NCBI GenBank assembly: GCA_027365485.1
Contig: DAHXNH010000219.1
Span: 1-43,617, forward strand
Direction: 5' to 3'
Length of the DNA stretch: 43,617 bases
From: Clostridiales bacterium
Lineage (GTDB): Bacteria; Bacillota; Sulfobacillia; Sulfobacillales; Sulfobacillaceae
This document shows positions 1 through 43,617 of this stretch, piece after piece. The notes beneath the pieces were generated by a model. It did not search any database, was not told where the DNA came from, and saw nothing but the letters and a program-made list of their open reading frames with translations. Position numbers and translations under genes: made by a program. How positions within the stretch are numbered: position 1 is the stretch's first letter; the number at the start of each line of letters is the position of its first letter.

Positions 1-557
1 AAAGCTCAGGGTCTCGCTCGGCTAGTGATATGCAGCAAATTTTCTCCTGGATTCAAAGAACAAACGCATTAACACCCTATTAACAGCTGCATATATCCAA
101 ACCCGTAAAACCTCAATGACAAAAAGTGCGTAAGAACCGGAAATGGTCGGGAATGTCCATGGTGAACCAGTAAAAGGAAGTCTACCGTGGTTAGTCAAAT
201 AGAGCAATCAGGCCAAATCCAATTGTACAGCTCGGCAGATTCATGTGTACGGTCACTGAAACAGGGACCAGAGGCCCTTCGACATAGCCCGGTTCGTCGA
301 ACCCACGCCAGTATCATGGTTCGTTTGCTACGCACTCCCCGACGATGCTCGCCGCTGGCATTTATCACGGGGCCGATCCGAGGGCCGGCCGATTGTGGGG
401 GCTGTGATTACAGGATCTTTCAATTTTTTACGACCTGGTATATAGTTATTTCTCTGGCTACTGGTTGAATAAAAATATGAACTAAAGCATAAGCTTAACA
501 TCTTCGACGCGATGGACTATCCTGACAAGAAGTGTCATTCAGGGGGTAGAGAGCGGG
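1..557. other. No recognisable gene
   Basis: I see no coding region I can support here. Short open frames exist on both strands, but none has a convincing Shine-Dalgarno site or familiar motifs. The stretch borders a decayed insertion sequence and may include its left flank. I looked for the IS terminal inverted repeat and could not define it. Confidence 0.5.
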
Positions 558-2431
558 ATGGCCATGGCCCCCGTACGGTTAAGCCAGCTGTTGCAAGACT
601 TTTTTAGAATGCAGACCATGGAAATGGCCGATCGATTCGGTAGTATCCCTCGACTCATGGAGATGCTAGCGAAGGTTTGGTATGGGCTCTCGATCCCAAG
701 TGACTGGAGATTGATGGAGATGGAACGCGGAGAAAAAGGCTGGTACTTTCACTGGCGGTCGCGGTGGGATCAGGCCACGTGCCCAGTCTGCCACACCGTG
801 AGTCGGCGTTCCGCCAAGCGGTAGACCGACCATACGGGGCAAGATTTTCCGTGGGATGGGAAAGCCGTGTATCCCCGGGTGGTCACCACGCGCTCCATTG
901 GGGATCAGCCGCGAACCGCTGATTCGTCTGCTGAAAACCCAAGCGCGCGACCATGGTCGCACAAAACCTTCACCGTCGGGACGTGAAGGTGCTCGCCATG
1001 AATGATGTCAATGGGCGCAAAGGGGATGCATCGACGGCGTGTTCCGTGTTCATCGATGGGGTCGGACCGCCTCGAACGGTAGGGATCCCGCCTCATCATG
1101 GAATGCCGTGGCCATTCGGGCCCTGATTCCATGCCCCGGGGCCGGCCCGCTCGTTCCTTTTGTAGGGCCTTATCGCTCTGCGCACTCCGCCGTGACCTTC
1201 GTGGCGGATTCTTTGATCGCAAAATACCGCCACCTTGAGGCTGCATCTGGATCAATCTGAAACCAATTTGCGATGCATTCGCTCGCGAACTTTAGGTTAT
1301 TTCCGTCAAACCTAACGCACCACAGACTTGTGGGTAAAGATTAGACCTTAGGGTCCGATGGGTTTTTGCCTCCAGGCGACGGTTCGATCCAACCCATCGC
1401 AGGAGTGCCCCGCAATCGGAGCACCTGCCGCCCTGGACGCTGTCAGAAGCTGATCGCGAACGGCGCATTCGCATCGCGCGGCTAACCGCGCGGCAAGCGC
1501 GAAAATATCGAACGACCCTAAAATTGATCGAGCTTGCGGATAGCGGCCTCCGTACGGCGAGCCTGGCCGAGCGACTGGGCATCACGCGAGCGACCTTGCG
1601 TCGGTACCGTAAAGAAGCGCCGGCCACCATCGCGAAAGTCGAAACCAAACTCGATGCCTGGACGGAGGCTCTGGATTCGCCGAAGGCTATACGCCCGCTC
1701 AAAACTCTGGCCCCCGGGGCCCGACCTGCGTCGGCATCCATAGTCGCCCCCTATCATGAAACCGTCCGACGTTTAGCCGCTGAAGCGGAAGGGCATCAAA
1801 GGATTCATGTCGTGATTGTTAAGGAAGGGTTTTCGGGCAGCGCCAACACGGTATACCAGTATTTGCTCAAAGTGCGGCACGAAAACGCCCTAGCTGGGAA
1901 CGACCGATCCGAAAGTCAGGCCTCAGATCCGACGAAGAGGCTTTGATGCGCGCGCCCCCATTGTGAAGCCCAGCAAGACCGTGAGCGCTGACTGGGATAG
2001 GGAGTGGGAAGCCAACCTCTCGATTGTGGCCTCGGCTACGGACATGCCTGTCCACCTTTACCACGATTGTGGATACCGGCGATGAGGCGGGCCGGGACCC
2101 ATTCATTCGAACGTCTCAGGACGACGACTCGGAGCCGAGTGCGGAGTTCGACTCCGGATTGAAACAGGATATCGAGGCGGCGAAAAACGGCTTCCGCTAT
2201 CCGGCCATTAGCCATGGCCCCATGGAGGGGACCAACAACAAAATCAAAATGGTCCGTCGCCGGGGGTATGGACGAGCCGAACTGGAACTCCTCAATGCCC
2301 TCTTTACCCTCCCTGGTCTGACTGTTCAGAAAAACCCCCTGAAGACTTTTTCATGCGGCGGGGTGCGGCGGAGCAGCATGGGAAACTATGATTTAGATCC
2401 TACGCAGGAACCTTATCCCGAGGCTGCCTAG
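558..2431 (+). pseudogene. Degenerate ISL3-family transposase (frameshifted remnant)
   Basis: This is the remains of an ISL3-type DDE transposase gene, no longer one reading frame. Recognisable pieces occur in family order. At 558-824 there is an N-terminal segment with the zinc-finger start CPVCHTVSRR, running past a stop into FPWDGKAVYPRVVTTR (about 845-890). Around 990-1060 a DDE-core-like piece reads VLAMNDVNGRKGD, and around 1190-1240 a piece resembles the VADRFH region. At about 1440-1880 there is a helix-turn-helix segment (SLAERLGITRATLRRYRKE) and a region matching the YxxExxRxLxxEG stretch. At about 2140-2330 the C-terminal signature reads SHGPMEGTNNKIKMVRRRGY. Several frame changes and in-frame stops separate the pieces. 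Assignment to ISL3 rests on motif order and is fairly secure; exact ends are approximate and terminal repeats were not found. Confidence 0.75.
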
Positions 2432-2675
2432 GCAGCCTCCAATCCAATATCCTCTGAACCCCCTTCCTGGATGGACTGCGAACCGGGCGTGGTCCACTAC
2501 GCTATCTCGGCTTCGAACGGTCGTCCGTTCTATTCCCTGGGAGATCTATTGTCACAGAGAAACCATTTTTGCAATGTTGTCGTCGACAAAGGATCAATGA
2601 ACACTGAATTCATTTGGACTTGTCGATGTTCCGTCAATTGTCAATAACAGAAAGTGCGGAAGATCCGTACAATTA

Positions 2676-2705
2676 GTGGGATCGAGCACTAGCGCTCGAT
2701 CCCAC
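2676..2705 (-). terminator. Hairpin downstream of larB, probable lar operon terminator
   Basis: A 12-bp perfect stem (2676-2687 with 2694-2705) has a 6-nt loop. It lies about 125 bp beyond the larB stop on the minus strand. On that strand it is followed by TAATTGTA, a short T-containing stretch rather than a strong T-run. The rest of 2432-2828 shows no supportable gene. Confidence 0.5.
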
Positions 2706-2828
2706 ATCGGTTGGCGACATGGACATCGGCGGTCTCCGGTGTTAGCCCTGCGGTGGAGACTGAAAATCTGATGCTCACTGCAAAACTGGCGACCCACTGG
2801 CGTCCAGAATAAGGCCATGGGGCGGCGG

Positions 2829-3587
2829 TCAGCCAGCGAGATGATTAATCTTGCTGGCCAAGACCGCAGCGCCAATGCCGTTTCCAATATTAAATACACC
2901 AACGCCCAGGGCGCAACTAGATAGCATGGCCAAGAGAGCGGTCATTCCACCGAATGCCGCCCCGTATCCAACGGGCGAGGGGACGGCTAATACCGGACAG
3001 TCGGCCAGCCCACCGATGACGCTCGCGAGCGCACCTTCCATGCCTGCCACGACGATGATGACTCGTGCGGATTCCACGCGGTCCCATACTTCGAAGAGGC
3101 GATGAATTCCGGCCACGCCGACGTCAATGATGAGTTCCGTCTGATTGCCCAACGCGTTGGCGACCAAAAAGGATTCTTCAGCCACCGGCAGGTCCGATGT
3201 CCCCGCTGCCACGACGGCGATTTTGCCTAGTGCTAGCGAGTTGGGATCTTCTCGCTTGACGATGCTGAGACGCGATCGAGGATGGTAGACCGCCTCGGGT
3301 ACATCTTTTTCGATGGCCCGAGCGGTTTCGTCGTCGACCCGACTCGCAATCACTAGGGGAGAAGGCCGATGCCACAGACGCTTGACGATGGTTGCGGTCT
3401 CCTCCGGCAGTTTACCTTCGGCATAGACGACTTCGGTCAAGCCTTGCCGAATTTGTCGTTGGTGATCGAGACGGGCAAACCCTAGGTCTTCGGTCTCTAG
3501 GGTTTTGAGCGCAGCGACACCCTCATCGACACTCAATTGACCCTGGCGGACGGCATCTAACAGAGCACGGATATCCGGATGGCTCAT
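2829..3587 (-). CDS. larB: LarB, pyridinium-3,5-biscarboxylic acid mononucleotide synthase
   Basis: LarB carries out the first step of nickel-pincer nucleotide synthesis: it carboxylates the pyridinium ring of nicotinic acid adenine dinucleotide and hydrolyses the phosphoanhydride, giving the biscarboxylated mononucleotide. The 252-residue length is normal. The C-terminal half is an AIR-carboxylase (PurE)-like domain: VVAAGTSDLPVAEE (126-138), VAGMEGALASVIGGL (180-194) and a SSCALGVGVFNIGNG stretch (223-237). Cys225 in SSCA is in the position I would match to the substrate-binding cysteine of L. plantarum LarB. PurE-like relatives usually read NIDNG, here NIGNG. The ATG overlaps the larC stop as ATGA, so translation is probably coupled. 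The order on the minus strand is larE-larC-larB. Confidence 0.92.
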   Translation of the reverse strand: MSHPDIRALLDAVRQGQLSVDEGVAALKTLETEDLGFARLDHQRQIRQGLTEVVYAEGKLPEETATIVKRLWHRPSPLVIASRVDDETARAIEKDVPEAVYHPRSRLSIVKREDPNSLALGKIAVVAAGTSDLPVAEESFLVANALGNQTELIIDVGVAGIHRLFEVWDRVESARVIIVVAGMEGALASVIGGLADCPVLAVPSPVGYGAAFGGMTALLAMLSSCALGVGVFNIGNGIGAAVLASKINHLAG

Positions 3588-4786
3588 GCTGGATCTTCAG
3601 CCTCGAGATGCGCCGCCACATCTTGGTAGATGAGTTTCGCGGGTTTGCCAATGGCTTGGCTTAACCGTGCAACCGTTTCGTATTCCGGGGCGGCTTGGAC
3701 CACCTTCCCCTCGAAGGAGCCGACTTTGACGTCGACCGTGCCATAGCCGAGGTCTACCGTCACCTTGTGCCGAGCCAGCGATCGTCGTTCAAAGGGGCCC
3801 TGGATGCGGACACCCAATGTGCTGGTTTCTCGGAAAAACAAGGCGGCCAAGCTATCCACTAAATCTGGGGAGGCTAGCGCATTGAGCACTACGCCCGGTC
3901 GGCCTTTCTTCATAATCACCGGATCCATCCATACGTCTAAAGCTCCAGCCGCCAACAACGCTTGACCGGCGTGGGCCATGAGCTCTGCCGGCAAGTCGTC
4001 GAGATTAGCAGAGAGCAGGGCTACTTGATCATGGTGTTCATGCTGATGGTCGTGAGCCAACACCGTGGTTCGCGGCTCGAAAATCATCGACCGGACGACA
4101 TTAGGATGGTCCGCATAGGTGCGGCTGCCAGCACCGTAGCCGATGGCCAGAATCTTCGCCCCATTGAACGGGCCCACTGAATCCGCTAATGCCTTTAATA
4201 GCGCCGCTCCGGTCGGAGTCATGAGTTCTCCTTCGGCGTCAAATGGAGCCAGAGGCACCCCCTCCAGAAGGTAAGCCGTGGCAGGAGCAGGGATGGGATA
4301 CAGGCCGTGTTGGCAATGAACTGTGCCGTGGCCTAACGCTGGCGGCGAAAAGATGAGCCCCTCAATCTCCAACCATTCGAGCGCGATGGCGGTGCCAATC
4401 ATGTCGATAATGGAATCGACGGCACCGACCTCATGGAAAGAGACCTCCGCTGGATCGATGCCGTGAACCCGGGCTTCTGCCCTGGCCAAGTGGTCGATGA
4501 TGGCGAAGCTTCGCGTCTTAATTCGTTCGCTGAGCGCACTAGTTTCCACCATGGTCATCAAGTCCCTGGCATGGCGGTGGGTGTGGCCCTCCTCACAGTC
4601 CACGACAAGATGGGTCGCATGGATGCCCCCTTGAACCACCGGGGTGGCCGTCAGTGCGAAGTGGTCAGGGATCAATTGCGCTAATTCAGATGCTAAGCGA
4701 TTGGAATCAACGCCAAGGGCGATCAAACTGGAGAGCATCATGTCTCCGCTCAAACCAAAGGTGGCATCCACAAACAACCAGGCCAT
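3584..4786 (-). CDS. larC: LarC, nickel-pincer cofactor nickel insertion protein
   Basis: LarC inserts nickel into pyridinium-3,5-bisthiocarboxylic acid mononucleotide, in a CTP-dependent cyclometallation, to give the cofactor first found in lactate racemase. The 400-residue protein begins with the family-typical FVDATFGLSGDMMLSSL and contains SFHEVGAVDSIIDMIG (116-131). Two histidine clusters, GHTHRHAR (67-74) and HDHQHEHH (245-252), are plausible nickel-handling sites. In Lactobacillus plantarum full LarC is made through a programmed frameshift between larC1 and larC2; here both parts are one uninterrupted frame. The ATG directly follows the larE stop (TAAATG) with an AAAGGAG Shine-Dalgarno inside the end of larE, and the stop overlaps larB by 4 nt. 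This is a tightly coupled operon. Confidence 0.93.
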   Translation of the reverse strand: MAWLFVDATFGLSGDMMLSSLIALGVDSNRLASELAQLIPDHFALTATPVVQGGIHATHLVVDCEEGHTHRHARDLMTMVETSALSERIKTRSFAIIDHLARAEARVHGIDPAEVSFHEVGAVDSIIDMIGTAIALEWLEIEGLIFSPPALGHGTVHCQHGLYPIPAPATAYLLEGVPLAPFDAEGELMTPTGAALLKALADSVGPFNGAKILAIGYGAGSRTYADHPNVVRSMIFEPRTTVLAHDHQHEHHDQVALLSANLDDLPAELMAHAGQALLAAGALDVWMDPVIMKKGRPGVVLNALASPDLVDSLAALFFRETSTLGVRIQGPFERRSLARHKVTVDLGYGTVDVKVGSFEGKVVQAAPEYETVARLSQAIGKPAKLIYQDVAAHLEAEDPA

Positions 4787-5614
4787 TTAAAGACTCCTTT
4801 CGATGGGCGTGGGCAGGTTTAAGGCTCCTTGACGGTAGCCGCCCAGGTCGAGACTTACGTAGCGATAGCCCACACCTTGTAAAAAAGCAAAGATTTCATC
4901 GGCTCGTTGCGCCACCTTAACCAGGTCTTCGGGCTCGACTTCGATGCGAGCGCTGGCTTCGTCATGATGACGGACGCGTACTTGACGAAACCCTAAGTCG
5001 TGGAGAAAATCTTCCGATCGTTCTACTTTGGAAAGGGTTTTGGCAGTGACTGGCACCCCGTGGGCAACCCGCGAAGCGAGACATGCGCTGGCAGGCTTGT
5101 CGGCCACGTCTAGGTGCCAATAGCGAGCCAATTGGCGGACGTCGTCTTTACTGAATTGGGCTTCGGCTAAGGGCCCTCGGATGAGAAGTTCTCGGGCGGC
5201 GCGCATGCCAGGACGAACATCGCCCAGATCGTCTAAAATCGCTCCGTAAAGCACATGCTCAATTCCCCGTTCAGCAGCGACTCGCCGACAGTCGCGAAAA
5301 AGCGTATTTTTGCAAAAGTAGCAACGGTTGGCATCATTCATCACATAAAGTGGGTTGTCTAGTTCGTCCGTCACAAGTTCGACGAGAGCGACTCCCATTT
5401 TTTCCGCCAAGGTTTTGGCCTGCGCGACCTCTCGTCGGGGAACGGCGGCGGCAACCGAGGTCAGAGCCAGCACTTGAGACGATCCAAGAACTTCGACGGC
5501 TGCGCGGAGCAAAGTCGTACTGTCCACCCCGCCTGAGAAGGCGATGGCGACCCGCCCCATCGGGCGCAAGATGCTGTTCAAATGTTGATGTTTTCGAGTC
5601 AGCGATGGATCCAT
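4787..5614 (-). CDS. larE: LarE, ATP-dependent sacrificial sulfur transferase
   Basis: LarE activates the carboxylates of the LarB product with ATP and replaces them with thiocarboxylates, using sulfur from a protein cysteine. The 275-residue protein has the PP-loop AFSGGVDSTTL (25-35) of ATP pyrophosphatases, a CYFCKNTLF segment (98-106) and KPASACLASR (173-182). Cys178 in the last motif matches the sacrificial cysteine of the L. plantarum enzyme (Cys176). I cannot tell from sequence alone whether this is a single-cysteine enzyme or a cluster-dependent variant. A GGAGGT Shine-Dalgarno sits 5 nt before the ATG. It is the first gene of the lar operon. A TACAAT box on the minus strand (5669-5674) could be its -10, but I found no good -35. 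Confidence 0.92.
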   Translation of the reverse strand: MDPSLTRKHQHLNSILRPMGRVAIAFSGGVDSTTLLRAAVEVLGSSQVLALTSVAAAVPRREVAQAKTLAEKMGVALVELVTDELDNPLYVMNDANRCYFCKNTLFRDCRRVAAERGIEHVLYGAILDDLGDVRPGMRAARELLIRGPLAEAQFSKDDVRQLARYWHLDVADKPASACLASRVAHGVPVTAKTLSKVERSEDFLHDLGFRQVRVRHHDEASARIEVEPEDLVKVAQRADEIFAFLQGVGYRYVSLDLGGYRQGALNLPTPIERSL

Positions 5615-5879
5615 AACCTACCTCCGTGGGGATTGGTAAATTTCTAGGGGATTTGAAATTCCTCTTTCATTGTAATCTTTCTCGACCGGTTCGAACATTG
5701 GGCCACCCGCACGTTGGGGGCATCAAGAACCGGGTAGGGGACTCGGGTGCGCCAATCAGGGGCGTCGGATCGTTATTGGAAGTGATTAAATAAAGCTATG
5801 GGGAGATGGATGGACGCCACCCTATACCCCGAAAGAGACCGGAGACAGCACGCCACCACACCGTGGAAAGAAGGAAGCA

Positions 5880-6353
5880 ATGGACGTCGAGGACTTACAG
5901 TCCGGGGTGATTGTACCCTATCATGTGCTTTGTGATGCTAAAGCGAGCGACTATCGCGCAATGACCGTGGTCGGGCACCCGAGGTTGCCTGACGGCGAGT
6001 ACGGGTTGATTGATGCTTACTGTGCGGGCCCCGATTGTGATTGCCGTGTGGCTTACCTTTTTGTGATGCGGGCGTCTCAGCCTACCGCTGAAGCGGCGGC
6101 ATCGATTAGTTTCGGTTGGGAGCCCCAGGCGTTTTACGATCGCTGGATGGGTGAAGGTGAGAACAGTGCGTCGGCCAAGACGCTAAAGGGGCCATCCTTG
6201 ATGTTGTGGGGCCATCAGGGCCGCTTTGCAGAGGAGTTGTTGCAGTTGTTTCGACCTCAGTTTCAAGATCCCGTATACGTGGCTAGACTCCGTCGGCGCT
6301 ATCGGATCTTCAAACGGGCTTTAAGACAACTGCTGGACGCGGCCGACCGATGA
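5880..6353 (+). CDS. Hypothetical protein with a Cys cluster
   Basis: I do not recognise a named function. The 157-residue protein is soluble, with no signal peptide or membrane segment. Its most distinctive part is DAYCAGPDCDCRVAYLFV (45-62), giving cysteines 48, 53 and 55, with Cys18 also nearby. This C-x4-C-x-C pattern could bind a metal, but that is inference; similar DxYCxDPxCDCRRV strings occur in uncharacterised bacterial proteins. The C-terminal 30 residues are rich in Arg and Leu and probably helical. A GAAGGA Shine-Dalgarno lies just before the ATG. It is divergent from larE across 265 bp and about 250 bp upstream of the glycerate kinase. Codon use looks like that of its neighbours, so I take it as a real gene. 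Confidence 0.7.
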   Translation: MDVEDLQSGVIVPYHVLCDAKASDYRAMTVVGHPRLPDGEYGLIDAYCAGPDCDCRVAYLFVMRASQPTAEAAASISFGWEPQAFYDRWMGEGENSASAKTLKGPSLMLWGHQGRFAEELLQLFRPQFQDPVYVARLRRRYRIFKRALRQLLDAADR

Positions 6354-6609
6354 GCGTGGGCGCCACCAGGATTGAGTGGGGCGGATGGATTGAGATCGGG
6401 GCCGTAAAATCGTGCGGGCTGAAGGGGTTCGGGCTTTTTTCTGCAATAGCGCCTGAGGGATTGGTATCCGGGGTTCGGTCCGAACCAGGCACCGGATGGG
6501 TGACGAATTTTGGGCCGGATGTACGGCCCTCGGGGTATGACAGCCAGGGGCTGTAAGACATTCGGGCGACGATGGTGCGGCTAATGACTGACCGATGAAG
6601 GGGATGAGT

Positions 6610-7749
6610 ATGCGGGTATTGGTGGCCCCAGATGGATTTAAAGGCGGGCCAAGCGCCATATTAGCGGCCAAGGCAATGGCTCAGGGGATCGTCCGAGCAG
6701 GTGGAGATGCCGACGTTATGCCCATGGCCGACGGGGGGGAAGGGACCCAAGATGCGCTTCGTGCGACCTTTCCCCAGATGCTTCAAATCCCGGCCAAGCG
6801 GGTGGATGCGTACGGCCGACTCGGCCTAGGCCACTACGTTCGGTTGGGCAGGACGGCGCTGGTGGAAGCTTCCGTGGGGTCCGGCTTTATTGAAGCGGGC
6901 AAGCGGCCTCAAGGAGCGCTGGAGACGACGAGTTTGGGCACCGGCCAACTGGTGCAGGCAGCGCTTTCTGATCCCGAGGTGGACGATGTGGTGGTCGCTT
7001 TGGGGGGCACCGGTTCGGTGGACGCGGGGTTAGGATTTTTGCGTGGGCTCGGTTGGCAGTTTTATGATGCCCACGGTGTCTTGGTGAAGCCAACGGCCTC
7101 GGGACTGTCCTCGGTCGCATTCATCGAGGGAGAAGAGCCGTCCAAGCCGATCGTCGGTTGGTGCGATGTCTTCGTTCCTTTGTTGGGCGAACGGGGCTCG
7201 GTCAGACTGTTTGGCCCGCAAAAAGGGGTGGAGCCAAGCGACATGACTGCCTTAGAAGCGGATATGGGGGCCTTTGTTGCGGTGCTCGAGCGGCACCTTG
7301 GGCGGTCAGGACTAGCGAAGCGCCGGGGGGCTGGGGCAGCGGGGGGCATGGGCATGGCCATAGCCGTCTTAGGGGGAGCGCTGCTGTCAGGCGCCGAGCA
7401 GATAGCCAAATTGGCGGGTCTGGACAATCGCCTGAGAGGAGTGGACCTGTGTTTGACCGGCGAAGGGCGGCTGGATGCACAGACTGAGGAAGGGAAGGTG
7501 GTGGCTACGGTTTGCCGCCATGCCCACAGTCACGGTGTGCCGACGGTGGTGCTAGCTGGTAGTGTGGATCTGCAAACCGTGACCTGGCTCGATGCATTAG
7601 ATGCCTATGCGTTCAGCGTGGTGCCGGGACCGATGGCGCTGGCGTCAGCTATCGCTGAAACCGAGCGCCTATTGGAGGCCAGTGCCTTAAGAGTGGTGAG
7701 TTTGGCCCGTCGACTGGGTCTCGGCGAGGAGCCGGCTCATCACAGATGA
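6610..7749 (+). CDS. Glycerate kinase (GlxK/GarK family)
   Basis: This enzyme phosphorylates D-glycerate with ATP to phosphoglycerate, feeding glycerate from glyoxylate or sugar-acid breakdown into glycolysis. The start VLVAPDGFKGGPSA matches the family opening VIAPDSFKGS. Later motifs are MADGGEGTQDAL, VVALGGTGSVDAGLGFLRGLG, GAAGGMGMAIAVLGGALL and LTGEGRLDAQTEEGK, in the family order. Length is about 379 residues, normal for the family. In-frame ATGs also lie at 6595 and 6604; I chose 6610 because AAGGGG (6598-6603) sits 6 nt before it and the family begins right at VLVAPD. The stop overlaps a longer reading of the HtrA gene, so the two may be co-transcribed. Confidence 0.88.
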   Translation: MRVLVAPDGFKGGPSAILAAKAMAQGIVRAGGDADVMPMADGGEGTQDALRATFPQMLQIPAKRVDAYGRLGLGHYVRLGRTALVEASVGSGFIEAGKRPQGALETTSLGTGQLVQAALSDPEVDDVVVALGGTGSVDAGLGFLRGLGWQFYDAHGVLVKPTASGLSSVAFIEGEEPSKPIVGWCDVFVPLLGERGSVRLFGPQKGVEPSDMTALEADMGAFVAVLERHLGRSGLAKRRGAGAAGGMGMAIAVLGGALLSGAEQIAKLAGLDNRLRGVDLCLTGEGRLDAQTEEGKVVATVCRHAHSHGVPTVVLAGSVDLQTVTWLDALDAYAFSVVPGPMALASAIAETERLLEASALRVVSLARRLGLGEEPAHHR

Positions 7750-7826
7750 GAGCTCGGTTTGGAAACGAAGACAAATGGCTTTATCATAGAACTCGAAAGT
7801 ATTTAAGACAACTAGGGGGAATTGTG

Positions 7827-8957
7827 GTGAAACCATCGCGTCGACTTTCGGCATTATTGACTGTTTCCGTCTCCTTATTGGCCCTGTCGGGTGCAGCCTA
7901 TCTTGGCACTGCCACCGTCCGCCAGTGGTCTACGCCTTCATCGGCCTATGCGGCCCCTTTGAGTGATCAGTTGAATCAAGTGATTAGCGGAAACACCGTT
8001 CCCAACTTGGTGGCCAAAGCGAACCCGGCGGTTGTTGAAATTACTGATACCGCGCCAGCACCGTCGGCCACAGGGACAGGGACAGGGACGACTTCGGCCC
8101 AATACTTAGGCTCTGGATTCATCATTAAATCGAGCGGATATATTGTGACCAACGATCACGTGGTTAATCAAGCCAAGAATATTCAGGTCAAATTGGTGGG
8201 CACGCCACTTCCCGTTCCGGCTAAGGTAGTGGGTACGGATTATAACCTTGACTTGGCCATATTAAAAGTTTCGGTCCATCGCTCGCTGCCAACGCTGTCA
8301 CTGGGATCGTATAATCAAATTCGCGTCGGCCAATACGCGATTGCCATCGGCAATCCAGAAGCTCTTAGCCATTCAGTTACGATGGGCATTATTAGCGCGG
8401 AAAATCGACCGATTCAGGCAGGGAACAGCGCTGGCACCCAGGTTCGTCAATATTACAATATGTTGCAAACCGATGCCGCGATTAACCCAGGAAATTCGGG
8501 CGGGCCCTTATTGAATTTGGCTGGTCAAGTCGTCGGGGTAAATACGGCAGTGTCTACCCAGGGCCAAGACTTGGGATTTGCTATTCCGGTCTCGACCTTG
8601 CGTCACGCTATTCCCTATCTCGAGGCGGGGAAGACCGTGCCTGAACCCTACCTAGGGGTGGCTATTACCGCCACCACTTCGCAGCAGGCCAAGAAGCTTG
8701 GGATGACTGTGGTCATGGGCGCGTATGTGGACGCGGTTCAGGCCAAGTCGCCAGCGTCCTTAGCGGGGCTCAAGGTGGGCGAGGTCATTACCAAGTTCAA
8801 TGGCACCACCATTTACCAAGAGAACGATTTGTTAAACGCGGTGCAGGCCACTGAACCAGGACAGAAAGTTACGATTACAGTGTGGAATAAAGCGGGATCA
8901 CATGTGCTTCACGCTACGATGAGGCAAATGCCGGCTCAGTTCTCGATCACAGGATAG
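7827..8957 (+). CDS. htrA: HtrA/DegP-like secreted serine protease with PDZ domain
   Basis: This is a trypsin-like protease of the HtrA group, which degrades or refolds damaged envelope proteins. A signal or anchor segment (LSALLTVSVSLLALSGAAYL) is followed by a low-complexity linker with a TGTGTG repeat. The protease domain has the catalytic His in TNDHVVN, Asp in YNLDLAILKV and Ser in NPGNSGGPLL. One PDZ domain follows (PYLGVAI through VGEVITKFNG and later). All three catalytic residues are present. The frame opens at 7746, but I prefer the GTG at 7827: AGGGGGA (7814-7820) lies 6 nt upstream and the signal peptide then starts MKPSRRL. GTG 7824 is the alternative. It lies 77 bp after glycerate kinase and is followed by a 12-bp hairpin. 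Confidence 0.9.
   Translation: MKPSRRLSALLTVSVSLLALSGAAYLGTATVRQWSTPSSAYAAPLSDQLNQVISGNTVPNLVAKANPAVVEITDTAPAPSATGTGTGTTSAQYLGSGFIIKSSGYIVTNDHVVNQAKNIQVKLVGTPLPVPAKVVGTDYNLDLAILKVSVHRSLPTLSLGSYNQIRVGQYAIAIGNPEALSHSVTMGIISAENRPIQAGNSAGTQVRQYYNMLQTDAAINPGNSGGPLLNLAGQVVGVNTAVSTQGQDLGFAIPVSTLRHAIPYLEAGKTVPEPYLGVAITATTSQQAKKLGMTVVMGAYVDAVQAKSPASLAGLKVGEVITKFNGTTIYQENDLLNAVQATEPGQKVTITVWNKAGSHVLHATMRQMPAQFSITG
8070..8087 (+). repeat. Short tandem repeat (6 bp x 3) in the HtrA linker
   Basis: The hexamer ACAGGG is repeated three times in tandem, encoding alternating Thr-Gly in the linker between the membrane anchor and the protease domain. Changes in copy number would stay in frame and only alter linker length. 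Confidence 0.8.
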
Positions 8958-8965
8958 GATCCGGT

Positions 8966-9001
8966 AGAGGAGGCCGAATGACTGAACCCTCGGCCTCCTC
9001 T
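8966..9001 (+). terminator. Hairpin after the HtrA gene
   Basis: A 12-bp perfect stem (8966-8977 with 8990-9001) with a 12-nt loop begins 9 nt after the HtrA stop. It is followed by TCTGATT, not a clean T-run, so it may be a weak intrinsic terminator or an mRNA-end stabiliser. Confidence 0.6.
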
Positions 9002-9098
9002 TCTGATTGCCGTGAGAGCCATCACGCATAATTTGGCGATTGCGTATTTCGACAGAGCATGGTACCTTACCATTAATTAGGTTCACGTACGGAAGAGG

Positions 9099-10202
9099 GT
9101 GTCCGCACTGCGGATTGCGGTTGACGCACTCATATATTCTCAGCAGTCCGCAGGCATCGGCCACTATGTCGGGGAGTTATTTGCCGCGTACATCAAAGAG
9201 TTTGCCCAAGATCAAGTCTTTGCGGTGGCCAATCCGGACGTGAACATCGTGGGTGCGGTGATGTTGCACCCTTCCCGAAAACTGACGAGCAGCCGTGCTC
9301 GTCTTAGTTACGAGCAGACTATGCTGCGAAGGCTTCTGAAGCAGACGCGCTACGATGTGATCCATTTTCCAGACTATCAATTGCCTATTTTGGGGACGAT
9401 TCCGCGAGCGGTGATTACGGTTCATGATCTCACCGCGTTTCGTGTGCCTGAGACTTTTCCGACCCGGATGGGACAGGTGAAGCGCTACTTGATGGCGCGA
9501 TCGGTGCGTCATGCCGATCACATTGTGGTGCCCAGTCAGGCAACTCGAGACGACTTGACCGAGATTTTGCATGTCGATCCCGATAGGGTTACAGTCATTT
9601 ACCACGGAGTGGCTCAACGGCAACGCGACCGAGGACCGGCACCTAGGCCGCGTCCTTACTTTTTGGCTGTGGGCACTTTAGAGCCGAGGAAAAATTTGGT
9701 TCGTCTGATCCACGCTTATAGTTTGCTCAAGCATGATCGCGGCGATGCCTGTCCCGACCTGGTGATTGCCGGGAAACCGGGCTGGCTGTTTGAACCTATC
9801 TACCGTGCGCCTAAGCTCTATGATGTGAGCGAGTCGGTAGAATTTTTGAATTATGTCAATGAAGACCAGTTGCTGCGGTTGTACAGCCACGCGGTCGCTT
9901 TGTGTTATCCCAGTTTATACGAAGGATTTGGGCTGCCGATGTTTGAAGCGATGATGGTCGAGACCCCGGTGGTGGCTTCGAATCGGGGGTCGCTGCGCGA
10001 AATCGGGCAAGGGGTGGCCTTCGAGGTGGATCCCCTGGACCCGGTATCGATTGCCGACGGGATGGCCTTAGTCTTGGACCAGCCGAACCAAGTGGCCGAA
10101 CGCCTGTTAGGTGGACTGGAGCGCATTCACGGCTTTACCTGGGAGGCTGCCGCCAAAGCCACGCGAGAGGTGTATGTGCGAGTGGGCCAGGGTAAACGGT
10201 GA
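9099..10202 (+). CDS. GT4 glycosyltransferase
   Basis: This is a retaining GT-B glycosyltransferase of family GT4 that moves a sugar, often mannose, from a nucleotide sugar onto a growing surface glycan at the cytoplasmic membrane face. The acceptor-side start RIAVDALIYSQQSAGIGHYV carries the Gly-rich loop. Donor-domain motifs follow: FLAVGTLEPRKN, VEFLNYVNEDQL and YEGFGLPMFEAM, the last holding the EX7E-type glutamates. It has 367 residues, normal length, and no membrane segment. The start is the GTG at 9099, whose Shine-Dalgarno (GGAAGAGG) is unusually close; I found no better start. It is the first gene of a cluster with a methyltransferase and two more GT4 enzymes. The sugar and acceptor cannot be read from sequence. 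Confidence 0.85.
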   Translation: MSALRIAVDALIYSQQSAGIGHYVGELFAAYIKEFAQDQVFAVANPDVNIVGAVMLHPSRKLTSSRARLSYEQTMLRRLLKQTRYDVIHFPDYQLPILGTIPRAVITVHDLTAFRVPETFPTRMGQVKRYLMARSVRHADHIVVPSQATRDDLTEILHVDPDRVTVIYHGVAQRQRDRGPAPRPRPYFLAVGTLEPRKNLVRLIHAYSLLKHDRGDACPDLVIAGKPGWLFEPIYRAPKLYDVSESVEFLNYVNEDQLLRLYSHAVALCYPSLYEGFGLPMFEAMMVETPVVASNRGSLREIGQGVAFEVDPLDPVSIADGMALVLDQPNQVAERLLGGLERIHGFTWEAAAKATREVYVRVGQGKR

Positions 10203-10314
10203 CAGGCTCACGGTCGGCTGGACGGGAAGGATAGGACCTCGGCTAGGCACAGGCGAAAGGGTCGTTCCCTTTAGTCCGTGGGTATGACATTTGGAGTTCC
10301 GAGGAGCGAATACG

Positions 10315-11121
10315 TTGGAAGAGGATTTCCGCTTGTACGGCGACGACTTCGACTCGGAAGCCATTCGGCAATGGTTCTTGGAAGAAGCGCAGTACCATAA
10401 TCAGTTTGCTGGCGGTCGGTTTGAGGAGCACCCCAAACTCTATCAAGTGTTTGATTGGCATCTCGCTTTTGCCCCTTATTTCCGACCGACCCCCAACATG
10501 CGAGTGTTGGACTTTGGCTGTGCCGAAGGGCAGGCGTTAATGCATTTGCCAGCAGACCGGCTAGGATTTCAATATGTCGGCATCGATTCGAGCCAAAGCC
10601 TCTTGGACGCTGCAGCCAAACGAAATCCTGAGGGAGAGTATCGGCTCATGCCTGACGACGGCAGGATTCCGGCTCAAGATGGGGAGTTCGATTACGCCCT
10701 TGTGCTTGGGGTGTTGCACCATGTGCCCAACGTCAGCCATTATTTGGCAGAGTTGTGTCGGGTTCTTAGCCCAGGTGGGCGATTAATCTTGCGCGAGCCT
10801 TGCCATGCGATGGGCCGAGTGGTGGGCAGTCACCGCGCTCTGCCTGGACTCTCGCCCAACGAGCGAGGCATTCCCGGATTTTATCTCAAGCGCCAGTTAG
10901 AGCAATTGGGCATGCGTGTTTTGGCGGTCCGCCCCGCCTATCACGGGGCGGTCTTGCAGTTGTTGAGGCGTTGGCAGCCCAGCTCAGAGGGCGGGTGGCA
11001 GAAAATTTTGGCGCTAGATGCCCTGCTAAATAGGGCAAGCGGATGGAATGTCCACTATGATCGTCCGCATTTGTGGACGAAGCTAGCGCCCACCGCCAAC
11101 TACGTGGTGGCGGACAAATGA
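10315..11121 (+). CDS. Class I SAM-dependent methyltransferase
   Basis: This is a Rossmann-fold methyltransferase using S-adenosylmethionine. Motif I reads VLDFGCAEGQALMHL, the acidic end of strand 2 is VGIDSSQSLLDAA, and the stretch VLHHVPNVSHYLAELCRVL followed by PGGRLILREP is typical of Methyltransf_11 proteins. The frame opens at a TTG at 10291, but I prefer the TTG at 10315: GGAG (10303-10306) lies 8 nt before it. Its stop overlaps the ATG of the next glycosyltransferase (ATGA), so the two are translationally coupled. From its position it probably methylates a sugar or lipid-linked glycan intermediate, perhaps capping chain growth; that role is inference. Confidence 0.8.
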   Translation: MEEDFRLYGDDFDSEAIRQWFLEEAQYHNQFAGGRFEEHPKLYQVFDWHLAFAPYFRPTPNMRVLDFGCAEGQALMHLPADRLGFQYVGIDSSQSLLDAAAKRNPEGEYRLMPDDGRIPAQDGEFDYALVLGVLHHVPNVSHYLAELCRVLSPGGRLILREPCHAMGRVVGSHRALPGLSPNERGIPGFYLKRQLEQLGMRVLAVRPAYHGAVLQLLRRWQPSSEGGWQKILALDALLNRASGWNVHYDRPHLWTKLAPTANYVVADK

Positions 11122-12278
11122 GTCATTTGGTGGTGGTGGTGCGGGGCACGGTATATCATGGCGTGGGCGGCATGGAACGCCATACGGAGGATTTGTGCCT
11201 GGCATTGAAACGCCTTGGCCATCAGGTGTCCGTGGTGACCACAGAGCTTTCCGGTCTTCCCAAAGAGCATCGGGGGATTCGTTTTTTTGCGGTCAAAGGC
11301 AGTCACCCAAATCGTTATACTGGGGCTTGGTGGCGTGGCCTGGTGCCTACTTTGGTGCACGTGGAAAAAGTCGCCGGGTCTATCGACGGTCTGATCAGCC
11401 AATCGACCGCCGCTCAATCGGCCGTGGGGTGGTTGTTGGACCATCACATTCATTTTGCTTACATCCTCCATGGATCTGCTCGCGATATTATGCGTGAGAA
11501 TTGGGGAGTGACGTCGACTAAGGCGGTGCTGCGCTATGTTTTGGCGGCATATTACTGGCGTTGGAACTTGAAGGTCTTGCCTAAAGTTCCTTTAATTTTT
11601 GTCATCGGTCAAGATTTGGCTATGCGCATGGACCGGGATTTGTTGAAGAGCGGTGCGGGCGTTCGATTGCGTGTGCTTCCTAATGCCGTGGATACCGATC
11701 TCTTTAGCCCAGGATCGCGGCTTCAGGCTCGACAGGCCCTGGGATTGCCTGCCGACCCGTTCTTGTTGGGCTATAGCGGGCGTCTCACTCGAGCTAAAGG
11801 GGTCGATTGGATCCGACGATGGCTCAAGAGCCAGACGGAACAAGAGGCCAAGGTGCACTGGGCGATTGCTGGTGCGGGACCTTTGGCCTCGGCACTCAGT
11901 GGAGAGCAAATCCATAATTTGGGGAGTTTGAATAAGGAGCGATTGAGCCTATTTTATCGCGCACTCGACGTGTTATTGTTGCCGACCCATCATCGCGAAG
12001 GGGTGCCTCTTTCGGTCTTAGAAGCGATGGCGAGTGGGATTCCGGTCGTGGCCTTCGATACCGGAGGGCTGCATGAAATCATGGATAGCGAGTCTGGAAT
12101 ATTGATTCAACCGGGCGATTACGAAGGATTTGCCGATGGCATTCTGAAACTTTACCATGATGCCTCCCTACGCGCCGATCTTTCGTTCCGGGCGCGAGCT
12201 AGAATTGAAGCTCGTGCCAGTTGGCAGCAGGTCGCGCAAATGGTGGTCCAAGGATTGGATAAAGAGCGAGGCGGCTAG
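11118..12278 (+). CDS. GT4 glycosyltransferase
   Basis: Second GT-B, GT4-type glycosyltransferase of the cluster. The N-terminal domain starts HLVVVVRGTVYHGVGGMERHTEDL, with the GGMERH acceptor-loop motif common in GT4 enzymes. The C-terminal donor domain has LLGYSGRLTRAKGVDWI, LNKERLSLFYRALDVLLLP and HREGVPLSVLEAMASGIP, with the two glutamates of the EX7E motif. I start it at ATG 11118, which overlaps the methyltransferase stop as ATGA and places the family's typical first strand at residue 3. The open frame extends 45 nt further upstream without support. It has about 386 residues and is probably part of one transcript with its neighbours. Confidence 0.85.
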   Translation: MSHLVVVVRGTVYHGVGGMERHTEDLCLALKRLGHQVSVVTTELSGLPKEHRGIRFFAVKGSHPNRYTGAWWRGLVPTLVHVEKVAGSIDGLISQSTAAQSAVGWLLDHHIHFAYILHGSARDIMRENWGVTSTKAVLRYVLAAYYWRWNLKVLPKVPLIFVIGQDLAMRMDRDLLKSGAGVRLRVLPNAVDTDLFSPGSRLQARQALGLPADPFLLGYSGRLTRAKGVDWIRRWLKSQTEQEAKVHWAIAGAGPLASALSGEQIHNLGSLNKERLSLFYRALDVLLLPTHHREGVPLSVLEAMASGIPVVAFDTGGLHEIMDSESGILIQPGDYEGFADGILKLYHDASLRADLSFRARARIEARASWQQVAQMVVQGLDKERGG

Positions 12279-12337
12279 CCACAGAGCACTCTCCACGCGA
12301 TTGGCAGGTGGAGTGGTCATAACGAGGAGTGAATAAC

Positions 12338-13465
12338 GTGCGGGTGGCTTTGGTCCATGATTGGTTGGTAACCATGGGAGGGGCGGAACGGGTCTTAGAA
12401 GAGTTGGCCCGAATGTATCCGGACGCTCCGATATATGCCGGAGTGGTGCGTCCTGAGGCACTCTCTCCCTATCTCCAACAAAAAACCTTGATCCCGTCCT
12501 TAGTTCAACGCTGGCCCAAGGCCACGCGCTGGTATAATCGTTATTTGCCCTTGTTGGCTTATGGCGTGGAACAGTGGGACCTATCCGCGTACGATGTGGT
12601 CATTTCTTCATCGGCGGCGATAGCTAAGGGAGTAATTACCCGCGCGGAGACGTTTCACTTGTCGTATGTCCATACTCCGATGCGCTATGCCTGGGACATG
12701 TACCACGCCTACCGCAGTCAAGAGGCCAAAGGGGTCACTCGACGCATCATGGGGCCGGTGTTTCATTATATGCGGATGTGGGACCGACTCTCGGCGGATC
12801 GCGTGGATCAATTGGTAGCTAACTCCCGGGCGGTGGCTCAGCGCATTGCCAAACATTATCGGCGACCCAGCGTGGTGGTGCCTCCGCCGGTCGATGTGGA
12901 TCGTTTGCAGGTACAATACCGTCCCGGAGAACACTATCTCGTCCTGTCTCGGTTGGTACGCTATAAGCGCTTTGACTTGGCTGTGGAAGCCGCCAACCGG
13001 TTGCAACTGCCCTTAGTGGTGGCGGGCGACGGACCTGACCGGGGAAGACTAGAAGCGATGGCGGGGCCGACCGTAAAGTTTGTCGGTCGAGTGGACGAGG
13101 CCACTCGCATCAGGTTGATGGAAGATGCCAAGGCGCTCTTGTTTCCCGGCGAGGAAGATTTTGGCATCGTGCCTGTCGAGATTCAAGCCGCGGGTCGGCC
13201 TGTCATCGCATTTGGTCGGGGCGGCGTCTTAGATACCGTCGTTGCCGGAGAGACTGGCATCCTCTTTGCGGAACAGACCATCGACGATTTGGTCGAGGCG
13301 ATTTTAGGTGCCGATACGATCGAGTGGGATCCCGAACATATCCGCCGCCAAAGCGAACACTTTCGGCCCGAATATTTTCGGCAGGCGATATTCAATTTGG
13401 TCAGCGAGGGACGAGGCGGCCAGATTCAGTCACAAAAGCCGTCGGTACAGCCGAGGAGCACATAA
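12338..13465 (+). CDS. GT4 glycosyltransferase (WbaZ-like)
   Basis: Third GT4 glycosyltransferase. The opening RVALVHDWLVTMGGAERVLEE and the later YVHTPMRYAWDMYHAY are characteristic of a GT4 subgroup that includes mannosyltransferases of O-antigen and exopolysaccharide clusters. The donor domain has HYLVLSRLVRYKRFDLAVEA, VKFVGRVDEATRIRLM, LLFPGEEDFGIVPVE and AAGRPVIAFGRGG. The frame opens at GTG 12329, but that codon lies inside the Shine-Dalgarno; GGAG (12326-12329) is 8 nt before GTG 12338, which I take as the start. The last 36 nt overlap, tail to tail, with the convergent membrane-protein gene on the other strand, leaving no room for a separate terminator. Confidence 0.85.
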   Translation: MRVALVHDWLVTMGGAERVLEELARMYPDAPIYAGVVRPEALSPYLQQKTLIPSLVQRWPKATRWYNRYLPLLAYGVEQWDLSAYDVVISSSAAIAKGVITRAETFHLSYVHTPMRYAWDMYHAYRSQEAKGVTRRIMGPVFHYMRMWDRLSADRVDQLVANSRAVAQRIAKHYRRPSVVVPPPVDVDRLQVQYRPGEHYLVLSRLVRYKRFDLAVEAANRLQLPLVVAGDGPDRGRLEAMAGPTVKFVGRVDEATRIRLMEDAKALLFPGEEDFGIVPVEIQAAGRPVIAFGRGGVLDTVVAGETGILFAEQTIDDLVEAILGADTIEWDPEHIRRQSEHFRPEYFRQAIFNLVSEGRGGQIQSQKPSVQPRST

Positions 13466-14101
13466 GATTGCCGCCTCGATCAACCCGAGACCTACCGCGA
13501 GCTGGAGCAAAGACACAGTTTGCCATGAAGGCGCACCAGATACCGGCCAGCGGAAGGCAAAGCAGTCGATCCATTGCAAACTGGGGAAGCTCGCGAAGGC
13601 ACCCATCACCTTTAAAATCAGATCAGCGACAAGGACCCCAATGGCTAGCAAATAGCCCACGGCGGTTCTGCCACTGAGGCTGGCGCCCCATGTTGCCAGG
13701 CCTGCCAAAAAGGCACTCGGGGCCAATCCCGCTAAGACCCCTTGTGGCCAGGGAACTCTTCCGAAAAACAGCGTCATCACGATTAAGACGAGCCCGGCGA
13801 AGAGCAGAAAAGGGCCCCAAATCGCTAGCCAGCGGAGATGGAGCACGGGTCGGCTGGGAATTCTGGCCGTAACCTCGACCATGTTCTGGTCGACGTCCAG
13901 GGTTAACAGGGGGGCTGTCGATAGCGCTAGGGCCAGCGGGAAAAAGGCCTCTAGATTTTCGACAAAGTGGTGTTGCCACTGCGAAGCCTGCTCTAAGACG
14001 CCGTGGGTCAGGCCCATTAAGGCCAGTGCCAAAAGCAAAAGGATCCAGGGTACGGGACCGGCGATGACGCTCTCCGCCCTCAATCTTTGCCAGAACCTCA
14101 T
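13430..14101 (-). CDS. Integral membrane protein, probable ABC transporter subunit
   Basis: A hydrophobic protein of about 223 residues with roughly five to six membrane segments (for example WILLLLALALMGLTHGVL, FFPLALALSTAPLLTL and FAGLVLIVMTLFF). I do not recognise a named family. It is the last gene of a four-gene minus-strand operon with two ABC ATPases and a large permease, which suggests it is a second transmembrane subunit of that system. The ATG at 14101 (MRFWQRL) lies 2 nt after the permease stop; an in-frame ATG at 14131 inside that gene is the alternative. Its 3' end overlaps the convergent glycosyltransferase gene by 36 nt. Confidence 0.7.
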   Translation of the reverse strand: MRFWQRLRAESVIAGPVPWILLLLALALMGLTHGVLEQASQWQHHFVENLEAFFPLALALSTAPLLTLDVDQNMVEVTARIPSRPVLHLRWLAIWGPFLLFAGLVLIVMTLFFGRVPWPQGVLAGLAPSAFLAGLATWGASLSGRTAVGYLLAIGVLVADLILKVMGAFASFPSLQWIDCFAFRWPVSGAPSWQTVSLLQLAVGLGLIEAAILCAPRLYRRLL

Positions 14102-14103
14102 CC

Positions 14104-16248
14104 TCAACGCTTCACCTCCAGTGCGATCCAAGTGGCCAAGGCCTTTTGGTTATCGAGGTTCGGCCAATGAAGGCGGAGCTGACGAAACATTTTCGCCCAT
14201 AAGGCTGCCGGCTGAGTGCGGGCCAGTGGAGCCAATGTTTCGACCAATCGGGTCTGACTGGGGGTTAGCGGGCCTAGAATCGGCAACGCCTGATCGCGCT
14301 TCACCAGGTGATAGAGCGTCCTACGGGCAGGAGTAGGAAGACTCGCCAGCACGGTGATGGTGGTGAGTGCGGGTGAGAGTGCCGCCGGTTGCATTCCCCG
14401 GCCCTGCCAGGGGTAAGTCCCCCATTGGGTGAGGGTGCCTTGCCACCATAGTTGGGCGAGTAGGATCTTGGCTTCGAGCGGGGACGGGCGCCGACCGGTG
14501 TTCAAGATGGGATCGACGGGGATCGCGTACGGATGAATGCCAGAGATGACTAGCGTATTCTGTTCGAAACGAGGTTGGTTGCTGACGGGGCTCTCGACTA
14601 CGTTGAGAGTCGAAGAGATCCCGAGGACGTGAGCGAGCCTTGGCCACACCGTGCTAAACACGGTGTAGGCTCCGCGTTGACGAGACGATGGCACCCGGCC
14701 CAAGAAAATATGAAACACCCCAATGCGCCGACTTTGATACGGAGCAGCCTCAAAAATAGGCTGGGCCAGAGTTCCGGTCCAAGTTCGGTTTGCGGCGCTG
14801 CCAACGCGATGGAGATCGGTGATCACTGTGACGTCTTGAGATAAATGGGAGACGCTGAGGCGGAGCGAGCCTTTGACCGGCAGGGTTTCGAAGCCGTGGC
14901 GCTGGGTCAGCATTGGGATCGGAAACCACGTATCCACGCCATTGAGGAAGAGACGGCCCTGACCGAGCGCCATGGTTTCGTAAGCGTGAGACGGGGTAAA
15001 CGGCGCATACGGCAGGGGGCTGGGAGAGGGCAAGAGATGGCCCCGGAAACGAATGATTAAAGATCCGCCAGTCGAATGGTGGAGGGTTAAGACGTCGATG
15101 GTAGCTGCCGTGCCCACGACGATCTTTTGGTCTGTAGTAGCGTGCCAGCGAACTTTCTGCCCAGCCAAGGCAATGGCTTGGATGCTTAGCCCGCGATTGA
15201 GCAAGAGGGCTTTAGGAGGGATGGCATAGCGGGGTACGCGAATGCTTTCGCTGCCCACGATGATTCCAGTGGCCGCATCGGCGTGAATGATGACCGAATC
15301 GGGGCGAGTTAAGAGCCATGACGCTGACGTCATCCGGACGGGCGTGGTTTTTGGCGACATCTTGGCTACCCACGGAGCATAGACCACGCTTCCCGCTACT
15401 ACGGCTACAGCAATGAACAGGGCCGTAATCGCAGGGCCCTTGCCAGCGCGTACATAATGACGACTGTATCCCTGGCGCTGGGTCATGGAAAGCGCTACTA
15501 AGGCAAGCCCAACGAACAACCAGGCTAAGCGGTTGATTAGAAGCCAGTCCGGCAAAGGCGGCTGCCCCAAAAGCGCTGGGGGCAGGCTCAAGCCTAAGGC
15601 CAAAAAGGCCGGGAACGGATTGAAAAAACCTAGCCGAGGCCAAAGGGCGGTCAGATCCGGCAGCTTATATTCGGCAAATGCCAAGATCAGGGCTAAGATA
15701 ATGGCGATGGGATAGTAGCGATGCCCACCGCCACTAAGTTCTGCCAGCCACAGATAGAGACCGGCGACCAGGACTAAGCTCGAAAGGGTGAATCCCAGCA
15801 TCAAACCTAGATTCCAGAGTAAGCTCAGCCCGATGGGGAGGTGAGCGATGAGCGCAGATGTCATTCCGCCAAACAAGGATTCGAACCCCATCAGCGCCAT
15901 ACCGAGCACAACGAGTCCCAAAAAGCGACCGAAATAGTAATCACCCCGGGTCACCGGACGACTCCACCAGGAGGCTTCCACTCCCGCTCTGAGCGTGAGT
16001 TGGCCGACGACCAGAACCAAGTAAAAGGGGACCGCCGTATAGGCAATGGCCGTCATCTGAATGGCCCCATCGCCTGCAGTGGGCGAACCGGGGGTAGCTA
16101 GGGCGGCTAACAAGCTGAGCAGGGTCAGCATGGCTGCCTCCAGCCAAAAAATAGGGTCTCTCCATATGCGGCGGAGCGTATTGCGAAAAATGACTTTCCA
16201 GGGATGAACCGCAATTCGCGGCACTTGATACCGTTCGCGTCGGGTCAT
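14104..16248 (-). CDS. ABC-2-like permease with a C-terminal degenerate M1-peptidase-like domain
   Basis: A protein of about 714 residues. The N-terminal 300 residues hold several membrane segments (such as FWLEAAMLTLLSLLAALA, VPFYLVLVVGQLTL and ITALFIAVAVVAGSVVY) like ABC-2 permeases, including WWSRPVTRGDYYFGRFLG, the segment usual in ABC-2 proteins. A large extracytoplasmic part follows. Its late region reads LNVVESPVSNQ, NTLVISGIHP and then KILLAQLWWQG (about 14445-14477), which in order and spacing resembles M1 aminopeptidases whose zinc motif is HExxHxW. Here the two His and the Glu are absent. Fusions of ABC-2 permease and M1 domains are known; this one appears catalytically dead (inference). 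The ATG overlaps the ATPase stop (ATGA) and replaces a longer frame opening at 16311. Confidence 0.75.
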   Translation of the reverse strand: MTRRERYQVPRIAVHPWKVIFRNTLRRIWRDPIFWLEAAMLTLLSLLAALATPGSPTAGDGAIQMTAIAYTAVPFYLVLVVGQLTLRAGVEASWWSRPVTRGDYYFGRFLGLVVLGMALMGFESLFGGMTSALIAHLPIGLSLLWNLGLMLGFTLSSLVLVAGLYLWLAELSGGGHRYYPIAIILALILAFAEYKLPDLTALWPRLGFFNPFPAFLALGLSLPPALLGQPPLPDWLLINRLAWLFVGLALVALSMTQRQGYSRHYVRAGKGPAITALFIAVAVVAGSVVYAPWVAKMSPKTTPVRMTSASWLLTRPDSVIIHADAATGIIVGSESIRVPRYAIPPKALLLNRGLSIQAIALAGQKVRWHATTDQKIVVGTAATIDVLTLHHSTGGSLIIRFRGHLLPSPSPLPYAPFTPSHAYETMALGQGRLFLNGVDTWFPIPMLTQRHGFETLPVKGSLRLSVSHLSQDVTVITDLHRVGSAANRTWTGTLAQPIFEAAPYQSRRIGVFHIFLGRVPSSRQRGAYTVFSTVWPRLAHVLGISSTLNVVESPVSNQPRFEQNTLVISGIHPYAIPVDPILNTGRRPSPLEAKILLAQLWWQGTLTQWGTYPWQGRGMQPAALSPALTTITVLASLPTPARRTLYHLVKRDQALPILGPLTPSQTRLVETLAPLARTQPAALWAKMFRQLRLHWPNLDNQKALATWIALEVKR

Positions 16249-17111
16249 CGGGATCGGCCTCGAAGTTCGAACAGATAGCCATCCCAAAGAGTGGGTAGGC
16301 GGTTCTGCCATGAGGGCAACGGATGAGGCCGCTCCGACAACACCCGATAGCCGTCGCCGTCAGACCACGATAGCTCGAATAACGAAACATCAGGGCGGTC
16401 CAGGATTGGCCGGTCGCTCCAAAACGTGCGTCCACGGGCACGTTCTTTAAGATCTGCGACTGCTCCATCAAATCGGACTCGTCCCCGGTCGAGCAAAATC
16501 ACTCGCTGACAGTAGCCGTCCACTTCGCTTAAATGATGGGTGGTAATGAGGTACGCAGTAGGGCTAGCAGGATTTTGTGACCAGGTGTACAGATCTTGCC
16601 AGAATTCGACCCGCCGGGTGGGATCGAGGCTGGCCGTGGGCTCGTCTATCAGCACCGACGAGGCATTTTGAACGAAGACTGCGGCCAATGCCAAGCGTCT
16701 GCGCTCCGTGTCGTTGAGATTTTTGCCTTTTTGGTCGGCCAAGGATTCCAGACGCATGTGAGCCAGGGCAAGCGAGACCCGGGCTTGAGCATCGGTCCAA
16801 CTCATGTTATCCCAGAGCGCCGTTCGCCATAGAAATTGTCGGGGCGTGAGCCCCGAATACACCCCGGGGAACTGAGGAACATAAGCGGCACGTAATCGGC
16901 CCTTGGGGTTCGTGACTTGACCTCGCGTCGGCAGGTACAATTGGGCCAATAAACGGAGTAGGGTGGTTTTGCCGGCGCCATTGGGCCCAATGAGCGCGGT
17001 AAACCCGGGATAGAGCTTAAAGCTGGCGTCGGACACGGTCATAGCCCCACTTCGCGACGGACGAAAGCTCAAGCGGCGCGCTTCGATGAGAGCGGTTTGT
17101 TCAGTCGTCAT
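16245..17111 (-). CDS. ABC transporter ATPase with non-canonical signature motif
   Basis: This is a nucleotide-binding subunit of 288 residues. Walker A is GPNGAGKTT (42-50) and Walker B is SVLIDEP with the catalytic Glu at 157. The H-loop is ITTHHLSE. The signature that should read LSGGQ is LNDTE (132-136), so this subunit cannot present a normal signature to its partner's ATP. The first 11 nt overlap the end of the upstream ATPase gene, which has the opposite set of defects. The two are therefore best read as a heterodimer with one consensus and one degenerate ATP site. A C-terminal extension of about 70 residues follows the ATPase core. The substrate is unknown; the two membrane proteins downstream are the likely partners. 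Confidence 0.88.
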   Translation of the reverse strand: MTTEQTALIEARRLSFRPSRSGAMTVSDASFKLYPGFTALIGPNGAGKTTLLRLLAQLYLPTRGQVTNPKGRLRAAYVPQFPGVYSGLTPRQFLWRTALWDNMSWTDAQARVSLALAHMRLESLADQKGKNLNDTERRRLALAAVFVQNASSVLIDEPTASLDPTRRVEFWQDLYTWSQNPASPTAYLITTHHLSEVDGYCQRVILLDRGRVRFDGAVADLKERARGRTFWSDRPILDRPDVSLFELSWSDGDGYRVLSERPHPLPSWQNRLPTLWDGYLFELRGRSR

Positions 17112-17958
17112 GGTCGCGCCCCTTTGTGGTCATGATTTGCCAGAAATACCCGTCTTCGACCTCAGGCGCTATCGCTTGGCATCCCTTTGGGATAGAGTGC
17201 TGATAAACTTTTATCGCGGCGTCGTTCGGCAGCGGTTGCCAAAAATCAAAAGGCGGAGGCGTCGAGTCCAGTGCCCGCTGAAAGACATGACCTCTGGCTG
17301 TCTCGCGAAGGTCTTCGCTACTGCCATCAAATATGATGTTTCCGTCCATCAAAATGAGGACGCGCTTTTGGAACTGTGCCAACTCGTCTAACTCCTGGGT
17401 GACCATGAGAACGCCACGGCTTTGGGTTTCCACTTGAAGGAGGTCCAAGACGGTTCGTTGTTCTTCGGGGTCGAGGCCCGCGGTGGCTTGATCGACCATC
17501 AACCATTCGGCTGGTTTCAATAACGCGGCCGCGAGGAGAGTTCGGCGTTTCATTCCCCCCGAAAGCCAACGTATCCGCCGCGCTAAGACCTCGACTAGAT
17601 GGAGTCTAGCGGCCATAGCCAGAGCCTGGCGTCGAGCGGTGGACCACGACAAGCCGTCAAGCCGGGCGAGTTCGGTTAGGTATTCTTCGACGGTCACGTC
17701 GAGAGGTAAGAGATTCGCCGCAGGCAAATAGCTCAAGTACTGCCGACTGATTTGAGGGAGGCCATTGACTTCCCGTTGACCCACTCGAAGATGCCCTTTT
17801 ACATATGGTACTAGGCCCATCATGGCGGCCAAAAGGGTCGACTTCCCAACTCCGCTAGGACCTACGATGACTGCGGAATCATCGCACGTCAAGGAGAATT
17901 GATCCAAAATCGGGAGATTCTTGCGGTATCCTATGGTGCATTGGCTCCACTCTAGCAT
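17101..17958 (-). CDS. ABC transporter ATPase with Gln in place of catalytic Glu and H-loop His
   Basis: First gene of the four-gene operon, 285 residues. Walker A is GPSGVGKST (33-41) and the signature LSGGM (132-136) is close to consensus. Walker B reads WLMVDQATAGLDP, so the catalytic Glu is Gln157 (codon CAA). The H-loop reads LMVTQELDE, so the switch His is Gln188 (CAG). I read both codons directly from the minus strand. ATP bound at this subunit's own Walker A is unlikely to be hydrolysed efficiently, while its signature can serve the partner's intact Walker motifs. A roughly 80-residue C-terminal region follows the core, as in its partner. The start codon is ATG at 17958. Confidence 0.88.
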   Translation of the reverse strand: MLEWSQCTIGYRKNLPILDQFSLTCDDSAVIVGPSGVGKSTLLAAMMGLVPYVKGHLRVGQREVNGLPQISRQYLSYLPAANLLPLDVTVEEYLTELARLDGLSWSTARRQALAMAARLHLVEVLARRIRWLSGGMKRRTLLAAALLKPAEWLMVDQATAGLDPEEQRTVLDLLQVETQSRGVLMVTQELDELAQFQKRVLILMDGNIIFDGSSEDLRETARGHVFQRALDSTPPPFDFWQPLPNDAAIKVYQHSIPKGCQAIAPEVEDGYFWQIMTTKGRDHDD

Positions 17959-18003
17959 GTCGGCCCCCTCCGCTTGGCGGTGATTCCCACTTCTTCAGGG
18001 TAA

Positions 18004-18044
18004 CAAATACGGCCTGACAAATTAAGCGTACAGGCCGGTTTGTC
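18004..18044 (-). terminator. Hairpin between the CWB2 gene and the ABC operon
   Basis: An imperfect stem (about 18004-18017 with 18032-18044, sharing the GGCCTG/CAGGCC core) lies 22 bp past the stop of the CWB2 gene. On the minus strand its distal arm reads GTATTTGTTA, mildly T-rich. It probably ends the CWB2 transcript before the ABC operon begins at 17958. Confidence 0.5.
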
Positions 18045-18066
18045 TTAGCCGAATTTGAGATCGGGC

Positions 18067-19416
18067 TTATTGCATCATTTCCGCCACCGCGGATGCCATC
18101 GGCAACGAGACCGCCGCTGAACCACCGACGACATCGATGGCGCTCACCAAACTAGATACCGACTTTAAATAGTCGTAGGTGGGACCGGGAATGACTGTGG
18201 ACGAGACCATGACCATGGGGAAGGCGATTTTGCCAGCCAGCGGTCCGGCAGTCAAGGCGTCGACGAGATGGGCTCCGTCGGCGTTGGTAATGACGACTCC
18301 CATGGGATGCGGAAAGAATCGTTGATTGACCAGGGCTGCCGTGGCATAGCGGTTCACTCCGGCCAAGGCCACGACATGCGGCAATTTGACACGATAGCTG
18401 GCTGCCGCCCCCACCACATAGGTCGTGGCAGCGGATTTCAACAATTGAGCATAGCCGGCAGGGAGGCCCCCTTTGGGCGGTAAAAGTAGAACCGGCGAAC
18501 GATTCTCGGCCGCCACGGGATCGATGGTTAAGGCATCGGTTAGATTTGCGTTATTGCCGGAAGAGAAAAAGAGTGTACTCAGGTTGCCCTGTTCGGCTTT
18601 GATAGCGAGAGCGACTTTGAGCGAAGTGGCATAGCGATTGGCACCGGCGTAGCCAACGACGGAGGTGGTCCGGGGCAGTTGACTGCGGATCGTCGCGTTG
18701 TCTACGGCGCCAATGAGGATGACGCGCTTCGCACCCAGCCGTCGAATGGCACTCAGGGGATCTTGACCAATGCTCTGATTGGATGTGGTCAACAAGATTG
18801 GTGCCTTCAGCAGCGCGGAAAGCGGCGCGGCGGTCAGGGCATCGACCAGGTTTTGATTGAGTCCGGAGGATAAAATAACGGTTTTGGCTCCCTTGGGATC
18901 ACTGGCTTGGGCGATTTCGGCAGCGGTACCAAAACGTGTGTAGCCTGCGTATCGAGTCTCAGTCGGCGGATTGCCCTTGCCTACGGTGACGAATGTCGCG
19001 ACTTGGTCGATTGGACCGTGGGCGGTATCTACAGTGGCGGTAAGGCGAATGGGGCCGGTGTGGTAGACGGCTTCTACCGTAAATTTAGCGATGCCGGCTT
19101 GAGCGCTGACGGTGACGGCGCGTCCTGGCGGATAGCCGTTGATTGTCAACATATTAGGACTACTCAAGGTGGCAGGAGTTAGAGTAATCTTTTCGCCACT
19201 GACCTTGGCTAGGGTATGGTGGGGGGTGGTCAAATCCACGGCCACTACCGTGGGCGTAGAAAGCTTTAAGGGCGCGGTCGGCGGCGCATAAAACTCGGGG
19301 GGGTAGGTGCGGCCCGAGGCGGCAAACACGCTTCCTGCTAAGTGTAGTGGCATAAGCAAAAAAGATAGGCTGAGGGCAACACCAATGATGAAACTACGCT
19401 TGGCTATGCTGTGCAC
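18067..19416 (-). CDS. Secreted protein with three cell-wall-binding type 2 (CWB2) repeats
   Basis: A secreted surface protein of about 449 residues. After a signal peptide (RSFIIGVALSLSFLLMPLHLAGSVFAASG) comes a roughly 120-residue beta-rich region that may be Ig-like. Three CWB2 repeats follow, each with an RYxT/RFGTA start and a (V/T)DALT core: TRFGTAAEIA...NLVDALTAAPL, NRYATSLKVA...NLTDALTIDPV and NRYATAALVN...HLVDALTAGPL. Such triplets anchor S-layer and other surface proteins non-covalently to wall polymers in clostridia and related bacteria. The frame opens at 19599, but AAAGGAG lies 8 nt before GTG 19416 and the signal peptide starts right there, so I use that start. The function of the N-terminal half is unknown. 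Confidence 0.88.
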   Translation of the reverse strand: MHSIAKRSFIIGVALSLSFLLMPLHLAGSVFAASGRTYPPEFYAPPTAPLKLSTPTVVAVDLTTPHHTLAKVSGEKITLTPATLSSPNMLTINGYPPGRAVTVSAQAGIAKFTVEAVYHTGPIRLTATVDTAHGPIDQVATFVTVGKGNPPTETRYAGYTRFGTAAEIAQASDPKGAKTVILSSGLNQNLVDALTAAPLSALLKAPILLTTSNQSIGQDPLSAIRRLGAKRVILIGAVDNATIRSQLPRTTSVVGYAGANRYATSLKVALAIKAEQGNLSTLFFSSGNNANLTDALTIDPVAAENRSPVLLLPPKGGLPAGYAQLLKSAATTYVVGAAASYRVKLPHVVALAGVNRYATAALVNQRFFPHPMGVVITNADGAHLVDALTAGPLAGKIAFPMVMVSSTVIPGPTYDYLKSVSSLVSAIDVVGGSAAVSLPMASAVAEMMQ

Positions 19417-19458
19417 GGTTAGGACTCCTTTATCCATAGTCGGATTCATCGCTGCTAT

Positions 19459-19500
19459 CGGTCGAAGCTCGGGGTGAAGGATTCCCGCCCGCTTCGACCG
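19459..19500. repeat. Inverted repeat in the leader of the CWB2 gene
   Basis: A perfect 10-bp inverted repeat (CGGTCGAAGC at 19459-19468 and its complement at 19491-19500) with a 22-nt centre lies about 43-84 nt upstream of the CWB2 start. It could be an mRNA leader hairpin or a regulator-binding site. It lies in the 313-bp region between this gene and the divergent deacetylase gene, where I found no other clear signal. Confidence 0.6.
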
Positions 19501-19729
19501 TTGCAGTGACTGTCCCAAAGTTCCGATGTTCGTACATCTTGTTTTGATATTCGCGCTTTGGTTGTGAAATCCTGTGAGACTGCACGGCATTTGCCACAAA
19601 ATATTGAGTCCCCCCAGATCAGAGGTCTAGAGCGCACCGTATGTCCGGCACTACATAGCTGATTTCGGCTCTGGCCATACTGAGGGCAGGTAGAGGAAGC
19701 ACACTAAGAAGGAATTGGGGTGGGCGATC

Positions 19730-20473
19730 ATGATGGGGCGAGTAGGTAAGGGTGTTGCAGTGGTGATGGGGCTATGGATCATGGGCGCCGTCGCAGGGTT
19801 TGGCGAGGCGACGGCGGCCAAGTTAGCACCTCCGGTGGTAGTGCGGTCCGTGCCGACTCTGAAAAAGGTGGTGGCGCTCACGTTTGACGATGGCCCAACC
19901 AAGAAGTGGACACCAGAAATTCTTCACGTGCTTCAAAGAAACCAAGTGAAGGCCACTTTTTTTGTGGTGGGTCGGCAAGCGCTTAGATACCCGCAATATC
20001 TCCACGAAGAAATCAAAGCGGGGATGGAGGTCGGCTCGCATGGTGCCAACCATATGACCTTGAAAGGAAAACCGGCCGCCTTGATTGAACGCGAAGTGAA
20101 CGAGAATAAAGAAATTTTGGAATCGTTGGGGGTGCCTAAGCCGCATTTATATCGCTTGCCTGGAGGCAATTCGGACAAATTGGCCTTGAGTGTCCTCACA
20201 AAATTGCATTATACCGTGGTCGGTTGGTCTATCGATCCCCACGACTGGCGTCACCGTTATTCAGCCGACCAGTTGACCACGATGGTGATGAAACACATCG
20301 AGCCCGGCGCCATTGTCATCTTTCATGACGGACCTAATTCCTCTGAGGCTACGGTAAAGGCAGTGGCCCAAATCATCGAGCAACTGAAGCACGAGGGCTA
20401 CCGACCGCTTACGGTAAGCAGGCTCATCCAAAGCGCCGAACTGCCACATAACCGTTTGCCGCTGGACCGGTGA
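19730..20473 (+). CDS. Secreted polysaccharide deacetylase (NodB domain)
   Basis: This is a carbohydrate esterase family 4 enzyme that removes N-acetyl groups from peptidoglycan, chitin-like or other wall glycans outside the membrane. A short N-terminal hydrophobic segment (VAVVMGLWIMGAVAGFG) serves as signal or anchor. The NodB motifs are present in order: TFDDGP (metal and catalytic Asp), SHGANHMTL (the two metal-binding His), RLPGG (usually RPPGG), SIDPHDW and IVIFHDG. All expected metal and catalytic residues are seen, so it should be active. I start at ATG 19730, with GGGGTG 7 nt upstream; the frame opens at TTG 19715 and ATG 19733 is also possible. It is divergent from the CWB2 gene and convergent with the metallothionein-like gene. 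Confidence 0.88.
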   Translation: MMGRVGKGVAVVMGLWIMGAVAGFGEATAAKLAPPVVVRSVPTLKKVVALTFDDGPTKKWTPEILHVLQRNQVKATFFVVGRQALRYPQYLHEEIKAGMEVGSHGANHMTLKGKPAALIEREVNENKEILESLGVPKPHLYRLPGGNSDKLALSVLTKLHYTVVGWSIDPHDWRHRYSADQLTTMVMKHIEPGAIVIFHDGPNSSEATVKAVAQIIEQLKHEGYRPLTVSRLIQSAELPHNRLPLDR

Positions 20474-20525
20474 GGGTGAGGACCTGAGTGCACCTTGGGT
20501 GATGCATCGGCTCGAAAGAGAGGAG

Positions 20526-20578
20526 GGTTAGACGGTGCGCCAGGTCCACACGTGGTGGACCTGGCGCACCGTCTAACC
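20526..20578. terminator. 24-bp perfect hairpin between convergent genes
   Basis: A 24-bp perfect inverted repeat (20526-20549 with 20555-20578) has a 5-nt ACGTG loop. It lies between the deacetylase gene (plus strand) and the metallothionein-like gene (minus strand), whose stop codon at 20573-20575 is inside the stem. On the minus strand it is followed by CTCCTCTCTTTCG, a pyrimidine-rich tract, so it is probably that gene's terminator. The plus side has no T-run. Confidence 0.75.
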
Positions 20579-20695
20579 GCAGTGGCAGGATTCACAATGG
20601 CAGTTGGTGCCACAAGAACACTCGCTGCCGCAGGTGTCAGTATTACAGTCCGTGCAGCAGCACGAGGTTGGGGTTTGACTTTGGCTCGGCATCAT
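20573..20695 (-). CDS. Metallothionein-like Cys-rich small protein (40 aa)
   Basis: This frame is easily overlooked because of its size. It encodes 40 residues starting MMPSQSQTPTSCCCTDC. Eleven are cysteine (12, 13, 14, 17, 22, 26, 28, 32, 34, 37, 39), arranged as CCC, CxxC, CxC, CxC and CxC, with His at 33 and 38 among the last ones; there are no aromatic residues. That composition is what metallothioneins use to bind Cu(I), Zn(II), Cd(II) or similar soft metals. Support for a real gene: a GGAGGT Shine-Dalgarno (complement of 20704-20709) exactly 8 nt before the first ATG, Cys codons with both TGC and TGT (not a simple repeat), and a strong hairpin at the stop. A TATAAG box (complement of 20749-20754) may be a -10, without a clear -35. 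I do not recognise a named family. Confidence 0.75.
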   Translation of the reverse strand: MMPSQSQTPTSCCCTDCNTDTCGSECSCGTNCHCESCHCG

Positions 20696-20832
20696 CGTGG
20701 AAGACCTCCCTTCAGAGAACTGGCTGTAGTGTGGCAACGAACGTAGGCTCTTATACCGTCGATTTAGGCAAACGGGGTTCGATTTTTAGAGACTGTTAAT
20801 TCTAGTGTTACGCCCAGATCGCGGTTTCGAGG

Positions 20833-20838
20833 TACAAT
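20833..20838 (+). promoter_or_regulatory. Possible -10 box for murA
   Basis: TACAAT lies 40 bp before the GTG used for murA. No convincing -35 was found at 16-18 bp, so this is only a candidate. Confidence 0.3.
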
Positions 20839-20877
20839 GAGAAGACTGGATCCAACAAATCGGGATTTTGGGACGGT

Positions 20878-22287
20878 GTGCGAGTATTTCCATGGGAATA
20901 TCTCTCTGTTCGATTGCATTTAGGTACGCAACTTGATTACGATGTACATAGTGAAAGTTTGGGAACCCAGAGATTGGCGGTGGCAAAAGTGACTCCTACG
21001 GTAATTGCAGAAACAGCTAAACCTTTAGAACGTGCTCTTTGTGTGGAAGGTGGATTTTCGCTTTGTGGGGAGGTTGCCATCGGGGGTTCTAAGAATGCGT
21101 CGCTTCCCATTATTGCCGCCGCCCTGTTGGCGAGGGAAGGTCAAACTCGGCTGATTGGGGTCCCACACATTTCCGACGTTGAAGTCATGTGTGATATTTT
21201 GCAAGGACTAGGAGTGCGGGTTCGGTGGCACGGCGATGCCTTGGACATCGATGCCAGTGGTCTTTATGGTGCGGAGGTGGACTCGGAACTAGGACAGCGG
21301 ATTCGTGCTTCCACCTATCTTTTTGGGGTGCTTTTAGCGAGATTTGGGGAAGCCAAGGTGCCTTACCCTGGAGGCGACCGGATTGGCGTGCGTCCGATTG
21401 ACTTTCATCTGGCTGGGTTGCGGGCCATGGGGGCAGAGGTGAGTACGGAAGCAGGTTGCCTGGTCGGAGTTGGGCGGCTCGGTGAGGCGTCAATTTACCT
21501 GGAACGTCCTTCGGTGGGGGCAACCATTCATTTGATGATGGCGGCAGCGCTAGGTAAGGATGCTCAGACGACCACCTTGTCAAATGCGGCGATGGATCCA
21601 GAAATCATGGACGTGGCGCGTTTTTTGAGCGCGATGGGGGCCAGGATCTATGGAGCCGGTACCTCCACGATTAAGGTAGTAGCGGTCAGAAAACTAACGG
21701 GGGCCACCTATGAAGTCATCCCAGATCGCCTGGAAGCGGGAACATTTTTGATGTCGGCGGCAGCTAGTAGGGGAGATATTACCGTCACTGGTGTCATCTC
21801 AGAGCACCTGACAGCGGTCATCGCCAAACTGCAGCAGATGGGTGTCAGAATGGAAGTGTTGGGTGATAGTATTCGAGCGCGGGTCGATCGCAGGCTTTCG
21901 GCGACAGATGTCTTAGCGGAAGAATACCCCGGGTTCCCCACGGACCTGCAACCCTGTATTGCAGCGCTGCTCGTAACCGCTATCGGCGATAGCATGGTGA
22001 CGGATTTGGTGTGGACGGATCGGTTCCAGTATACGGATGAGTTCGTGCGCATGGGTGGTCAGGTCAAAGTGGTGGGGTCGAGCGTCCGAATCCAAGGGGT
22101 TTCAGCGTTGACGTCGGCCGAAGTGACGGCGAACGATATTCGCGGAGGCGCCGCCTTGGTGTTGGCGTCTTTGGGAGCTCAAGGCAAGTCGACTATTTAT
22201 GGAGTGCACCACCTTGATCGAGGGTATGCTGGGTTAATTGATAAATTGATGGGACTGGGGGCTAGAATCGACGAGCTTGAGCTCTAG
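20878..22287 (+). CDS. murA: MurA, UDP-GlcNAc 1-carboxyvinyltransferase, with Asp at the Cys115 position
   Basis: MurA transfers enolpyruvate from phosphoenolpyruvate to UDP-GlcNAc, the first committed step of peptidoglycan synthesis in the cytoplasm. Family motifs are IGGSKNASLP (68-77), RASTYLFGVLLARFG, PDRLEAGTFLMSAAASRG (the catalytic Asp and binding region) and TDRFQYTDEF. The loop that reads PGGCxIG in E. coli reads PGGDRIG here: codon GAC at 21376-21378 (residue 167). That Cys is the residue alkylated by fosfomycin, and Asp at this place is known to keep activity and give resistance. The N-terminus has about 45 extra residues before the family start near LERALCVEGG. The true start may be GTG 20980 or TTG 20974; none has a strong Shine-Dalgarno. 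Confidence 0.9.
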   Translation: MRVFPWEYLSVRLHLGTQLDYDVHSESLGTQRLAVAKVTPTVIAETAKPLERALCVEGGFSLCGEVAIGGSKNASLPIIAAALLAREGQTRLIGVPHISDVEVMCDILQGLGVRVRWHGDALDIDASGLYGAEVDSELGQRIRASTYLFGVLLARFGEAKVPYPGGDRIGVRPIDFHLAGLRAMGAEVSTEAGCLVGVGRLGEASIYLERPSVGATIHLMMAAALGKDAQTTTLSNAAMDPEIMDVARFLSAMGARIYGAGTSTIKVVAVRKLTGATYEVIPDRLEAGTFLMSAAASRGDITVTGVISEHLTAVIAKLQQMGVRMEVLGDSIRARVDRRLSATDVLAEEYPGFPTDLQPCIAALLVTAIGDSMVTDLVWTDRFQYTDEFVRMGGQVKVVGSSVRIQGVSALTSAEVTANDIRGGAALVLASLGAQGKSTIYGVHHLDRGYAGLIDKLMGLGARIDELEL

Positions 22288-22317
22288 CAGCATTTTTCTC
22301 CTAGTTTCCATGCTGCT
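22286..22317 (+). terminator. Weak hairpin at the murA 3' end
   Basis: An 8-bp stem (AGCAGCAT at 22286-22293 with 22310-22317) starts at the murA stop codon and encloses a T-rich 16-nt loop. There is no T-run after it, so a terminator role is uncertain. Confidence 0.35.
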
Positions 22318-22884
22318 CGGCCGCGCCCTACCGGATGAAAAAGTCTCGGGGGAATTTTTCAGAACAGGAAGACCTGTTATCAAGGTTGGGGGCAATTGGC
22401 AGCGACTTTCAAGGGCATAGGGAGGGCCAGCCGCAAGGCTTCCATAGCGGGTGGCCCTCCCTATGCCCAATATTTGGAGGGCGTCCCAATTGGGGCTACG
22501 CGATTGGCTGGACGATGCAGACAGGGTGCCCAAAACGGCACGCTAGCGACGGCGGATCATGCTCATGTGCACGGGCTTGACTGGATCTCTTAAAAAAGCG
22601 TAACCGCAAGTGAGCGATGCAAAGGGAGCCTCTCCATCTTAATGGCGCGTGCTCAAACCCGGAGATCTTTAATGCATAGGGAAGGCGAGAATTCTCTCGA
22701 GAGCCAGGAACTATACCGGCTACATCGTCCACTTAGCCGTCTAGGCACCGGATTTGGACGATAAGGCGGCGGCGGGCTGATTTCATCAAAGGGATCAACA
22801 ATGACTTGCGGCATCGGCTTTGAGGTGTTCAGAAAGCCGATGCTAATCGTCATCGAGATCCGAGTGGTGAGCGGCCGGATTCCC
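22288..22884. other. About 600 bp without a supportable gene
   Basis: Short plus-strand frames (22335-22580 and 22396-22593) overlap a 17-bp inverted repeat and lack family motifs or good ribosome-binding sites. The stretch between murA and the convergent GH84 gene shows nothing else I can name. Confidence 0.5.
22413..22468. repeat. 17-bp perfect inverted repeat
   Basis: GGGCATAGGGAGGGCCA at 22413-22429 is followed, after 22 nt, by its perfect complement at 22452-22468. It lies in the gene-free region between the convergent murA and GH84 genes. There is no T-run on either side. It may be a distal transcript-end hairpin or a fragment of a mobile palindromic element. Confidence 0.75.
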
Positions 22885-24336
22885 TCAGTTGAGGTGGTCG
22901 AGCACGGTATTGACAAAGCCCACGACCGTGACCGTGGTATCTAAGCTTAGGGTAGATTGATTGACGGCCGACTCCAACGCCTTCAAGTCTTGAACGCTAG
23001 ATGAACTCGGATTCCGGCCCACCTTGGCTTGAGACCAAACAGATAGGGCATCGATGCCCAATTGGCCCTCTTCGGAAAAAAGACGACTCCAAGGTGCAAT
23101 TTGCTGGTATAAGGTTGGGTCGGGCAGGCCTGCTTTCATCGACGCGTTGGCCTGCGCCATCGCAGTAAAGGTTTTGAATAACCCACTCTTCTTGGGGTAC
23201 TGAGGAGGTTTAGTCCAGAAGCTGGCCACCTCTGCGGCAAGTGTGTTGATGCTTGGAGATAGAAAGCTCTCGCTGTTGGCCGCGGCAAACAGGCGAAAGC
23301 TGGGAGCAGCCTTTCCTCCCAGAGAAGTGAGCGCATGTTGCCAGGAGGTGCGCGGTTGATACCGGTCCGGATGATTCAGGTAGGCCGCTCCTGTCCACAG
23401 CGCGACTTCCGAAGCTTGTGCTTGCAGCATGGGGTTAAAGAAATAGGCGGCTACCACCTTTTTCAGACCGGCACTGCGCCCTACGACCGGGCCTAAAAAC
23501 AGATGGGGATGATATGGGGCTTCAAGATAGGTGTAGTCGTTGACCGGATAGTTATCCCAGATGACTAAACGGTGCCCCATCAACGCCTGGGCGGTCTTGG
23601 CTTCCGAACTGGTGATGGTTTCGGAAAGGACATAGGGACCGGTCCAGATGACGTTGATGCCTTGATAGAGCGAAGTTTTTAACGCCGCCCAGTAGGGATT
23701 CGGGCTGACCCCGTCGTATAGCGTGGGGGTGAACATCAATTCAAAATTGGGATGATGAATTCTTTCGGTATGCAGGAGCCAATCCGCCAACTGCGATTGT
23801 TCGGTAGCCAGGTTCGCAGTCAGGTTGCCGCCGATGTCATCAAAGGACAGCATGAAGTGAGTGACACCAAGGCTTCGAACCTGGTTAATTTTAGCTAGCA
23901 GCAATTTTCGGTCCGTCATGCTTTGGTAGTCGATGGAAAGGCCCGGGCTGACTGAATAGACAAAGGTGATGTGATTACGCTTCGCAGCGTGGACTATGGC
24001 CGCCAACACAGCAAAATTTTTGGGCGGATAGGGTTTCATCCAATCGGCCCGTTGATAGGGGTCGTATTTAGGCGCATAGACAAAAGTGTTTAAGCGATGT
24101 TGAGCCATGAACGCCAAGATAGCCTCGGTATTGGCGACGGTCCAGTCGGGTCCGTAAAATCCTTCGACGACGCCGTCCATGAATTCGGGAGGCGATGCCT
24201 CAGACTGCAAAGGCTCAGAGACCCTGGCTGGGGCGAGCGCTTTGGACACAATTGAGGGAGCCTGTAAAGGATGGGGAATCGAGGTTGCGGCCAGGCCTGC
24301 AGCCAAAATTCCTGCCGTCCATAAGATGGGTTTCAC
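22885..24336 (-). CDS. Secreted GH84 beta-N-acetylglucosaminidase
   Basis: This enzyme family removes terminal N-acetylglucosamine by substrate-assisted catalysis, in which the substrate's own acetamido group acts as nucleophile. The 483-residue protein has a signal peptide (ILWTAGILAAGLAATSIP). The core starts GVVEGFYGPDWT (55-66), followed by FVYAPKYDPYQRADW (85-99) and the paired catalytic aspartates in LSFDDIGG (Asp166, Asp167). Further family stretches are NVIWTGPYVLSETIT and LVIWDNYPVND. All catalytic residues are present. The start is GTG 24336. Export implies that it trims chitin-like oligomers, peptidoglycan fragments or glycoproteins outside the cell. It is divergent from an Opp-type importer whose operon ends in murQ, which fits amino-sugar scavenging. 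Confidence 0.88.
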   Translation of the reverse strand: MKPILWTAGILAAGLAATSIPHPLQAPSIVSKALAPARVSEPLQSEASPPEFMDGVVEGFYGPDWTVANTEAILAFMAQHRLNTFVYAPKYDPYQRADWMKPYPPKNFAVLAAIVHAAKRNHITFVYSVSPGLSIDYQSMTDRKLLLAKINQVRSLGVTHFMLSFDDIGGNLTANLATEQSQLADWLLHTERIHHPNFELMFTPTLYDGVSPNPYWAALKTSLYQGINVIWTGPYVLSETITSSEAKTAQALMGHRLVIWDNYPVNDYTYLEAPYHPHLFLGPVVGRSAGLKKVVAAYFFNPMLQAQASEVALWTGAAYLNHPDRYQPRTSWQHALTSLGGKAAPSFRLFAAANSESFLSPSINTLAAEVASFWTKPPQYPKKSGLFKTFTAMAQANASMKAGLPDPTLYQQIAPWSRLFSEEGQLGIDALSVWSQAKVGRNPSSSSVQDLKALESAVNQSTLSLDTTVTVVGFVNTVLDHLN

Positions 24337-24370
24337 TGTGCCTTCACCTGCCCATTTATCAAATTTAAGT

Positions 24371-24389
24371 CAGGCGATGGTATCGCCTG
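24371..24389. repeat. 8-bp hairpin in the GH84 leader
   Basis: CAGGCGAT (24371-24378), a 3-nt loop and the complement ATCGCCTG (24382-24389) form a perfect palindromic unit 35-53 nt upstream of the GH84 start. It could be an operator or a leader hairpin. In the rest of 24337-24890 I see no gene; the small AT-rich frame on the minus strand near 24676-24873 has no ribosome-binding site. Confidence 0.5.
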
Positions 24390-24894
24390 CTCTAAGGTAA
24401 ACGTCGTGGGTCCTGCAAAGGTTACATAAGGCCATTAGTTTAGCACATCGACGGCTGAATGCGGCCCACTGGCTGGGCGACTTCGTTTCTGGGGAGGGTG
24501 GCATGGATGCGATAATGGCTCCCCGGCCTGGCTAAGGCACCAGTCGACGGCTCGGAGTGCGGACGCGGACATCGCTGACTCGGCTCTCCTGATAATCCCC
24601 TGTGCGGCCCATGGCAATCCATAGCCGAGTCAAGGACACTGTTGCCGCTTATGGTGGTATACAGGATAGTGCGGTCTAATCGAAGAGCGAGGTTTTCGTG
24701 TTAGGAAAGCATAAATTAGAAAATGGTGGTGAAGCCCAGAGAAAACTCCGTAATTTCGCGATTTGTGTGATGTTGTTGGACTTCATCCCGATCGGTGAGT
24801 CGTCGATTTGCTCAGAGGATTCCATGACAAGGAAATAGCTAACACAAAAATATAATAACTGGAGTAACATCACAAAAATAATGCGGATGTTGGT

Positions 24895-24923
24895 GAGACA
24901 TTGGTTTTATATAGGTGTATAAA
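24895..24923 (+). promoter_or_regulatory. Probable promoter of the importer operon
   Basis: GAGACA at 24895-24900 (4 of 6 matches to TTGACA) is separated by 17 bp from TATAAA at 24918-24923 (5 of 6 matches to TATAAT). The region is AT-rich compared with its surroundings. This would give a leader of about 120 nt for the binding-protein gene, containing a run of eight T followed by six A near 24937-24950. Confidence 0.5.
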
Positions 24924-25051
24924 TGTGAGGAAGCGATTTTTTTTAAAAAATAGAACCAGATGTCTATACATCTAGGCAGGATTTAGTGGCTGGGTGTCGA
25001 ATGATTCAGAGGTCAGCCAAAAAATTGGCAAGGACTAGGGAGGCTTAGTTT

Positions 25052-26890
25052 ATGAAAAAGATTTCGGCGATTACTTCTGCTGCGCTGTTGACCACGTTGC
25101 TTGCCGGGGGAGGGGCGCTTGCCGCGGCCAAGCCAGCAGCAACCTCCAGTACTCCTTTTGTGACCATTGCGGGGATCAACCAGGGAGGACCCATGAACAT
25201 GTTCAGCCCGCAGGGGAACGTTTATCCCGGACTGGACCTTGAGCCGTTAGCCTTTCAGAATTTAGACAGCAGCAATAATAATGCTCTTTTCAAGACGGGT
25301 GGGTTGGCCAGCAAGTGGCAGACTTCCAACGGCGGACACACGGTGACGGTGTGGCTAAATCCCAAGGCGCGTTGGTCGAACGGACAAGCAGTGACTTCGA
25401 CCGATGTCGTCACGACCTTCGCCTTGCTTTATGTGGCAGGTGACGCGCAGGGGATCGATCTTGGCTCTGTCAAGGCCCTAGGACCGCGACAGATTCAATT
25501 TAATGAAGTAGCGGGTGACAATCTTAGCACGTTCTGGAGCAATGTGCTGGAGGAGTCGATAGTTCCGGCTTCCGTGTATGGAGTGATTTTGCCGAAGAAT
25601 ATTTGGACGACCATCGACCAGTCGCTATACACTGGTTCCAACGCTAAACTGGCCGCGCAGGCCAAATCGGCTCAAGCCGCGCTAAGCACCCTTAACAAGA
25701 CGAAATTGGACACATTAGCTCCGAAGACGGATGTGTCGGCTGGGCCATACTACATCTCAAGCATGAACCCGGACGAAGTCATCATGACCAAGAATCCGTA
25801 CTTCTATGACGCCAACAAAATCTCGATTGACACCCTAGACATGCGTAGTGAGGGATCCAACCAGAATATTTTCGAGTGGTTCCGTGGCGGTCAACTCGAT
25901 GAAGGAACGGCTGGTGGAATGTCGGAAGTACTCGCGCACGAGTTGGCCAAGACCCCAGGCAACGTATTCTTCCATATTCCAGCTTATGTCACGGCCCAAC
26001 TGGCGTTCAACGAAAAGGACTATCCCTACGGGATGGTGCAAGTCCGTCAGGCTCTAGCGTATTTGTTAAACAAGCATACGATCTGGCAAATTGCCGAGCC
26101 TGTCAGTGGAACCCGTTCGCTCTGGTCGGATGGGATGATTGACCCGCAAACCAAAGAATACTTGTCACCGGCGCAACGGGCGGCTTTAAATTCTTACAAT
26201 CCTAGTACGGCCAAAGCAGCTCAGCTACTCGAGTCGGTGGGCTTCAAGAAGAAGGGCGGTCAGTGGTATACGCCCAAGGGGCAACTGTTTAGCATTAACT
26301 TGATGAACATCAGTGGATACAGCGATTGGATCGAGGCGGGCTCAGTAATAGAGCACGAGTTCAACTCCTTTGGTATCAAGACCAAGGAAACTGTGGTCGC
26401 GACTTCTGCTGAGTATGACCAAAACCAAAAGAACGGCAATTATGCGGTCTCCATTTGGATAGGGTCGACTGGGCCGAATATTTACGATACCTATAGTCGC
26501 CTTTATGGGACGATTGATGGCTATAATCTGAATGGCGGAAAACTGGTCTACACACCTGCATCGAAAAAGGATGGTGGGAACTGGCTCGACTTTCCGCAGA
26601 CGCTGACGGTCAAGGGATACGGTACGGTTAACCCAGGCAAGTTGAGCAATGAGCTCTCGGGCAATTTGACCCCAACACAGGTGAAGTCGATTGTGGCAAA
26701 ATTGGCGGCCGTATCGAATCAGGACGTCCCGGTGATTACGCTTTGGAACTACGCGGTTGCAGGATTCGTCAATACCAACCAATTCACCGACTACCCGCTG
26801 AACAACCAAACGCTTATGATCAGTGCCGAAGGATATTACCCGGCAATTGGTGTTTGGGAAACTTTCGGCTACGTTCATCCTAAGAAGTAG
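25052..26890 (+). CDS. Opp/Dpp-family extracellular solute-binding protein
   Basis: This family-5 solute-binding protein captures a ligand outside the membrane and delivers it to the two permeases encoded downstream. The 612 residues begin with a signal peptide (MKKISAITSAALLTTLLAGG). The family-5 pattern is present: PLAFQNLDSS near the start, ARWSNGQAVTSTDVVTTFAL, SAGPYYISSMNPDEVIMTKNPYF and VRQALAYLLNKH. There is no lipobox cysteine after the signal peptide, and I find no cysteine in the whole protein, which is unusual for a binding protein of a monoderm. The ATG has GGGAGG 8 nt upstream. The partner ATPase's D-loop and the permease C-termini look like sugar-importing members of the Opp family (see those entries), so the ligand may be an oligosaccharide rather than a peptide. 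Confidence 0.88.
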   Translation: MKKISAITSAALLTTLLAGGGALAAAKPAATSSTPFVTIAGINQGGPMNMFSPQGNVYPGLDLEPLAFQNLDSSNNNALFKTGGLASKWQTSNGGHTVTVWLNPKARWSNGQAVTSTDVVTTFALLYVAGDAQGIDLGSVKALGPRQIQFNEVAGDNLSTFWSNVLEESIVPASVYGVILPKNIWTTIDQSLYTGSNAKLAAQAKSAQAALSTLNKTKLDTLAPKTDVSAGPYYISSMNPDEVIMTKNPYFYDANKISIDTLDMRSEGSNQNIFEWFRGGQLDEGTAGGMSEVLAHELAKTPGNVFFHIPAYVTAQLAFNEKDYPYGMVQVRQALAYLLNKHTIWQIAEPVSGTRSLWSDGMIDPQTKEYLSPAQRAALNSYNPSTAKAAQLLESVGFKKKGGQWYTPKGQLFSINLMNISGYSDWIEAGSVIEHEFNSFGIKTKETVVATSAEYDQNQKNGNYAVSIWIGSTGPNIYDTYSRLYGTIDGYNLNGGKLVYTPASKKDGGNWLDFPQTLTVKGYGTVNPGKLSNELSGNLTPTQVKSIVAKLAAVSNQDVPVITLWNYAVAGFVNTNQFTDYPLNNQTLMISAEGYYPAIGVWETFGYVHPKK

Positions 26891-26974
26891 TCATTGGGAT
26901 CTTGAAAAGACTATCTTTAATTGTTACATCGGACGTGGTATCGGAAATTCTTGTGCTGACTACCGATAATGCAT

Positions 26975-27001
26975 TAAAGGCCTCACGGTGTGAGGCCTTT
27001 A
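26975..27001 (+). terminator. Hairpin between binding-protein and permease genes
   Basis: A 12-bp perfect stem (26975-26986 with 26990-27001, loop GGT) has a T-rich distal end (GGCCTTTA). It lies 84 bp after the binding-protein stop and before the permease genes, so it may attenuate the transcript and keep the binding protein in excess over the membrane parts. Confidence 0.65.
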
Positions 27002-27025
27002 GCTGAACGGTTAAGGTAGGGCCAG

Positions 27026-27069
27026 AGCGACACGGGCCGGGCGGATTTTTATCGGCCTACCGTGTCGCT
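27026..27069 (+). other. Second stem-loop in the same intergenic region
   Basis: AGCGACACGG (27026-27035) pairs with CCGTGTCGCT (27060-27069), with a shorter inner pairing of GGCCG and CGGCC. It lies between the terminator-like hairpin and the first permease gene. It could be part of an antiterminator or mRNA processing structure, or a stabilising 5' end for the permease mRNA. Confidence 0.5.
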
Positions 27070-27208
27070 GATGACCCAATTCATCGAAGCGGTGGTAGGG
27101 ACTCTGGAGTCTCTCGCAATCGTGATGAGGATCCGAAGATAAAACCCGAAGAGCGGGTCCATCGTTTTTCTCTGGGTTGAATATTGGATGTCGAAAGAGG
27201 GTGTGTGT

Positions 27209-28201
27209 GTGAAAGGGCTCTTGCCCCGTTTGATCAAACGGATTCTTGGTGGGATCGTGATGATTCTGGTGGTGGCGTCGTTCACATTTTTTTTGATTCA
27301 CCTGATTCCGGGAAACCCGGTGGAGGCTAAGCTGATGCAGCTAGAGACCGCCGGGGTGACCCCATTGCGAGCGCAAATAGAAGTTCAAGCGATGTACGGG
27401 TTTTTGCCACACCAGCCTCTGGATATCCAATACATCCATTACATCTGGCAGATCCTTCATCTTAACCTGGGCCAATCGATTACCTATGCTGGCGTGTCGG
27501 TCACCCATTTATTGCTTGAGGCGATGCCATGGACCGTCATCACCGTGACCAGTGGCATCATCGTGAGCTTTGTGGTGGGCATCTTGACGGGTGTCATCAT
27601 CGCGGTCTATCGTGATCGCGGTATTAGCAACGCACTGACGCTCTTCTCGACGTTTCTCCACGGGATTCCACAATTGATTTTGGCTCTTTTGTTAGCCTTT
27701 CTATTTACTACCATTTGGCCTATTTTTCCCTTTGGATCGCCCTATGATGCTGTATTAACCCCGGGATTTACTTTGCCATTTATTGGATCGTTGATTTGGC
27801 ACGCAGTGCTGCCCGTGGCTGCGTATGCGATTTCCAGTTATGGCGGCTGGGCCCTGACCATGAAGTCCAGCGTCATCTCCGTGTTGGGGGATGACTTCAT
27901 TTTGGCGTCAGAACTGCGAGGACTAAAGCCGAGAATTCGCATCGGCTATATTGCCCGTAACGCGATCTTGCCGCTTTTTACCACCCTAACCCTGTCGATT
28001 GGGTTTATGTTTGGCGGCTCAGTCTTTATTGAAGAGATTTTTGATTATCGCGGACTCGGCTATATGCTGATTACCGCCGTTGGCAACTTGGACTATCCGT
28101 TGATGGCAGGATCCTTTTTGATCATTACCGTAGCCGTGATCGTGGCCAATATTATTGCCGACTTTGTTTACACTGCCATTGATCCCAGGATTAGGACGTA
28201 G
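27209..28201 (+). CDS. Opp/Dpp-family ABC permease (DppB-like)
   Basis: This is the first transmembrane subunit of the importer. It has about six membrane segments, the N-terminal RLIKRILGGIVMILVVASFTFFLIHLIPGNP typical of DppB proteins, and the ATPase-contacting EAA-like loop around ILASELRGLKPRIRIGYIARNAILP. It ends YTAIDPRIR, the usual DppB end. About 330 residues, normal length. The frame opens at ATG 27188, but AAAGAGG (27194-27200) lies at a good distance from GTG 27209, and the protein then starts MKGLLPRLIKR; GTG 27203 is another option. A short GT run (about 27202-27211) covers the start region. Confidence 0.88.
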   Translation: MKGLLPRLIKRILGGIVMILVVASFTFFLIHLIPGNPVEAKLMQLETAGVTPLRAQIEVQAMYGFLPHQPLDIQYIHYIWQILHLNLGQSITYAGVSVTHLLLEAMPWTVITVTSGIIVSFVVGILTGVIIAVYRDRGISNALTLFSTFLHGIPQLILALLLAFLFTTIWPIFPFGSPYDAVLTPGFTLPFIGSLIWHAVLPVAAYAISSYGGWALTMKSSVISVLGDDFILASELRGLKPRIRIGYIARNAILPLFTTLTLSIGFMFGGSVFIEEIFDYRGLGYMLITAVGNLDYPLMAGSFLIITVAVIVANIIADFVYTAIDPRIRT

Positions 28202-28260
28202 TCGAGAATGGATACCCGTGTGTGCCAGGTATAAAGTTTGAGTTGAGGGAGGACTCCGTG

Positions 28261-29166
28261 ATGTCCACTGCCAGTGCCGCCTTTCCCGGCGCCGCTTCTC
28301 CGCCCCACCACCGTCCTTCGCTATTAACCATCTCGTGGAGGGCTATCACGCGAAAGCCGAGTCGCGTGATTGGGATTACCATTATTTTGTTCTTTACCCT
28401 GATGGCGATATTTGGACCCACGTTGTATCCTAAGCAACTGCCGATTAATCCGGCAGAGCTTTATGCTCCCCCTTCCTGGGCGCATCCATTAGGTACCGAT
28501 TTTGAAGGGACCAGCGTACTCGCCGAAATTATTACCGGATCGCGTTATGTGCTTTCTGCAGCGGCTTTGGCGGCCGTGTTTACGATTGGATTTGGAACAT
28601 TGGCAGGCGTGGTTTCGGGATATTTTTTGGGTTCCACTGATCAGATTATTATGCGCGTGACGGATTTCATTTTGACCATCCCTGGGTTCCCATTACTGAT
28701 TGTGTTGTCTACGGTTTGGAGTTTTGGCAGCCCGATCGCGATGGGACTGGTGCTAGGCTTGACGGGGTGGGGGGGATTGGCTCGGGCGGTGCGCTCACAG
28801 ACTCTATCTCTGCGCGAGCGAGGATTCATCGAAGCTGCCCGCGGCCTCGGCTTGTCCAATGCCCATATCATTACGCGCGAGATTTTGCCCAATATCTCGC
28901 CTTACATCGCCATGAACCTATTGTTATCCGTGACCGGAGGCATTTATGCTGAAGTCGGGCTCTTCTTTTTGGGAGTCATTCCGTTCCAAGCCAGCAACTG
29001 GGGTGTGATGTTGAATTTAGCATTTGGCAATGGTGCGCTTTATACGCCTCAAGCGCTTCTTTATATGTTGTCGCCGATGGCTTGTATTTTACTGGTGACC
29101 TTTGGCATCGTGCTGACGTTGGATGCGTTTGATGAGATCTTGAATCCGCGTCTAAGGGAGGGATAG
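28261..29166 (+). CDS. Opp/Dpp-family ABC permease (DppC-like)
   Basis: This is the second transmembrane subunit. Family features are PLGTDFEGTSVLAEIITGSR after the first membrane segment, the EAA-like loop FIEAARGLGLSNAHIITREILPN, and about six membrane segments. The C-terminal LDAFDEILNPRLR resembles the ending of Opp-family importers for beta-linked oligosaccharides more than that of peptide importers; this is family knowledge from memory, not a search. The frame opens at GTG 28222. I chose ATG 28261 because GGGAGG (28247-28252) lies 8 nt upstream; GTG 28258 is possible. The stop is 1 nt before the next start, so the genes are tightly coupled. Confidence 0.88.
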   Translation: MSTASAAFPGAASPPHHRPSLLTISWRAITRKPSRVIGITIILFFTLMAIFGPTLYPKQLPINPAELYAPPSWAHPLGTDFEGTSVLAEIITGSRYVLSAAALAAVFTIGFGTLAGVVSGYFLGSTDQIIMRVTDFILTIPGFPLLIVLSTVWSFGSPIAMGLVLGLTGWGGLARAVRSQTLSLRERGFIEAARGLGLSNAHIITREILPNISPYIAMNLLLSVTGGIYAEVGLFFLGVIPFQASNWGVMLNLAFGNGALYTPQALLYMLSPMACILLVTFGIVLTLDAFDEILNPRLREG

Positions 29167-29167
29167 C

Positions 29168-30196
29168 ATGAGCGCTAAACTGACGGATCGCTCTCAACAG
29201 GACTTTGGCCTGTCCCCCGAGGTGGCGTGTCAGGTTCGCGACCTGAACGTGACGTACCGCGTGGATGGCCGTGAGCTTTCTGCCTTGCGTGAAGTCTCTC
29301 TCGACATTCGGCAAGGGCAGATCACGGCCGTCATCGGCGAGTCTGGGTCGGGTAAGTCCACTTTAGCCCTCGCTTTGATGAATGCGGTCTCGAGTCCCGG
29401 TCGGATTGCTTCTGGCAGGGTTACCTATCGCGGCTTAGGAGAGGTTACAGGGATGCGCGGCGAGGAGTTGCGACGGATTCGGGGCAAGGCGATTAGCATG
29501 GTGTTCCAAGCCTCGCAGAATTCGATGAACCCATTGACGCGTATAGGGGCGCAGCTATTGGACTTGGCCCGTTCTCATGATTTGCCAAATCCGCGAGCGG
29601 TGCTGCGTGAAGCGGGAGACTTGGCCTCTCGTATGTCGCTGGATGCGGATCGGGTGTTGACCTCCTATCAACATCAGTTGTCTGGTGGGATGCGGCAGCG
29701 GGTGGGCATTATCTTCGGCTTAGTCCTGAAACCGGAAATCCTGTTGATGGATGAACCGACGACGGCGCTCGACGTCTTGTCGCAATCGTCGGTATTAGAG
29801 ATTGTGCGATCGATTCAACGGGAGCGGCAATTAACCACGGTGCTCATTACCCACGACATGGGGGTTGTGGCCGAACTGGCAGATCGGGTGGTGGTGCTTT
29901 ATGCGGGTCGGGTCGTCGAAGAGGCGTCGACCGCCGAGTTGCTTCGCCACCCCCGCCATCCCTATACCCGATCTTTGATTCAAGCCATCCCGCGTTTGAC
30001 CGGAGATCCCGGCGATGCCAAGGCGCTTGAAGGCCAGCCACCCTCATTAGCCTCGGTGCCGAATCAAGGCTGTGTTTTTCGCGAGCGCTGTCCGTATCGG
30101 ATGGACGTGTGCGAAACTATTCTGCCCAGTTTTCGGTTCGATGGCGATGGCGAGCATCGATTCGCCTGCCATTACGAGGAGGCGCGCCATGATTGA
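29168..30196 (+). CDS. Opp/Dpp-family ABC ATPase (DppD-like)
   Basis: This ATPase powers the importer at the cytoplasmic face. Walker A is GESGSGKST, the Q-loop is MVFQASQNSMNP, the signature is LSGGMRQR, and Walker B is ILLMDEPTTALDV with the catalytic Glu; the H-loop is LITHDMGVV. The oligopeptide-type C-terminal domain (RHPYTRSLIQAIP, then CVFRERCPYRMDVC and a final Cys) is present with its four cysteines. It has 342 residues, normal length. The ATG follows the permease stop by 1 nt, with a GGGAGG-type site upstream. Its end overlaps the next ATPase by 8 nt. Confidence 0.9.
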   Translation: MSAKLTDRSQQDFGLSPEVACQVRDLNVTYRVDGRELSALREVSLDIRQGQITAVIGESGSGKSTLALALMNAVSSPGRIASGRVTYRGLGEVTGMRGEELRRIRGKAISMVFQASQNSMNPLTRIGAQLLDLARSHDLPNPRAVLREAGDLASRMSLDADRVLTSYQHQLSGGMRQRVGIIFGLVLKPEILLMDEPTTALDVLSQSSVLEIVRSIQRERQLTTVLITHDMGVVAELADRVVVLYAGRVVEEASTAELLRHPRHPYTRSLIQAIPRLTGDPGDAKALEGQPPSLASVPNQGCVFRERCPYRMDVCETILPSFRFDGDGEHRFACHYEEARHD

Positions 30197-31208
30197 AGTC
30201 AAAGAGATTACTAAAATCTATGCGGCCACCGGGGGCATGCTCGGGCAAAAACCGGTGAAGGCGCTTCGCGGGGTGAGTTTGACGCTCGCCGATGGGGAGG
30301 CAATTTCGCTCATTGGCGAGTCGGGCTGTGGCAAGACCACGCTGGGCCGTATCATTGCCGGGCTGGAGGCGTCTACCAGTGGGGACCTAGTGTTCGACGG
30401 GACGGCCTTAAGTACGCTCTCACCGCGGGAACGACACGCCAAATTTCAACAGGTACAATTGATTCAGCAAGATCCCTATGGAGCGCTTAACCCGGCGCGG
30501 CCATTGGGTGAAGCCTTGGCGGACCCGTTACGCTTGCAAGCCAAGAGGCTGGGTAAGGATGCGTCCTGGGTGCAAATGCGTGCTAAAGAGCTGTTGCAAC
30601 TGGTGGGATTGGATCCGGCGAATACCCTTTATAAGTATCCGCACAACCTCTCAGGTGGTCAGCGTCAACGCTTTGTCATCGCCAGGGCACTGACGGTGGA
30701 GCCCAAAGTCCTCATCGCCGACGAAGCCGTCTCCATGATTGATGTCTCGCTCCGATTGGGTATTTTGAGCTTGCTTAGTGATCTCAGAAGTCGGTTGGGC
30801 ATCTCCGTGGTCTTTATTACCCATGATGTGGCTGCCGCTCGTTATGTTGCTCCAAAAGGGATGGTCTGTGTGATCTATCGGGGTGAAATTGTGGAGTATG
30901 GCGCGACCGATGCCATTATTGCCTCGCCGATACACCCCTATACCCAGGCTCTTTTGAGTGCCATGCCAGTACTCCGTGGCCTCGAGGAGCCGGGACCGGA
31001 TCGGTATATTCCTGCCCAAGACTTGGACCTTCGTCTGGACGATGAAGGCGGTTGTCTCTTCCGGGCGCGTTGTCGGTTTGCTACCGACCGCTGTGCTCAG
31101 GAACATCCACCGCTCGTGACGGTGGATGAAGGCAGACGTCTTCATTCCTGCTTCTATCCCGAAGCGCGGCACGTGGTGGCGGTACCGATAGAAGGCGCAT
31201 CATTATAG
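30189..31208 (+). CDS. Opp/Dpp-family ABC ATPase (DppF-like)
   Basis: Second ATPase of the importer. Walker A is GESGCGKTT, the signature LSGGQRQR, Walker B VLIADEAVSMIDVSLR, H-loop FITHDVAAARY. The D-loop SMID in place of the usual SALD is a form I associate with Opp-family transporters of beta-oligosaccharides, which supports a sugar-type ligand (from memory). Catalytic Glu is present, although the following Pro is Ala. The C-terminal Cys cluster (CLFRARCRFATDRC and a final Cys) is intact. The open frame reaches back to 30072, but I use ATG 30189, which overlaps the upstream stop by 8 nt and gives the normal start MIEVKEITKIY. MurQ follows after 8 nt. Confidence 0.9.
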   Translation: MIEVKEITKIYAATGGMLGQKPVKALRGVSLTLADGEAISLIGESGCGKTTLGRIIAGLEASTSGDLVFDGTALSTLSPRERHAKFQQVQLIQQDPYGALNPARPLGEALADPLRLQAKRLGKDASWVQMRAKELLQLVGLDPANTLYKYPHNLSGGQRQRFVIARALTVEPKVLIADEAVSMIDVSLRLGILSLLSDLRSRLGISVVFITHDVAAARYVAPKGMVCVIYRGEIVEYGATDAIIASPIHPYTQALLSAMPVLRGLEEPGPDRYIPAQDLDLRLDDEGGCLFRARCRFATDRCAQEHPPLVTVDEGRRLHSCFYPEARHVVAVPIEGASL

Positions 31209-31216
31209 GAGGTCCG

Positions 31217-32134
31217 ATGAACGATAAACTGTCGCAACTCAATACGGAGCAATTAAATCTTGCGATCCCCGCTTTGGAGAGCTTGGATACGCTGACCATG
31301 GTCGAGGTGATCAATCGGGAAGATCAGGGAGTGGCCATGGCTGTCGAGTCCGCGCTCGCTGACGTGGCTAAGGCCATCGACTTGGCGAGTGGAGCGATGG
31401 CCTTAGGCGGGCGCATGTTTTATGTGGGGGCGGGGACCAGTGGGCGCTTAGGATTTTTGGACGCCGTCGAGTGTCCGCCGACCTTTAACGTTGCTCCGAC
31501 TTCGGTGCAGGCGGTTTTGGCCGGTGGGGACGATGCGTTTAAATGGGCGCGGGAGGGTGTGGAAGATTCAGAGGCCGAGGGCGCTGAGGATCTGGCCCGG
31601 CATGGGCTCAGACCAGAAGATGTGGTGGTGGGATTGGCGGCTAGCGGACGTACCCCCTACGTGCTGGGGGCTCTCGGCTATGCCCGCCACTTGGGCGCGG
31701 TCACGATTTCGATTAGTTGTAATCCCGAGCCCGAGGTGGCCCTGTATTCGGACGTCACGATTGCAGTCGACACCGGACCCGAAGTGATCTTAGGGTCGAC
31801 TCGACTGAAGGCGGGAACGGCGCAAAAGCTCGTATTGAATATGCTGTCGACCGGCATCATGGTGCGGTTGGGCAAGACCTATAAGAATTTGATGGTCGAC
31901 ATGCGTGCCACGAATAAGAAGCTGGTCGAACGAGTGCGCAGGATTGTGATGGTGGCCGCAGACGTCGATTACGCCGAAGCCACTAGCCTTTTAAATGCAG
32001 CCGAAGGGGAAGCCAAAATCGCTATCTTAATGACGCGACGAAGCCTTTCCTTGGACGAGGCGCGCGACCAATTAAAGGCGGCAGGCGGCCATTTGGATCG
32101 CGCTCTGACCTTTGCCCAAGAGATGAACGGGTAG
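31217..32134 (+). CDS. murQ: MurQ, N-acetylmuramic acid 6-phosphate etherase
   Basis: MurQ cleaves the lactyl ether of MurNAc-6-phosphate, giving GlcNAc-6-phosphate and D-lactate, the key step in using peptidoglycan sugars. The 305-residue length is normal. The SIS domain begins FYVGAGTSGRLGFLDAVECPP, whose Glu is the family's catalytic residue (E. coli Glu83), and continues VVGLAASGRTPYVLGAL. A second conserved acidic region is REGVEDSEAEG, and the C-terminal helical part contains TNKKLVERVRRIV. The ATG has a perfect AGGAGGT site. It is the last gene of the importer operon. I see no MurNAc kinase or NagA here, so MurNAc-6-P must come from a kinase encoded elsewhere or from an unrecognised route. 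Confidence 0.93.
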   Translation: MNDKLSQLNTEQLNLAIPALESLDTLTMVEVINREDQGVAMAVESALADVAKAIDLASGAMALGGRMFYVGAGTSGRLGFLDAVECPPTFNVAPTSVQAVLAGGDDAFKWAREGVEDSEAEGAEDLARHGLRPEDVVVGLAASGRTPYVLGALGYARHLGAVTISISCNPEPEVALYSDVTIAVDTGPEVILGSTRLKAGTAQKLVLNMLSTGIMVRLGKTYKNLMVDMRATNKKLVERVRRIVMVAADVDYAEATSLLNAAEGEAKIAILMTRRSLSLDEARDQLKAAGGHLDRALTFAQEMNG

Positions 32135-32443
32135 GTCTCGGCCTCGCTTCTTTCGGTGCTTTGTTCCTTGAAATGAGTGGACGGTGCATAGGACTGGGCG
32201 GGGGGAGTAACTGCTAATAAAAATCTTGTCATATCTAGACACCCATAGCGCGGTGGTGGTAGAAGCTGGCTATGGTGAGGGTGTCCCTCACCTAAAAAAG
32301 CCAATCCGTCAGACTTCCTCACCAGCTAAGGATTCGACTGCTGCAGACATCCGCTTTCCACGTCCGCAGCAAGGAGTCACTTCACTCGCAAGAGGATGGG
32401 AGAGAAGTGAGCGCGGAGGCTGGGGATGGCGGTGTCATGCCGC

Positions 32444-32577
32444 GATATACTGCGAGCGGGTCGAATTTACCGGTTTGATGCCAAGGCTGTGAGCGTCTCA
32501 ACACCGTGCTTCATAGTGAGTTCCCAACACTTTGGCCTTCCTCTAAAACGGAAACTATGACCCGCGCGCAGTATATC
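32444..32577. repeat. 134-bp element bounded by 19-bp inverted repeats
   Basis: GATATACTGCGAGCGGGTC at 32444-32462 is matched by its complement at 32559-32577 with one mismatch in 19. Inside, further imperfect pairing is possible (CCAAGGC with GGCCTTCC, and ACCGGTTT with AAAACGGA), so the whole unit could fold into a long stem. Size and ends are MITE-like, but I find no clear target-site duplication. Confidence 0.65.
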
Positions 32578-32650
32578 TCCCTGTCACCGAAGGAAACCAG
32601 AGTACGGAGAGGGGTTGCCTCTGGACCCTTCGATGAAGGAAATGGCACAC

Positions 32651-32729
32651 GGCTACCGGCAGGACTTCCCAGGTGGTAGCCCCACCCTTACGGAGGGGTG
32701 TGTGGCGGGATCCCGTCATGGGATGACGG
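32651..32729. other. Cluster of stem-loops, possible structured RNA segment
   Basis: GGCTACC (32651-32657) pairs with GGTAGCC (32675-32681). A CACCC/GGGTG hairpin follows near 32682-32700. CCGTCAT (32713-32719) pairs with ATGACGG (32723-32729) around a GGG loop. Such density suggests RNA structure, but strand and boundaries are unknown. Confidence 0.4.
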
Positions 32730-32861
32730 TGCGGCCCGGGAAGAGCGAACGATCGCAGATGGGTTTAGAAACGTCCAGATCTCCAGGTTTTTATTTAGAT
32801 TTAGACAGATAAGTCTAAGCACATTATCGCGGAAATTCTACGACGATGGTGGGATCAGAAG

Positions 32862-32906
32862 AACAACCCGCCGGGACGCCTCAAGATGAGGCGCCGGCGG
32901 GTTGTT
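32862..32906 (-). terminator. Terminator of the first ABC exporter operon
   Basis: A 13-bp perfect outer stem (32862-32874 with 32894-32906) and a 6-bp inner stem (32877-32882 with 32888-32893) lie 20 bp past the exporter stop. On the minus strand the distal arm reads GGTTGTTCTTCTG, T-rich. This is a strong intrinsic terminator candidate. Confidence 0.75.
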
Positions 32907-32925
32907 GTCAGGCGGTTGGCTCGTC

Positions 32926-34839
32926 TCACACGATGACGTCTCCCGCGGCTATCCTTCCGGTGGTGAACTGGCTTTGGTACAATTCGGCGTAGAACCCTCC
33001 GGCTGCTAGCAAGGATTCATGGGTTCCTTGTTCGACTACCCGCCCGTGGTTCATCACTAAGATGATCGAGGCCTCGCGAATGGTGGAGAGGCGATGAGCG
33101 ATGACAAAGCTCGTTCGCCCCTTCATCAAGTTTTGCATCGCGTTTTGGATGTGGATTTCGGTACGGGTATCGACGCTGCTAGTGGCCTCGTCGAGGATCA
33201 ACATCGGCGGATCGGCCAAGATGGCTCGAGCAATCGTCAACAGTTGCCGCTGTCCTTGGGAAATATTCGAGGCCTCCTCGTTGAGCACGGTATCATAACC
33301 TTCTGGTAGCGTGCGAATAAAGTGGTCAGCGAAAGCGGCTTTGGCGGCATCGATAATCTCTTCAAGGCTGGCGCCGGTTCTACCATAACCAATATTCTCG
33401 GCCACTGTGCCGTTAAAGAGCCAGGTGTCTTGCAGAACCATGCCAAACAGATGGCGCAAATCCTTGCGCGTAAAGCGCGAGATGTTGTAGCCATCGACGG
33501 TAATCTGACCCTGGTCGACATCATAAAAGCGCATCAGTAAATTGACCAAGGTGGTTTTGCCCGCACCTGTAGGTCCGACAATGGCCACGGTTGCTCCACT
33601 TTTAACGTCGATGTTCATATCGGTAATCAAGGGCTTTTCGGGCGTATAGCCAAAGGATACATGGTCAAATGCGACATCGCCTTGAGGCGAGGGCAGATGA
33701 AGGGGGCTTTCTTGGTCTGGGGCCTCCTCCGGGGCATCTAAGAGTTCAAAGACGCGTTCTGCCGAAGCCAACGCCGACTGGATATTGTTGGAGATGCTAG
33801 CCATTTGAGTAATCGGCTGAGAGAATTGGCGGGCGTATTGAATGAACGCCTGAATGTCTCCAATTTGGATAGAACCCCGGATGACTAACACGCCGCCAAT
33901 CACACTGACTAAGACATAACCAATGTTCCCAATGAAGCCCATCAGAGGCATGATGATCCCGGTGACGAACTGGGCCTTCCAACTCGATTCATAAAGGCGT
34001 TCGTTGATTTCGTTAAAGGTGGAAAGCGAGTATTCTTCCCGGCCAAAGGCTTTGACAATCGAGTGGCCCGTGTACATCTCTTCGATATGGCCATTGATTT
34101 CGCCCAGACGCTGTTGGCGGCGAAGGAAGTGGGCTTGGGCTTGTTTGGCGATGGTGCGGGTGACGACAAAACTGAGGGGGAGGGTCAAGGCAATGACCAC
34201 CGTCATAATCCAACTAATGGTCAGCATCATGACGATGACCCCTAAGAAGGTGACTACTGACGTGATGGCTTGGGTCAAGCTTTGCTGCAAAGTGCTAGAA
34301 ATATTATCGAAGTCGTTGACGAACCGACTCAAAATTTCCCCGTGCGGATGAGAGTCAAAATAACTGACCGGTAGCCGGGGCATTTTGTCCATAACCTGGA
34401 GCCGCAGCGTGTACACGGTGCGCTGCGCCACTCCGGCCATTACAAATTGTTGCAGATAACCGAAAAGCGAACTTAACACATACACGCCGCCCAAAAGGAG
34501 TAAGAGCTGCATGATTCGCGTAAAATCTACGCCACCGCCGGGAACGTGGTGGAGTTTTTGCATTATGCCGTCGAATAGGTCAGTGGTAATGTGGCCTAAA
34601 ATCTTGGGACTCCAAATCGTAAAAATCGTACTGAGCACTGCAGCGAAAAACACGAACAATAATTTCAGCCAGTGCGGCCGGAAATAGCTTAAAAGCCGCA
34701 TTAATGTGCTCTTGGCGTTTTTGGGTTTTTCCACGGGCATCGCCATCCCCATGGGCCCTCCACCGCCAAATCCTCCGGGGCGTCCTACAGGCGGACGATT
34801 TGCGCCCGCAGTGGACTCATTCTTGGTGTTCTCACTCAT
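32926..34839 (-). CDS. ABC exporter half-transporter, catalytic-site subunit
   Basis: This half-transporter has six N-terminal membrane segments and one ATPase domain, 637 residues. The first 40 residues are rich in Gly, Pro and Met. The ATPase has Walker A GPTGAGKTT, signature ISQGQ, Walker B MLILDEATSSVD with the catalytic Glu, and H-loop AHRLST. Its partner, encoded just upstream (4-nt overlap), has Asp in place of Glu. In heterodimeric exporters such as TM287/288 and LmrCD, one ATP site is degenerate; here this subunit supplies the intact Walker B, and its altered signature faces the degenerate site. Substrates of such exporters range from drugs to lipids, so none can be named. Confidence 0.88.
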   Translation of the reverse strand: MSENTKNESTAGANRPPVGRPGGFGGGGPMGMAMPVEKPKNAKSTLMRLLSYFRPHWLKLLFVFFAAVLSTIFTIWSPKILGHITTDLFDGIMQKLHHVPGGGVDFTRIMQLLLLLGGVYVLSSLFGYLQQFVMAGVAQRTVYTLRLQVMDKMPRLPVSYFDSHPHGEILSRFVNDFDNISSTLQQSLTQAITSVVTFLGVIVMMLTISWIMTVVIALTLPLSFVVTRTIAKQAQAHFLRRQQRLGEINGHIEEMYTGHSIVKAFGREEYSLSTFNEINERLYESSWKAQFVTGIIMPLMGFIGNIGYVLVSVIGGVLVIRGSIQIGDIQAFIQYARQFSQPITQMASISNNIQSALASAERVFELLDAPEEAPDQESPLHLPSPQGDVAFDHVSFGYTPEKPLITDMNIDVKSGATVAIVGPTGAGKTTLVNLLMRFYDVDQGQITVDGYNISRFTRKDLRHLFGMVLQDTWLFNGTVAENIGYGRTGASLEEIIDAAKAAFADHFIRTLPEGYDTVLNEEASNISQGQRQLLTIARAILADPPMLILDEATSSVDTRTEIHIQNAMQNLMKGRTSFVIAHRLSTIREASIILVMNHGRVVEQGTHESLLAAGGFYAELYQSQFTTGRIAAGDVIV

Positions 34840-36563
34840 GCGATTTCGTCCTCCGATAGCTGGGAGACCACGATTTCCCGATAGACATCAGAAGTTTCCA
34901 CTAATTGTCGATGGGTTCCACTGGCCACAATACGGCCCTCATCCATCACTAGAATCAGGTCTGCATCCATGACCGTACTCACTCGCTGCGCCACAATCAG
35001 GACTGCGGCCTCAGAAATCTCCGGGCGTAGCGCCTGACGCAAATTAGCGTCCGTTTTGTAGTCTAGAGCGGAAAAGCTGTCGTCAAACAGATAGAACTCG
35101 GGTTTGCGGGCAATCGCCCGAGCAATCGAAAGGCGCTGTTTTTGCCCGCCTGAAAGATTCGAACCGCCCTGAGCGATGAACGCATCAAATCCGTCCTTAA
35201 GGTCTAAAATAAATTCGGTGGCCTGCGCGACGTCGGCGGCGTGTCGGACTTCTTCCAGGCTCGCCCCCGGACGCCCGACTCGGATATTATCGGCCACGGT
35301 GCCACTGAATAGGACGGCACGCTGCGGGATATAGCCGATCTTTTGGCGCAGTGTCTTTTGGCTCATTTGCCGAATGTCGACCCCGTCGATTAAAATTTGG
35401 CCTTCGCTCACGTCATAAAATCGAGGGATGAGGCTTAAGACGGTAGATTTTCCAGCGCCAGTGCCCCCGATGATGGCGGTGACTTGACCGGGATGGACGT
35501 GAAAGGAAATGTTAGAGATCACGGATTCTTCGGCACCGGGATAGGTGAAACTGACGTTTCTAAACTCTAAGCCCACCTCGCTCGAGGACGGGGGCGTTGG
35601 ATCCTTAGGGTCGTGAATGTCTGGAGCCAAATCTAAGACTTGATTAATTCGGGAGGCGGAGGCTTGACCCCGAGGGATCATAAACGACATCATGGCGACC
35701 ATCATCACTGAGAACATGATCTGCATGACATACTGAATAAAAGCCATTAACTTCCCGATCTCGAGCGTACCCCCATTAATGGCGTAAGCTCCATACCAGA
35801 CCACCGCCAAGGTGGCCAGGTTGACGATGCCCGTAGCTACCGGCCCCAATGCGGCCATGCGCTGAAAGACGACGATCGAAGTGTTGGTTAAGTCGACATT
35901 GGACTCATCGAAGCGATGCAACTCATAATCGGTTCGGTCAAACGAACGGATCACCCGGGTGCCGGTCAAATATTCGCGAAGCACCCGATTTAAGCGATCG
36001 AGTTTGGTTTGGATGAGACGGAAAAGACGCAGTCCCCGTCCCAAGATCACCCAGACCGCCAGGGCTAAGATGGGGATGAGGAACAAAAAGATCCAGGCCA
36101 GATGAATGTCGGTGTACATTGCCATAATGATGCCGCCGATCGAGGTTAATGGGGCCAAAATCATAATCCTGAGCATCATGTTCATCAGTTGCTGTACTTG
36201 CATCACGTCATTGGTGGTACGGACAATCAACGATGAGGTGCCAATCTGATCAAATTCATTCAAGCTGTATTGCTCAGCCTGAGAAAACAGCTTTTCGCGG
36301 ACTAACTTGCCAAATCCGGCAGCCGCTTGAGAGGAATACAGGCTGGCGGCGACGGAACAGATGCTCCCAACCACAGAGACCAAAAGCATCACCGCACCGA
36401 TGCGAAGAATGTAATGAACGTGCCCAGTGATGACCCCGTTATCGACAATGTCAGACATTAGATTCGGCAGATAGAGCGTCGACAAGGTCTGTAGAAACGT
36501 TAGGATCAGTCCTAATATCACGAAGGTGCGGTAGGGCCGAAGAAATTTAAACAGTTTAAGCAT
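34836..36563 (-). CDS. ABC exporter half-transporter, degenerate-site subunit (TM287-like)
   Basis: This is the partner of the downstream half-transporter: six membrane segments, then an ATPase domain with Walker A GGTGAGKST and a consensus signature LSGGQ. Walker B reads FYLFDDSFSALD, with Asp where hydrolytic subunits have Glu, and the switch region reads VAQRVST with Gln for His. Both changes are characteristic of the TM287-type subunit of heterodimeric exporters. The frame opens at 36698, but AAAGGAG lies 6 nt before ATG 36563 and the first membrane helix then follows as usual, so I start there (about 575 residues). It is divergent from the S9 peptidase gene. Confidence 0.88.
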   Translation of the reverse strand: MLKLFKFLRPYRTFVILGLILTFLQTLSTLYLPNLMSDIVDNGVITGHVHYILRIGAVMLLVSVVGSICSVAASLYSSQAAAGFGKLVREKLFSQAEQYSLNEFDQIGTSSLIVRTTNDVMQVQQLMNMMLRIMILAPLTSIGGIIMAMYTDIHLAWIFLFLIPILALAVWVILGRGLRLFRLIQTKLDRLNRVLREYLTGTRVIRSFDRTDYELHRFDESNVDLTNTSIVVFQRMAALGPVATGIVNLATLAVVWYGAYAINGGTLEIGKLMAFIQYVMQIMFSVMMVAMMSFMIPRGQASASRINQVLDLAPDIHDPKDPTPPSSSEVGLEFRNVSFTYPGAEESVISNISFHVHPGQVTAIIGGTGAGKSTVLSLIPRFYDVSEGQILIDGVDIRQMSQKTLRQKIGYIPQRAVLFSGTVADNIRVGRPGASLEEVRHAADVAQATEFILDLKDGFDAFIAQGGSNLSGGQKQRLSIARAIARKPEFYLFDDSFSALDYKTDANLRQALRPEISEAAVLIVAQRVSTVMDADLILVMDEGRIVASGTHRQLVETSDVYREIVVSQLSEDEIA

Positions 36564-36917
36564 TTCGTCTCCTTTAAGATCAGCGTGATGGTGCTCTAGG
36601 CCGCCACAAGCATCATTGGACAAGGCGTGGGTCTCGGACCTCGAACTTAAAAAGCAGCGACTTGAGAACGTGTCTAAACTGGCGTCCTCCGCTCTCAATC
36701 CACTGCGATCTCTGTAACTTGCTTAAATGATACCATGGTTCAGTCTAGTCTGCGCGGATCTTTCTTAAACGGTTGGCGCGGGGTGGGAGCTCACGGTGGA
36801 CAGCGCTGGCTAATCGTTTCGACCGGGCAGGAGGCGATTCGGGCGATGTCGAAGAGGGTGGGTGCCGGGGTCTTATTGAGGCACGGCGAGAGAGAACCGG
36901 AGAGGGAGTAGCATCAG
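36564..36917. other. Divergent intergenic region without a gene
   Basis: About 350 bp between the exporter operon (minus) and the S9 peptidase gene (plus). It should hold both promoters. I found a TATCAT box on the minus strand near 36728-36733 without a good -35, and nothing firmer. Confidence 0.4.
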
Positions 36918-39068
36918 GTGGCAGAACGTAAGGCTTGGAGTCTAGACGACATTTATCAGATGCGATGGCTGCATTCGGTCGCCCTGTCAGCCGATGGCAG
37001 CCGGGCGGCATTTGTAGTTCGTTCGTTTGTTCGAGGGCAATCTGAATTCGTGCAAAAGCTGTGGTCGGTCGGACTTGACGGTTCACATCTAGCGCACCAA
37101 TTGACACGAGGCAGCGGGGCCGACCTTAGTCCTAAATGGTCGCCCGATGGCCGCTATTTAGCTTTTTTGTCGTCCCGATCAGATGACCTGGAGTGGGAGA
37201 ACGCGGGGAGTCCGTTGGATTCTGAGGCCCACGCGAGTCCGCCGGAACATAAAGCACAAATCTGGATGTTGGACGTTAGCATAGGCGGCGAGGCATGCCA
37301 GCTAACCCATCAAGAGGAAGGGATCGAGGCGTTCGATTGGGCCCCAGATTCAAGGGGCGTAGTCTTTGCCGCGAGAACACCTTCCAACGAAGAGCGTCAA
37401 TATCTTAAGGGCATTCGCGATAAGAAAGACCCCCGACCCTGGGTGTTGACTCGAGTCCAGCACAAATACGATGGACAAGGCTATTTAGACAACGTGTTGA
37501 CCCATCTGTATCGCTTGGACGTCCCGAGCCGAGCCGTGGTCCCGTTGACTGCGGGTCCTGCCAGCGAAACCCATCCCCAGTGGTCGCCCGATGGGCAATG
37601 GATTGGGTTTTTGTCCAACCGGACTGGAGATCCTGATCAAAATCAACGGACCGATTTATATCTCATACGCCCCGATGGCAGTGAGACCCGGCGGATGACC
37701 CAAGGCGATCTTCGCGTAGAGACGTTTGCCTTTGCTCCGGACCGCCAGCGGCTGTGGCTTTTGGCCAGCCCTTCGCCCGAAAACGCCTACATTTTTAACC
37801 GCCTCTATGAGATGGATATGGACCAAGGGCTTTTCGCCTCAGCATTTCCTGACGATATTGGCCGAGGATATCTTTCGGTGGGAGGCATCATTGCGGATGA
37901 GATCCAGGGTCAAGATCCGGTGGCCCACGCTAGAGTGTACCCAAAGCCCACTGGGTCAACTCCAGTCAGACTGTTGAGCCCAGAACTACCTGGACCTCTT
38001 TATGGTCCCCTTATCGCCGGCCCAGATCAGACGATCGTGCTCCGCGCCGATGCGTATGGGCAAACTCGCCTGATGGCGGTTGATCCCCGAGGCACCTACA
38101 CCTGGTTAGCACCTAAGGACCCCTTGGCCACCATCACCTCAGCCGCTGGCAATGCGACGGCACTGGTGGCGGTGTTGAACGGTCCCACGGTCGGCTCAGA
38201 ACTCCATCGATGTTCCCCTTCGGGGGACCTGGTTGCGCTAACGGCGATGATGGCGCCTCTGACCCAATCTCGAGACCTGGCCGAAGTCTCTTGGAAACGC
38301 TTTAAGGGGAGCGATGGGCAAAAGCTGGCGGCTTTGGTCACCATCCCTCCCGGTTACGCTCCCGGCGATTCGCCCCTTCCGCTGATTGTGGCCATTCACG
38401 GGGGGCCGATGGCCTTTGATGCGCCGGAGTTGGACTTTGACACGCAATATTGGGCAGGACTGGGCTACGCAGTCCTGCAGGTGAATTATCGTGGATCGAC
38501 GTCTTATGGGCAGGAGTTCTCGCAATGCATTCAAGGACGGTGGGGGCCGTTAGAACATAGCGACCTGATGGCAGGGGTGGATCTTTTGATCAGAGAACGC
38601 CTAGCCGACCCTAACCGCCTCTATTGCACCGGCTTTTCCCAAGGTGGGGTTATGACCAATTGGGCGGTCGGGCATACGGACCGGTTTCAAGCCGCGGCGA
38701 GCGAACATGGACTCTGGGATTACGTTTCTGCTTTTGGGACGGATGATTGCCATGCCTGGTGGCAGGATGATCTGGGCGTGCCCTGGCAAAATTGGACCGG
38801 ATATTTCCGCATGTCGCCCATGTCGGCAGTCACCGCAATACGGACGCCGCTTCTAATCATGGCCGGGCAAAACGATTGGCGTTGTCCGCTGAGCCAAGCG
38901 GAAGAGATGTACCTGGCATTAAAAAAACGGGGGGTGGCGACCGAACTCGTCATTTATCCCAACGAGCACCATGCAATTTCCGGACCAGAGCGGGCGATGG
39001 ACAGACTGTTACGGATTGCCGATTGGTTTTATCGCTATGGAGGCCTGCCGGTGGCGCCCAAGTCGTAA
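36918..39068 (+). CDS. S9 family peptidase (prolyl oligopeptidase / acylaminoacyl peptidase type)
   Basis: This serine peptidase cleaves short peptides, often after proline or from blocked N-termini, in the cytoplasm (no signal peptide). The 716 residues form an N-terminal beta-propeller with WD40-like blades (LSPKWSPDGRYLAFLSSR, THPQWSPDGQWIGFLSNR) and a C-terminal alpha/beta hydrolase domain. The catalytic triad is Ser574 in TGFSQGGVM, Asp653 in AGQNDWRCP and His684 in YPNEHHAIS. The oxyanion-side motif is VNYRGSTSYGQEF. All residues needed are present. The start is GTG 36918, with GGAG about 9 nt upstream. It stands alone between an exporter operon and a convergent glycosidase, with a 23-bp hairpin downstream. 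Confidence 0.9.
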   Translation: MAERKAWSLDDIYQMRWLHSVALSADGSRAAFVVRSFVRGQSEFVQKLWSVGLDGSHLAHQLTRGSGADLSPKWSPDGRYLAFLSSRSDDLEWENAGSPLDSEAHASPPEHKAQIWMLDVSIGGEACQLTHQEEGIEAFDWAPDSRGVVFAARTPSNEERQYLKGIRDKKDPRPWVLTRVQHKYDGQGYLDNVLTHLYRLDVPSRAVVPLTAGPASETHPQWSPDGQWIGFLSNRTGDPDQNQRTDLYLIRPDGSETRRMTQGDLRVETFAFAPDRQRLWLLASPSPENAYIFNRLYEMDMDQGLFASAFPDDIGRGYLSVGGIIADEIQGQDPVAHARVYPKPTGSTPVRLLSPELPGPLYGPLIAGPDQTIVLRADAYGQTRLMAVDPRGTYTWLAPKDPLATITSAAGNATALVAVLNGPTVGSELHRCSPSGDLVALTAMMAPLTQSRDLAEVSWKRFKGSDGQKLAALVTIPPGYAPGDSPLPLIVAIHGGPMAFDAPELDFDTQYWAGLGYAVLQVNYRGSTSYGQEFSQCIQGRWGPLEHSDLMAGVDLLIRERLADPNRLYCTGFSQGGVMTNWAVGHTDRFQAAASEHGLWDYVSAFGTDDCHAWWQDDLGVPWQNWTGYFRMSPMSAVTAIRTPLLIMAGQNDWRCPLSQAEEMYLALKKRGVATELVIYPNEHHAISGPERAMDRLLRIADWFYRYGGLPVAPKS

Positions 39069-39305
39069 CCGTCTTGCCGTCCTCAGCGTTATGAAGATAG
39101 GCGCGTCAACGAGAGGTTGGTTCTCCCCCCAGAGACCCCCCATCCGGGCCTTTCGTTGACAGAGCGCGAGGCTTGGTCTTCAGGAGGGGCAACAATATGT
39201 ACACGCTGTCAGAGACTAAAAAAGGGAAGCTGCACGGTTAATCGGACGGTTACGTCGGATAAGCGAGATAGGGCCGCTGGGAACATTTTGAGCCTGGGTC
39301 GGTCT

Positions 39306-39374
39306 CCACCGAAAGGCCAGGGGAGGTGTGCTGAGATGGTGCCTTCAGTCGCACCTCCCCTGGCCTTTCGGTGG
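39306..39374. terminator. 23-bp perfect hairpin between convergent genes
   Basis: A 23-bp perfect inverted repeat (39306-39328 with 39352-39374) encloses a 23-nt loop. It lies between the S9 peptidase gene (plus) and the GH113-like gene (minus), 11 nt from the latter's stop. It has no marked T-run on either side. The remaining 39069-39305 has no gene I can support. Confidence 0.65.
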
Positions 39375-39385
39375 TCAGCTACCGA

Positions 39386-40351
39386 TCAGGGCTGGGATTG
39401 ATAGTATTGGCGCAAGATTTGCTCGGCCGGTTTCCCATAGATGTCAAAGCCGGTGTCCTCGGCCGCTTGGCCTAGGGGATAGAGGTGGGTGCGCCAGTCC
39501 CACCAGAAAAATCCTTCAAACCAGGGTTCGTTCCAAAAGGTCTCTAGCGCCGAATGATAAAAGGCCGCTTGTTCGTCATGGCTCACCGGCCACTCCTGAT
39601 GCGAGAAGTCCCAGGGCATTTGGGCTGCGCCGCGAGCGCTGCGACAGCCAATTTCCATGAAGACGAGAGGTTTTTGAAAGCGCTCCGCAAGCCGCTCTAA
39701 CCGGGGTTTCACCGTTTGCCAGCGCTCCGCCATCTCTTGCCACGAGGCCCCGGGGCGAGAAGCGACCGGATAATAGGCGCTGGTGCCAATCAGGTCTAAT
39801 TCGGAAAACCAAGTGACCTGTTCCTCCGTCCCGTGGTTGGCGTTGTACACAATCGGCCCGTTGTAGCGTTGACGGACATCGGCGATCACTTCCCGCCATT
39901 CCCTTTCCCGGTGCTCCGTTTTGACCATTTCACAACCGATGCAAAACATATCCAGGGCAAAGTCTTGGCTCAGTTCGGCGTAGTGGTTCATGAAGTTTCG
40001 ATAGGAACGGAACCAGGCTTGCCAATAGTCGGTGCGGGCTCCCTCCTCGTCGGGGAATTGAATCAGGCCTCGCCAAAATCCATCTTTAGAGTTGACCACC
40101 GGCTTCAATAGAACTTTGAGGCCCAAGTTTCTCGCCAGTTGGATCACATGTTCGAGGTCGTGGTCTGTCACCGTATAGCCGTAATCAAATCCAATTTCTG
40201 TGGAAAATACGTGCTCTTGCCAGGTCCAAAAAGAAAGCGCAATCCACTCCGCACCAGTATCGCGCAGCGCTTTTAACGACGCTTCCGTGGCGGGTTTGCG
40301 GTAGTCGCCGTGGCGAGCGCCCCATCCAAAGGTCATTCCTTTTAGCATCAT
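39386..40351 (-). CDS. GH113-like glycoside hydrolase
   Basis: A cytoplasmic TIM-barrel glycosidase of about 321 residues without signal peptide. It resembles GH113 beta-mannanases such as the Alicyclobacillus acidocaldarius enzyme: MTFGWGARHGDY at the start, VLLKPVVNSKDGFWRG, MFCIGCEM with the candidate acid/base Glu141, DLIGTSAYYPV, and VFMEIGCRS with the candidate nucleophile Glu233 (numbered from the chosen start). The end FFWWDWRTH is also typical. The family is recognised by pattern, and the substrate (manno-oligosaccharide or another) is not certain. The frame opens at 40414; AAGGAG precedes the paired ATGs at 40351 and 40348, which I prefer. It lies between a convergent peptidase and an upstream exporter operon on the same strand. 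Confidence 0.78.
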   Translation of the reverse strand: MMLKGMTFGWGARHGDYRKPATEASLKALRDTGAEWIALSFWTWQEHVFSTEIGFDYGYTVTDHDLEHVIQLARNLGLKVLLKPVVNSKDGFWRGLIQFPDEEGARTDYWQAWFRSYRNFMNHYAELSQDFALDMFCIGCEMVKTEHREREWREVIADVRQRYNGPIVYNANHGTEEQVTWFSELDLIGTSAYYPVASRPGASWQEMAERWQTVKPRLERLAERFQKPLVFMEIGCRSARGAAQMPWDFSHQEWPVSHDEQAAFYHSALETFWNEPWFEGFFWWDWRTHLYPLGQAAEDTGFDIYGKPAEQILRQYYQSQP

Positions 40352-40411
40352 CCGTCTCCTTCGTCTCAACAAGAGGGTGTTTACTGCGTCCAACCAAGCC
40401 CCAGAAGCCCT

Positions 40412-40445
40412 CACCGTGGAGGCCTAGTCACTGGCTTCCACGGTG
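40412..40445 (-). terminator. Hairpin spanning the exporter stop codon
   Basis: A 9-bp perfect stem (40412-40420 with 40437-40445) holds the exporter's stop codon (40424-40426) in its loop. No T-run follows on the minus strand, so it may stabilise the mRNA end instead of terminating transcription. Confidence 0.4.
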
Positions 40446-42244
40446 TCGGGCGCCGACTTCTGGACGAGTTCGGCATAGTATCCGTTTTGTTCCATGAGCT
40501 GTTGATGGCTGCCTTGCTCGACGATCTGGCCGTGGTCCATCACATAAATCATATCCGCCTGTCGAATGGTGGATAAGCGATGGGCAATGACCAGTGTGGT
40601 CCGGCCTTCGGCAATTCGCGTTAATCCTTGCTGCAAAATCGTTTCGGTGTGCGAATCCAGGCTGGCCGTCGCTTCGTCGAGAATTAGAATTTTGGGATTG
40701 AGGCTTAGCGCTCGGGCAAAAGCCAGCAGTTGGCGCTGACCGAGTGATAGATTAGCGCCTTTGGCTGTCAGCCAGGCTTGATAGCCACCGGGCATGGCGC
40801 GAATGAATTCGTCGGCGCCAGCGATTTCGGCGGCCTCTTGCACTGCGCGATCACTAATTTCCCGGCGGAAGAGGCGAAGATTGTCGGCCACGGTACCCGA
40901 GAATAAATTGACCTCTTGCTGGACGATGGCAATGGCTCGATGAAGATCGCGTTGAGAAAAGGACCGAATGTCGATGCCATCGATCGTAATCGAACCTTGG
41001 TTGACATCGTAAAATCGAGTCAAAAGCCCCATTAGCGTGCTCTTGCCAGCTCCTGTTTCGCCCACAAAGCCGACAAAAGAACGGGGAAGCACTGTGAAGT
41101 CAATATCGTTTAACACCGTCTTTTGCGGGGAATAGCCAAAGGACACATGGTTAAAACGGACCTCGCCAGTTAACTCAAGTTGACCGTCCTCATGCCGCTG
41201 ACGAAGCACTACTGGCTTTTCGGGTTCTTTGATTTCGTTCTCGGTGAGTAGCACGCCTCCGATGCGCTCGGCAGAGATCATCGAGGATTGGAGCGTATTC
41301 CACTGCTGAGTTAACGAGTTAATCGGGCCGAAGAACTGGCGGATGTAGGAGGTAAAAGCATACAGCACGCCAATTTCAATCGTGTGGTGGAGCACCGCCA
41401 GCCCGCCTATCCATACCATGAGCGCCACCGACAGGTTGCCCAAGGCATCGAAGGTGCGGTTGAACAAAACCGACCAACGGTATTCAGTAAGATTGCCTTG
41501 GGTATAGCGCTGATTAAGTTCCGTGTGCCGATCGAACTGCTTCGATTCTTGATGGAAAATTTGGGTAATGCGCATGCCTCCCAAATTTTCCGCGGTATAC
41601 CCGATCAGACGAGAAAAGTGAGTGCGAGTGAACCGGTAACTTTCGCGCAGCTTCTTGCGAAAGAGTACCGAGATAATTACGATGACGGGAATTACAATGA
41701 AGCTGAGCGCCGCCAGTTTCCAATCGAGGAGCAACATGGCGCCCATGACCAAGAGGATCGAGAGACCATCTTGGATCACACTTAATAGGAAGTTGGTAAA
41801 AAACATACTGACGTTGTTGGTGTCGCTCGACACGTTGGTAATTAAGCGACCGGTTTCGTGAGTGTCGAAGAAGCGCATGGAGAGCGACTCAATATGGCGA
41901 AATAGATCCACCCGAATCTGACGCACGATCCGCTGACCGATCCATTGGAGCCGGCGATTTTGCATGAAGTTGGCGAACAAACCCACGATGGTGATGATTA
42001 AGTACAGGCCACCGATGGTGATAATCGGGCCGAGGAGCGGATGGGAGACGATGAGATCCTTGTCGATAACAATCTTAATCAGCCAAGGCTGCACGACCTG
42101 GGTCAAGATATAGACGATGACCAAGGCGACGACGATGAGAAATTCCTTTAGATACGGCCGTGCATAGGCCACCAAATGACGCATGGCCGAGGCGCTGTCG
42201 CCCATGGCTACTTCTCGTTTAGCCTCCGAGTCGGGGTTAACCAT
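40424..42244 (-). CDS. ABC exporter half-transporter, catalytic-site subunit (YheH/LmrD-like)
   Basis: About 606 residues: six membrane segments and an ATPase domain with Walker A GETGAGKST, signature LSLGQ, Walker B ILILDEATASLD with catalytic Glu, and H-loop AHRLST. The membrane part resembles the YheH/LmrD subunit of heterodimeric multidrug exporters. It pairs with the upstream gene, whose Walker B has Asp. The frame opens at 42325; I chose ATG 42244, where AGGAGGTGA lies 8 nt upstream. This overlaps the upstream stop by 8 nt, so the two subunits are translationally coupled, as expected for an obligate heterodimer. Confidence 0.88.
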   Translation of the reverse strand: MVNPDSEAKREVAMGDSASAMRHLVAYARPYLKEFLIVVALVIVYILTQVVQPWLIKIVIDKDLIVSHPLLGPIITIGGLYLIITIVGLFANFMQNRRLQWIGQRIVRQIRVDLFRHIESLSMRFFDTHETGRLITNVSSDTNNVSMFFTNFLLSVIQDGLSILLVMGAMLLLDWKLAALSFIVIPVIVIISVLFRKKLRESYRFTRTHFSRLIGYTAENLGGMRITQIFHQESKQFDRHTELNQRYTQGNLTEYRWSVLFNRTFDALGNLSVALMVWIGGLAVLHHTIEIGVLYAFTSYIRQFFGPINSLTQQWNTLQSSMISAERIGGVLLTENEIKEPEKPVVLRQRHEDGQLELTGEVRFNHVSFGYSPQKTVLNDIDFTVLPRSFVGFVGETGAGKSTLMGLLTRFYDVNQGSITIDGIDIRSFSQRDLHRAIAIVQQEVNLFSGTVADNLRLFRREISDRAVQEAAEIAGADEFIRAMPGGYQAWLTAKGANLSLGQRQLLAFARALSLNPKILILDEATASLDSHTETILQQGLTRIAEGRTTLVIAHRLSTIRQADMIYVMDHGQIVEQGSHQQLMEQNGYYAELVQKSAPDTVEASD

Positions 42245-43617
42245 GTGAAGGCTCACCTCCTGCCTGAATGCGATAGAGGTTGGCGTAGATCCCGTTCTTG
42301 CGCAATAAGTCCTGGTGCAGTCCACTTTCTACGATGGCGCCTTTGTCCAGCACAATGATCCAGTCCGCGTCGCGCAGCGCCGACAGGCGGTGGGCGACAA
42401 TGATCGTCGTCTTTTCTCCTCGCACTTGGCGCAGCACCTTTAAGATCTCCGTTTCCGTTCGGGTGTCGACCGCTGACAAGCTGTCGTCCAAGATTAACAC
42501 TTTGGCCTGACTTTTAATTAACGCCCGAGCAATGGCGGCGCGCTGTCGTTGACCACCTGAGAGCATGATCCCCCGCTCTCCTATCTCGGTATCAATCCCC
42601 TCGGGCATTGATTGAATAGTCTCCAAAATACGCGATTGGGATGCGGCTCGCTCCACTGCTTCGGGTTCTACGGTAGGCTGAGAAAAGGCAATGTTTTGGC
42701 CAATGGTCGTAGAAAAAAGAAACCCATCTTGGGGCACGTAGGCAATCAGTTCGCGCAGATCGCTAAGCCGCATGTCGCGGATGTCCGTTCCGTCAAAGAA
42801 CACGGTGTTGGCCGGCGGGTCATAGTCGCGCAGGATGAGGTTCAAAAGAGTGGTTTTGCCCGATCCGGTGCGACCAACGATGCCAAGGGTCGAACCCTTG
42901 GGGATGGTGATGCTGACGTGGTCGAGGACCTTGGGCGTCGCGCCTGGGTATTCAAAAGAAAGATCGCGAATGCTGATTTCACCCGACCAGTGCTTTTCGA
43001 CCGGATGTTCGGGATCGGTAATATCGGGTTCTACGGCCAGCAATACTTGAATCCGCATCAACGAGGCGGACGCATTTTGAAACATATTAATGACGAAACC
43101 AAATTGCAAGAGCGGTTGAACCAACATGCTGAGATAGGCGGTAAAGGCCACGAAGGATCCCAGCGAAATATGATGATGGATGACGAGATCGCCCCCGTAG
43201 ACCAAACCGACCACGAAGCTAATCCCGCTCAACAGAGGCAAGACTGCTTGGAACACCGTATTCAACTGAACCAGATGCATCTGGCGATCGACAATCTCTT
43301 CCACCAGGATGCGGAACCGTTCCAGTTCCACTGGCTCATTCGAAGTGGCCTTAATCAATTGCATGGCTTGAAAGCTTTCTTCAGCAAGTTCGGACATATT
43401 GGATAATGCCTCTTGAACTCGCCGGGAACGCATGCGCACCTGCGGACCGACAACGACAATGACCAAGGGAATCAAGAGAATGGGAATTAAGCTGACCAAG
43501 GTTAAGCCGAGGTTGATGGTCCGGATGGTCATGTAAAGCGTGGCGGCGAATAAAAACAGCGCCTGGGTAACTTGGTTCATGCCTTGGGACATCGCTTGGC
43601 GGACTACCGTGACATCG
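42237..43617 (-). CDS. ABC exporter half-transporter, degenerate-site subunit (YheI/LmrC-like), partial
   Basis: Only the C-terminal 460 residues are in the window; the frame stays open through the right edge (DVTVVRQAMSQGM leads into the sequence), so the ATG-like codon at 43592 is internal. The visible part has the last membrane segments and an ATPase domain with Walker A GRTGSGKTT, signature LSGGQ, Walker B VLILDDSLSAVD and H-loop AHRLSA. Asp in place of the catalytic Glu marks it as the degenerate-site member of a YheI/YheH-type heterodimer. The 5' end, start codon and promoter lie outside the window. Confidence 0.88.
   Translation of the reverse strand, partial: DVTVVRQAMSQGMNQVTQALFLFAATLYMTIRTINLGLTLVSLIPILLIPLVIVVVGPQVRMRSRRVQEALSNMSELAEESFQAMQLIKATSNEPVELERFRILVEEIVDRQMHLVQLNTVFQAVLPLLSGISFVVGLVYGGDLVIHHHISLGSFVAFTAYLSMLVQPLLQFGFVINMFQNASASLMRIQVLLAVEPDITDPEHPVEKHWSGEISIRDLSFEYPGATPKVLDHVSITIPKGSTLGIVGRTGSGKTTLLNLILRDYDPPANTVFFDGTDIRDMRLSDLRELIAYVPQDGFLFSTTIGQNIAFSQPTVEPEAVERAASQSRILETIQSMPEGIDTEIGERGIMLSGGQRQRAAIARALIKSQAKVLILDDSLSAVDTRTETEILKVLRQVRGEKTTIIVAHRLSALRDADWIIVLDKGAIVESGLHQDLLRKNGIYANLYRIQAGGEPSHG

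Follow-up and report, generated by a model that had tools for sequence, protein, structure and literature searches.

A candidate forespore-expressed metallothionein-like protein with eleven invariant cysteines in the Sulfobacillales

The stretch of DNA analysed here (43,617 nucleotides from a Sulfobacillaceae genome, referred to in its entirety as the window) carries on its minus strand a 40-codon frame that encodes 11 cysteines. This locus raises the question of whether so short a frame is a gene and, if it is, what its product might do and at which stage of the life of the cell. The initial annotation had read the frame as a metallothionein-like protein acting as a sink for soft metals. The features on which the following analysis draws are:

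19715-20473, plus strand: convergent neighbour, polysaccharide deacetylase (PF01522, E 1.7e-34)
20526-20578: perfect 24-bp hairpin with a 5-nt loop (arms 20526-20549 and 20555-20578), which contains the TAG stop codon
20573-20695, minus strand: reading frame of the 11-Cys protein (40 codons and TAG), from its translation and from homologues with all 11 Cys
20576-20662, minus strand: conserved Cys core CCCx2Cx4Cx3CxCx3CxCx2CxC followed by Gly, with the same spacing in 27 of 30 loci
20704-20709, minus strand: ribosome-binding site GGAGGT, from the sequence; most homologues have GGAGG in a similar place
20727-20733, minus strand: predicted forespore-type -10 element CACACTA (gpr-trained matrix), 18 nt from the -35 element
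20752-20756, minus strand: predicted forespore-type -35 element GTATA (gpr-trained matrix)
20878-22287, plus strand: divergent neighbour, MurA-like UDP-GlcNAc enolpyruvyl transferase, taken from the list of open reading frames and named by eye

The frame translates to MMPSQSQTPTSCCCTDCNTDTCGSECSCGTNCHCESCHCG* (40 codons, or 39 from the second ATG), with 11 Cys residues arranged as one CCC, one CxxC and three CxC motifs and His residues at positions 33 and 38, in agreement with the initial annotation. With 40 amino acids, 27% Cys and no aromatic residues, the protein has the composition of a short Cys-rich metallothionein. The GGAGGT sequence ends exactly 8 nt ahead of the first ATG, as had been claimed, and 11 nt from the second one. 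In the close relative G001 the first ATG is replaced by ATT, which makes initiation at the second ATG (20692) more likely, and the translated frame probably encodes 39 amino acids.

Homologues were searched for at the protein level in the genus, the family and the order, and then with a profile built from 14 of them. At E values up to 0.05 the profile matched 27 of the 154 genomes of the class, comprising 24 genomes of the order and three from elsewhere in the class, G105, G109 and G086, the last of which is a false hit. Relatives of the gene are thus present in 24 of the 42 Sulfobacillales genomes and in two or so genomes from other orders of the class, and a phylum-wide draw of 398 genomes gave a single match, which was the window's own genome. 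Scanning genome contigs for the spacing pattern returned mostly poly-Cys repeats and, after filtering, at least five genuine matches; those listed are all in genomes already known from the class and did not widen the range of the family. Among the matches listed, the homologues come from records of metagenome origin, for instance the bins TL1-2.bin45, YP2.bin78, WH5.bin23 and CF.Solf.bin.9. A match from the first search of the window's own genome (C340:9541, L003) was rejected as false, with a low score and an internal stop codon.

The conservation of Cys spacing, proposed earlier as a check on the gene, is pronounced: in 27 of the 30 fully read loci the eleven Cys residues follow one exact spacing, CCCx2Cx4Cx3CxCx3CxCx2CxC, and in the remaining three the fifth-last and fourth-last Cys are separated by three extra residues. 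Within the 27 members with exact spacing all 297 Cys codons are retained, with TGC and TGT mixed in every column, and this purely synonymous exchange indicates purifying selection on the 11-Cys protein. The positions between the Cys residues vary across the family, so that the 11 Cys, located within 28 residues, are its only invariant positions. Both His residues stressed in the initial annotation are present in the window but are among the variable positions, one example being the Gln found in G007. Loss of the frame and frameshifts in the Cys codons, named earlier as grounds for doubting the gene, were looked for in the relatives, and neither was found.

Two copies of the gene occur in some genomes (G022, G026, G035 and G040), and G022 and G026 each have two clearly distinct types of Cys-rich gene. 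The variant whose Cys core is longer by three residues (CSQGATNCSC) is represented by G028, G023b and G026b (L194, L204 and L205); in these loci the gpr-like promoter described below is weak or absent.

The 24-bp hairpin at the stop codon proved to be a perfect inverted repeat containing the TAG, as had been described, with a folding energy of -52.8 kcal/mol (z = -11.9) and no T-run. G001 retains it with a compensatory change (GACGGTGC/GCACCGTC to GACTGTGC/GCACAGTC), and G007 has a hairpin placed further downstream that is unrelated to the one in the window. The structure is situated between convergent genes, does not belong to the conserved gene and probably serves as a two-way transcript end or as a 3' stabiliser. 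No RNA family was found at the locus.

The gene order of the window (deacetylase, 11-Cys gene, MurA-like gene) is retained only in G001 and G007. Neighbours differ between genera, and those annotated include GH31, UbiA, DsrE, deacetylase, molybdopterin enzymes, DUF4396 and DUF302; no metal-efflux or metal-sensor family was found among the annotated conserved neighbours. A cupredoxin-like gene adjoins the homologue in the outlier G109 and nowhere else. Since its neighbours change between genera, the 11-Cys gene travels alone with its own promoter, and it appears to be monocistronic. Short and unannotated as its 40 codons are, a chance Cys-rich frame is refuted by the retention of the frame in 30 loci with only synonymous change at 297 Cys codons, by the ribosome-binding site in most loci and by the persistence of the frame while the genes around it change. 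By all of these sequence comparisons, the 11-Cys frame is a genuine protein-coding gene.

In the comparison with known families no NCBIfam model matched the 11-Cys family, and none of the Pfam models reached its cut-off. The SmtA-type family PF02069 is absent from the 11-Cys protein and from all 42 genomes of the order, and a control search with the same model found Synechococcus elongatus. Together with the conservation of the family, these results uphold the earlier description of an unannotated metallothionein-like protein that is not of the SmtA/BmtA type. Both kinds of protein are small, Cys-rich and bacterial, but the 11-Cys family has no conserved His and would not be expected to form a folded zinc finger. 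The eukaryotic model PF12749 (Metallothio_Euk) gave 14.1 bits against a cut-off of 22 (E 0.047), and 2 of 14 family members matched it at E values up to 1. MymT, the mycobacterial Cu metallothionein, is likewise small, Cys-rich and bacterial; its Cys spacing is presumably different, and a sequence match was not expected.

In a search of solved structures, the best match was the wheat-seed Zn metallothionein Ec-1 (2kak, E 0.0045), and the vertebrate MT-2 domains (2mrt, 2mhu, 2mrb) gave E values of 3 to 9 only. The CxCx3CxCx2CxC stretch of the 11-Cys protein has the spacing of TTCGCGEHCGCNPCACGR in Ec-1 and is also found in the beta domain of vertebrate metallothioneins. Ec-1 resembles the family further in being Cys-rich with almost no other conserved residue. 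However, it has 17 Cys, two domains and two conserved His, whereas the 11-Cys family gathers all of its Cys into a single stretch, has CCC on the N-terminal side and conserves no His; the two conserved His, three Cys-rich stretches and 17 Cys that define plant Ec-type proteins were not found in it. The match to Ec-1 is weak and could be caused by composition and convergence, the latter being the likely source of the resemblance. The likeness to eukaryotic metallothioneins is one of probable working principle, and common descent with them is not supported.

Side-by-side comparison of the upstream regions of the family revealed a common layout, GYATA...CANNCTA. To avoid circularity, a promoter matrix was trained solely on 30 upstream regions of the SASP protease gene gpr, drawn from the same set of genomes (consensus GCATAAAC ... 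GGCAGTCTAAG). The site upstream of the 11-Cys gene, GTATAAGAGCCTACGTTCGTTGCCACACTA, scored 14.6 (p = 0.002 against random windows and 0.003 against shuffles of the same region) and was the best hit of this matrix in the whole 43.6-kb window. Across the family, 28 of 30 upstream regions exceeded the 95th percentile of the scores that random windows of these loci gave. A score of at least 11.8 was reached by 22 of 30, compared with one of 115 other intergenic regions at these loci, and comparison with their own shuffles gave p values of about 0.05 or less in 29 of 30. A GYATA-like -35 element with a CANACTA/GATACT-like -10 element at 17-18 nt is accordingly present in 28 of 30 loci by the gpr-trained matrix. 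A promoter regular expression matched 18 of 30 regions versus 19 of 5000 random windows, but this expression was shaped on the data and the gpr matrix is the trusted evidence. Upstream of the homologue in G109, a genome from outside the order, this kind of promoter is absent.

In 29 of 30 loci, among them that of the window's genome, sigG is preceded by a site of the same layout, GTATA-N17/18-[CG]ATACT, which shares the -35 element and the spacing with that of the 11-Cys gene. A matrix trained on sigG recovered 17% of the metallothionein upstream regions and 13% of those of gpr, and the window's own site passed it (p = 0.005). Sigma-F controls gpr in C. difficile and its orthologue in B. subtilis, but not the gpr gene of C. 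acetobutylicum (PMC3789822). SASP upstream regions matched the gpr matrix poorly (6 of 30), so the metallothionein promoter groups with gpr and not with the late sigma-G class; a regular expression of the exact consensus gave no match in them. In the upstream regions of SpoIIR, expected to be sigma-F targets, the gpr-type motif was not found, and in those of SpoIVB it was weak (8 of 28). A simple sigma-70 scan found no site at the 11-Cys gene and a single match downstream of it (20235-20208). The likeness to gpr is a direct result of these comparisons, and the link of the gene to sporulation rests on this promoter, from which we infer expression and location of the protein in the forespore.

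The SASP and SpoVA promoters of the order (L208-L267) look sigma-G-like, apparently with a -35 box of GGGTA/GAGTR instead of GYATA. These two boxes may reflect a split between two forespore sigma factors in the order.

Fin and CsfB/Gin are small forespore Zn proteins of B. subtilis, and the forespore-type promoter and small size of the 11-Cys protein would suit a Zn-binding regulator of forespore sigma factors that acts like them and does not store metal. However, Fin and Gin each carry roughly four Cys, laid out as a zinc ribbon, together with other conserved residues, whereas in the 11-Cys family the Cys residues are the sole invariant positions, which leaves no conserved surface for a protein partner. 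With no Pfam or NCBIfam match to add to this, we regard such a regulator as very improbable. A redox or structural spore protein, serving as a thiol reserve that counters oxidants in dormancy or as a cross-linked component with metal binding only incidental, would share the forespore-type promoter and the restriction of conservation to Cys. Its difficulty lies in the tight CxC-rich spacing and the CCC motif, which are hallmarks of metal-thiolate clusters, and in the exact retention of every spacing, which is rare in structural cross-linkers; this explanation is improbable.

A stronger contender is metal detoxification in vegetative cells by a metallothionein induced under metal stress like SmtA, with the upstream motif being coincidental or belonging to another sigma factor whose -35 box is similar. 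This is the classic role of metallothioneins, the habitats of the group are metal-rich, and the gene is missing from 18 genomes of the order that either form spores or are incomplete. Most of these 18 (of 42, by the profile search) have sporulation genes; among them are S. acidophilus and the majority of the genomes in the genus labelled g8. The only probable non-sporulating genome of the order, G039 (no hits for SASP, SpoVA, GPR, SpoIVB or sigG), also has no 11-Cys gene, and neither do the 17 others. Since nearly all genomes without it sporulate, the gene is not essential for spores. Vegetative detoxification is nevertheless difficult to reconcile with a gpr-like promoter at 28 of 30 loci against a null expectation of 5%, with annotated conserved neighbours that hold no metal-efflux or metal-sensor family, and with a sigma-70 scan whose only match lies downstream. 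We consider it unlikely.

The reading that we find rather probable is a small metallothionein-like protein of Sulfobacillales, made in the forespore and buffering or storing soft metals in the spore. Forespore RNA polymerase with sigma-F, and possibly with sigma-G too, would transcribe the monocistronic gene from GTATA-N18-CACACTA. The resulting chain of about 39 residues, presumably disordered without metal, would use its 11 Cys thiolates to enclose soft metal ions in a single cluster. From the Cys pattern we infer metal binding and its stoichiometry: the alpha domain of vertebrate metallothioneins uses 11 Cys as M(II)4Cys11 (PMC6269658), a known cluster type which suggests about four divalent ions for the 11-Cys protein. 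By this rule the predicted load would be some four ions of Zn or Cd; of Cu(I), the protein would take up more.

In the forespore and the spore core the metal would be held in a harmless and mobilisable form. Such a buffer might shield the dormant spore from the Cu, Zn or Cd of a metal-rich acid habitat; the acidic, metal-rich setting is plausible from the membership of the order Sulfobacillales and from one homologue in the record CF.Solf.bin.9. Alternatively, it might provide a reserve of Zn or Cu and of thiols carried into germination, as is thought for Ec-1 in wheat seed. The earlier proposal of a soft-metal sink thus retains its metallothionein-like core but missed the developmental setting indicated by the forespore-type promoter, and the sink is probably better read as a metal buffer or store of the spore compartment.

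Known metal stores provide partial parallels for a forespore metallothionein. Ec-1 is abundant in a dormant dispersal stage, the seed (PMC6269658). In B. subtilis, Csp3 is a Cu storage protein of late sporulation that supplies Cu to the spore laccase CotA, and this four-helix bundle is proposed to act in the mother cell under sigma-K, feeding the coat (PMC9484137). Csp3 is thus an earlier case of a Cys-rich protein that stores metal in connection with sporulation, but it has many more Cys, a role in the mother cell and coat, and a sequence unrelated to that of the 11-Cys protein.

On the evidence of the alignments and searches, the 11-Cys family is a new metallothionein-like family, and new as well in the developmental setting that it probably has. 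We give an even chance to the full proposal that it is a new family of bacterial metallothioneins reserved for the endospore and the first to be under forespore control; as a counterpart of the seed metallothioneins of plants, it would load the spore with Zn, Cu or Cd or protect the spore from them. To our knowledge, metallothioneins have rarely been documented in Bacillota. A search of largely open-access literature that paired metallothionein with forespore or sporulation turned up no description of such a protein in bacterial spores, so no priority is claimed. If the proposal is true, these bacteria of biomining and acid drainage equip their spores with a metal buffer that is genetically programmed, and it becomes testable how soft metals are retained in or excluded from a dormant core without active efflux. 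The peptide is small enough for synthesis, and its 11-Cys pattern is a natural case in which the convergence of cluster design can be tested cleanly.

Some further observations concern the surroundings of the gene. A forespore-like site, ACATAGCTGATTTCGGCTCTGGCCATACTGAG, lies upstream of the deacetylase gene 19715-20473 (19653-19684, plus strand; score 12.0), and the corresponding sites score 12.0 in G001 and 9.2 in G007; the encoded protein may be a spore-cortex deacetylase. On the minus strand, 18067-19599 encodes a secreted-looking protein whose repeats resemble, by eye, cell-wall-binding repeat 2. The gap after the MurA-like gene contains a 22-bp hairpin (22413-22468, 95% complementary, 12-nt loop), and just ahead of it lies one arm (22305-22374) of a 70-nt inverted repeat with 80% matching, the other arm of which is located 20 kb away at 2315-2384; the two arms are possibly copies of a dispersed repeat. 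Another long hairpin, with 32-nt arms (88% complementary) and a 23-nt loop, is found at 39297-39383.
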